Source: Myxococcota bacterium (lineage in GTDB: Bacteria; Myxococcota_A; UBA9160; UBA4427). Taken from it: a stretch of 45,318 nucleotides of DNA. Of this stretch, positions 1 through 45,318 are shown piece by piece; position 1 is the first letter of the stretch, and each line of letters opens with the position of its first letter. Below the pieces are notes generated by a model that worked only from the letters and a program-made list of their open reading frames with translations, was not told where the DNA came from and did not search any database. The DNA lies in assembly GCA_029268645.1 (NCBI GenBank), contig JAQWNI010000277.1:1-45318 (forward strand), written 5' to 3'. Position numbers and translations under genes: made by a program.

Positions 1-220
1 AATCAACAGCCCAGCCCAGGTCCATCCCGATCGCATTCGGTTTCGCGGCGCCGGTTGGGCGGGCAGGGCGGCCGGGGCGGCTGGTGTGTGAGGGCCGCTT
101 AGCGGTTCGAGGCCCTGTGATACGGTTCGCTGCATGACTTCTTTATCGACCCGAAGGCCCTTCAAGTTGAGTCGTTCCGCCCCCCGCAGCCCAAAATTCG
201 GGCGCGCTGCGAGGCCCGCG

Positions 221-1939
221 ATGACGCCCGGGCGCGGCCGCCGGCTGGTGGGGGTGGGTGTGCTGTGCGGAGCCGTCTTGGGGCTTGTGGCCGGGCCCGG
301 TGGGGTTCGCGCGGCGGCCCCGGCGCCGGCCTATAACGCCGAGGGCATGGTGGTCACTTCTTCGATTCACGCCGCCGAAGCCGGCGCCGGCATTCTGGCC
401 GCCGGGGGCAATGCGGTGGACGCCGCCGTGGCCACGGCCTTCGCGCTCGCCGTCACCCAGCCTTTTTCGGCGGGGCTTGGCGGTGGTTTCTTTGCCGTGG
501 TGCGCACGCCCGCGGGCGAAAATTTTGCCGTGGACTCCCGGGAAACCGCGCCCGCCGCCGCCACCCGCGACATGTACGTGAAGCCCGGGGTGCGCAAGAA
601 CGCCTCGCGCCATGGGGCGCTGGCTGTGGCGGTGCCGAGCTTTGTGGCGGGCCTCGATGTCATGCTCAAGCGTTGGGGCACGATGTCCTTGGCCGAAGTG
701 CTGGCCCCCGCCATCGCTCTGGCCGAAGGGGGCTATCCCCTGGCGCCTTTTCAGGCCGCGCGCATCAACTACATGGGGCGCTACATCACGCCGGATCGTT
801 TTCCCGAAACCCATCGCATTCAATTTGCGCCGGCCCTCGACGGCCGGGCCGATCCCGGTGAAGTGCTCATTCAACGAGACCTCGCCAAGACCCTGCGCGC
901 CATTGCGAAAGACGGCGCCGGCGTCATGCAGGGCGGGCCCATTGGGCAAAAGATCGCTGCCCACGTGCAGAAGCGGGGCGGGCTGTTGACCGTGGAAGAC
1001 CTCGAAAACTATCAGGTCAAAATCCGCGAACCCGTCACGGGGCAGTACCGCGACTACGAGATCGTTTCGTTTCCGCCGCCGTCTTCCGGGGGGGCGGTGC
1101 TGCTTGAAACCTTGAATATTCTCGAAGGCTTCGACCTCAATGCGCTCGGGGCGGGCAGCTCCGACAGCCTACACCTGATTTCAGAAGCCATGAAGCTGGC
1201 CTTTGCGGACCGCGCCGCCTACATGGGCGACGCCGACTTTGTCGACGTGCCGGTTGAGCGCATCGTCTCAAAGCCCTACGCGGAAACCCAGCGCCAACGC
1301 ATCGACCTAAAAAAAGCCAGTGAAGTGAAGGCTCCGGGTTCGCCCCCCGACGATGCCGGCACCGCGCATTTATCGGTCACCGACGCAAAGGGCGGCGCCG
1401 TAGCGCTCACCATGACGATCAACACCCCCTATGGGTCGGGGATCACCGTGCCGGGGACGGGCATCGTGCTCAACAACGAAATGGACGACTTCTCGGTCGC
1501 CCCCGACACCCCGAACGCCTACGGGTTAATCGACACCCGGGGTGCTAATGCGGTGGCACCGGGCAAGCGGCCGCTTTCGAGTATGACGCCGACCATCGTG
1601 CTTGAAGACGGTCAGGTCCGCATGGTGACCGGCAGTCCCGGAGGCCCGCGCATCATCACCACCGTGCTGCTCTCGCTGCTGAACCGAATCGATTACAACA
1701 TGGATGTCTCCGCCGCCGTGGCGGCGCCGCGCTTTCACCACCAGTGGATGCCCGACACGCTGTACGTCGAACCGGAAACCCCCCGCGACGTGGTGAATGC
1801 CCTCGAAGCCCGGGGCCACAGCGTGAAGGTCAGCCCGCGCCATTGGTCGGCGGCAGAAGCCATCTGGATCGATCCGAAAACCGGCTACCACCTCGGCGGC
1901 GCCGATCCCCGCACCCAGGGCGGCGCCTTCGGGCCCTAA
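221..1939 (+). CDS. ggt: Gamma-glutamyltransferase (exported)
   Basis: Hydrolyses or transfers the gamma-glutamyl group of glutathione and related peptides, usually in the periplasm. The 572-residue protein has a basic N-terminus (GRGRR), a hydrophobic stretch and an AAAPAPA cleavage-like region, consistent with a signal peptide. The family is an Ntn hydrolase that self-cleaves before a threonine; here the candidate is Thr381 in GTAHLSV, followed by NTPYGSG, the oxyanion-hole motif PLSSMTPT and the glycine-rich TGSPGGPR. Length is normal for the complete proenzyme. I chose ATG 221 because GAGG lies 7 nt upstream and it gives a normal signal peptide; the ORF could extend to ATG 134, which lacks an SD. 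Bases 1-220 show no other gene. It converges with the selenoprotein gene, with no clear terminator between. Confidence 0.93.
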   Translation: MTPGRGRRLVGVGVLCGAVLGLVAGPGGVRAAAPAPAYNAEGMVVTSSIHAAEAGAGILAAGGNAVDAAVATAFALAVTQPFSAGLGGGFFAVVRTPAGENFAVDSRETAPAAATRDMYVKPGVRKNASRHGALAVAVPSFVAGLDVMLKRWGTMSLAEVLAPAIALAEGGYPLAPFQAARINYMGRYITPDRFPETHRIQFAPALDGRADPGEVLIQRDLAKTLRAIAKDGAGVMQGGPIGQKIAAHVQKRGGLLTVEDLENYQVKIREPVTGQYRDYEIVSFPPPSSGGAVLLETLNILEGFDLNALGAGSSDSLHLISEAMKLAFADRAAYMGDADFVDVPVERIVSKPYAETQRQRIDLKKASEVKAPGSPPDDAGTAHLSVTDAKGGAVALTMTINTPYGSGITVPGTGIVLNNEMDDFSVAPDTPNAYGLIDTRGANAVAPGKRPLSSMTPTIVLEDGQVRMVTGSPGGPRIITTVLLSLLNRIDYNMDVSAAVAAPRFHHQWMPDTLYVEPETPRDVVNALEARGHSVKVSPRHWSAAEAIWIDPKTGYHLGGADPRTQGGAFGP

Positions 1940-1981
1940 TCGCTTGCGAGTGACGTGCGCGCCTTCGGCCCCGATGAGCGC

Positions 1982-3094
1982 CTATCCCCTTTTTTGGGGG
2001 AACAGACCTTCCCCGGCTTGGCTGGCATCGGCCCGGGTGAGGTCGCTGTTTTTCGCTCCGGAAAAATCGTTCAGGCCGAGTTTGTCTCGGAAGTCCTCTG
2101 AAGAGTGAAGCGCCGCATCGTCCAGCGGGATGCCGCTGAAGTCGGCATTGCGCACCAGCCCGTTAAAGATGCCGGCGATCCCGCAGGCTTCAAGAAAGCC
2201 CGCTTCGCCTAAGGCTTGGCGCAAGGCTTCTCGGGCTGCAGGCAGGTCTTCGCTGCCGCGCACGACGGCTTCACCAAAGCCTACGATCTGTTCGCCGGCG
2301 GGCACGTCGCTGCCCGAAGCGCGACCGACCGTCGAGTCCAAGGAAACCGATTCACCGATGTGCTCGCTGCTCGCCCGGAGCAGCCCAACGTGTGAGGTCG
2401 TTCAGTAAAAGCACTCGTTCAGCGCCGAGACCCGGGCGGCCAGCAGCTCCGCCTGGGGGCGCGAGAGCGGGCCGTCCCACTTTAAGTCAAAGAACGAACC
2501 GCTCGGCCCGCCGTACATCGCCATCACGTTTGAAAAGAAAAGCGTGTTGGCTTCGGGTACCAGCGACAGCGCCCGCCCCACGTTCGGACCGGGAAAGGGA
2601 TCGGCCATCGGGACGTAAGCGCCAATGTCGACCGCCGCCTCCAGCCGGGCGCCATCCGGGGTCCCGTCTTCGATGGCGTCGGGCAGGGGTTCATGTCCCC
2701 GGCCCAGGGCTTCTGCAAAAGCATCCAAGGCCGATACGGTCACCACAATCGATCCAAGCTCTACATAGGCCGCATCGCCGAGGGCCTCGATCATTGACTC
2801 GGCCCAGGCGCGGTCGATGCGATGGGCATCGGCGCCAATGGTTCGGGCGGCTTCGACGGCGGTTTCCGGCAGCCGGCCTTCGGCGCCCGGCAAAGCATCG
2901 CGGCTCCAGGGCGGGTCGTTGCGGGCGGCCCGGGCGGCCCGGGCCTGTCGGGCGATCTCGACCCGCTGCGGGCCCGTCCAGTGAGAACCTGCGCGGGCGA
3001 TCTTTTCCCAGCTCACGCGGTGGATCGACGTCACGTCGTCGCGCACCGCAAAGCCATCGGCCGAATAGTCAAAGGGCACAGAAGAAGAGGGCAT
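1982..3094 (-). CDS. AhpD-like alkylhydroperoxidase-related selenoprotein (in-frame TGA = Sec231)
   Basis: The ORF track shows two ORFs (2402-3094 and 1982-2341), but they are the same frame separated by a single TGA at 2404-2402. Read through, they give 370 residues. Two AhpD/carboxymuconolactone-decarboxylase-like halves are visible: an N-terminal one with WTGPQRVEIARQARAA, and a C-terminal one with SRPQAELLAARVSALNEC. The TGA sits exactly where AhpD proteins carry the second cysteine of C-x-x-C-x-x-x-H: Cys228-Phe-Tyr-[TGA]-Thr-Thr-Ser-His235. The frame after TGA stays open for 139 codons and continues the fold past the conserved His. A hairpin fitting the bacterial SECIS pattern follows (separate entry). 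AhpD-like selenoproteins are known from marine metagenomes. The likely role is thiol/selenol-dependent peroxide reduction. ATG 3094 has GGAG upstream. It lies 74 nt after the M16 peptidase, probably in one operon. If TGA were a true stop, the product would be a 230-residue fragment lacking the active-site His. Confidence 0.85.
2366..2384 (-). promoter_or_regulatory. Candidate bacterial SECIS hairpin
   Basis: On the coding (minus) strand, starting 18 nt after the TGA, a perfect 7-bp stem GCTGCTC / GAGCAGC encloses the 5-nt loop CGGGC. The loop begins 25 nt after the TGA and has G at its second position. The published bacterial SECIS model asks for an apical loop 16-37 nt after UGA with a G in its first two positions, so this fits. 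It would recruit SelB-Sec-tRNA. A chance stem in GC-rich DNA is possible, but the position is exactly right. Confidence 0.72.
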
Positions 3095-3168
3095 TTTGGA
3101 GTCTCCGGCTCAGTTTCGAGTGAGTGCCTCTTAGGGTACCGGATATAGTCCCGCCTGGGCTTGGCCTT

Positions 3169-5799
3169 TTAGGGCCGAACCATGGCGATCGTGTAGGCGT
3201 CGAGCCGGAAGAAGCGGCGGGCGATGCGCAGCACGTCGTCCCGGGTGATGGCCGCCACTTGCTCGGTGTACTCGCGATGGGCCTCGGGCCCGAGGCCATA
3301 AAGCGAATCCAGCGAAATATGCGCAGCTCGGGCGGCACTGCGCTGCTGGTTGATCACGAAGTTGCCAATCAGGTTGCGACGGGCGCGGTCGAGTTCTTCT
3401 TCGCTCGGGGCTTCATCCACCAAGCGCTTCAGGTGATCGAGAATGCCCGCGCGGGCCACGTCGACTTTGTCTGGAGACGTTCCGATATAAAGAGCAAAGA
3501 ACCCCGGGGCCAGACCCTCGATGTTCATTGCCGAGACGCTGTAGGCGAGACTTTGTCGATCGCGCAGGTCGAGAAAGAGCCGACCGCCTTGACCGCTCAG
3601 CACATGCGAAATGACTTCAAGGCCGTGTCGGTCGGGGTCGCTCACATCCGTGCCTCGAAAGCCCAGCACCAAATGCGCTTGGGCCCGGTCTTTTTGAAGC
3701 ACGGTTTCTTGAATTTCGGTCGGCAGCGGGTCCTCGGGCGATGCGTCGCGTTCGAAGGGCGGTCCGGGCAGATCGCCCAGGCGCTCACTGACGGCTCGAG
3801 CGGTCTCGTCCGGGTCGACGTCCCCGGCAATCGCCAGATGCAGATTGGGCGATCGAATCAGTCGATCGTGTTGGGCGCGAAGGCCCGCCGCATCAAAGGC
3901 CGCCACCGTTTCCCGGGTGCCCAGCATCGAGCGGCGATAGGGATGATGGGTGAATTCGGTCTCGACAAAAATTTGAAAGGCCCGCTGGGCGAGTTGATCT
4001 TCGCGCCGGTCAATGGCGGCCAGGGTCTCACGACGCTCGCGCTCGATTTCCTCGGCCTCAAAGCGCGGCCGGCACAGCACGTCCGCCGCCAAGTCCAAGG
4101 TGGGCAGAAACTGCTCGCTGGTGGATTCGAAGGTGACGCCGATGGAACTCCGACCGGAAAAGCCACTGACCTCGGCGGCCAAGTCTTCCACGGCTCGCGC
4201 AAAGGCCGGGGCATCGTGGCGTTCCGTGCCCCGCGACCACATGGACGTCAGGAAGCTACACAGTCCTGCGTTTTGATCAGTGTCTGACAGCAGGCCGCCG
4301 AAAAAAGCGGCTCGGCCCGCGACCACCGGGACGCTCCGCCGCGGTGAAACATAAAGAGAACCCCCACCCGGCAGCGGGTAGCTGTGAATCGTCCCGGGGC
4401 CGTCTTCTTCTGGGGTTTCGCGAAGCGGGATCGGGGCTGCGGTGGCAGGCGCCGGAGTCGGCGCGCGATGGGTCGGCGATGCCCGATGGCTCGTGGCCAC
4501 CCGGTCGTGACCGCTTTGCAGGGCCGTGGCCAGGGTGTCTTCGGTGAGCGCTTCGGGGCCGCTTTCAGGCAGCAGCGCGCAGGCGGTGAGCTGGTCGAGA
4601 GAAAGGTATTCCTGGGCCACGCGCATCAGGTCTTCCGGGGTGGCGGCGCGCAGGCTTGCAAAGTAATCGCTTTCGGTCTGCCAGCCGGCGCCCATCAACT
4701 CGAAGCTTCCGATCTTGCTCGCCATGCCGGAGACACTCTCTCGTTCAAAGTGCTCCGTGGCGAGAAAGTTGGCCCGGGCTCGCTCCAGCTCGGCCACGCT
4801 GACCGGCTCCGAACGCAGGCGTTCGATTTCTTCGGCAATGGCTTCTAGGGCCCGGGGCGCCCGCTCGACGTCGGTTTCGAAACTGACCGCAAACAGACCC
4901 CGATCAACCGGCGTATACGAAGACGAGTCGATTTTGTCGACGAGGCCTTCTTTTTCGCGCACCCGCTGGGCGAGTCGGCTTGAATCACATTCGCCGAGCA
5001 AGAAAGAAAGCAAGTCGAGGGGCGTGGCATCGGCGTCGCGAAAGGCCGCCGAAGGCCAGGCCAATTCGAACCGATGCCCCTCAAAGGGGCGGCGCAGCAC
5101 CGCGGTCTTCAAGGCTTGGGGTCGAGGTTCGACCGGGCGCTTTCTTTGGGCTTGGCCGGGCGTTGCCCCTGCAAAGCGTTCGGCGATTTGATCGCGAACC
5201 GCGCCGGCATCGAAGTCGCCGGCGGCAATCACCGTGAGGTTGTCCGGTGCATACCAACGCCGGAAGAAACTCAGGCAGCGATCCCGGTCGAGTCCCCGCA
5301 CGCTTTCCGGTGTACCAAGGATTGGCGCCCGGTACGGGTGCTCTCGGTAGGCTTCGCGAAAGGTCAAATCGCCCAAGACATGGCCGGGGGTGTCCTCGGA
5401 GCGGCGGATTTCCTCGATCACCACCTCTTGCTCTCGGGTCACCTCTTCGGGGTCGAAGCGCGAATGCAGCACGGCATCGGTGAGAACATCAATGCCGGTG
5501 GAGAGGGCCTCGGCGGGCAGGGTCGCGTAGTAGACCGTGACGTCGAAAGACGTATAGGCGTTGATGCGCCCGCCGGCGCCTTCCACTTCGCCCGCGATGT
5601 CGCCGACACCGCGTTTTTCGGTGCCCTTAAACAGCATGTGCTCATGAAAATGCGCCAAGCCCTCTTCGCCGGGGCCTTCATCGGCGCTGCCCACCCTGGC
5701 CCAGATCTGCAAGTTGGCGACAGGCGAGAGGTGGCTTTCCCGCAAAAGCAGGCGCAGACCGTTGTCGAGGGTTTCGTCGTGAATTTTGGGAAGAGACAC
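3169..5799 (-). CDS. M16 (pitrilysin/insulinase) family zinc peptidase, two M16 units in one chain
   Basis: The 876-residue protein carries two tandem M16 units. The first has the inverted zinc motif HxxEH (His50-Phe-His-Glu53-His54) in LAHFHEHMLFKGT, followed by the usual GGRINAYTSFDVTVYYATLP stretch and the downstream Glu-rich VVIEEIRR helix that supplies the third ligand. The second half (from about residue 450, GRAAFFGGLL) lacks HxxEH and is the inactive partner that closes the chamber. Many bacteria encode the two halves as separate genes; here they are fused. No strong signal peptide is visible, so the protein is probably cytoplasmic, unless the GTG start at 5799 is wrong. Substrate unknown; likely peptides. 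The gene is divergent from hemW and upstream of the selenoprotein. Confidence 0.92.
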   Translation of the reverse strand: MSLPKIHDETLDNGLRLLLRESHLSPVANLQIWARVGSADEGPGEEGLAHFHEHMLFKGTEKRGVGDIAGEVEGAGGRINAYTSFDVTVYYATLPAEALSTGIDVLTDAVLHSRFDPEEVTREQEVVIEEIRRSEDTPGHVLGDLTFREAYREHPYRAPILGTPESVRGLDRDRCLSFFRRWYAPDNLTVIAAGDFDAGAVRDQIAERFAGATPGQAQRKRPVEPRPQALKTAVLRRPFEGHRFELAWPSAAFRDADATPLDLLSFLLGECDSSRLAQRVREKEGLVDKIDSSSYTPVDRGLFAVSFETDVERAPRALEAIAEEIERLRSEPVSVAELERARANFLATEHFERESVSGMASKIGSFELMGAGWQTESDYFASLRAATPEDLMRVAQEYLSLDQLTACALLPESGPEALTEDTLATALQSGHDRVATSHRASPTHRAPTPAPATAAPIPLRETPEEDGPGTIHSYPLPGGGSLYVSPRRSVPVVAGRAAFFGGLLSDTDQNAGLCSFLTSMWSRGTERHDAPAFARAVEDLAAEVSGFSGRSSIGVTFESTSEQFLPTLDLAADVLCRPRFEAEEIERERRETLAAIDRREDQLAQRAFQIFVETEFTHHPYRRSMLGTRETVAAFDAAGLRAQHDRLIRSPNLHLAIAGDVDPDETARAVSERLGDLPGPPFERDASPEDPLPTEIQETVLQKDRAQAHLVLGFRGTDVSDPDRHGLEVISHVLSGQGGRLFLDLRDRQSLAYSVSAMNIEGLAPGFFALYIGTSPDKVDVARAGILDHLKRLVDEAPSEEELDRARRNLIGNFVINQQRSAARAAHISLDSLYGLGPEAHREYTEQVAAITRDDVLRIARRFFRLDAYTIAMVRP

Positions 5800-5896
5800 C
5801 GAGGCGCGGAGAGTACCGGACCGGGGGGGGAAAGCTCACGAGAGAAGTAGAATCGGTAGGGGACCCGCCCGGCTTGGGGATGATTTGCGAGAAAAA

Positions 5897-7156
5897 ATGC
5901 ACAAAACGCAGCAAGAAAAGGACGTCGGCGTTTATGTGCACGTGCCCTTTTGCGTGCGGATTTGTCCCTATTGCGATTTTGCCGTGGAAGCGGCGCCGGA
6001 GTTGCTGCGCGATCCAGCTGCGGAGGTCTTTCGAGACCGGGAGGATCGCACCGTATCGGCTCTGATCGCCGAACTCGAAGCCCGCCGGACCGCTTTTGCC
6101 GGCCGGCGCCTCTCGACGCTTTATTTTGGCGGCGGGACCCCCGGGCTGCTGCGCGCCGAGTCCTTGGCTCGGATTCGCGAGGCCGTTTGGTCAGCCTTCC
6201 CGCCGCTGGCCGATGCGCAGTCCCCGTCGGCCCCTCCCGTTGAGGTCACCTTGGAGGTCAACCCGAGTACCCTCGAGCGCGATCGGTTGAAGGCCTTTGC
6301 CGAGCAGGCCGGCGTCAATCGGCTGTCGGTGGGGGTTCAGTCCTTTGATGACTCGGTCCTCAAGGCCCTGGGCCGGGCGCATGGGGTTGATGAAATCCAC
6401 CGCACCCTGCAGGCGGCCCGGTCGGCGGGGTTCGACAATCTCTCCCTCGATTTGATGTTCGCGGTTCTGCACCAGACCCCCTCGATGCTTGAGGCCGACC
6501 TCGAGGCGGTGTTGGCGTTTCAGCCCGAGCATGTTTCCACCTACGAACTCGTTCACGAACCCGGCACGCCCTTTGGCCGGGCGGCGCAGTCGGGACAGCT
6601 TGAAACATTCGATGAGGACGGGGCCGCCGACATGCTGCTGCGCATTGAATCGGTTCTCGGGGAGGCGGGCTACGAGCGCTACGAACTGACCAATTTTGCC
6701 CGCCCCGGTCGGGCCTCTCGCCACAATCAGCGTTACTGGGCCCGCGCGCCAGTGCTGGCGATTGGGCCCGGTGCGCATTCCACGGACCCAGTGGCCCCCG
6801 GGCGACCCTTCGGTGCTCGGATCGGGAATGAAAGAAGCTGGTCGGTGTGGCTGGAGCGCATCGAAACGGGCCAACCGCTGGCGCCGGGCAGCGAGGAAAT
6901 CCTTGAGGCCGGTCAGGCATTGTCCGAAGCCTTCTTTTTAGGGCTGAGGACACGGGCCGGCGTGTCGGCGGCGGGTATTCAGACTGAATTTGGCGCGTCG
7001 CCGCGTTCCTTTTACCCCGAAACCGTTGAACGCCTCATGGGAGCCGGCCTGATCGTCGAATCCCCCGCCGGCGATCTGGCCCTGACCAGTCGGGGGCGCT
7101 TGCTGGCCGATGAGGTGGCCGCAGCATTTGTCTCCCCAGACGCCATTGCGCGTTGA
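5897..7156 (+). CDS. hemW: HemW-like heme chaperone (radical SAM, formerly coproporphyrinogen oxidase-like)
   Basis: The 419-residue protein starts MHKTQQEKDVGVYVHVPFC. It has the radical-SAM [4Fe-4S] motif Cys19-x3-Cys23-x2-Cys26 (CVRICPYC), the GGGTP motif (YFGGGTPGLL) and SVGVQSFDD. The C-terminal part carries HNQRYW, the HNxxYW heme-binding signature that separates HemW from true HemN. Known HemW proteins hand heme to respiratory proteins. I start at ATG 5897 because the homologous region begins there; the track ORF begins at 5786, inside the divergent M16 gene. It overlaps or abuts the hrcA region, suggesting cotranscription or an internal promoter for hrcA. Confidence 0.92.
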   Translation: MHKTQQEKDVGVYVHVPFCVRICPYCDFAVEAAPELLRDPAAEVFRDREDRTVSALIAELEARRTAFAGRRLSTLYFGGGTPGLLRAESLARIREAVWSAFPPLADAQSPSAPPVEVTLEVNPSTLERDRLKAFAEQAGVNRLSVGVQSFDDSVLKALGRAHGVDEIHRTLQAARSAGFDNLSLDLMFAVLHQTPSMLEADLEAVLAFQPEHVSTYELVHEPGTPFGRAAQSGQLETFDEDGAADMLLRIESVLGEAGYERYELTNFARPGRASRHNQRYWARAPVLAIGPGAHSTDPVAPGRPFGARIGNERSWSVWLERIETGQPLAPGSEEILEAGQALSEAFFLGLRTRAGVSAAGIQTEFGASPRSFYPETVERLMGAGLIVESPAGDLALTSRGRLLADEVAAAFVSPDAIAR

Positions 7157-7181
7157 CGCTCCGCTTGGGGAGTGGTAGACC
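7153..7181 (+). promoter_or_regulatory. Possible sigma-70-type promoter for the hrcA operon
   Basis: TTGACG (7153-7158), 17 nt, TAGACC (7176-7181), overlapping the hemW stop. The -35 box is a 5/6 match and the -10 box only 3/6. An inverted repeat CTCCCCA (7132-7138) / TGGGGAG (7166-7172) brackets it. Transcription would start about 20 nt before the GTG of hrcA. No CIRCE sequence is visible here. Weak evidence. Confidence 0.25.
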
Positions 7182-7209
7182 CGAAGCCACGAATTCATTG
7201 AGGTTTTCC

Positions 7210-8355
7210 GTGTCAGAACGAGTTGGCCAAAGCCCCGTGCCCCACCCCTCGCCCGCCGGCGAAGCTTCGGTGCTGAGCGAACGTCAGGCCATGGTGCTGC
7301 GCGCTGTGGTGGCCGCCTATGTGGCCGACGCCAACCCCGCTTCCAGCACCGCGGTGTCTCATCTCCTTCCGGTGCCGCTTTCGACCGCCAGCATTCGCAA
7401 CACCATGGCCGAGCTCGCGGCTCTCGACCTGCTTGAAAAACCGCACGCCTCGGCCGGGCGGGTGCCTACCGAAGGCGGTTTGCGCATTTTTCTCGACCAC
7501 CTTCTGGAAGCCCCGAGCCTTTCAGCCTACGACCAGAGAGCCCTGGCCGACGAAATCGAGGATGTCGAGGGCGACATGATGCCCGGCCTGGCCACTCTGC
7601 TGTCTCTTCGGACTCATCAACTTGGTTTTGCGATGCGTCCACGGCTCGATCGCTTAACGCTTCGCCATTTGAGCCTGGTGCGCGTCGCCGAAAACAAGCT
7701 CTTGGTGGTGGTGGTGCCCAAGGTGGGGGCGACCCGGCAGCGAGTGGTCGAGGATGTTGGCCGGGACGATCAGATCGAACTCGACCAAATGGCGACGGCC
7801 CTTAATGCGCGGGTGGCCGGGCGCACCTTGCCCGAAGCCCACCGCATGCTTGAACGAGAGCTTCGGGATCTGGAAGCCGAGGCGCGCAGCCTCTTGTTTC
7901 GGTCTTTGGCCCTGGGGATGCGGATCTTTCAACAAGGCATCTCCGCCGATGAGGCGGAATTGGTGATCACCAGTCGCTCGAACCTGCTGGCCCAGCCCGA
8001 GTTCAACGACCCGGATCGGATTCGAGGCTTGATGCGGGCTCTGGAAACCAGCGAGCGACTCGTGGAGCTTCTGAGCTGTTTGATCGATTCCGAAGCCCCG
8101 GACGTGTCGGTGGCCCTCGGCGAAGACCTCGAGGAGCCCGCTTTGCGACGCTGTGCGGTGGTGGCGATTCCCTACGGGGGAGGGGCTGGACATTCCTCCG
8201 CCCATGTCGAGGATATGGAGAGTCGGGACGCGGAAGCGTCCGCCGAGCCACTGGGTGTGATTGGCGTGATCGGTCCCAGCCGAATGGACTACGCGCGGGT
8301 GATTCCCGTGGTGCGGTACTGCTCAAGCCTGGTCAGTCTGAAATTGAGTCGTTAG
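7210..8355 (+). CDS. hrcA: HrcA heat-shock repressor
   Basis: Represses groESL/dnaK-type operons by binding CIRCE operators; it needs GroEL to stay active. The 381-residue protein has the N-terminal winged helix (LSERQAMVLRAVVAAYV, then STASIRNTMAELAALDLL and HASAGRVPTEGGLRIF, typical HrcA text) and the C-terminal IGVIGPSRMDYARVIPVV signature. A short acidic/Ser-rich insert (about residues 335-355) precedes that signature. The track start TTG 7153 overlaps hemW; I prefer GTG 7210, which has TTGAGG about 6 nt upstream. First gene of hrcA-grpE-dnaK-dnaJ. The CIRCE-like site before groES is its likely target. Confidence 0.93.
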   Translation: MSERVGQSPVPHPSPAGEASVLSERQAMVLRAVVAAYVADANPASSTAVSHLLPVPLSTASIRNTMAELAALDLLEKPHASAGRVPTEGGLRIFLDHLLEAPSLSAYDQRALADEIEDVEGDMMPGLATLLSLRTHQLGFAMRPRLDRLTLRHLSLVRVAENKLLVVVVPKVGATRQRVVEDVGRDDQIELDQMATALNARVAGRTLPEAHRMLERELRDLEAEARSLLFRSLALGMRIFQQGISADEAELVITSRSNLLAQPEFNDPDRIRGLMRALETSERLVELLSCLIDSEAPDVSVALGEDLEEPALRRCAVVAIPYGGGAGHSSAHVEDMESRDAEASAEPLGVIGVIGPSRMDYARVIPVVRYCSSLVSLKLSR

Positions 8356-8378
8356 AGACCAAACCGAGGTCGAAACCC

Positions 8379-9056
8379 GTGACGGATCCGCAAGACCCCG
8401 ACAACACTGAGGAAGATGGCCCTCGCATTCGTCCGAGCGACGAGATGGCGGAGGCCCTGAACGAAGCCGTAGCCGCCGTGGAGGATCGACCGGGCGGGGC
8501 TGCAACGGGGAAGGAATCTGCGGATAAGATGACGATTGAAGCGCTCTCCCAGGAACTTCAGGCTCTCAAGGAAGAATTTGAGACCCGGGGTCGAGAACTC
8601 GAGGAGGCCAATGACCGGTACCTCCGGCTCCAGGCGGAATTTGAAAATTTCCGCCGTCGTACCCTGAAAGAGAAGCAGGAGTCCCTTCAGTACGGACAGC
8701 AGAATCTCGTCAAGGATCTGCTTTCAACGGTCGATAACCTCGAACGCGCCCTTGGGCACGCGAGTGAGACCGCCGAGACCGACCTGCAGAGCCTCTTGCA
8801 GGGGGTCGAGCTGGTTCACCGCGAGCTTCTGGGAGCGCTTGGAAAACACGGTGTCACGGTGGTGAACCCCGCGGGAGAGGAATTCGATCCGGCCTTTCAT
8901 GAGGCCATGGGACAGGTCCCCAGCGAAGAAGTGGCGCCCAACGGCGTCATCGAAGTGCTCCAGCAGGGCTACATGCTGAAAGATCGGATGCTTCGACCGG
9001 CACGGGTGATCGTGGCGGCCGCTGCAGCCAAGGGAAGCGAACCGAATCAAGGATAG
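8379..9056 (+). CDS. grpE: GrpE nucleotide-exchange factor for DnaK
   Basis: The 225-residue protein releases ADP from DnaK. It has an acidic disordered N-terminus, a long coiled coil (roughly residues 45-110, [20 protein letters not shown] then [10 protein letters not shown]), and the C-terminal beta domain with [18 protein letters not shown] and a closing [17 protein letters not shown], all diagnostic. GTG start at 8379 with CCGAGG upstream; 23 nt after hrcA and 55 nt before dnaK, so part of the same operon. Confidence 0.95.
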
Positions 9057-9071
9057 GTCGACCGCGGGACT

Positions 9072-9102
9072 CCACCCTCCGGTCGTTTGCTCCGGGAGGT
9101 GG
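9072..9102 (+). promoter_or_regulatory. dnaK leader hairpin that buries the Shine-Dalgarno (candidate RNA thermometer)
   Basis: CCACCCTCCGG (9072-9082) pairs with CCGGGAGGTGG (9092-9102) across a 9-nt loop. Ten of 11 positions pair, with one C-A mismatch next to one G-U wobble in the middle. The 3' arm is the SD of dnaK (GGGAGGTGG), 9 nt before ATG 9112. An SD locked in an imperfect hairpin in front of a chaperone gene is the layout of known RNA thermometers. There is no T-run, so a terminator is unlikely. Function is inference. Confidence 0.5.
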
Positions 9103-9111
9103 TCAGTACCG

Positions 9112-10947
9112 ATGAGTCAAGTGATCGGCATCGATCTGGGAACGACCAATTCCTGTGTGGCCTTCACGACGGCGGGCAAGCCCGAGGTGATTGCCAACTC
9201 GGAAGGATCGCGCACCACTCCGTCGATGGTGGCGGTCACCGAGTCTGGCGAAAAACTCGTGGGTCAAATCGCGAAGCGTCAGGCGGTCACCAACCCGAGC
9301 CGTACTCTTTTTGCGGTCAAGCGTTTGATTGGCCGAAGGTACGAAGCCCCCGAGGTCGAAACCTTCAAGGCGCTGGCTCCGTTCGGCATCGTCGAAGCGG
9401 ACAACGGCGATGCCTGGGTCGAGGTTGATGGCCGGCACTGTTCCCCCCAAGAAATTGCCGGCACGATTCTCGCCAAAATGAAAGACACCGCGGCAGACTT
9501 CCTCGGAGAACCGGTGGATGAAGCGGTGATCACGGTGCCTGCCTATTTCAATGACGCGCAGCGCCAGGCCACTCAGGAAGCGGGCCGAGTCGCAGGACTG
9601 AATGTCCTCCGCATCATCAACGAACCCACCGCAGCGGCCCTAGCCTATGGGGTCGACTTGGCCGAGGAGAAGACCATCGCGGTTTTCGATCTGGGCGGAG
9701 GCACCTTCGATATCTCGATCCTCGAAATCGGAGAGGGCGTTTTTCAGGTGTTGTCCACCCATGGAGACACCTTTCTCGGCGGTGAAGATTTTGACAATCT
9801 GCTGGTGAAATGCCTGGCCGAGCGGTTTGAGGCCGCGGAAGGCATCGATCTGCGCGGTGACGCGATGGCCTTGCAACGTCTGAAAGAAGGGGCCGAGCGC
9901 GCCAAGCAGGAACTCTCGACCCTTGAAGAGACCGAGGTGAATTTGCCGTTTATTGCCTCGGATCAAAATGGTCCCAAGCATTTGGTCGAGACGCTCCGGC
10001 GCTCCGAATTGGAAGCCCTTTGTGCGGGGCTGATCGATCGACTTGAGGCGCCTTGCCGAACGGCTTTGGCCGATGCCGGGCTGACCGTTGATGCGATTGA
10101 CGAGGTTTTGCTGGTGGGCGGCATGACGCGGATGCCGCGCGTGCAAGCGCAGGTCGAGCAGATCTTTGGCCGGGCTCCGAATACGCGGGTGAATCCCGAT
10201 GAAGTGGTCGCTGCCGGGGCCGCTCTTCAAGGGGCGGTGCTCAAGGGTGAAGTGGAAGATGTCCTGCTGCTCGATGTCACGCCGCTTTCACTGGGTGTCG
10301 AGACCCAGGGCGGTGTGTTTACCCAGATCATCGAGAAAAACACCACGCTACCGACGGTCAAGAGCCAGGTGTTTTCGACCACCGAAGACGATCAAGACCT
10401 GGTCCAGGTCCATGTGCTGCAGGGTGAGCGAAAAATGGCCGACGACAACATGACCTTGGGTCGTTTTGAGTTGGTGGGTATTCCGCCGGCCCCCCGTGGT
10501 GTTCCGCAGATCGAGGTCAGTTTTCAGATCGATCCGGACGGCGTTGTGAATGTCTCCGCCCAGGATCTCGGGACGGGGCAGTCCCAGGGCATCGAGCTGG
10601 CGGTCTCGAGTGGCTTGAGCGCGGAGGAAGTGGAGCGCCTAGTCGAGGAAGCACGGCAGCATGCTGCGGCGGACTCAGCGCTGCGGGCCTTGACGGAATC
10701 TCGGAACAAAGCGGAAGGGCTCATTTATTCCACCGAGAAGATGCTCGACGAGTTTTCCGAAGACATCACGCCAGAAAACCGTGATCTCGTGCAAGGTGCG
10801 CTCGCCACGGCTCGAGAACAGATGAAGACTGAAAATGAGGCCGACATCCGGAGCGCGCTCGACGAGCTTTCGGCGGTGACCTACCAGGTGACCGAAGCCC
10901 TCTACGTGTCTCTCGAGGACCTCCCCGAGACGGTGGGTCTGGACTAA
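9112..10947 (+). CDS. dnaK: DnaK (Hsp70) chaperone, short C-terminal tail
   Basis: ATP-dependent folding chaperone working with the adjacent GrpE and DnaJ. The 611-residue protein has the Hsp70 signatures [29 protein letters not shown] and [14 protein letters not shown], the interdomain linker [12 protein letters not shown], and the substrate-binding domain ([17 protein letters not shown]). The helical lid follows. The usual disordered tail ending in an EEV(D)-like acidic motif is absent; the protein stops at LPETVGLD, about 25 residues shorter than E. coli DnaK. Strong SD (GGGAGGTGG) inside a hairpin. A 214-nt gap follows before dnaJ. Confidence 0.97.
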
Positions 10948-10989
10948 GTCCTTCCACGGATTACCCTTCGGGGGCGTGTCGAGGGGCTG

Positions 10990-11157
10990 TCAGCGCGCGG
11001 TGAATCCATCGCCGCGGCCCCCTTTGCGTAGACGGTCGAGAGCCGGCAAAATCCGGCCGCCCCACGGTTTCCCATCGAGGCCCTTTTGGGTCGGGACCGG
11101 GAACCTCGGATCGGGAACCGGCTTCTCTTCTTCCTCTTCATAGTGTTTTTGGAGCAT
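10990..11157 (-). CDS. Candidate 55-aa small protein, antisense in the dnaK-dnaJ gap
   Basis: Too short for the ORF track. The minus strand from ATG 11157 to TGA 10990 reads 55 codons without interruption. The product is an acidic N-terminus (HYEEEEEKP), a Pro-rich stretch (PVPDPRFPVPT), then GKPWGGRILPALDRLRKGG and FTAR. Composition is protein-like (Trp, Tyr, Phe, His, alternating charge, a short amphipathic segment) rather than the Arg/Pro/Ala-rich junk of shadow ORFs. I do not recognise a family. Against it: no SD is visible before the ATG, and it starts only 5 nt from the divergent dnaJ start, so its first codons overlap the dnaJ SD. It would otherwise be an unexplained gap within a tight operon. 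Confidence 0.42.
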   Translation of the reverse strand: MLQKHYEEEEEKPVPDPRFPVPTQKGLDGKPWGGRILPALDRLRKGGRGDGFTAR

Positions 11158-11161
11158 TTTT

Positions 11162-12322
11162 TTGAGTAAGCGCGACTACTACGAAATTCTCGAGGTCGAG
11201 CGTGTCGTTGAGGAGGGCGGACTCAAGACGGCCTACCGAAAGCTGGCCCTCAGGTATCACCCCGATCGGAATCCCGACGACCCGGGGGCCGAGGAGAGCT
11301 TTAAGGAAGTTTCCGAGGCCTACGCGGTGTTGTCCGATCCAGAAAAACGCGCCCGCTACGATCGCTTCGGTCATGCGGGGGTGGGCGGACCCGGGGGCGG
11401 CGGGCCCGGGGCCGACTTCGGCGATCTCGGTGGGTTTACCGATCTGTTCAATGATCTTTTTGGAGACATGTTCGGAGGCGGCCGAGGTGCAGGATTTGGC
11501 GGCGGTCGCCGGGCCGGTCGCGGCCAGCGCGGAGCCGATCTGCGTTACAACCTCGAAATTGATCTTGAGGAAGTGCTCCACGGCGTCGAGCCTTCGATCA
11601 AGATCCCGAAGATGCGGCCTTGTGAAACCTGTACAGGATCCGGTGTTGCCGCCGGCAGTCGCCCGGAAAGCTGCGAGCACTGCGGCGGCGCGGGGCAGAG
11701 AGTTTTTCAGCAGGGTTTCTTTCGGGTGAACCGTGCCTGTGAGGTGTGTGGGGGCAGCGGGGAGATCATTCGCGACCCCTGTCGCGATTGCCGCGGCGCC
11801 GGTCGATTGGAAGGACAGCAAACTTTACAGGTGCGCATACCGCCGGGTGTCGACGACGGATCCCGCTTGCGTTTGGTGGGGGAGGGCGAAGCCGGCGTTT
11901 CGGGGGGGCCAGCGGGAGACCTCTATGTTGTCCTCAACGTGCGTCCCCATCCGTTGTTTCAGCGAGATGGCACCGACCTGCATATCGAAGTGCCCGTGCC
12001 CTTCGTGCAGGCGGCCCTGGGAGGAGAAGTCGAGGTGCCGACCCTCGAAGGCAAAATGAGCGTGCCGATTCCCGAGGGCACCCAGTCGGGCAAAGTGATT
12101 CCGCTCGGGGGTCACGGGCTTCCACCGCTCCAGCCCCGACTTGAAGCACGGCAGCTGGCGAAGATGCGGGGCGACCTCTTTGTGCGACTCTTCGTCGAGG
12201 TGCCCTCGCGTTTGACGGACCGACAGCGAGAACTGCTGGAAGAGTTTGCCGAAGAAACCGGCACCGAGGTTTCGCCGGTGCACAGGGGCTTCGTGGAGAA
12301 GCTCCGGGATTTTTTCGACTGA
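11162..12322 (+). CDS. dnaJ: DnaJ (Hsp40) co-chaperone
   Basis: Stimulates DnaK ATPase and delivers substrates. The 386-residue protein has a J domain with His33-Pro34-Asp35 (RYHPDRNPDD), a Gly/Phe-rich linker (FNDLFGDMFGGGRGAGFGGG), and four CxxCxGxG zinc repeats (CETCTGSG, CEHCGGAG, CEVCGGSG, CRDCRGAG). The C-terminal client-binding domains include PPGVDDGSRLRLVGEGEAG. The start is TTG 11162, with GGAG 7 nt upstream and the family-typical SKRDYYEIL immediately after. The next gene starts 2 nt after its stop. Confidence 0.95.
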   Translation: MSKRDYYEILEVERVVEEGGLKTAYRKLALRYHPDRNPDDPGAEESFKEVSEAYAVLSDPEKRARYDRFGHAGVGGPGGGGPGADFGDLGGFTDLFNDLFGDMFGGGRGAGFGGGRRAGRGQRGADLRYNLEIDLEEVLHGVEPSIKIPKMRPCETCTGSGVAAGSRPESCEHCGGAGQRVFQQGFFRVNRACEVCGGSGEIIRDPCRDCRGAGRLEGQQTLQVRIPPGVDDGSRLRLVGEGEAGVSGGPAGDLYVVLNVRPHPLFQRDGTDLHIEVPVPFVQAALGGEVEVPTLEGKMSVPIPEGTQSGKVIPLGGHGLPPLQPRLEARQLAKMRGDLFVRLFVEVPSRLTDRQRELLEEFAEETGTEVSPVHRGFVEKLRDFFD

Positions 12323-12324
12323 TC

Positions 12325-14577
12325 ATGTCGCTCGCCCCCCGCCCTCGAAAACCGTCGACTTGGCTCTTCAGCCTGGCTTTGATTCTTGTTTGGGGTGTCG
12401 GCTGTGCGGGCTTCGGCGGGGCACACGACCGCGACCGGGCCAACGCCCAGGAGCAGGCGGCCTACGATCAGGCTCTGGCCGAGTGGCCTGCAGATCCAGT
12501 CGCGGCATCAACCGCCCTGGAAACTTTTGTCCAGACCTATCCCCAGAGTCCTTTGGCCGACGACGCATTAGAGCAACTGGCCCGCATGGCCTTGGCCGAA
12601 GGGCGCTCGGACGAAGCCTTTACGCGTTTGCAGAGCTTGATCGAGCGCTATCCCAAGGGCGATCGGGCGGACGCGGCGCGGTTGCGCCTGGCGCGCTGGG
12701 AAAATTCTCGCGGCCGTCCCGATCAAGCGCGTCAATGGTTGTCCGGGCTTGAAGCGAGCCAGCTTGATGCGGTCCAGCAGCGGATTTTTTACCGCCTCCA
12801 GGCGGAACTCGCGGTGGACCCGGTTGAGCGGGTGATCGCCTTGTCGGCGCTACGCGCAAATTTGGCATCTGCGCAGGCCGCTGCGGAGAGCGATTCGAAA
12901 GCGGCCACCGAGGCCGCCGAAGCGTTGAGCGCCGTCGACACCGAAATCGATGGCCAGTTGGAGACCCTGACCATCGAAGAGTTGGGGCGCTTGGCTGTGG
13001 CGCTGAGCGACCCGGCCCCGCCGGCGGGTCGGATCCGCCTGATGCTTGCTCGCCGGGCCCTTGAAACCGGCGATCCCGAAAATGCTCAACGCCTTCTTGA
13101 AAAGGCGGGCGAGTTTCCGCTGACGCCCCGAGACGAGGCCCGCCGCGTGGCTTTGGAGCGGCGATTGGGGCTAGCGAGTGAAACCGCCGGTCGAGCGGCC
13201 CTGCCGACGTGGTCGGTGGCAGCGGCGACCCAGCGGGTTTCAACTGAAAAGGTCACCGCAACGATCGGCGTCTTGTTGCCCCTATCGGGTCGGTTGGCGC
13301 CCTTTGGTGAGGAAGCGCTACGCGGAATTCTGCTGGCCGCCGAGGTGTTTGACGTGGTGCCGCCGTCTCCGCGAGATCCGAACTCGCTGCCGCGGCGGTC
13401 CAAGCCATCGAGAAACTCGACCCCGCCCGCTGCGGGGGCCGCAACGGGCGATGGGGAGGATCTCTCCGCTTTCTCCTCATCGGGCGAACCGCTGTCCGAC
13501 CCTGTGAGAGAAGGGGTCCGTCTTCTGATTCGGGATACGGCCGGTGACCCGGCCCGGGCTGCAGCGGCGGTCGAGGAATTGGCCGAGAACGAAGAGGTGG
13601 TGGCTGTGATCGGTCCGATTCTTTCGGGGACGTCGGACGCCGCCGCGGCCGTCGCTCAGAGCGCCGGTTTGCCTCTGCTGACGCTGTCCAATCGTGTCGA
13701 GATTTCTCATGATCGGGACTATGTCTTTCGCTTGCGCATGACGCCGGCGGATGAAGTCGGTTTCCTAGTCGACTACGCATACGATCAACTCGCCGCCCGG
13801 CGTTTTGCGGTGCTCTACCCGCGATCCCGTTATGGCCGGGGAATGCGAGAGCGGTATTGGGAAGCCGTTCTCGATCGAGGTGGGTCCGTCGTGGCCACAG
13901 CCTCCTACGACCCGGATGCAACGGACTACAGCGATGCGATTCGGAGCCTGGCGGGTTTCGATCTCTTAACCTCCCAGGAGGGCGCGGCCCTAGAAGAGCG
14001 CGCCCAAGCCATGCGCCGCGGTCGCCGGCTCGAGCCCGAGGATGCGGCCTTGCTCCGTACGACGCTCTACGAGCAGCTCGGTCCAGAAGCCGAGCCCTTG
14101 CCACCGATCGTGGACTTCGATGCATTGTTTATCCCTGACGCCCACGAGCGGATCCAGCTGGTTGTGCCGCAGTTGGCTTTCCATGAGGTGGGACCGATTC
14201 AGCTACTGGGAACCGGTGAGTGGAACGATCCCGAGCTGCTGCGGGTGGGGCGCGGACATGTGCGCGGCGCGGTGATCGCTACGCCCTACGACGAGGCGAG
14301 TCCCTATGAGGCGGTGCAGCGGTTTACCGAGACCTATGCGACCAGCTTTGGTCAGGCGGCGGAACCCCTGTCATCGGAAGCCTATGACGCGACCCACATT
14401 GTGCTCGAGCAGGTGGCCGAGGGGCGGGCCGACCGAGACGCGCTGCGTGAAGGGATTTTGGCGTTGAAAGCCTATCCCGGGGTGTCTGGCGTGATTCGTT
14501 TTGAACCCGATGGCAACGCGAGAAAACGCCCATTTTTGCTGAAGGCTCAACGGGGTCGCTTCGTTCCCGTCGACTGA
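12325..14577 (+). CDS. Lipoprotein with TPR-like and periplasmic-binding (Peripla_BP/LpoA-type) domains
   Basis: The 750-residue protein has a basic N-terminus and hydrophobic segment ending GVGC at Cys27, a plausible but imperfect lipobox. Residues about 40-270 are helical repeat-like (alternating Ala/Leu/Glu helices of tetratricopeptide type, as in YbgF/LpoA). From about 310 a type-I periplasmic-binding fold begins (TIGVLLPLSGRLAPFGEEAL), continuing through VVAVIGPILSGTSDAAAAV and FRLRMTPADEVGFLVDYAY. This order matches penicillin-binding-protein activators (LpoA/YraM). A Pro/Ser-rich insert (about 350-390, SPRDPNSLPRRSKPSRNS) interrupts the first lobe. Probable envelope protein supporting peptidoglycan synthesis; binding of a small ligand is an alternative. 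It starts 2 nt after dnaJ, so may follow heat-shock expression. Confidence 0.8.
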   Translation: MSLAPRPRKPSTWLFSLALILVWGVGCAGFGGAHDRDRANAQEQAAYDQALAEWPADPVAASTALETFVQTYPQSPLADDALEQLARMALAEGRSDEAFTRLQSLIERYPKGDRADAARLRLARWENSRGRPDQARQWLSGLEASQLDAVQQRIFYRLQAELAVDPVERVIALSALRANLASAQAAAESDSKAATEAAEALSAVDTEIDGQLETLTIEELGRLAVALSDPAPPAGRIRLMLARRALETGDPENAQRLLEKAGEFPLTPRDEARRVALERRLGLASETAGRAALPTWSVAAATQRVSTEKVTATIGVLLPLSGRLAPFGEEALRGILLAAEVFDVVPPSPRDPNSLPRRSKPSRNSTPPAAGAATGDGEDLSAFSSSGEPLSDPVREGVRLLIRDTAGDPARAAAAVEELAENEEVVAVIGPILSGTSDAAAAVAQSAGLPLLTLSNRVEISHDRDYVFRLRMTPADEVGFLVDYAYDQLAARRFAVLYPRSRYGRGMRERYWEAVLDRGGSVVATASYDPDATDYSDAIRSLAGFDLLTSQEGAALEERAQAMRRGRRLEPEDAALLRTTLYEQLGPEAEPLPPIVDFDALFIPDAHERIQLVVPQLAFHEVGPIQLLGTGEWNDPELLRVGRGHVRGAVIATPYDEASPYEAVQRFTETYATSFGQAAEPLSSEAYDATHIVLEQVAEGRADRDALREGILALKAYPGVSGVIRFEPDGNARKRPFLLKAQRGRFVPVD

Positions 14578-14611
14578 GCGACCCCCCGGATTGGGCCCGA
14601 GGAAACCAATT

Positions 14612-14633
14612 TGAGGGGAACGCCCCTCGTTTT
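14612..14633 (+). terminator. Probable intrinsic terminator after the heat-shock/lipoprotein operon
   Basis: GAGGGG-aacg-CCCCTC followed by gTTTTC, 35 nt after the lipoprotein stop. Six GC-rich pairs and a short T-run. The rest of the 237-nt gap up to lon shows no gene. Confidence 0.6.
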
Positions 14634-14814
14634 CTGAGTGTCCCCTCGGCTCGCTCTGTCCCGAGCGGCAACCGGCAGATGGGGCCGCAATGGACCGGCT
14701 CAAGGGGCTCCTGCCTGACTGAGCTAGGGCGCCGGGGGCGACCGGATCGAAGCGGAGGGCTTCTCTGGACCGGAGTTTCTAAAGCCCCGAGCCTGCGGCG
14801 TCGAAATAGGGAGT

Positions 14815-17241
14815 ATGTCGGATATCACGCCTCCCTTACGAACCCTGCCCCACGAACTTCCGGTGCTCCCCCTGCGCGAGTTCGTGCTGTTTCCCTACAT
14901 GGCGCTGCCCCTTTTTGTGGCGCGCCCGCAGTCGATCAACGTGCTCGACGATGCAATGGCGGGCAACCGCCTAGTCATGCTCGTGGTGCAGCGGAACGCC
15001 GACGACCTAGACCCGGGGGCCGATGCGCTTCACTCGGTCGGGACGATCGCCACGATCACCCATATGGCCCGGCTGGAGGACGGCCGCGTTAAGGCCATTG
15101 TTCAGGGAATCGCGAAGGCCCGAATTGATGCGGCGATCCAAGATGATGACACGCTGTGGGTTCGCGCGACTCCGCTAGCGGACAATGATCAATTTGAGTG
15201 GAACGCCGAGACGGAGGCTTTGATTCGATCGGTTCGAGGTCGGGTGGAGCAGCTCCTGCCCTTGAAGAATCTACCGCCAGAAATTCTTTCGATGATTGCC
15301 ACTGTGGAACGCCCTGGCCGTCTGGCCGATCTCGTCGCTTCCCATATGGCGCTGCGCATCGGTGAGGCTCAGCATATTCTAGAAATCGAGGACCCGGTCG
15401 AGCGTCTCGGGAAGGTCGATACGTTGCTTCGACGTGAACTTGAAGTCTCGAGCATGCAGGCCGAGAGACAGACCCAGGCTGAAGAGGAAGTGACCCCAGA
15501 GCAACGCGAAAGCTTTCTCCGAGAGCAGCTCCGCGCGATCCAGGCAGAACTGGGCGAGGAGGACCCGCGCGGCGATGAGGTCGACGAGTACCGGGTGAAG
15601 GTCGAGCAAGCGAACCTTTCGCCAGAGGGCCAAGAGGAAGCCGTCCGCCAATTGCGTCGCCTCGAGCGTATGCATCCCGATGGGCCAGAGGCCCAGGTGG
15701 TCCGGAACTATCTGGACTGGGTGGTGGATCTCCCTTGGAACCGCTGTTCGCCGGATCGGCTCGATCTGAACGACGCTCGCGAAATTCTCGATGCGGACCA
15801 CGCGCATCTGGCACCGGTCAAGGACCGGATTCTTGAATATCTGGGTGTCCGACGGCTCCGCGAGGATAGTCGTGGGCCGATTCTCTGTCTCTCAGGGCCG
15901 CCCGGTGTCGGGAAAACTTCTTTGGGTCGTTCGATCGCCCGGGCTATGGGACGAGAATTCGTTCGGGTCTCGCTCGGAGGCGTCCGTGACGAAGCTGAGA
16001 TTCGGGGGCATCGCCGAACCTATGTGGGCGCGATGCCGGGTCGGCTCATCCAGGCCATGAAACAGGCCGGTACGAGTAATCCTGTCATCATGCTGGACGA
16101 AATCGATAAGCTCGGAAATGACTTTCGAGGAGACCCTTCGGCGGCCTTGCTCGAAGTGTTGGATCCGGAGCAAAACGATCACTTCAGTGACCACTTTCTG
16201 AACTTGCCCTTTGATTTGTCTCGGGTGCTCTTCATTGCAACGGCCAACATGCTGGAACCCATTCCGGCGCCTTTGCGGGACCGCATGGAGGTGATTCAGC
16301 TCTCTGGCTACACCCCCGAAGAAAAGGTCGAAATCACACAACGTTTTATGATCCCGCGCCAGGTGGCTGAGCATGGCCTACAGCCGTCCCAGATCAGCTG
16401 GTCCCGCGGCGCGGTTCAGCGGTTGGTGACTGAATACACTCGTGAGGCGGGCGTTCGGGAGCTTGAGCGGCAGGTCGCGACGGTCTGCCGGAAGGTGGCG
16501 CGACAGGCGGCGGAGGGAGATTTGAGCCGGGCGCAAATCACGAAGCGCTCGATCGAACGCCACCTGGGAGTTCCCCCTTGGCAGAGGCCGGTGAGCGAAG
16601 TCGAAGACGAGGTCGGGGTCGTTAAGGGATTGGCCTGGACTCAAGCCGGGGGTGAGGTTTTGCCCGTCGAAGCGGCTCTGACCCCGGGCCAAGGTTTGGT
16701 TCTCACCGGGCAGCTCGGGGACGTGATGAAGGAGTCCGGTCAGACGGCTCTTTCCTACGTTCGTTCTATTGTTCGCGACATCGGGATCGACGATGCGGTC
16801 CTCGGTCGCAGTGAAATTCACGTGCATGTGCCCAATGGCGCCACGCCCAAGGATGGACCCTCGGCTGGGGTGACGATCGCGACAGCGATTGCGTCTCTCG
16901 CCACCGGGACACCGGTCCGCGGTGATCTGGCGATGACCGGTGAAGTGACCCTGAGGGGGCGTGTCCTGGCAGTCGGGGGCGTTCGAGAGAAAGCGCTGGC
17001 CGCCCTGCGGAGCGGCATCTCTCGGATCATCGTGCCAAGGCCCTGCATGAAAGAGATTGCCGAAATTCCCAAGGAAATTCGTCGAAAGATTCAATTCATT
17101 CCCGTCACCGACATGCGGGAAGTGCTGGCCGCGGCCCTAGTGGATGCTCCGCTGTGGCAAAAACGGAATCCAGTGCGACTGGCGGCAACACCGATGCCCG
17201 CAGCGGCGGCGTTTTCTGAAGAACCGACCTCCGTCGACTGA
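14815..17241 (+). CDS. lon: Lon ATP-dependent protease
   Basis: Cytoplasmic AAA+ serine protease that degrades misfolded and regulatory proteins. The 808-residue protein has the N-terminal LON domain (ELPVLPLREFVLFPYMALPL), a coiled coil with SFLREQLRAIQAELGEED, Walker A GPPGVGKTS with Lys367 and Walker B VIMLDEIDKLG. The catalytic dyad is Ser683 (PKDGPSAGVT) and Lys726 (GGVREKALAA). Complete, normal length. ATG 14815 is preceded by AGGGAG with only 1 nt spacing, unusually close. No CIRCE-like or other operator was recognised upstream. Probably its own transcript after the terminator. Confidence 0.97.
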   Translation: MSDITPPLRTLPHELPVLPLREFVLFPYMALPLFVARPQSINVLDDAMAGNRLVMLVVQRNADDLDPGADALHSVGTIATITHMARLEDGRVKAIVQGIAKARIDAAIQDDDTLWVRATPLADNDQFEWNAETEALIRSVRGRVEQLLPLKNLPPEILSMIATVERPGRLADLVASHMALRIGEAQHILEIEDPVERLGKVDTLLRRELEVSSMQAERQTQAEEEVTPEQRESFLREQLRAIQAELGEEDPRGDEVDEYRVKVEQANLSPEGQEEAVRQLRRLERMHPDGPEAQVVRNYLDWVVDLPWNRCSPDRLDLNDAREILDADHAHLAPVKDRILEYLGVRRLREDSRGPILCLSGPPGVGKTSLGRSIARAMGREFVRVSLGGVRDEAEIRGHRRTYVGAMPGRLIQAMKQAGTSNPVIMLDEIDKLGNDFRGDPSAALLEVLDPEQNDHFSDHFLNLPFDLSRVLFIATANMLEPIPAPLRDRMEVIQLSGYTPEEKVEITQRFMIPRQVAEHGLQPSQISWSRGAVQRLVTEYTREAGVRELERQVATVCRKVARQAAEGDLSRAQITKRSIERHLGVPPWQRPVSEVEDEVGVVKGLAWTQAGGEVLPVEAALTPGQGLVLTGQLGDVMKESGQTALSYVRSIVRDIGIDDAVLGRSEIHVHVPNGATPKDGPSAGVTIATAIASLATGTPVRGDLAMTGEVTLRGRVLAVGGVREKALAALRSGISRIIVPRPCMKEIAEIPKEIRRKIQFIPVTDMREVLAAALVDAPLWQKRNPVRLAATPMPAAAAFSEEPTSVD

Positions 17242-17297
17242 GCGGATCTCTCTTGTGCACCGAACAACGAGGCCCCAAGGCCTGCTAGCCTCGCGCC

Positions 17298-18239
17298 ATG
17301 CGCACGCTGGCTGATTTGGGTGAGTTCGGTCTGATCGACCGGATTCGCAAGCGAGCGGGGTCCTCGTCGAGTCAAGACGTGGTTCTCGGGATCGGGGACG
17401 ACGCCGCGATTCTCCGTCCGCGAGCCGGGGAAGATGTGGTGGTCAGTACGGATGCTTCCGTCGAGGGAGTTCATTTCGACTGGTCGATTCAGTCGGGACG
17501 CTCTATTGGTCGCCGCGCTTTAATTGCGAACCTTTCCGACCTCGCCGCCATGGGGGCTCGGCCGGTCGGTTTTACCTGCGCTTTGGCGGCGCCGCCGAGT
17601 CTTTCGCTTCGGCGATTCGATGCCGTCTTGAAAGGCCTTTTAGAAGAGGCTCGGACTTGGGCTTGCCCGCTGGTGGGCGGGAACCTGACCCGTGGGCCTC
17701 GCTTGCATTTGGCCATTACGGTCTTTGGCGCCGTGCCTCGAGGCCGCGCTCTGCGACGAGAGGGACTGGCAGCGGGTGATCGAATCTTCGTGACCGGCCA
17801 TCTGGGCGCGAGTGCGCTGGATCGTTTGCGGGCGATTGAGCACGGGGGGCAGCTCCGACACATCCCGATCCCTCGTTTGGGGGCCGGACGGGTCCTGGGG
17901 CGGCTCAAAGGTCGTCGGGCGGGTCTCGATGTATCGGATGGCCTCGCCGGAGACCTCGTTCACCTCGCCCGGGCCAGCGGGGTTGGGATCGAGGTCGATC
18001 CGTCGACCCTGCCGCAACCGAGGGGGTTTACGGAGGGGTGTCGTCGCCTCGGAAGGGACCCCCTGGAGCTGGCTGTTTCGGGGGGAGACGATTACGAGCT
18101 TCTCTTCGGTCTCGACTCCAGCATCACCGTGGGCGTTCTGGGCCGGAGAATGGATACGCTGGTGACGGAAATAGGCGTCGCTACGCGAAAGAGCGGGATC
18201 CGAGGCCTGCCGATCGACGCTTCCTGGCGGCATTGGTGA
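17298..18239 (+). CDS. thiL: Thiamine-monophosphate kinase
   Basis: Phosphorylates thiamine monophosphate to thiamine diphosphate with ATP. The 313-residue protein has the AIR-synthase-related fold signatures in order: GIGDDAAIL, VVSTDASVEGVHFDW, LSDLAAMGARP (Mg/ATP loop), GGNLTRG, LDVSDGLAGDLVHLA and GGDDYELLFGL. Starts at ATG 17298, 56 nt after lon. No other thiamine genes nearby. Confidence 0.95.
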   Translation: MRTLADLGEFGLIDRIRKRAGSSSSQDVVLGIGDDAAILRPRAGEDVVVSTDASVEGVHFDWSIQSGRSIGRRALIANLSDLAAMGARPVGFTCALAAPPSLSLRRFDAVLKGLLEEARTWACPLVGGNLTRGPRLHLAITVFGAVPRGRALRREGLAAGDRIFVTGHLGASALDRLRAIEHGGQLRHIPIPRLGAGRVLGRLKGRRAGLDVSDGLAGDLVHLARASGVGIEVDPSTLPQPRGFTEGCRRLGRDPLELAVSGGDDYELLFGLDSSITVGVLGRRMDTLVTEIGVATRKSGIRGLPIDASWRHW

Positions 18240-18317
18240 GCCCCAGCGGATCGCTCTTGCGCTGAGACGGAAAAGGGGCGCTTCTCGGTCGATCGATTTC
18301 GGTTGAGGATCAAGATC

Positions 18318-19658
18318 GTGTCGGCGCATTCCGATGAAGTGTTTGTGGAATGGACCCTTTCGACCAAATTCGCAGTTTCCTCATTTTGTGTCGCCGCGGT
18401 CGCTGGCTTTGCCCCTGAGTTCGCGCGCGAGGCCGGGCTTATTCTCACGCCGCTCGGATCTTGGGTTCTGTCGATTGGGGCCGGTGGCGCTCTGGGTGTG
18501 ATGTTTGCGCGTCGTGTTGGCATCCGTTCAAAGCAGTTTCAGACAGAAGTGTTACGGGCTTCGGTCGGAGAGAGTTCCTGGCCTTCTGAAACAGAACAGG
18601 ACGCCAACCGTTTCCGCCTGCGGGATGAAACGGACAGCCTTTTGACGATCTTGGGCGGCGGTTCCGCCCAGCTTTCTCGTTTGACCGAAGGAATAGATCG
18701 AAAGGCCAACTCGGTGGCGTCGGAGTCCGACGGACTCATCCACGCGATTCAGCCTCTGCGGGACGGGACGCGCGGCATTGTGGATACAGTGGATGAACTG
18801 GAGACAGGCATTCAGCGTCAGCATGCACTCATTGCGAACTCCAAGGGAAAAATTCAAGACATGTCCTCGGAGATGGATCGCAATGCTGATCGGGCTCGAG
18901 AAGCCTTTGGGTTTGCGGCGGAGGCCAACCAGACAGCCGGAACCGGAGTAGAGGTTGCGAAACTCGCGGTCGAAAAAATGCGGCACGTTTTTGAGGGAGT
19001 CGAGCAGACGGGTGCCAAAGTCTTTGCCCTTGAGGCGAAGACCCGACACGTTCATCAGATCACGGAAATGATCACCGATGTCGCGCACCGAACCAACCTG
19101 CTTTCTTTGAACGCTTCAATTGAGGCTGCCCGGGCTGGCGAGGCGGGTCGTGGTTTTTCAGTCGTGGCCGATGAAATCCGAAAGCTCTCCGATAGCGCCG
19201 GTCGAAGCGCCGAGCAAATTAAATCCTTGATTCATGAAATTCAATCCGACACTGATTTGGTCGCGGACGAGATGCGGCAGTCCAGTCGAGACATCGGTGA
19301 AGGAAGGGAAGATATCAATACTCTGGTCGAGTCTCTGGAGACCATCGGACGTGCGGTGGGTGCAGCCGCTCTTCGCGCCGAAGAAATCTTTCATGGTGCG
19401 GACGGACGCTTGAAACATGCTGAGGCGATGGTGGATTCGATGAGCCAAATCGCCAGCGGAGTCGACAGCACCGGGTCCCAAATCCATCAAATGGCAAAGG
19501 CCGCTGAAGCTGATCTTGTCTGCGTCGACGATCTGGCCGGTCAGGCCGAAGCGCTCGGTCGCTTGGCCGGTGAATTGCACCATACGGTGGATGCTCTTCG
19601 AAGACGTCGCGCAGAAGATTCTGATGAGGCGCGGGCGCCGGCGTTGGGGACCTGCTGA
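18318..19658 (+). CDS. Methyl-accepting chemotaxis protein, short N-terminus
   Basis: The 446-residue chemoreceptor has two closely spaced hydrophobic segments (about residues 15-32 and 38-60) and almost no periplasmic loop, so it probably senses in the membrane or cytoplasm. No HAMP domain is obvious. The signalling tip is classical: [20 protein letters not shown] followed by [19 protein letters not shown]. No CheR-binding pentapeptide at the C-terminus. I prefer GTG 18318 with GAGGA 8 nt upstream over TTG 18303. Its stop overlaps the cheW start (TGATG), so the two are translationally coupled. Confidence 0.93.
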
Positions 19659-20158
19659 TGGGGCCTGCTGACGAGGAAATTCACAGCGAAAGGCAGTGGT
19701 TGGCCTTCGAGATCAATCGTACTCGTTATGCGTTGCCCATTGATTCGATCCTTGAGATTGAAGAGCCCGGCCGGGAAGCTCGGTGCATCCCGGGTGTATC
19801 GATGGGAATGGTTGCCGTCGTGAACTGGCATGGCTCGGCACTTCCGGTCGTGGCCAGCGATCTGCTCGTCGCGTCGGAAAGCGAATGGGCGACTTTTGAG
19901 GCTACGACGCTACCCGACATTCCGACGCGTTGGTCAGAGGCGCACGTCCTTGTCCTTTCAGAGCGAGACGATGAGATGCCCCGGCTCGGATTGCCCGTCG
20001 ATCGCGTGTTGGGCCTTCTTGACGCGTCTCCGATTGACTGCGCACAGGACCGCTTCGATCAGGGGTCCTATGGAGACGGTGAGGTGGCCCCCCTCGGCCT
20101 CTGCCCCAACGAACTTTGGAATCGTGCGACCCGGCTGGTCGAACGAGCTTGTGCATAA
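19658..20158 (+). CDS. cheW: CheW-like coupling protein
   Basis: The 166-residue protein has a CheW/SH3-like domain: QWLAFEINRTRYALPIDSIL (ligand strand), PGVSMGMVAVVNWHGSALPV (the family signature region, normally VxGxINxRGxxxPV) and LGLPVDRVLGLL. The Arg of the usual N-x-RG is replaced by a W-H-G version. Links receptors to CheA; lies between mcp and cheY/cheA in one operon. Confidence 0.87.
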   Translation: MGPADEEIHSERQWLAFEINRTRYALPIDSILEIEEPGREARCIPGVSMGMVAVVNWHGSALPVVASDLLVASESEWATFEATTLPDIPTRWSEAHVLVLSERDDEMPRLGLPVDRVLGLLDASPIDCAQDRFDQGSYGDGEVAPLGLCPNELWNRATRLVERACA

Positions 20159-20227
20159 ACCATGAGACGGGATAGCTGTGAAATCGATCCCCGTCGGCCG
20201 CAGGGCCATACTTATCGGGAGAAACCC

Positions 20228-20596
20228 ATGGCGACAGTCTTGATTGCTGATGACGCTTCATTTATGCGTCAAATGATACGCGAAATTATCGAACCTGAGG
20301 GTTATGAAGTGGTCAGCGAGGCTAACAATGGTGTCGAAGCCGTTGAGCGTTTTGAGGAGTTCTCGCCAGACATCGTGACGATGGACATCGTGATGCCGAA
20401 ACAATCTGGGATCGACGCAGTAAAGGATATTTTGTTTCGGTATCCGGCCGCACGCATTGTGATGTGCAGTGCACTCGGCCAGGAAACTCTGGTGATGGAA
20501 TCACTGGAGGCAGGCGCGATGGACTTTATCGTCAAGCCCTTCAAGCCGGAAAGTGTCCTTGGCACTCTCGAGAAAATCCTCGAAAAGGAAATCTGA
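20228..20596 (+). CDS. cheY: CheY-type single-domain response regulator
   Basis: The 122-residue receiver domain alone has the acid pocket Asp8-Asp9, phosphoacceptor Asp53 (VTMDIVMP), switch Ser81 (VMCSA) and Lys103 (IVKPF). It closely resembles CheY of the TM0700/Bacillus type that pairs with CheC/CheX phosphatases, and a CheC-like gene is two genes downstream. ATG 20228 has GGGAG 6 nt upstream; the longer track start 20162 overlaps the end of cheW and adds non-family residues. Confidence 0.93.
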   Translation: MATVLIADDASFMRQMIREIIEPEGYEVVSEANNGVEAVERFEEFSPDIVTMDIVMPKQSGIDAVKDILFRYPAARIVMCSALGQETLVMESLEAGAMDFIVKPFKPESVLGTLEKILEKEI

Positions 20597-20600
20597 AACT

Positions 20601-21044
20601 TTGTCCTTGGATCGGGCCAAGTACGAAAGACTCTTCTTGGAAGAGACTTCCGAGTACCTTGCCGAAATGAGTCAGTCTCTCTTGTCTCTCGAGAAAGATG
20701 ACGCCTTCGTCGAGTCGGTCGATACGATTTTCCGGCTCGCCCATTCGATTAAATCCATGGCGGCTTCCGTGGGCCAGGACGACATCGCGATTTTTGCGCA
20801 TGGTCTTGAGGATCGGATGCAGGCGATCCGGACTCGAGGCTCACTCTCGGATTCGGGAGAGTTATCGCTGCTTTTCCGGGCGCTCTCCCAGCTTGAGGAG
20901 ATGATTCGATCTGTGCATACAGTGGGGGCAACGGTTTCGCTGGGGTCCGATGTTTTCATGGCCTTGAAGTCAGCGGGGCCGGATGATTCGGAACCCGCTC
21001 ACGCCGGCGCCGGAGCGCATGCTCCAAAAAAAGCCAGGAGCTAG
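20601..21044 (+). CDS. cheA: CheA N-terminal part: Hpt (P1) domain, zero-frame product
   Basis: Zero-frame product of 147 residues. It contains the phosphotransfer domain with phosphoacceptor His48 in RLAHSIKSMAASVG (HSxKxxxxxxG), preceded by LFLEETSEYLAEM and followed by an LEDRMQAIR helix, then a short linker APKKARS and a TAG at 21042. The rest of CheA lies in the -1 frame (next entry). The zero frame crosses an A7 run 10 nt before its stop. Start codon uncertain: TTG 20601 is in frame with AAGGAA upstream and lies 4 nt after cheY; TTG 20607 is an alternative. The track start GTG 20553 lies inside cheY. Confidence 0.85.
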   Translation: MSLDRAKYERLFLEETSEYLAEMSQSLLSLEKDDAFVESVDTIFRLAHSIKSMAASVGQDDIAIFAHGLEDRMQAIRTRGSLSDSGELSLLFRALSQLEEMIRSVHTVGATVSLGSDVFMALKSAGPDDSEPAHAGAGAHAPKKARS

Positions 21045-21068
21045 CCGAGCCGGCGAAGAGAGGCTCGG
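21011..21068 (+). promoter_or_regulatory. Candidate programmed -1 frameshift (or transcriptional slippage) site in cheA
   Basis: The zero-frame codons CCA AAA AAA GCC contain the heptamer A AAA AAA (21026-21032). GGAG at 21012-21015 lies 10 nt upstream, the spacing of the stimulatory SD in dnaX. Downstream, CCGAGCC (21045-21051) pairs perfectly with GGCTCGG (21062-21068) around a 10-nt loop, 12 nt after the heptamer. GGAGC-gcat-GCTCC also forms a hairpin directly before the A7, a feature associated with transcriptional slippage. The -1 frame is open from 20987 through the entire kinase, and the zero frame stops at 21042, so any shift must happen in this 55-nt overlap. An assembly indel in the A7 run is the competing explanation. 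Confidence 0.6.
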
Positions 21069-22261
21069 GGGGGCAAGTTCTGGCTTCGGGCATCGGGTTG
21101 GATGCCCACGCTCTTTCCGCAACGGTGCGAGTCCGAACCGATACTCTGGATCGCTTTTTGGGTGTCGTCGGTGAAGTGATTTTAAGTTCTCGGCAATTGC
21201 GAAGCGCCGCCGTTCAGACGGATTCAACCAGTGCTGTTCAATCAGCTCTGGACAGTCTCGAGCGTCGTATCGCAGAACTTCAACGACGCGCTTTGGAATT
21301 GCGGACGACTCGAATGAGTCGCGTGATGGATCATCTCCCTAGGGCATCGCGGCAGATTGCCGATCGGTTGGGTAAGGAGATAGATGTCCATCTAATGGGC
21401 GAAGAGCTCGAAATTGATCGTTCGATTCTGGACCGGCTGGGGGAGCCTCTGCTTCACCTGGTCCGCAATGCCGTGGATCATGGCCTTGAGGGCGTGGAGG
21501 AACGTCAATCAGCCGGTAAGTCAAGACGGGGTCAATTGGTCATTGAGGCCCGGCGCAAGAAGGAGGCGATCCGGATCGCGGTTCGAGACGATGGGCGCGG
21601 CGTCGATCTAGACAAGGTGAGGGCGCGGGCCATCGAAGCAGGACGGATGCACCCTGACCTGGCCGAAGATTTACCTCCCGAGCAGATCGCTCCTTTCGTT
21701 TTCGAAGCGGGTCTTTCCACTGCCGATCAAATTTCGGAGGTCTCAGGCCGTGGGGTCGGGATGGAAGCCGTCAAGGGGATTACGGAGTCTCTCGGTGGCC
21801 ACGTTGAAATTACGACTGAGCCGGGGCGGGGCACGGAGACCTCCTTGACGGTGCCGATTTCGGCCGCAGTGCAACGCGTGCTTGTGGTCGAGGTGGGCGG
21901 ACAGCGCTTGGCCCTTCCTCTGCACCGAATCGAGAGCGTTATTGAGGTCGACGCGTCCCGGATTGAAGATGCGGGAGGAGAATCGTTTCTGCTGATCGAA
22001 GATGATCCGGTTCTGGTTCTGAATCTCGCCAAGGCAATTCGTATTTCGTCATCCGAGGCTGCGGAAGAGAAAGTTCACCTCGTTCTGACTGACTGGAGAG
22101 GCGAGCGAGTCGCGCTTCGAGTGGATGCCTTCGCGGGTCAACATGAAATTTACGTCAAATCTGTTCCGGAGCTCCTGTCTTCCTTGCGGATGCTTGCGGG
22201 TTTGACTCTTCTCGAGGATGGAAGTCCCGTTTTCCTTCTCGATGTAAATCAGGTGGCTTGA
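21032..22261 (+). CDS. cheA: CheA kinase part: dimerisation, HATPase and CheW-like (P3-P4-P5) domains, -1 frame
   Basis: Read after a -1 slip, this adds 409 residues to the Hpt part, for a 553-residue CheA without a P2 domain. P3 begins RVRTDTLDRFLGVVGE. P4 has the N box HLVRNAVDHGLE, G1 DDGRGVD, the FEAGLSTAD / SGRGVGMEAVK segment and GRGTE. P5 starts QRVLVVEVGGQRLALPLHRI. All ATP-binding elements look intact, which argues against a decaying pseudogene. As an independent gene it would have only TTG 21098 and no SD. Phosphoryl transfer would run from His48 to CheY. Confidence 0.85.
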   Translation, partial: SQELAEPAKRGSGGQVLASGIGLDAHALSATVRVRTDTLDRFLGVVGEVILSSRQLRSAAVQTDSTSAVQSALDSLERRIAELQRRALELRTTRMSRVMDHLPRASRQIADRLGKEIDVHLMGEELEIDRSILDRLGEPLLHLVRNAVDHGLEGVEERQSAGKSRRGQLVIEARRKKEAIRIAVRDDGRGVDLDKVRARAIEAGRMHPDLAEDLPPEQIAPFVFEAGLSTADQISEVSGRGVGMEAVKGITESLGGHVEITTEPGRGTETSLTVPISAAVQRVLVVEVGGQRLALPLHRIESVIEVDASRIEDAGGESFLLIEDDPVLVLNLAKAIRISSSEAAEEKVHLVLTDWRGERVALRVDAFAGQHEIYVKSVPELLSSLRMLAGLTLLEDGSPVFLLDVNQVA

Positions 22262-22262
22262 G

Positions 22263-22835
22263 GTGAGGGTGCGGCGGACCATTGACAACATTGAAAGTCT
22301 TCTCGGATGGGTCGATATGGGCGCGGCTCGAGCTGCTGCGGCATTTTCGAAACTGGCCGGACGCCCCATTGGGCATGAAACTCCGAAAGTCGCCCTCGTC
22401 GATTGCGAGGTTCCGATCTCCGAGGCAGGGGACTGGTCAACAGGGGTATTTTTTAAGTTAGAGGGTTGTCTGGATGCCTGGATCGGAATTCTTTTCCATC
22501 AGGCAGCGAGTGAGGCTGCAGTGCGACAAGTGGTGGGTATTCCACGAGGCGAGCTGAGTCCCCATGTGATCGAATCGGCATTGATGGAAATCGGAAATAT
22601 TCTGGCTTCTCATGTCGCGTCAGCGATCTCCGACGAGGTGGGCGAAAGGCTCTTACCGTCCATTCCGACTCTGGCGATGAATTACGCAGAATCCGAAATG
22701 GCCGCCTTTGCGGCTTTTCAAGCCGACGTCGAACGAATTCGGATTGACTCACGGCTAGCGGACGATTCCGGCCAACTCAGTGGGCTGCTTTCCCTGCTGT
22801 TGGCTCCGGAAAAACGGGGCGTCCTGAAGCCCTGA
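22263..22835 (+). CDS. cheC: CheC/CheX-type CheY-P phosphatase
   Basis: The 190-residue protein contains the CheC/FliY/CheX phosphatase signature [DS]-x3-E-x2-N: SALMEIGN followed by ILASHVASAISDEVG and a proline (LLPSIP), as in CheC. Only one clear copy is visible, although CheC often has two; the N-terminal half may hold a degenerate one. It would dephosphorylate CheY-P for signal termination, replacing CheZ. GTG 22263 starts 1 nt after the cheA stop; GTG 22269 is an alternative. Last gene of the chemotaxis operon; a 144-nt gap with no recognised feature follows. Confidence 0.85.
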   Translation: MRVRRTIDNIESLLGWVDMGAARAAAAFSKLAGRPIGHETPKVALVDCEVPISEAGDWSTGVFFKLEGCLDAWIGILFHQAASEAAVRQVVGIPRGELSPHVIESALMEIGNILASHVASAISDEVGERLLPSIPTLAMNYAESEMAAFAAFQADVERIRIDSRLADDSGQLSGLLSLLLAPEKRGVLKP

Positions 22836-22979
22836 TTCGATACCGTGGGGGGCCGGCCAGGCACGTTCGCTGCACGGCTCCAGTGATTCTGGTAGCTTCT
22901 TCCGACCTCAGCAGGCCTAGGACGCTTTTGGCTGTCAGGCCTTGTCTGCTGGCTGTCTAAGCCATTCGGGTCAGAGGCC

Positions 22980-23729
22980 ATGGACGACGACCAGATTCGA
23001 AAACTCCTGAAGGCTGTTCAAGACGGTGCGGTTTCGATCGATGCGGCGGTGAAGGATCTCGCTTGCCTGCCTTTTGTCGAGACCGTCGACGCGCGGGTCG
23101 ATACGCATCGAGCGATTCGGCAAGGGATTCCTGAAGTCGTCTTCAGTCAGGGCAAGACCTCTGGACAAATCGTCGAAATCGTAGAGGCCTTACGCGAAGC
23201 CGGTCAGGACGTGTTGATCACTCGGATTCAACCCGATGCGGCGGCGGAAGTTCGAACGGTTGTGCCCGGTGGAACCTATGAGGAGCGGGCTCGGGTTCTC
23301 CATTATGGCCGAAGTGAAGTCGAGATCGTCGGGAAAGGTACCGTCGGCGTGGTCTGTGCCGGAACGGCTGATTTGCCAGTCGCCTCCGAGGCGGCGGTTG
23401 TGGCGGAGCGGTTCGGCAATCGAGTCGAAATACTCAAAGACGTTGGGGTGGCGGGTCTGCATCGCTTGTTGGCCTCGGTTGACGTCCTGCGTGAGGCACG
23501 GGTCTTGATCGTTGTCGCCGGCATGGAGGGGGCTCTGCCCTCTGTCGTGGCCGGATTAGTCGACAAGCCCGTGATCGCGGTTCCGACCAGTGTCGGGTAC
23601 GGCGCCGCCTTGGGTGGCCTGACGGCACTCCTCGGCATGCTGACGAGCTGTGCTTCGAATGTGACCGTTGTGAACATCGATAACGGATTTGGAGCCGCGC
23701 ATGTCGCGACGCTCATCAATCGACTCTAA
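22980..23729 (+). CDS. larB: LarB, nickel-pincer cofactor biosynthesis (NaAD carboxylase/hydrolase)
   Basis: LarB carboxylates nicotinic acid adenine dinucleotide and cleaves it to give the pyridinium dicarboxylate precursor of the NPN cofactor. The 249-residue protein has an N-terminal helical region (AVQDGAVSIDAAVKDLACLP), PEVVFSQGKT, and a PurE-like C-terminal domain with VCAGTADLPVASEA, VVAGMEGALPSVVAGLVDKP and PTSVGYGAALGGLTALLGML, all diagnostic. Overlaps larC by 29 nt, indicating coupled translation. Confidence 0.95.
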   Translation: MDDDQIRKLLKAVQDGAVSIDAAVKDLACLPFVETVDARVDTHRAIRQGIPEVVFSQGKTSGQIVEIVEALREAGQDVLITRIQPDAAAEVRTVVPGGTYEERARVLHYGRSEVEIVGKGTVGVVCAGTADLPVASEAAVVAERFGNRVEILKDVGVAGLHRLLASVDVLREARVLIVVAGMEGALPSVVAGLVDKPVIAVPTSVGYGAALGGLTALLGMLTSCASNVTVVNIDNGFGAAHVATLINRL

Positions 23730-25017
23730 GGCCGGTCAGCGTGTCCTTCACCTGGACGCGTTTTCGGGTATCGCAGGCAACATGTTTGCTGCGGCGCTTC
23801 TCGACCTGGGACTGAAACGAAAAGATCTGACGGAAGATTTAGCGGGGCTCGATGTTCCGCATCGATTGAGAGTGTCCCGGGTTCAACGAGGCGACTTGAC
23901 GGCCCGCTATTTTCGGGTGGAGGTCCCGGGTGGGAGCGGACCTCGGAAGCGGAGTCGTGGAGCCTCGCCCGCCCGTGCCCAGACGAAGGGCGCGTTGCGT
24001 GGAGGAACGGGGGACCACGGGCCGCATGGCCCCCATGCTCATTCGTCGCGTACCCGTGCCTACCCGGACATTGTGCGCCTCTTCGAAAGGTCTCGGTTGC
24101 GGCCCGCGGTTCGGTCCCGCGCGCTGGCCATCTTTGAGGCCTTGGGTCACGCGGAGGCTCGTGTGCACGGCGTCTCTCTGGATGAAGTCCACTTTCATGA
24201 AGTGGGAGCCGCCGATGCCATCGTTGACGTTGCAACCGCCGCGATCGGCTTGGATCGGCTGGGCATTCAGCGGGTGACTTCGTCCCCGGTGGCCCTCGGG
24301 CACGGAACCTTCGAGAGTGCCCACGGTCGGCTTCCGCTTCCGGCACCGGCGACGCTTGAGTTGCTCCGGGGGCAGCCGACAGTGCCCGCTCAGGTGGAGT
24401 GGGAAACAGTAACGCCGACAGGGGCGGCAATTTTGAGAACGATCGTGGACGAGTACACCGCGTTGCCGGCGATGACCATTGAGGGCATTGGGATTGGAGC
24501 CGGAAACGATCGGCCTGGCCCGATGCCCAACGTCTTGAGGGTGATCCTGGGAACCAGTGCGGGGGCCCCTCGGCATGACCGCATTAGCGTCCTTGAAACC
24601 AACCTCGACGATCTTGTGCCGGAGCACTTTGATCACTTGATGGAAAGACTCTTCGAGCAGGGCGCGCTCGATGTTTCGCTACAAAATATCCAGATGAAAA
24701 AGAATCGACCGGGATTTTTGGTGCGGGTGATGGCCCGCCCTTCGGATCGAGATGCACTGGCCCGGGTGCTCTTTGCCGAGTCCACGGCGATCGGGGTGCG
24801 CATTCAAGAGCAGGAGCGACTTGTTCTGGACCGAGAAATTAGGCGGATTCAGACGCCCTACGGCCGGGTTCGCGTGAAGTTTATTCGATCTCTCGACGGA
24901 GTTGTCGAGGTGGCCCCTGAATACGATGACTGTAAACGTGCGGCTCGACGAGCCAAGGAGCCCTTGCCTCAGGTGTTGCGGGCGATCGAGTCCCTGGCGC
25001 GGAGTGAGACCGATTGA
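23701..25017 (+). CDS. larC: LarC, nickel insertion protein for the nickel-pincer cofactor
   Basis: LarC inserts Ni into the pincer precursor using CTP. The 438-residue protein begins with the family signature HLDAFSGIAGNMFAAALLDLG and has a His-rich linker (GDHGPHGPHAHS) and HEVGAADAIVDVATAAIGLD. The C-terminal half has LETNLDDLVPEHFDHLMERL and KKNRPGFLVRVM. In Lactobacillus plantarum LarC needs a programmed frameshift; here it is one uninterrupted frame. ATG 23701 lies inside larB; the track start 23689 adds four residues. LarE and LarA are not in the window. Confidence 0.94.
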   Translation: MSRRSSIDSKAGQRVLHLDAFSGIAGNMFAAALLDLGLKRKDLTEDLAGLDVPHRLRVSRVQRGDLTARYFRVEVPGGSGPRKRSRGASPARAQTKGALRGGTGDHGPHGPHAHSSRTRAYPDIVRLFERSRLRPAVRSRALAIFEALGHAEARVHGVSLDEVHFHEVGAADAIVDVATAAIGLDRLGIQRVTSSPVALGHGTFESAHGRLPLPAPATLELLRGQPTVPAQVEWETVTPTGAAILRTIVDEYTALPAMTIEGIGIGAGNDRPGPMPNVLRVILGTSAGAPRHDRISVLETNLDDLVPEHFDHLMERLFEQGALDVSLQNIQMKKNRPGFLVRVMARPSDRDALARVLFAESTAIGVRIQEQERLVLDREIRRIQTPYGRVRVKFIRSLDGVVEVAPEYDDCKRAARRAKEPLPQVLRAIESLARSETD

Positions 25018-25826
25018 TGGGAGCGAAGGAGAGGGACGACGCGCGGCCGGATGATTCTCCCTTCGATTTTTCGCCGGAGTCAGGGAGCGCCGGTGCGGCG
25101 GCGCTCTGCTTGCATGGATTGACCGGGACTCCCTACGAAGTTCGTCCGATAGGCGAGGCCCTCGCGGCTGCTGGGGTTCGTGCGTTTGGCCCGCGGCTTC
25201 CTGGCCATGGCGGGACGCCAGAGACTCTGGCCGAAACGCCGTACACGGCCTGGGTCGAAGGGGTGCGGCAACACTATGCCGCGCTGGCGGCTAAGGGCGA
25301 TCCAGTTTTTGTGGTGGGGCTGTCGCTGGGGGGGCTGCTCAGTCTCGACCTCGCTGCCCACGCTGAAGTGGCCGGGGTCGTTTCGATCGGAGCGCCGTTG
25401 GCTTTGTCCTGGCCCATCCCGCAGTTGGTTCCGGTTGTGAAATATTTGATGCCGATGCTGCCCAAGCGCTCGGGCTCCGATATTCGAGACCCGGCGGCCC
25501 GAGCCCGTCACCCTGGGCTCCCCGTGATGCCCTTAAAGAGTGTGCATCAGTTGGTGCGCCTTCAGCGATCAGTGCGGCAGTCTCTTGGGCGCATTACCGC
25601 GCCGGCCTTGATCGCCCATGGGGTACATGATCACACGGCGCGCCCGGCGGATGCAGAGCAGATTTTTGAGAGTCTGGGCTCCGAGGAGCGAGAGCTTCTC
25701 TGGCTCAAGAATTCAGCCCATGTTGTGCCTGTCGACTATGACGGTGCGGACTTGGCGAAGCGCGTGGCCGACTTTTTGGTGGCCCGAATCTCCGGCCATG
25801 CCGAGGAGGTCGGAAAGCGGGGCTGA
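25017..25826 (+). CDS. Alpha/beta hydrolase (carboxylesterase/monoacylglycerol-lipase type)
   Basis: The 269-residue serine hydrolase has the probable triad Ser103 (GLSLGG), Asp205 (HGVHDHTARP) and His235 (NSAHVVPVDYD), with oxyanion region CLHGLTGTPYEVRP. It resembles the Est30/YvaK carboxylesterase group acting on short acyl esters or monoacylglycerols. No signal peptide. ATG 25017 overlaps the larC stop (TGATG), so it is coupled to larBC; whether it has anything to do with nickel-pincer metabolism is unknown. Confidence 0.88.
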   Translation: MGAKERDDARPDDSPFDFSPESGSAGAAALCLHGLTGTPYEVRPIGEALAAAGVRAFGPRLPGHGGTPETLAETPYTAWVEGVRQHYAALAAKGDPVFVVGLSLGGLLSLDLAAHAEVAGVVSIGAPLALSWPIPQLVPVVKYLMPMLPKRSGSDIRDPAARARHPGLPVMPLKSVHQLVRLQRSVRQSLGRITAPALIAHGVHDHTARPADAEQIFESLGSEERELLWLKNSAHVVPVDYDGADLAKRVADFLVARISGHAEEVGKRG

Positions 25827-25958
25827 AGACCGGACTGCCCGTTTGACGTCCAGACAGACTGCTAACCTCGCACGCTTGTGGATGGTCTTTTTCTTCCGGA
25901 GCACGCGGAGGAAGAATTCTCAGAGGACTGAGGCACAACGACATAGGGGAGGTGTGAG

Positions 25959-26813
25959 ATGTCGAGACCGGCAGGGGGCCTAGAGGGTCGTGGAATTTTG
26001 GTAACCGGTGGCGGCACGGGGATTGGATCCGCCTGTGCCCGGGCCTTCGTTGCCGATGGCGCCGCGGTCACGATTTGTGGTCGGCGGGGAGAGGTGCTCG
26101 AAGCGGCGGCCGAAAAAATCGCAGGGGCCGCTCAAGCCGGAGGGAGTGTCCGCTTCGTTGTGGCCGATGTGACAGACGAAGCCAGCGTGGCTTCGGCGGT
26201 TTCGGCGGCGCTGGAGCCCACGGGACGTCTGGATGGTTGCGTGGCGAATGCCGGTGGGGGTGGCGGCATGGGCCCTTACCACGTGCAGGAGGCCAACGAG
26301 TTTCTACGTGTGCTGCAGCTGAACGTGCTCGGGACCATGCTCTGCGTGAAGCACACAGTGCCCCACATGGTGGCGGCCGGCGGGGGTTCCTTTGTTGGGA
26401 TGTCTTCGATCGCTGGACATGTCACGCATCCCTACTTCGGCGCTTACTGTGTGAGTAAGGCCGGGATCGAAGAGATGATGAAGAACGCCGCCGACGAATT
26501 CGGTGCCCGGGGCATTCGCTTCAATGCTATTCGCCCGGGCTTCATCGAGACAGAGATTATGGAAGGGGTCCCTCGGGACAGTGCGACTTTCCAGAGCTAC
26601 ATCGAAAACACGCCAATGGGGGGCGTGGGCCAGCCTGACGACGTGGGTGCTCTCGCGCGGTTTTTGATGGGACCCGAGTCGCGTTGGATCACCGGCACGG
26701 CCATCAATGTGGATGGAGGTCATCATTTGCGTCGAGGGCCTGACTTCGGCCCGTTTATCGAGCCGATGCTGGGTCAAGATGTCATGCAAGGCGAAAAGCC
26801 GAAAGAAAACTGA
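25959..26813 (+). CDS. Short-chain dehydrogenase/reductase
   Basis: The 284-residue classical SDR has the cofactor motif TGGGTGIG near the N-terminus, VANAGG, and the catalytic Ser / Tyr-x3-Lys (SSIAG, then YCVSK). The C-terminus has the usual TGTAINVDGGHH. NAD(P)(H)-dependent oxidation of a hydroxy or keto substrate; substrate not predictable. Strong SD (GGGGAGGTG) before ATG 25959. First gene of a five-gene catabolic run. Confidence 0.92.
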   Translation: MSRPAGGLEGRGILVTGGGTGIGSACARAFVADGAAVTICGRRGEVLEAAAEKIAGAAQAGGSVRFVVADVTDEASVASAVSAALEPTGRLDGCVANAGGGGGMGPYHVQEANEFLRVLQLNVLGTMLCVKHTVPHMVAAGGGSFVGMSSIAGHVTHPYFGAYCVSKAGIEEMMKNAADEFGARGIRFNAIRPGFIETEIMEGVPRDSATFQSYIENTPMGGVGQPDDVGALARFLMGPESRWITGTAINVDGGHHLRRGPDFGPFIEPMLGQDVMQGEKPKEN

Positions 26814-26846
26814 GTTTTTGACCTCGACATTTGGAGAGAAAAATCG

Positions 26847-27512
26847 ATGATCAACGTGACACGCGAAGGCCCCGTTTATGTTTTGCGTTTGGATGGCGGG
26901 GAGAATCGTTTTGGCCCCGACGCTATCCGCGCATGGAACACCGCCCTCGATGAAGTGGAGTCCGAGGCAGGGCCGAAAGCGCTTGTGACGACGGGCACGG
27001 GCAAGTTTTACTCAAATGGTCTCGACCTCGACTACATGATGAGCGAAGGGGTCGATTCGGGGGAGTACCTCGCGAGCGTCCTGGATATCATGGGACGGGT
27101 TCTGACGTTTCCCGCGATGACCGTAGCGGCGATGAATGGTCACGCCTTTGGGGCCGGAGCCCAGGTCGCACTGGTCCATGACTATCGAATGATGCGGGAG
27201 GATCGGGGCTACTTCTGTATGCCAGAGATCGACATGCGAGCACCGTTGCACCCGGGAATGACGGCCATCATTCAGGCACGCTTGCCGCGCCAGGTCGCCC
27301 ACGAAGTGATCGTCACGGGGACTCGGTATGGCGGACCGCAAGCCTTGGAGCAAAGCATTGTCGATTCCCTTGCTCCTGAGTCGGAAGTCGTCGACCGCGC
27401 AATCGAATGGGCTTCGCGCTTCGCTGAGAAGGCCGATCCGGTCATGAGTCGCTTGAAGCGAGAAATGTATCCCGAAGTTCTTCAGGCCTTACGGGCCGAG
27501 TTCGTGCGCTGA
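26847..27512 (+). CDS. Crotonase-family enoyl-CoA hydratase/isomerase
   Basis: The 221-residue short crotonase has LVTTGTGKFYSNGLDLDYM (CoA-binding/oxyanion region) and AAMNGHAFGAGAQVALVHDY. The position of the first catalytic Glu of hydratases is Gln here (GAGAQVAL), while the second Glu is kept (MPEIDM). Having only this Glu is typical of delta3-delta2-enoyl-CoA isomerases, so isomerase activity is more likely than hydration. SD GGAGAG upstream; 33 nt after the SDR. Confidence 0.9.
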   Translation: MINVTREGPVYVLRLDGGENRFGPDAIRAWNTALDEVESEAGPKALVTTGTGKFYSNGLDLDYMMSEGVDSGEYLASVLDIMGRVLTFPAMTVAAMNGHAFGAGAQVALVHDYRMMREDRGYFCMPEIDMRAPLHPGMTAIIQARLPRQVAHEVIVTGTRYGGPQALEQSIVDSLAPESEVVDRAIEWASRFAEKADPVMSRLKREMYPEVLQALRAEFVR

Positions 27513-27528
27513 TCGGGGGACCTTCTTG

Positions 27529-27912
27529 GTGGACTCGAAGCCCATCTGTTCTATCGAGGACGTGCCCGAGGGTGAGGCGCGTGGGTTTGACGTGGACCGC
27601 GGTGGGGAGGCAGTCCTGTCTTTGATTCTGGCCAAACGGGGCGGGCAAATTTTCGCCTACGAGAACCGCTGCCCCCACCTCGGGACGCCTTTGGATTGGC
27701 GTCCAGATCGTTTGCTCGACGTGACCGGGGAGTATTTGATCTGCGCAACCCATGGTGCCTTGTTTCAATTTGAGGATGGCCATTGCCTTGTGGGGCCCTG
27801 TGTCGGACAGGGACTTCGACCGTTGGAAATCGAGGTCGCCGACGAAGTGGTTCGCTTGGTGGTGAATGAAGCAACCGAATCTTCGATGGGTCCGATTGTG
27901 GGTCCGAGCTGA
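27529..27912 (+). CDS. Rieske [2Fe-2S] ferredoxin-like protein
   Basis: The 127-residue stand-alone Rieske domain has ligands Cys48-x-His50 (CPHLGTPL) and Cys72-x2-His75 (CATHGALF). Such proteins act as electron carriers for ring-hydroxylating oxygenases or as small subunits of nitrite-reductase-like enzymes; no oxygenase large subunit is adjacent. Start GTG 27529 (TTG 27526 is equivalent); 16 nt after the crotonase stop, same operon. Confidence 0.9.
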   Translation: MDSKPICSIEDVPEGEARGFDVDRGGEAVLSLILAKRGGQIFAYENRCPHLGTPLDWRPDRLLDVTGEYLICATHGALFQFEDGHCLVGPCVGQGLRPLEIEVADEVVRLVVNEATESSMGPIVGPS

Positions 27913-28047
27913 CGTCGCACGTTCGGGTCTTCTCGGGTTGCATGGGCGCCCTTTTTCCCGGATCCGGGAGGTCGGTTGGGGTCCCGGATTAGAGACCGAT
28001 GTGCGATGGTCCGGTCGCGCTCGATCACGATTCGTCAGGAGAAAATC

Positions 28048-29091
28048 ATGAAGTTGGGTATCACAGCGGCCTCATTCGGACCTCAAGCCCGCGTCAATCT
28101 GGCCCTCGTGCGTCGGGCTGAAGAGTTGGGTTTTGATTCGGCATGGACAGCGGAGGCCTACGGGAATGATGCCGCGACCACCGCCACCTGGGTGTTGGCT
28201 CAGACCGAACGCATCAAGGTGGGAACCGCCATCATGCAAATGCCCGCCCGGACCCCGGCGATGACGGCCATGACGGCGATGACGCTGGACCATCTTTCCG
28301 GGGGGCGCTTCATTCTCGGACTGGGCCCTTCAGGCCCACAAGTCGTCGAGGGGTGGCATGGTCTTCCCTATGGCAAACCCCTGACGAGAACCAGAGAGTA
28401 CATCCAGATCTTGCGCCAGATTTTTGCCCGAGAGGCGCCTCTCGAATTTCATGGAGAGATCTATGATATTCCCACTCAGGCCGAAGGCGCCTCGGGTCTT
28501 GGGAAGCCAATTAAAAGCATTCTTCACGGAAATCCCGACATTCCCATTTATACCGCTTCGATTAGTCCGAACGGCTTACGCTGCGCGGGTGAAGTGGCCG
28601 ATGGTGTTTTTCCGTCAATGCTGGATCCCGACAAAGCGGAAACGACCTATGTCCAACATGTCGAGGCAGGCTTCGCGAAAGCTTCGGGTTCGAAGAGCCT
28701 GGAGAACTTTGCGATCACGCCGGCTGTTTCGGTGATCATCAGCGATGAAATTGAAAAGGCACGCATGCCGATCAAGGGTCAGCTGGCCCTCTACATTGGT
28801 GGCATGGGGGCCCGGAACAAGAACTTCTACAACGACTTGACCAAACGGCTCGGTTACGAAGAAGCAGCTGAAAAGATTCAGGATCTATTCTTGGATGGAA
28901 ATAAAATGGAGGCGATGGCCGCGGTGCCCGACGAATTGGTCGATGCCGTTCACTTGGTGGGTCCGAAAGACCGAATTCGTGACCGACTGCAGTCTTGGCG
29001 AGAGGCCGGCGCGCGGCGCCATGTCGATACCATGATGGTAGGGACGACCCAGGTCGAAGCCCTCGAATTGCTCGCGGAGGAAATGCTCTAG
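28048..29091 (+). CDS. LLM-class (luciferase-like) oxidoreductase, probably F420-dependent
   Basis: The 347-residue protein has a luciferase-like TIM barrel with RRAEELGFDSAWTAEAYGND, IKVGTAIMQMPARTPAMTAM and LSGGRFILGLGPSGPQVVEG. The last two resemble F420-dependent N5,N10-methylene-H4MPT-reductase-like enzymes more than bacterial luciferase. No F420 biosynthesis gene is in the window, so FMN use remains possible. ATG 28048 with AGGAG 6 nt upstream; the longer track start is not supported. Confidence 0.9.
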   Translation: MKLGITAASFGPQARVNLALVRRAEELGFDSAWTAEAYGNDAATTATWVLAQTERIKVGTAIMQMPARTPAMTAMTAMTLDHLSGGRFILGLGPSGPQVVEGWHGLPYGKPLTRTREYIQILRQIFAREAPLEFHGEIYDIPTQAEGASGLGKPIKSILHGNPDIPIYTASISPNGLRCAGEVADGVFPSMLDPDKAETTYVQHVEAGFAKASGSKSLENFAITPAVSVIISDEIEKARMPIKGQLALYIGGMGARNKNFYNDLTKRLGYEEAAEKIQDLFLDGNKMEAMAAVPDELVDAVHLVGPKDRIRDRLQSWREAGARRHVDTMMVGTTQVEALELLAEEML

Positions 29092-29134
29092 CGAAAGCGG
29101 GTTCGTTTCCGCACTCAGTCAGAGGGTGATCAAA

Positions 29135-29941
29135 ATGGAGAATCAGGAGTCTCTCGACCTCAGCCGGGTTTTTGAACTAGAACCCCACGGTCCGGATACG
29201 TATGTCGGGGAAAGCCCCAGGTATTCCTGGGGTCGAATTTTTGGCGGGCTGGTTGTTGCCCAGGCGCTTTGGGCGGCGATTCAAAGTGTGAAGCCTGAGT
29301 ACATCGTTCATTCGCTTCATACCTATTTCATTCTCGGCGGCAATTTTGAAGAGCCGGTTCGGTATGAAGTCGATCGGGTTCGAAATGGACGTTCGTTCTC
29401 CACCCGCCGCGTCGTTGCTCGGCAAAGCGCCGGAGCCATCTTGACCTTGGCCTGTTCCTTCCAGGTCAAAGAGGCAGGCGGAGAGACGCAGTCAACCTCG
29501 TTGCCGGCCGGGTTGCCCGACCCCGAACAAGAGGCGTCCGAGTATGACGCGGGCGCCTTGCGGGTCGATGTAGAGACGTCGCATGCCCCACCGCGATCTC
29601 GGATGTGGGCGCGTTATCCCGCCCTGGATAATCTGGACCCTCGGGTTCAGCCCTGCACGTTGGCGTATCTCTCGGATCTGAACCCGATGACGGCGATTCA
29701 CGCTTCGCTCCCAGAGGGGGCACAGGCTGAGGAAGGCCAGGGCGCTAGCCTCGACCATGCGATGTGGTTTCATCGTCCGGGGCGAGCCGACGACTGGGTT
29801 CTTCTGGATATGGAAGGGCATGGCATGATTGGGACGCGTGGGTTGGCGACGGGCCGTGTTTTTGACCGGGCCGGGGCCCATCTCGCCACCGTCGCCCAGG
29901 AAGGCTTGCTCCGCCCTCCGCGAAAACCCGTGAAGGCATGA
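29135..29941 (+). CDS. Acyl-CoA thioesterase II (TesB family)
   Basis: Hydrolyses acyl-CoA to free acid and CoA. The 268-residue double-hotdog protein has RIFGGLVVAQALWAA, HSLHTYFILGGN and GRSFSTRRVVARQ. The second half has the catalytic Asp in LDHAMWFHRP and Gln in VAQEGLLR, matching the Asp/Gln/Thr set of E. coli TesB. ATG 29135 has AGAGGGTGA upstream (the track start at 29126 adds three residues). Last gene of the plus-strand catabolic run. Confidence 0.93.
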   Translation: MENQESLDLSRVFELEPHGPDTYVGESPRYSWGRIFGGLVVAQALWAAIQSVKPEYIVHSLHTYFILGGNFEEPVRYEVDRVRNGRSFSTRRVVARQSAGAILTLACSFQVKEAGGETQSTSLPAGLPDPEQEASEYDAGALRVDVETSHAPPRSRMWARYPALDNLDPRVQPCTLAYLSDLNPMTAIHASLPEGAQAEEGQGASLDHAMWFHRPGRADDWVLLDMEGHGMIGTRGLATGRVFDRAGAHLATVAQEGLLRPPRKPVKA

Positions 29942-29958
29942 GGAATCGGTTCGGCTGA

Positions 29959-32103
29959 TCAGCTGTCGGCCGCCTCGTGGGTACCCAAGGCGAGCGCGGC
30001 TCGGAAGCCTTCGTGAATGGCGCCTTCGATGTAGCCGACTCCGGAGCAGTCCCCGATCACAATGGGTTCAAGGCCTTCGTGTTTGAGTTCGTCTGCCAAA
30101 GTGGGGTTCTCGGCCAAGCCCGTTGTGAGGACCACTGTGTCGGCTTCAGCCTGGAAAGTGTCATCGCCATTTCGATAGCGAACGCTGGTTTCTTCGATCT
30201 CTTCGATCTGGACGGCCTTGAAGAGTTCGACGCCTTCGTTTCGGATGTCCTCCAGCAGGCGCCAGCGGCGGGGGTGGGCGAGGGCTTGCCCTAAAACGTC
30301 CCCTTCGTGCAGCACTGTGACTTGTCGGCCTCGCTCCGCGAAAAATTCCGCGAGTTCCAAGCCGACGAGATTGCCTCCGATGACCACGACTTTGCGCCCG
30401 ATCGGCATGTAGCGTTTCGATAACGTTCGTAGACGACGCGGGCTTTGAGTGGCTCCGATCCAGTGACCGGCCCGAATCGCTAGGCGACCGAAAAGGCCGA
30501 CCCTCTGGCCGGCGTCGGTTTCCCCCGATCCAGCCAGTAAGGCGCGCAGGTCGTCACCGTCGAAGACATGGTCACGATCGGCGCCGGGCAAGGCACTGGG
30601 TTCGCGCCGAGCGCCTGTGGCCACGATGACGGTGTCGGGCTGTAGGGCTCGGATCTGTTCCAGACCCAGCGCTTCGCCTCGACGAAGGGTGACGCCTGAG
30701 GCGAGAACCTGTCTTTCGAGCCAGTTGAGGAGGCGTTCGTTGGGCTCGTAGGCGAGGGCGGCGAAGCGCAGGGTGCCGCCAAGTTGGCGGCTTTGTTCGA
30801 AGAGCGTGACTTGATGGCCCCGAGCCGCGGCCACCCGCGCCGCTTCGAGGCCCGCCGGGCCGCCCCCCGCGATGACCACGCGTTGGCTGCGCTGTGCAGG
30901 GGTTCGGGCCGCCTCGGCCAAGTCGATTTCGTTGGCCGTGATCGGGTTTACGCTGCAGCGAACCCGCCGGTCAAAGAAGGCTTGGGCGACACATGTGTAA
31001 CAGTAGATGCAAGGGCGCACATCCTCCGGAGTTCCCTGCTGGAGTTTTTTTGGCAACTCGGGATCCGCGAGCATCTTTCGCCCCATGGCGATGACGTCTA
31101 CCCGGTTCTTTGCGATCAACTCTTCGGCCAAACTGGGCTCAATTCGACCGACGGCAATCACGGGCACCCCGACCCGTTCTCGAACCTGAGCGGCGTGTTC
31201 TACGTGTTTGGCCTCGGTGTGAACCAAGGTGCCCTCGGTGAAGCCGGGCCCGGAGGTGGAGTCTTGGTACGCGCTCAGATGAATCGCGTCGGCGCCCGCT
31301 TCGACGGCCAGTTCTGCCGCGCGCAGGGCATCTTCAAAGACGATTCCGTTGGGAGTTCGGTACTCAAGGGCATCCAAGCGACACCAGATCGGAAAGTCGT
31401 GACCGGCCTTGGCCTTGGACGCTTTGAGGATTTCACAGAGGAGTCGAGACCGATTTTCGATCGACCCCCCATACTCGTCTTCACGTAAGTTCCAGGCTCG
31501 AGAAAGGAAACTAGAGATCAGGTAACCATGCGCTCCGTGTATTTCGGCGGCGTCAAAGCCCGCTTCTCGCGCCCGAGCTACGGCATCCGCGAAGTCCTCT
31601 ATCGCTTGCTCAATGTCGAGCTTAGTCGCCGGATGCAATTTGGGAACGCCTCCGGAAGCGCCGATCAGCAGGCCAATTTCTTCGGCTGAGAGATCGTTGG
31701 CGAGGTCCATGACACCGTGAAAGGTAGGCTCCGAAGGGACGAGAAGGGGTCGATCCTGTTTGGTGTCGACTCGGGAGACTTTTCCGTGGTGGACAAGCTG
31801 AACCGCGATCTTGGCACCATGGCGATGAACGCGGTCTGTCAACTGGCGGAGCCCAGGCAGATAGCGGTCATCGGAAATCGCCATCTGATGAGTCGAAGTG
31901 GCCCCGCGCGGATAGGCCACTGCGCAGACTTCGGTGATGAGGAGTCCGGCTCCGCCGCGGGCGCGCTCTTCGTAATAGCGGATGACGCGTTCACGTACCT
32001 CGCCATCATCGTCGATGATCTCGACCCCCATCGGAGCCATGGCGATGCGGTTCTTGATTTCCAAGGCGCCGATTTGAAGCGGAGAGAAAAGGTGCGGGTA
32101 CAT
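29959..32103 (-). CDS. NADH:flavin oxidoreductase / 2,4-dienoyl-CoA reductase-like (FMN, Fe-S, FAD)
   Basis: The 714-residue protein has an old-yellow-enzyme TIM barrel (MYPHLFSPLQIGALEIKNR; GYLISSFLSRAWNLREDEYGG; VIAMGRKMLADPELP). A [4Fe-4S] motif CxxCxxC-x11-C (CIYCYTC) follows, slightly shorter than the CxxCx3C of FadH. Next are FAD- and NAD(P)-binding Rossmann folds (VIAGGGPAGLEAARVAAARG; VVIGGNLVGLELAEFFAERG). The arrangement is that of 2,4-dienoyl-CoA reductase, bile-acid enoate reductase and trimethylamine dehydrogenase. Reduction of an enoyl-CoA is plausible given the neighbouring crotonase, SDR and TesB. I start at ATG 32103 (GGGAG 6 nt upstream); the track ORF to 32331 adds 76 unrelated residues. 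Convergent with tesB. Confidence 0.93.
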   Translation of the reverse strand: MYPHLFSPLQIGALEIKNRIAMAPMGVEIIDDDGEVRERVIRYYEERARGGAGLLITEVCAVAYPRGATSTHQMAISDDRYLPGLRQLTDRVHRHGAKIAVQLVHHGKVSRVDTKQDRPLLVPSEPTFHGVMDLANDLSAEEIGLLIGASGGVPKLHPATKLDIEQAIEDFADAVARAREAGFDAAEIHGAHGYLISSFLSRAWNLREDEYGGSIENRSRLLCEILKASKAKAGHDFPIWCRLDALEYRTPNGIVFEDALRAAELAVEAGADAIHLSAYQDSTSGPGFTEGTLVHTEAKHVEHAAQVRERVGVPVIAVGRIEPSLAEELIAKNRVDVIAMGRKMLADPELPKKLQQGTPEDVRPCIYCYTCVAQAFFDRRVRCSVNPITANEIDLAEAARTPAQRSQRVVIAGGGPAGLEAARVAAARGHQVTLFEQSRQLGGTLRFAALAYEPNERLLNWLERQVLASGVTLRRGEALGLEQIRALQPDTVIVATGARREPSALPGADRDHVFDGDDLRALLAGSGETDAGQRVGLFGRLAIRAGHWIGATQSPRRLRTLSKRYMPIGRKVVVIGGNLVGLELAEFFAERGRQVTVLHEGDVLGQALAHPRRWRLLEDIRNEGVELFKAVQIEEIEETSVRYRNGDDTFQAEADTVVLTTGLAENPTLADELKHEGLEPIVIGDCSGVGYIEGAIHEGFRAALALGTHEAADS

Positions 32104-32421
32104 GGTGTCTCCCATCAAAAGCAGAAGGCATCGCGCCTGGGTGATCGGAATCCTGGCCGTGTGCTCGACCCATGGCCCCAAGACGGTCCCGCTTTGAGCC
32201 CCGGCTGTAAAGCCAATCGGGGCCTGTTTTGAATTCAGGCGCTCTGCGTAAACCTGAGTCGATTCAAGAAGTTGGGTCGCATTCGCCCATTTAGACACGA
32301 TACCCGTGGGGGGGGCGGCGGGCCGCCCCACGACACGCTTCGAATTCGAGCGTTAGACTGAGAGAATTGCAGCACAGCCTGGTTGTGAGCGAAGGCAGCT
32401 TGCTCTCGAAAGGCATGAGTG

Positions 32422-35400
32422 ATGTCGAGCCAGATAGCGCAATATCGATTCGGGGCCTTTCAGGTCGATCCCAAGCGAAGAGAACTTCGTCGCGGGCCCG
32501 TCGAGGTGGACGTTCAGCCAAAAGTGCTGGACGTGATCGTGCACTTGATCGAATCCCGGGACCGGGTGGTGCCCAGGGAAGAGCTCCTCGATGATCTGTG
32601 GGGCGACGCCTCGGTGAGCGAAGGCGTTCTCACCACAGCGATTCATGCGGCCCGAACCGCCTTAAACGACTCCGCCGCCCGGGCTTGGGCGATCAAAACC
32701 GTGGCGCGTCGCGGGTATCGCTTTGTTGCGCCTGTTGTCGAAGGAGATACAAGGCCTGCCAACCCTATCGCCCAGACGGATGGTCCCGATGGATTGGCCC
32801 CCGGGGTGGGCGGAGATTTCGTGGGCGGCGAGGCCTCCCTAAAGCGCGTAACACGCGCTTTTCAAAAAGCGACGCAAGGTGAGGGTGGCATTCTGGTCGT
32901 GACCGGCGAGGCGGGACAGGGCAAGACCCGGCTCCTCGACGAAGTCCAGCGCCGCGCTCAGAGCTGGGAAGCTCTGGTGGCGACGACAGCGTGTGAGGGG
33001 CGAAAAGGAACAGCGGCTTACTCACCTTGGTCTACGTTGATTCGCAAGTTGGCCGTGCAATGCGAACGGGATGAGTCACTGCGCGATTTGGGGTCGGGTC
33101 TCGATCAGATTATGTCGCTCTTTCCCGATGCGCTCGGAGACGGGTCGGATGGGGAGGATAAGGCGATTGAGTCGCGGGCCCCGGCTCGTTTTCGTCTTGT
33201 GGACAACGTGGGTCTGTATCTCAGTCGGCTGACCGCGCGATCCCCAGTGCTGTTGATGCTGGATGATCTCCAGGCGGCCGATCAGGCGTCGCTCCGCCTC
33301 CTGAGCTTGCTGGCCCCAGAAATACGGCACATGTCTTTGCTGCTGATTGTGACCGTGCGCGATCACAACGGTCCGCCCGATGGCTTGCTGCCAGAGACGC
33401 TGGCCGAGATCGCCCATAACTACCCCGGTGGCCGGATGACGATCGAGGGCCTGTCGAGGCAAGACACCGGAGTTCTCGTTGCCAAATTGATCGGCGTCGA
33501 GCTCTCCTCCGATTGGGTGGACACGATCGCCGAGCGCAGCGAAGGAAACCCTTTCTTCATTCGTGAGATTGTGAGCTTGCTTCAGGTGGAGAACGTTCAA
33601 AATTCCCCACTGCAAGCGAGTTGGGTCACCCAAGTTCCCCCTGCCGTTCGGGACGTCGTGCTGCGGCGTCTGAGTCGCTTGAGCCTGCCCTGTCGTAATT
33701 TACTGCTGCAAGCGTCAGTCTTGGGGCGTGAATGGAGTTTGGAGCTTCTGGCTTTGTTCCTCGGCGACGAGCCCGCAGAGTTCGCCGAAAGACTGACTGA
33801 AGCGACCCAAATGGGTTTTATTCGCGAGAAAATCGAAGAGTCTGACCGATATCAATTTGTCCACGGACTTCTTCACGACACGCTCTACGGAAGTTTGCCG
33901 ATGGCTCAGCGTCAGGCATCTCACCGGCGCGCCGCCGAGATTCTCGATTCGGACGCGGTTCGGGCTGCGGAGCGTCTTCCTGGCGTCTTGGCTGATCACT
34001 ACATGCGTGTGGGCGATGACAAGGCTTCGGCTCGAGCCAGTGATTGGGCAGAGAAAGCGGCGCAGCAAGCAGCCTCTCTCGGCGCCTGGGATGAGGCCGC
34101 CAAGTTCTATGGAATGGCCTTGGATGCCCTTGACCGGATGGACCAGCCCGATCCGGCCCGCCGCTGTGATTTCTTGATTGGTCTGGGCGGGGCGCGGCTT
34201 GATGCGCGTGTCGCGGACCCAAGGGGCCGAGACTCATTGATTCGAGCCGCTCGGATCGCGCAGGAACTCGATGAACCCGATGCATTGATTCGGGTGGCCT
34301 TGGCGTTGGCGTCGACTTCTCTACAGACCGGGCCCCGAGATCGGGAAATGATTGAAGTTCTGAGCGCAGCCATTGCGGCGCTCGGCGATCACGGGACGAC
34401 GTCGGTTCGTGCGCGACTGATGGCGCAGCTTGCTTATCAGCGCCAAGGAGCCAAGCCTGAAGATGGTGCGCCAAACCCGCATGATGTGGCTGTCGAGATG
34501 GCGCGGGAGTCGGGCGATAATCGGGCCCTATTCGAAACCCTGAATCTTCGTTGTGCAGCGTTTTCCGGACCGAGTAAAGGTGAACGAAGGGTTCAGGATG
34601 CCGACGAATTGCTCCGCATTTCCTCAGACCAAGGGCTCGCGGAGATCGGTTTGTTCGCGTATCGGTGGAGGCTGCACACGGCCCTTGAGGCGGGGGACAT
34701 GGATGCGGCCGATCGGGAGCTGGCTGCCTATGATGCTGCCGTCGATCGAGAAAGGCTTTGGTCGGGTCGCTGGTATGGGCTCACCGTTCGGGCCGCTCGC
34801 GCTATGGCGGAGGCGCGATTTGGATCGGCGGAACGGATGGTGATGGAGAGTTTTGCCCACCGACGCGACGAGACCACTCCGCTGGTGATCGGGACTTTCG
34901 CCACGCAGCTTTTTTGGCTGCGCCGCGAACAGGGCCGAGTATCGGAAGTTCAGCATTTGCGCGAGCACGATTCGCCCCACGTTGCCTTCCGCGTTCTTCA
35001 CATGATGATCGACGCCGAGTTGGGCCAACCCGATCGCGCGCGCGACGCTCTGAAGGGCGCCGTTGAGACAGAACTCATGGGTTTGTCGGTCGACTACTCG
35101 TATCTCTATGTGCTTTCGGCCCTAGCCGAGACGGCGGTCATGGTCGAAGACGATGGCTGCGCCCGTATCCTGTACGAACGAATGCTCCCTTACGCGGAAA
35201 ACTATGTGAACCTCTTCTTGGGATGCCTTCACTTGGGCTCAGTTTCACGGTTTCTCGGTCGACTGGCCCTGACCTTCGGCGAGCCCGGCATGGCGGGTTA
35301 TCACTTCGCGCATGCCGTCGACGCGAATCGGGCGACGGGGTCCCATCTCTGGGTTGCGCACACCCGACTGGATTGGGCGACGGCCCTGTCCGGGCAAGGC

Positions 35401-35520
35401 CATGCGGCGCGGGTTGAGGCGCGGGAGCTTTTGCGTCCCTGCTTGGCCGAGTCTCGTGAGCGAGGCATCAAGGCAATCGCTGCTCGCTCGGGAAAGCTTT
35501 TAGAAGACCTCCGCAACTGA
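32422..35520 (+). CDS. Large transcriptional regulator: winged helix + AAA ATPase + TPR-like
   Basis: The 1032-residue protein has an OmpR/PhoB-type DNA-binding domain at residues about 5-100 (FGAFQVDPKRRELRRG; KTVARRGYRFVAPV). An AAA/STAND ATPase follows with Walker A GEAGQGKTRLLDEV and Walker B VLLMLDDLQAAD, and the STAND-like GNPFFIREIV segment. The final ~450 residues are Ala/Leu/Arg-rich helices of TPR type. No receiver domain, so input is probably through the TPR part and ATP state. The gene is divergent from the flavoprotein gene (about 320 nt apart), so it is a candidate regulator of it. ATG 32422 follows a weak SD; GTG 32419 is equivalent. Bases 32104-32421 hold only this divergent promoter region; no boxes recognised. 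Confidence 0.9.
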   Translation: MSSQIAQYRFGAFQVDPKRRELRRGPVEVDVQPKVLDVIVHLIESRDRVVPREELLDDLWGDASVSEGVLTTAIHAARTALNDSAARAWAIKTVARRGYRFVAPVVEGDTRPANPIAQTDGPDGLAPGVGGDFVGGEASLKRVTRAFQKATQGEGGILVVTGEAGQGKTRLLDEVQRRAQSWEALVATTACEGRKGTAAYSPWSTLIRKLAVQCERDESLRDLGSGLDQIMSLFPDALGDGSDGEDKAIESRAPARFRLVDNVGLYLSRLTARSPVLLMLDDLQAADQASLRLLSLLAPEIRHMSLLLIVTVRDHNGPPDGLLPETLAEIAHNYPGGRMTIEGLSRQDTGVLVAKLIGVELSSDWVDTIAERSEGNPFFIREIVSLLQVENVQNSPLQASWVTQVPPAVRDVVLRRLSRLSLPCRNLLLQASVLGREWSLELLALFLGDEPAEFAERLTEATQMGFIREKIEESDRYQFVHGLLHDTLYGSLPMAQRQASHRRAAEILDSDAVRAAERLPGVLADHYMRVGDDKASARASDWAEKAAQQAASLGAWDEAAKFYGMALDALDRMDQPDPARRCDFLIGLGGARLDARVADPRGRDSLIRAARIAQELDEPDALIRVALALASTSLQTGPRDREMIEVLSAAIAALGDHGTTSVRARLMAQLAYQRQGAKPEDGAPNPHDVAVEMARESGDNRALFETLNLRCAAFSGPSKGERRVQDADELLRISSDQGLAEIGLFAYRWRLHTALEAGDMDAADRELAAYDAAVDRERLWSGRWYGLTVRAARAMAEARFGSAERMVMESFAHRRDETTPLVIGTFATQLFWLRREQGRVSEVQHLREHDSPHVAFRVLHMMIDAELGQPDRARDALKGAVETELMGLSVDYSYLYVLSALAETAVMVEDDGCARILYERMLPYAENYVNLFLGCLHLGSVSRFLGRLALTFGEPGMAGYHFAHAVDANRATGSHLWVAHTRLDWATALSGQGHAARVEARELLRPCLAESRERGIKAIAARSGKLLEDLRN

Positions 35521-36237
35521 TGTGAATTGCCCCCATCGAGCGTAAGGCTTGAGCGATTTTTTGGGTTCACTCAGGAATTGCTGATCTTCTACTCAGGATT
35601 TAGCCGGAGCCTTCCCAGTAGTCTGTGTACATGGCCAGCGAATCCCCCACCCCCCCTAAGAGGTGCAAGAGCCCCGCTCCCCCGTCGGTTTCGGACTCAC
35701 CCCGGCCGAAGTCCGAGACGACGGGGGAGAACCGGCAGTCCGCAGTCTGCCGGAGGGTGTGTGCCTGGTGCGGGGCTGAGCTGGCCCGTGAGACCTGGGC
35801 CCGGTCCGGGGAGGCGGAACTGACGACCTGGGGCATTTGCTCCAGCTGCCTCGAGCTTCGAGAGGAGATGGGTGGGGCGTTGTCCAGCGTCCAGACGTCT
35901 CAAGTGGATCAGCACGACGATGACCCCGGACTTCCGGTCCGCGGGGCTGATACCCACTTGAAGACCTGGCCGACTGAGCGCGCCCCAATCAGCTGATCGG
36001 GCTGAGCCGTATCAGCATCGAAGAGCTGATCCTCTTGAGGCTTCCCAGGCCCCTCCGACCCGCGGGGGGCAAGCTTTGTGAGCGCAGTCTTAGTGCTCGC
36101 CGGCGCACGATCCAAGTCATTTCGTTTGGTCTTCTCTGTGCCGAAGGCCTCGATGTGCCTGCTAGTCTGGCGATCATCGCTGTGTCTGATGTGACGACCG
36201 TTCGCGCGGTGCCTGGAAGAGAGTTCATCGACTCATC
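35521..36237. other. Gene-poor stretch with one small ORF
   Basis: About 720 nt between the AAA regulator and the spermidine-synthase-like gene. It holds the zinc-ribbon ORF at 35631-35996 (own entry). Bases 35521-35630 and 35997-36237 show no convincing ORF, tRNA or terminator; a short near-repeat TCACTCAGGAATT / CTACTCAGGATTT occurs about 35570-35600. Confidence 0.5.
35631..35996 (+). CDS. Small zinc-ribbon-like protein, function unknown
   Basis: The 121-residue protein has a disordered Pro/Ser/Lys-rich N-terminus, then CAWCGAEL, a spacer of about 20 residues and GICSSCLE, i.e. two CxxC knuckles that could bind zinc. The CAWC...GICxxC pattern recurs in bacterial signalling-associated zinc ribbons, usually close to sensor or regulator genes; here it follows the AAA regulator. 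The C-terminus is acidic and low in complexity. ATG 35631 has no good SD, so expression is uncertain. Confidence 0.5.
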   Translation: MASESPTPPKRCKSPAPPSVSDSPRPKSETTGENRQSAVCRRVCAWCGAELARETWARSGEAELTTWGICSSCLELREEMGGALSSVQTSQVDQHDDDPGLPVRGADTHLKTWPTERAPIS

Positions 36238-39210
36238 ATGGACATTCGTTTCTATCTCCTTCTGGTCTGCTTCTTCTTGTCAGGCTTTGCCGGCTTGGTG
36301 TACGAAACGGCCTGGACCCGCGAATTCGCCTTTGTCTTCGGCACCTCGGAGCTGGCCGTTTCGGCAGTTCTTGCGGCCTACATGGGAGGCCTGGCCTTTG
36401 GGGCGGGGCTTGCCGCTCGGCTCGCCCCGAGGCTCAGGAGGCCGGTTCTCGCCTATGGGGTCATCGAGTTAGCGATCGCGGTCGCAGCCCTCGCGGTTCC
36501 TTTCGGCATTCGTTTTGTGACAGGCTTCTATCTGCGGTGGCTGGGGGGGCTCGACGCCCCCCCGGAAACCGTCGGCCTCGCCACGGCGCTCTTTCATCTG
36601 TTGGCGACCTTCATCGTGTTGGTTCCGTGTACCGCGTTAATGGGCGCGACCCTGCCGCTTCTAGCCCGACATGCCGTCCGCAGTGATGAGCAGATCGGAC
36701 CCCGCATCGGGCTCTTGTATGCGACGAATACCGCTGGCGCCATCGCAGGGACTTTGACCGCCGCGTTTTTGTTGTTGCCTGCTTTCGGATTGCGAGAAAC
36801 GGTGTACTACGGGGTGGCGGCTAACCTTGTGGTGTTCGGAGCCGCCGCGGCTCTCGCGCGTCGAGCGCCTCCGGTGCAAGAGCCAGGACTGAGTGCGGGC
36901 CTGACCTCCAGTTGGATCCTGGCGGCGATTGCAATTTCCGGTGCGATCTCCTTCGTATACGAGGTGGTATGGGTTCGCCTGCTGGGATTTGTTCTCGGAG
37001 GCAGCACGGCTGCGTTCGCCACCATGCTGGCGAGTTTCTTGATCGGAATTGCTCTGGGGAGCGCGATTGCGGCTCGCTGGGCCCGCTCGCGTCGCCACGC
37101 CGCCGCCGGATTTGTAGTGGCGCAGCTGGGAACCGCGTTTTTTGCATGGCTTGTTTTTGGTTTCGCCAACCAATTGCCGATGCTGGCCCAAAGCTTTCGG
37201 GCTTCGCCTACGGACCTTCTGGGTGGGTCCGCTGTGGCAATCCTTCTGCTTCTTCCCATTACGCTTTGCATCGGCGCGACGTTTCCGTTTGCGGTTCGGT
37301 TGCATGCCCCCCACGCCGAAGCGGCGGCCCGGGCCAGTGCCCGGGTGTACGCGTGGAATACGGTGGGTTCCATCGTGGGCTCCATCGCAGCGGGATTTTT
37401 TCTACTGCCGGAGATTGGCTTTGAAGGGTCAGTGTTGGTGGGCGTTGTGGCCAATCTCGGACTGGCCGTATGGGCGTTGCTTGTCCAACCCCTTCCCCGC
37501 AAATTTTTCCTCGGGGCCGCGGCGGGGATGGCCGCGATGATCTGGGCCTGGCCTCCGACGATCCCGACAGGCTTGTTTCTTCAGTCTTCTCTCTCCGATC
37601 AAGTGCGCGAAGGGGATTTGGCCTTTGCAGCAGTGGGGCGTTTGGCGACGGTGGTTTTGAAGAGTGATGGTTTTGGCTGGAAGCTCATGACCAATGGATT
37701 GCCTGAGTCGACGATCGAGAAACCCTTTAACCCCCCCGATTCATTCCATCCAGCTCAATGGCTTTCTTTACTCCCCGTCTTGAATCGACCCGATACGAAA
37801 TCTCTCCTGGTGATCGGCCTGGGCGGAGGCAACACAGCGGGTGCGATCACGCCGGGTCTTGAGCGCGTGGATGTGATTGAACTTGAACCCGAGGTCGTTC
37901 GCGCCAATCGCCTGCTGGCTAATCGGAGAATGTACGGAGACCCTTTGGCCGACCCCCGTGTTTCTCTGCTTTATGGCGATGCGCGAGGGGCATTGATGCT
38001 GACGGACCGGCAGTATGACGGCATTGTTTCTCAGCCCTCTCACCCCTGGACGTCGGGCGCTTCTCATCTCTACACTCAAGAGTTTTTCGAGCTGGTCAAA
38101 GAACGTTTGACGCCGGATGGCGTTTTTGTTCAATGGATTGGGTTGGCTTTCGTGGACGAAGCCCTCGTTCGCTCGCTTCTGAGTACGCTCAATCAGGTTT
38201 TTCCCTACGTTCAAACCTACCAGCCTTTCGAGCCCGCTTTGCTTTTCGTGGCGTCCAAGACTCCTCTTGACGTATCTCAAACCGTTTCGGAAGCCCTGGC
38301 TTTGGCTCCAGAACAATTTGCTCGCGTGGGTGTGCTGCGTCCCGAGCATGTGGCGGTGGCTCTATCCCTTGACTCTGAAGGGACAAAGGCGGCGGGGGAG
38401 GGCGCGCCTCTCAATACTGATAACCACAATTTATTGGCGACTTCTGCTTGGCGGATCGGAGACCCTGCTGAAAATCGAAAAGGCGTCGTGGCCATGCTGG
38501 CCGAGCACGACCCCCTCTCCGAGCTTGATCAACCCTGGGAGTCGGCGGCTTTGGCGCAACGTCTATCTAAGACCCGTGCGCAGTCCCGGGCAGCTCAGCT
38601 GCTCGCGGGATTGGATGGGGCAGAGCGTTATACGGCGGCTGGTTTTGTCGCCTACGAGCAGGGCGGAACGATGCGAGCGGCCCGTTCGTTTGACCGAGCT
38701 CGGGCGCTCGCGCCGGAGGATCGCGAGGCGCGGGCGGGCTGGATTTTGACCCGGCCCGACCAGGTCACGGAGGCCGACGTCACTGCCACCGAGTGGGCCT
38801 TTGTCCAGGCGTGGCTTCGAGCGCGCACGAATTCGGACCCAGACGTTTCGGAGTTTGAAGAATCACTGGCTGCGATCGATGCCAATAACATGTTGTTCGA
38901 AGAGGCCACGCGCATGCGGGTTGGGTGGAGGATCGCTTCGGGTGACTCTGCCCGTGCCGAGGAGGCGCGGGAACTGGTTGACCTCCTTTTGGCTCGAGGC
39001 GCTCGACCAGAGGATTATGTGCTGCGCGCTGAAGCGGCTGCCGCAGCGGGCAAACCCGATCAGGCGTGGGCGACTTTGGCGCGTGCAAGGGCTCCCCTCC
39101 GAAGAGCCAAAGGCCAAAGCGGCCTGGTTGATCGCGCACGGGCGGTAGCCCGCTCGCTGCCGGAGCGCACCGGCAGTCAGCAGATCCTTTTCTTTTATGA
39201 AAATTTCTGA
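36238..39210 (+). CDS. Membrane-anchored spermidine-synthase-like protein with C-terminal helical repeats
   Basis: The 990-residue protein resembles the fused MFS/spermidine-synthase family. Residues 1 to about 430 form some 12 hydrophobic segments arranged as two similar halves (CFFLSGFAGLVYETAWTREF and, again, AIAISGAISFVYEVVWVRLL). Residues about 500-700 are a SAM-methyltransferase-like fold with LVIGLGGGNTAGAI and VIELEPEVV. Where spermidine synthases have catalytic Asp residues there is IVSQPSHPWTSGASHLYT, so aminopropyl transfer is unlikely. The last ~200 residues are TPR-like helices. True reaction unknown; an integral-membrane enzyme or transporter-like scaffold is possible. Confidence 0.85.
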   Translation: MDIRFYLLLVCFFLSGFAGLVYETAWTREFAFVFGTSELAVSAVLAAYMGGLAFGAGLAARLAPRLRRPVLAYGVIELAIAVAALAVPFGIRFVTGFYLRWLGGLDAPPETVGLATALFHLLATFIVLVPCTALMGATLPLLARHAVRSDEQIGPRIGLLYATNTAGAIAGTLTAAFLLLPAFGLRETVYYGVAANLVVFGAAAALARRAPPVQEPGLSAGLTSSWILAAIAISGAISFVYEVVWVRLLGFVLGGSTAAFATMLASFLIGIALGSAIAARWARSRRHAAAGFVVAQLGTAFFAWLVFGFANQLPMLAQSFRASPTDLLGGSAVAILLLLPITLCIGATFPFAVRLHAPHAEAAARASARVYAWNTVGSIVGSIAAGFFLLPEIGFEGSVLVGVVANLGLAVWALLVQPLPRKFFLGAAAGMAAMIWAWPPTIPTGLFLQSSLSDQVREGDLAFAAVGRLATVVLKSDGFGWKLMTNGLPESTIEKPFNPPDSFHPAQWLSLLPVLNRPDTKSLLVIGLGGGNTAGAITPGLERVDVIELEPEVVRANRLLANRRMYGDPLADPRVSLLYGDARGALMLTDRQYDGIVSQPSHPWTSGASHLYTQEFFELVKERLTPDGVFVQWIGLAFVDEALVRSLLSTLNQVFPYVQTYQPFEPALLFVASKTPLDVSQTVSEALALAPEQFARVGVLRPEHVAVALSLDSEGTKAAGEGAPLNTDNHNLLATSAWRIGDPAENRKGVVAMLAEHDPLSELDQPWESAALAQRLSKTRAQSRAAQLLAGLDGAERYTAAGFVAYEQGGTMRAARSFDRARALAPEDREARAGWILTRPDQVTEADVTATEWAFVQAWLRARTNSDPDVSEFEESLAAIDANNMLFEEATRMRVGWRIASGDSARAEEARELVDLLLARGARPEDYVLRAEAAAAAGKPDQAWATLARARAPLRRAKGQSGLVDRARAVARSLPERTGSQQILFFYENF

Positions 39211-39248
39211 TCGGTTGGGCTGAGCCGGTGAAGGTGGCTATCTGTGAC

Positions 39249-40127
39249 CTACATCATGGGCAGGGCTTGAAGGTCGAAGGGAAGCTCTCCGCGTCCGATC
39301 CGGGCAGCGCGATCGGATAGGGTGGCTTCCGTTTCAGCATGTCCGAACATGATGATGAATTGGCCTTCCCGGATTCCTTGAAGCGCATGGCGAGCCAAGT
39401 CGTCGAGGTCTTGGAAGGAGAGTTCCATGCCCGCGTTCTTGGCGGCTTCCTTGAAGTCTTCGATGGAAGGGGCGGGCGCGGCTTCGACCTCGCGGGCGAG
39501 TTCCTGTGGCCTATTTCGAGCCGTCGTCCAGATGCCCGTTTCGAGTAGCCCTCCAGAAGGGTAAAAAATCGAAGCGCGAAGCTGGGTTCCCTCGGTTTCC
39601 AACTGAGCACCCAGGCATTCTGTCAGGGTCGAGACAGCCGCCTTGCTGGAGGCGTAAACGCTCTGGTAGGGAAGGGGGGAGATCCCACCATCGCCGGAAG
39701 AAGTGTTGATGATATGGCCCGCTTCGCCTCCGGCAATCATGCGCGGCACGAAAGCTTGGATGCCGTACACGACGCCGTGAATGTTGACACCGTGCACCCA
39801 GCGCCAGTCGTTGGGAGTGGTTTCCCAGATGTTTGCAGAGGGAGCGGCGACCCCTGCGTTGTTAAACAGGAGATGGCAGGCGCCGTGTTTTTCGTAGACG
39901 TAATCGGCGAGGGCATTGACGGATTCAAACTGCGAGACATCGGTTTGGAATCCAGAGATGTCTCCGCCCGTTTCTCCGAGTTCGGCGACTGTCTCTTGCA
40001 GCACATTGTTCTCGACATCGCCAACTACGACGCGAGCGCCCTCGGCGAGGAGTGCGCGAACGAGCGCTTTTCCAATGCCTCCGGCTCCACCCGTGACCAC
40101 CGCGACCTTGCCTTTGAAATCGTCCAT
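39249..40127 (-). CDS. Short-chain dehydrogenase/reductase
   Basis: The 292-residue classical SDR has VVTGGAGGIGKALVRALLAE (cofactor loop TGGAGGIG), VGDVENN (acidic residue after strand 2, suggesting NAD preference), NNAGVAAP and SSGDGG with YASSK (catalytic Ser, Tyr, Lys). The C-terminal GREEN-type tail differs from the SDR at 25959, so they are not recent duplicates. SD GAGGAG before ATG 40127. Monocistronic, convergent with the preceding gene. Confidence 0.92.
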   Translation of the reverse strand: MDDFKGKVAVVTGGAGGIGKALVRALLAEGARVVVGDVENNVLQETVAELGETGGDISGFQTDVSQFESVNALADYVYEKHGACHLLFNNAGVAAPSANIWETTPNDWRWVHGVNIHGVVYGIQAFVPRMIAGGEAGHIINTSSGDGGISPLPYQSVYASSKAAVSTLTECLGAQLETEGTQLRASIFYPSGGLLETGIWTTARNRPQELAREVEAAPAPSIEDFKEAAKNAGMELSFQDLDDLARHALQGIREGQFIIMFGHAETEATLSDRAARIGRGELPFDLQALPMM

Positions 40128-40353
40128 CCCTCGTTCTCCTCTTTTCCCTTAAATGGCCCAGGCCAAGGCTTCGCGATGCGGCCACGTCGTTGACGATTGG
40201 ATCGCTCGGCTCCTGTCCAAGACGGCGACTCTATCATCGGCCGAGAAGGGGTGCCGTAGGCAATCGTTGGAAGGCCGAAGGCATTTAACATTGTTCAGTC
40301 CGCGTGCGAGAAAGTGGTCGGAGCGCTTCGGACGGGGAGCCCGCTCACGCAGA

Positions 40354-40386
40354 AAGCCCCCCGTCGCACTTCGCGGCGGGGGGCTT
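40354..40386 (-). terminator. groESL intrinsic terminator
   Basis: A 14-bp stem (AAGCCCCCCGTCGC / GCGGCGGGGGGCTT, one G-U) with 5-nt loop lies 34 nt after the groEL stop, followed on the minus strand by TTTCTG. Very GC-rich stem with a short U-run. The remaining 40128-40353 interval is the SDR upstream region, with no gene seen. Confidence 0.75.
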
Positions 40387-40419
40387 GGACTGCTTGGGGA
40401 CGAATTCGACCGATTGGTC

Positions 40420-42090
<1,671 letters not shown>

Positions 42091-42378
42091 CTAATCAAGA
42101 ATGCCGAGGACGTCGTCCTCGCGGATGATGAGGTGTTCCGCGCCCTCGATCGTGACTTCAGTGCCGGAATACTTGCTGAACAGCACCTTGTCGCCTTTCT
42201 TGACCTCGAGCGGGATGGAATTGCCATCATCGTCGGTCTTGCCTTTGCCGACGGCAACGACCTTTCCTTCTTGAGGCTTTTCCTTGGCGGTGTCGGGGAT
42301 GATGATCCCGCCAGCCGTCTTTTCTTCTTCGTCGACGCGCTTGACCAGGATGCGATCCTGGAGCGGACGGATCTTCAT
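42091..42378 (-). CDS. groES: GroES (Hsp10) co-chaperonin
   Basis: The 95-residue protein has [20 protein letters not shown], the mobile loop [18 protein letters not shown] and [12 protein letters not shown], all canonical. First gene of groESL; its promoter and CIRCE-like operator lie 150-215 nt upstream. Confidence 0.98.
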
Positions 42379-42526
42379 GAATCCATTTCCTTCTTTCTTC
42401 GCGGTTTGGGTTTCACTTCACGGTTTGACGTCCTCCGTGGACCACGGGGTGCGAGCCCCTGGGCCATTGCAGGACGCTCCAATCGGGCGGGGCCACCCTC
42501 GGGGTGAAACGCCGACCCATCGGTGA

Positions 42527-42555
42527 TTTGGCAGACGGAGCCCCCGACTGCCAAA
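42527..42555 (-). promoter_or_regulatory. CIRCE-like operator upstream of groESL (probable HrcA site)
   Basis: An inverted repeat TTTGGCAG...CTGCCAAA. Its core TTGGCAGAC-N9-GACTGCCAA has the exact 9-N9-9 geometry of CIRCE (TTAGCACTC-N9-GAGTGCTAA) and matches 13 of 18 arm bases. It sits just downstream of the -10 box, where it would overlap the transcription start, and hrcA is in the same window. Several central bases differ, so HrcA here may read a variant. Confidence 0.62.
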
Positions 42556-42563
42556 CCGGTCGC

Positions 42564-42591
42564 AATCTAGGCCGGCGAGGCCGAGGGTCAA
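42564..42591 (-). promoter_or_regulatory. groESL sigma-70-type promoter
   Basis: On the minus strand TTGACC (42591-42586), 16 nt, TAGATT (42569-42564). The -35 is 5/6 and the -10 is 4/6. The CIRCE-like repeat starts 8 nt after the -10 box, so repressor and RNA polymerase would compete. Confidence 0.55.
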
Positions 42592-42645
42592 GCCAATGCC
42601 TTCATTTTTTTTATTCCGGGCCAACTTTGGGTGCTTGCACTTTCG

Positions 42646-42683
42646 CTTTGGTTTCGCGAACCTCTTGATGAAGCGAAACAAAG
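42646..42683 (+). promoter_or_regulatory. Inverted repeat upstream of lexA, possible operator
   Basis: CTTTGGTTTCGC (42646-42657) and GCGAAACAAAG (42673-42683) are inverted copies with one extra G in the first arm and a 15-nt spacer; it ends 62 nt before the lexA ATG. It does not match the GAAC-N4-GTTC or GTTC-N7-GTTC SOS boxes. LexA often autoregulates and its box is lineage-specific, so this could be its operator. Weak. Confidence 0.35.
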
Positions 42684-42745
42684 ACGAAGATCCTCGCTCC
42701 CCACGGGTTGTTTCCGGGCTAAGGCGAGGGTCCGACGGAGGTTGG

Positions 42746-43354
42746 ATGGCCCTGACGCGACGGCAGCGAGAAATTTACGACTTCATTTGTGAATTCGTTG
42801 AATCCAATGGCTATTCGCCCAGCCTTGAGGAGATTGGTTCACGCTTTGGCTTGGCCTCTGTGGCGACAGTCCACAAGCACGTCCAGCATCTCGTCGCCAA
42901 GGGCTTTCTCCGAAAGGCCTGGAATCGCTCCCGCTCCCTCGAGCCGGTCCCTCCTTCGGCGGAGGAGGGCGGGTCCGCTGTGCCCTTGCTCGGAACCGTT
43001 GCCGCGGGGCACCCCATTGAGGCCATCGAGCAGGGAGGCGAATCGATCGGCGTTCCGATGGAAATGGTGGGGCGGCCCGGGCAAACCTTTGCCCTCCGGG
43101 TTCGGGGCGATTCGATGATCGAAGATCAGATTTGTGACGGAGATGTCGTCGTGATCGAGCGTCGCGACGAGGCGCGCAATGGCGAGACCGTGGTGGCGTT
43201 GGTGGGCGGCGACGAGGCCACCCTGAAGCGCTTCTATCGGCGGGGTGAGCGCGTTGAGCTGGTCCCCGCGAATTCTTCGATGCAGCCGATCGAGGTCCCG
43301 GCCTCAGATGTACAAATTCGCGGCGTTGTGCGGGGATTGATGAGGACCTTCTAG
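42746..43354 (+). CDS. lexA: LexA SOS repressor
   Basis: Represses DNA-damage genes and self-cleaves with RecA-ssDNA. The 202-residue protein matches E. coli LexA in length. A winged HTH (SLEEIGSRFGLASVATVHKH) precedes the cleavage site Ala87-Gly88 (TVAAGHP). The catalytic dyad is Ser123 (RGDSM) and Lys161 (ATLKRFY). I start at ATG 42746 (GGAGG upstream); the track start 42596 adds 50 non-family residues. Divergent from groESL; the 367-nt intergenic holds the groES promoter, CIRCE-like site and the inverted repeat. Confidence 0.95.
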   Translation: MALTRRQREIYDFICEFVESNGYSPSLEEIGSRFGLASVATVHKHVQHLVAKGFLRKAWNRSRSLEPVPPSAEEGGSAVPLLGTVAAGHPIEAIEQGGESIGVPMEMVGRPGQTFALRVRGDSMIEDQICDGDVVVIERRDEARNGETVVALVGGDEATLKRFYRRGERVELVPANSSMQPIEVPASDVQIRGVVRGLMRTF

Positions 43355-43429
43355 GCCGCCTCCGCTGTCAAGCGGCCAGGGGGATCCCCGCTGCTACCCT
43401 TCAAGGCTCTTTACCAGAAGGATGCAGAC

Positions 43430-43837
43430 GTGCTGCGGGTGACCCGATCCATTCATTTCTCCTCATCACTTCGCTATTGGCTCGAAGATTTGAGCGAGGC
43501 GGAGAATCTGAAGCGCTTCGGAGCCCAGGCTCGGCAGCATGGGCACAACTACGAGCTCGAGATCACCGTCGCCGGGATTCCTGATCCCGAGACCGGTATG
43601 GTGGTCAATTTGACGCATTTAAAGGCCGTGGCTGAAAAAGAGATCATGGCTCGATTCGATCACCGGGACCTCAACGCGGATACGGATTTTTTTGTCCACA
43701 CGCCGCCGACGCCTGAAAATTTCGCATCGGTGGTTTTTCGACTTCTAGACGAGGCGTTACCCGACGGACTCTTGAGTCGTATCCGGCTTTATGCGACTCC
43801 CGAACATTGGGTCGATGTGATCAGAGAGCAGCCGTGA
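43430..43837 (+). CDS. PTPS/QueD-family protein lacking catalytic Cys and Glu
   Basis: The 135-residue T-fold protein is related to 6-pyruvoyl-tetrahydropterin synthase. Zinc ligands are kept: His9, and His37/His39 in RQHGHNYELEI. The catalytic Cys, found 4 or 6 residues before HGH in active members, is absent (FGAQARQ), and so is the Glu of PTPS-III enzymes. The C-terminal catalytic Glu (V-x-ET in the family) is replaced (RLYATPEHW). So it probably binds metal but not by the standard chemistry. Start GTG 43430. Its stop overlaps the next gene start by 2 nt (GTGA), so the two paralogs are translationally coupled. Confidence 0.85.
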   Translation: MLRVTRSIHFSSSLRYWLEDLSEAENLKRFGAQARQHGHNYELEITVAGIPDPETGMVVNLTHLKAVAEKEIMARFDHRDLNADTDFFVHTPPTPENFASVVFRLLDEALPDGLLSRIRLYATPEHWVDVIREQP

Positions 43838-44250
43838 TCATCGTGACGACGCGGTTTCAGTTCCCGGCGGCCCATGTGCTCGCACAGCCTGCATTTTCAG
43901 CTGATAAAAATCGCCAGATCTATGGGAAGTGCGCAAACCCTGCGGGTCATGGCCACGATTATTCGGTCGAGGTTGCGGTCTCTGGCCCGATTGACTCAAA
44001 GACCGGTCAGATCATTGTACCGGGCGTGCTGGCTGAGATTTTTGAAGAGACGATTCGTGCGCGATACGCGCATCGAATGTTGAATGAAGAAAGTCCCTTC
44101 GAAACAATCGTACCGACCGCGGAGAACATGGCGCTCGTCTTTGAAGGGCTTCTGTCCGAAGCCGTTGCGAATCGAAGTTCTGCCCACGTAGCTCAGGTTC
44201 GGGTCGTCGAGACCCGGAGAAATTCTGCTGAATCGGGAGAAATTGAATGA
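43834..44250 (+). CDS. 6-pyruvoyl-tetrahydropterin synthase / QueD-like
   Basis: The 138-residue protein has the full PTPS active site: zinc ligands His14 (AAHVL), His39 and His41 (GHGHDY), catalytic Cys33 ([12 protein letters not shown], six residues before HGH as in animal PTPS) and the C-terminal Glu in [12 protein letters not shown]. Spacing is PTPS-like rather than the CxxxHGH of E. coli QueD, so a tetrahydrobiopterin-type route is more likely than queuosine, though QueD activity cannot be excluded. I start at GTG 43834, overlapping the previous stop. The folE ATG overlaps its stop. Confidence 0.85.
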
Positions 44251-44828
44251 GTGAAGCTGTTGACCCTGTCGAGCCCCTGATTGAGTCCCTGCTGAAGGAA
44301 CTGGGCGAGGATCCGACGAGAGACGGTCTGCTTCGGACCCCAAAGCGGGTGGCTGCAGCCATGCGTTTTTTCACCGAGGGATACCAAATGGACCCTTTGG
44401 AAATTCTGAACAACGCTCTGTTTGATGTCGATTATGATGAAATGGTTCTGGTGCGGGATATCGACTTCTACAGCCTCTGCGAACATCACATGGTTCCATT
44501 CTTCGGTCGGATCCACGTGGGATACATCCCGAACGGTCGCGTTGTGGGCCTCTCGAAAATTCCTCGGCTGGTCGAAATGTATGCCCGCCGCCTTCAAGTC
44601 CAGGAACGCCTGACTACGCAGGTGGCCGGAGCCCTCGAGGAAGTCCTACAGCCGAAAGGAGTCGGCGTCGTGGTGGAGTCCAAGCATCTCTGCATGATGA
44701 TGCGGGGGGTTCAAAAGCAAAACAGTTACGCAATCACGAGTTCTCTGCGCGGCGAATTTGAGCACGATCCGAAAACCCGGGGAGAATTCATGGGATTGCT
44801 TCGCCAGAACCGAGACGCGTTTGCATAG
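44247..44828 (+). CDS. folE: GTP cyclohydrolase I
   Basis: Converts GTP to dihydroneopterin triphosphate, the substrate of the preceding PTPS. The 193-residue protein has the zinc ligands Cys78, His81 ([10 protein letters not shown]) and Cys149 ([10 protein letters not shown]), and the signature [20 protein letters not shown]. Its ATG overlaps the PTPS stop (ATGA), giving a three-gene pterin operon. Bases 44829-44935 after it show no gene. Confidence 0.96.
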
Positions 44829-44935
44829 CGGGTTGCGGAGAGTGCGTCACAGGTTCCGCTTGGTTGTGGCACATCGCACGCGATAGTTCAGTCAAATCGG
44901 ATGAACGGTTTGAAAGCGCGTGTAGGCGCCGAACT

Positions 44936-45318
44936 TCAAGGCGTTGGCGAAAGCACTAACGATGAATTCACGAGCAGGTCCCCGTTTTCCTCTAGAATTT
45001 CGCGTTGTGCTTCGATCCAGTCCTGCATCATGCGATTTCGTTTGGCGTCGAGCAGATTCGGCTGAATCTGGGCAACGGTCGCATCCAGTTCCTCGGCTCC
45101 CGGCATGTTGTGCTCGATCAACTGAACGAGGACGAGCCGATCGCCGACCCGATGCACCGTCGGACTGCTGGGGCGGTCTAGGTCCAGTCTAAAAGCTGTG
45201 TCCATGACATCGGAGGCGGCCCCCAAACCCAGAATGAATCCGTCGGGTCTGCGTGTCAGGAGAGGCGTCCTGCCCAGGGTAAGGCCTTGCTCCCGGGCTG
45301 CTTCTTCGAGGGACTGGC
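44936..45318 (-). CDS. SurA/PpiD-type peptidyl-prolyl isomerase, C-terminal part (truncated by window)
   Basis: The track ORF begins at 45226, but the frame is open to the window edge (SLEEAAREQGL..., FILGLG), so only the 3' end of a longer gene is seen. The visible part has SDVMDTAFRLDLDRPSSPTV and LVLVQLIEHNMPGAEELD, then a helical C-terminus, as in the region following the parvulin domain of PpiD/SurA periplasmic chaperones. Convergent with folE. Confidence 0.75.
   Translation of the reverse strand, partial: QSLEEAAREQGLTLGRTPLLTRRPDGFILGLGAASDVMDTAFRLDLDRPSSPTVHRVGDRLVLVQLIEHNMPGAEELDATVAQIQPNLLDAKRNRMMQDWIEAQREILEENGDLLVNSSLVLSPTP

Follow-up and report, generated by a model that had tools for sequence, protein, structure and literature searches.

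A cheA gene split over two reading frames at a conserved slippery run, with signals of programmed -1 frameshifting

The window, the whole stretch of 45,318 nucleotides that was analysed, comes from a fragmented draft genome of 284 contigs and contains a chemotaxis kinase gene, cheA, that is divided over two reading frames joined at a run of seven A. The split, the run and its phase are conserved through the class, and the lineages with a run of seven or eight A (A7-A8) carry position-specific Shine-Dalgarno (SD)-like and RNA structure signals around it. In our view programmed -1 ribosomal frameshifting is the probable mode of decoding of the window cheA, an assignment made without expression, ribosome-profiling, RNA or protein data. 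As judged from its sequence, the A7-A8 junction is a -1 frameshifting cassette of the dnaX/IS type. Conserved recoding of this kind appears not to have been described before in a chemotaxis kinase.

Two reading frames and the signals between them

The features of the locus are listed below with the Pfam families or sequence elements that identify them.

18303-19658, + strand: MCP (chemoreceptor) gene; Pfam MCPsignal
19658-20158, + strand: cheW; Pfam CheW
20162-20596, + strand: cheY (response regulator), immediately 5' of cheA; Pfam Response_reg; kept at 63 orthologous loci
20601-21044, + strand: zero-frame ORF with the Hpt (P1) domain, 147 aa, terminated by TAG; Pfam PF01627, E 3.4e-12
20987-22261, + strand: -1-frame ORF with linker, P3 (dimerisation), P4 (ATPase) and P5 (CheW-like); Pfam H-kinase_dim, HATPase_c and CheW
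21012-21015, + strand: SD-like GGAG, 10 nt 5' of the A run, from the sequence; the group-level anti-SD pairing peak lies at the same distance
21026-21032, + strand: slippery run A_AAA_AAA (exactly 7 A) in the -1 slip phase, CCA AAA AAA GCC, from the sequence; a run is present in 55 of 55 out-of-frame orthologues
21042-21044, + strand: zero-frame stop TAG, 9 nt 3' of the A run
21045-21051, + strand: 5' arm of the downstream stem, CCGAGCC, from the sequence and retained in the predicted fold
21062-21068, + strand: 3' arm of the downstream stem, GGCTCGG, from the sequence and the predicted fold
22263-22835, + strand: gene for a CheC-like protein, immediately 3' of cheA; Pfam CheC; kept at 65 orthologous loci

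The Hpt ORF probably starts at the TTG at 20601, a start that is inferred and has an SD-like AAGGA within the 3' end of cheY. Its product contains the phosphorylatable-histidine motif AHSIKS, and the nearest solved structures were the CheA P1 domains 2ld6 and 1tqg. The first-pass annotation, made from the sequence alone, had placed the end of this frame at 21042, and the TAG is indeed found there, the frame ending in ...CCA AAA AAA GCC AGG AGC TAG. It had placed P3-P4-P5 in the -1 frame, open from 20987; this was also found, with the frame running on to a stop that ends at 22261. H-kinase_dim, HATPase_c and CheW each scored over the Pfam cut-off in the latter frame, which is related to the CheA structures 3ja6/1b3q (E 1e-66). 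With an Hpt domain and its histidine, P3, P4 and P5, and CheW, CheY and MCP neighbours, the gene qualifies as a CheA histidine kinase. No P2 domain was recognised between Hpt and P3 in the window CheA, so P1 itself must contact the regulator. The gene order cheY-cheA-cheC is preserved among orthologous loci (CheY on the 5' side in 63 rows, the CheC-like gene on the 3' side in 65). By coordinate arithmetic, the predicted products are 147 residues without a slip and 553 residues if the slip occurs at the second AAA.

The same annotation had described the overlap as holding A AAA AAA, a GGAG 10 nt upstream and a perfect 7-bp stem 12 nt downstream, and all three were located, the run having exactly seven A and the correct phase. 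A_AAA_AAA fits the X_XXY_YYZ slippery heptamer in the zero-frame phase and would allow a tandem -1 slip. The predicted fold of 21033-21093 has an energy of -29.1 kcal/mol, with the 7-bp stem (CCGAGCC/GGCTCGG) nested within a longer outer helix that starts at the first base past the run. The usual spacing of -1 frameshift stimulators from the run is 5-9 nt; the window stem is thus farther away than usual, unless the predicted outer helix forms. Directly 5' of the A7, at 21012-21025, lies an inverted repeat, GGAGC-GCAT-GCTCC, which is also present in the sister species (G001), there with a G-U pair. This repeat could mask the SD-like GGAG or serve as an upstream hairpin. The spacing of the stem and the possible masking lower our confidence in the ribosomal mode for the window species, not in the recoding.

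Alone, the window site is weak evidence. A7 runs are not above chance in the window (7 observed, 6.0 expected), some 800 of them occur in its genome (G000), and the fold of the 50 nt 3' of the run in this genome was not significant by itself (z = -1.2, p = 0.125). The case was decided by comparison with relatives.

Conservation of the split and of its stimulators

The P3-P5 part was used as a query against 60 relatives and then against the order (80 genomes), the class (91) and a draw from the phylum (379), nearly all of them multi-contig drafts. At this similarity 72 genomes of the class have an orthologue; the 288 genomes of the phylum that lie outside the class have none. The junction was retrieved from each of the 72, with the window itself standing for its own genome, and the frames were typed with an Hpt-domain profile in all three frames; 67 of the 72 were readable. 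A -1 shift is needed in 52 of these 67, which come from two orders within the class; 3 call for +1 (or -2), 11 are in frame and need none, and one odd junction contains N. Relatives with a single uninterrupted cheA and no run had been named beforehand as a result that would refute the recoding, and this was not borne out, 55 of the 67 genes being split and 11 in frame. Seven to ten consecutive A lie between Hpt and P3 in all 55 out-of-frame genes (A7 in 24, A8 in 9, A9 in 4, A10 in 18), and a run of even five A is absent from 10 of the 11 in-frame orthologues (Fisher p = 5e-11). The p-values over rows are optimistic because the rows are related, and genus-level tests are given where they were made. 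Among the matches listed, none of the 79 readable distant CheA genes in named genomes that served as controls is interrupted before P3. Many of the same genomes have a second CheA paralogue, 35% identical and uninterrupted, with ORFs mostly of about 640-920 aa.

Some genes depart from the common arrangement. L175 (G069) has an in-frame cheA and yet an A10 at the junction, where slippage would yield a truncated and not a full product. In five split genes of the second order (L198, L200, L202, L205 and L199, family f12) the zero frame continues for about 77-87 nt past the run, beyond the start of P3, giving a short product with a longer out-of-frame tail. G089 and G090, of the same order and family, lack both stimulators.

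RNA structure was scanned in 45-nt windows along the genes, separately for A7-A8 (n = 33) and A9-A10 rows (n = 22). The scan had a single outlier, the 45-nt window that begins at the first base past the run. There the A7-A8 rows had a mean z of -1.75, as compared to -0.13 +/- 0.22 in control windows, and nearly all 33 were more structured than their own control windows (Wilcoxon p 5e-10). In the A9-A10 rows the corresponding value was -0.75 against -0.08 +/- 0.25. Downstream structure is accordingly supported at the group level (z -1.75), and not in the window genome alone (p 0.125). Genus g10, the one with the best sampling (nine species), retains a 9-bp stem in 95% of cells, and two of the pairs are compensated, a modest covariation that was matched by 17 of 500 shuffles.

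Pairing to the anti-SD sequence gave one strong peak, at 9-mers beginning 20-22 nt 5' of the run end. The mean best pairing was -7.0 vs -3.5 kcal/mol in A7-A8 rows, a difference reached in none of 20000 null draws, and -3.7 vs -3.0 kcal/mol in A9-A10 rows, which was not significant (1914 of 20000). SD-like stimulators of -1 shifts are placed 9-14 nt upstream in PMC5009743; the distance in the A7-A8 cheA rows fits this range, as does the GGAG of the window at 10 nt. These group-level SD and structure signals in the A7-A8 lineages support the earlier interpretation of run, GGAG and stem as the three hallmarks of -1 frameshifting. One refinement is that the A9-A10 relatives may use transcriptional slippage and that in a small clade the required shift is +1 or -2.

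Ribosome, polymerase or separate start

That the ribosome and not RNA polymerase slips in the window genome is inferred. In the alternative, the polymerase adds one A (or drops two) on the run, so that some messages encode the full CheA, as in Thermus dnaX. For the window gene we regard this as unlikely, although it is the rival with most in its favour. Runs of A9-A10, long enough for bacterial polymerases to slip according to PMC5009743, are found in 22 of the 55 split orthologues, and it is in these rows that the SD signal is not significant and the structure weaker. Across genera, both the structure (rho 0.50, p 0.006) and the SD (rho 0.53, p 0.004) weaken as the run lengthens. The phase of the +1 clade is also reached more easily by polymerase slippage. 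Against this, the window and 32 further split rows do not go beyond A7-A8, short of the homopolymer of about nine or more that polymerase slippage calls for and that the 22 relatives possess, and they have kept two ribosome-specific stimulators; the downstream RNA structure would still be untranscribed while the polymerase sits on the run. Ribosomal frameshifting is therefore preferred for the window, and the A9-A10 relatives probably reach the same outcome partly or wholly by transcriptional slippage, as their weak stimulators suggest.

The three genes that need +1 or -2 (L148 in G042, L185 in G062 and L181 in G063) form a clade with ..CAA AAA AAG GCC TGA at the junction. Nowhere else in the set are SD and hairpins as strong, and the hairpins begin about 4-7 nt past the run. 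They may use -2 frameshifting, +1 frameshifting or polymerase slippage.

The gene could also be a bipartite CheA, with a stand-alone Hpt and a P3-P4-P5 kinase re-initiated inside the overlap, which we judge distinctly improbable. Rhodobacter offers a precedent, CheA4 phosphorylating P1 of CheA3 in trans (PMC2817712), and a TTG is present at 21098 in the P3-P5 frame of the window. However, between run and P3 the window offers only TTG and GTG as start candidates, with weak SDs; over this interval of the P3-P5 frame any ATG, GTG or TTG is lacking in 12 of the 55 split genes and ATG in 45, and the requirement of a separate translation start for P3-P5 is not fulfilled. Two separate genes would also leave unexplained the obligate A run, the lysine codons of the run and the constraint past it. 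The lysine codons in the run are all AAA, whereas AAG is preferred elsewhere in the same genes (350 AAG, 63 AAA). The strongest residue constraint right 3' of the run belongs to the -1 frame, where codon 1 is Ser or Thr for 49 of the 52 rows, often followed by P-E/D-L. Internal initiation was rejected on the 12 genes without a start codon and on this -1-frame constraint.

Coding-region homopolymers are classic contingency loci, and mutation of the run length could in principle toggle CheA on and off in a population. We hold such phase variation to be highly improbable for cheA. Phase variation predicts mixed frames, but of the 56 readable genes with a run, 52 have the -1 frame. In the tree built from P3-P5, split genes occur in both orders, and the split and in-frame states interchanged 7 times. 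At least 15 changes of run length fall among the -1 genes, against only 2 changes of frame among the genes that bear a run. The sister species, 87% identical in P3-P5, has A8 where the window has A7 and retains the -1 relation through a substitution adjoining the run. Under random drift in length, errors or phase switching the frames would be mixed, and the constancy of the -1 frame across the changes in run length led us to reject phase variation. A homopolymer error in assembly or sequencing, or a decayed gene, is hardly credible even in a draft of 284 contigs: a spurious A7 for A8, which the first-pass annotation had set as a refuting outcome, cannot account for the same split and A run in 52 orthologues with differing run lengths (at least 15 changes with the frame kept), intact Hpt and P3-P5 frames and position-specific RNA signals, and error and pseudogene are excluded by this comparison.

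Products and known systems

Under programmed -1 frameshifting, ribosomes would translate Hpt (P1) and then meet A_AAA_AAA with the SD-like element some 10 nt upstream and a stable RNA structure in front of them, where a fraction of them would move back one base. The ribosomes that do not slip would terminate three codons on, at the TAG, leaving the Hpt domain on its own (~147 aa); those that slip would continue through P3-P4-P5 to a complete CheA (~553 aa). The existence of both products is inferred. The free Hpt could receive phosphate in trans from the CheA dimer and hand it on to CheY, which is again inferred. By analogy, the cheA unit probably yields array-bound CheA and a diffusible phosphocarrier for the adjoining CheY, as liberated Hpt has been reported to be functional, Hpt and kinase core can occupy separate genes (PMC10782961), and P1 of CheA3 of Rhodobacter is phosphorylated in trans by CheA4 (PMC2817712). 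A set product ratio and a tuning of phosphate flow are inferences. The output of the Che system is often not a flagellum, since FlhA was detected in only 20 of the 80 genomes of the order; it was not found in the window genome and is absent from 60 order genomes in total. The Che system thus occurs mainly where a flagellar export gate is lacking.

The site had been called dnaX-like, and the resemblance to E. coli dnaX holds for the cassette: an all-A/AAG slippery run, an SD-like element about 10 nt upstream, a downstream stem-loop and two products from one gene. It does not hold for the outcome, as the shift in E. coli dnaX gives the short product by early termination and the shift in the window cheA gives the long one. 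The run is A_AAA_AAG in dnaX and A_AAA_AAA in the window, and the window stem lies farther from the run. The -1 frameshifting of IS3-type elements and of carboxysome cso2 is closer in outcome, the shift appending a C-terminal part and the zero-frame stop following soon after the site. These are other genes, and PMC5009743 reports cso2 without an SD stimulator. Transcriptional slippage in Thermus thermophilus dnaX, with an A9-type run and two products, resembles the A9-A10 cheA relatives, whereas the window cheA has A7 and ribosomal stimulators. The known precedent for ribosomal and transcriptional slippage serving one gene is dnaX (PMC5009743).

Bipartite CheA proteins (PMC10782961; Rhodobacter CheA3/CheA4, PMC2817712) likewise have Hpt apart from the P3-P4-P5 core, with trans-phosphorylation possible, but they are two genes with their own starts, whereas the window has one overlapping unit joined by slippage, from which a canonical fused CheA is also possible. 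No recoded cheA was found in the open-access literature, and two genome-wide recoding sources (PMC3711429, and PMC5009743 in its accessible part) make no mention of cheA or chemotaxis. The mechanism is known in kind; what looks new is that a signalling kinase employs it throughout a class and that the modes of slippage are apparently interchanged.

A single cheA gene also gives a second product in E. coli, CheA-short, which arises by internal initiation and is without the phosphorylation site. The extra product of the window gene would, unlike CheA-short, be the Hpt itself. Class-wide conserved recoding of a cellular signalling kinase is rare. One message giving a free phosphotransfer domain and a complete kinase is a natural system in which the role of liberated P1 and the stoichiometry of CheA in receptor arrays, both long discussed, become testable. 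We find it plausible, without being able to lean towards it, that this is an obligate two-product cheA throughout the class, in which the output is under selection and the slippage is interchangeable (ribosomal at A7-A8, polymerase at A9-A10 and +1/-2 in one clade); how much free phosphocarrier is made per array kinase would then be a set, possibly regulated signalling parameter. The roughly fifteen natural changes in run length are material for studying how ribosomal and polymerase slippage replace each other. Gene callers will split such a cheA, and surveys may record it as 'CheA without Hpt' or as a bipartite system.

A further overlap was observed in the window at 22980-25017, between two genes that we take, without a profile search, to resemble larB and larC. 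In Lactobacillus plantarum, larC requires frameshifting; the larC-like gene of the window is one unbroken ORF.
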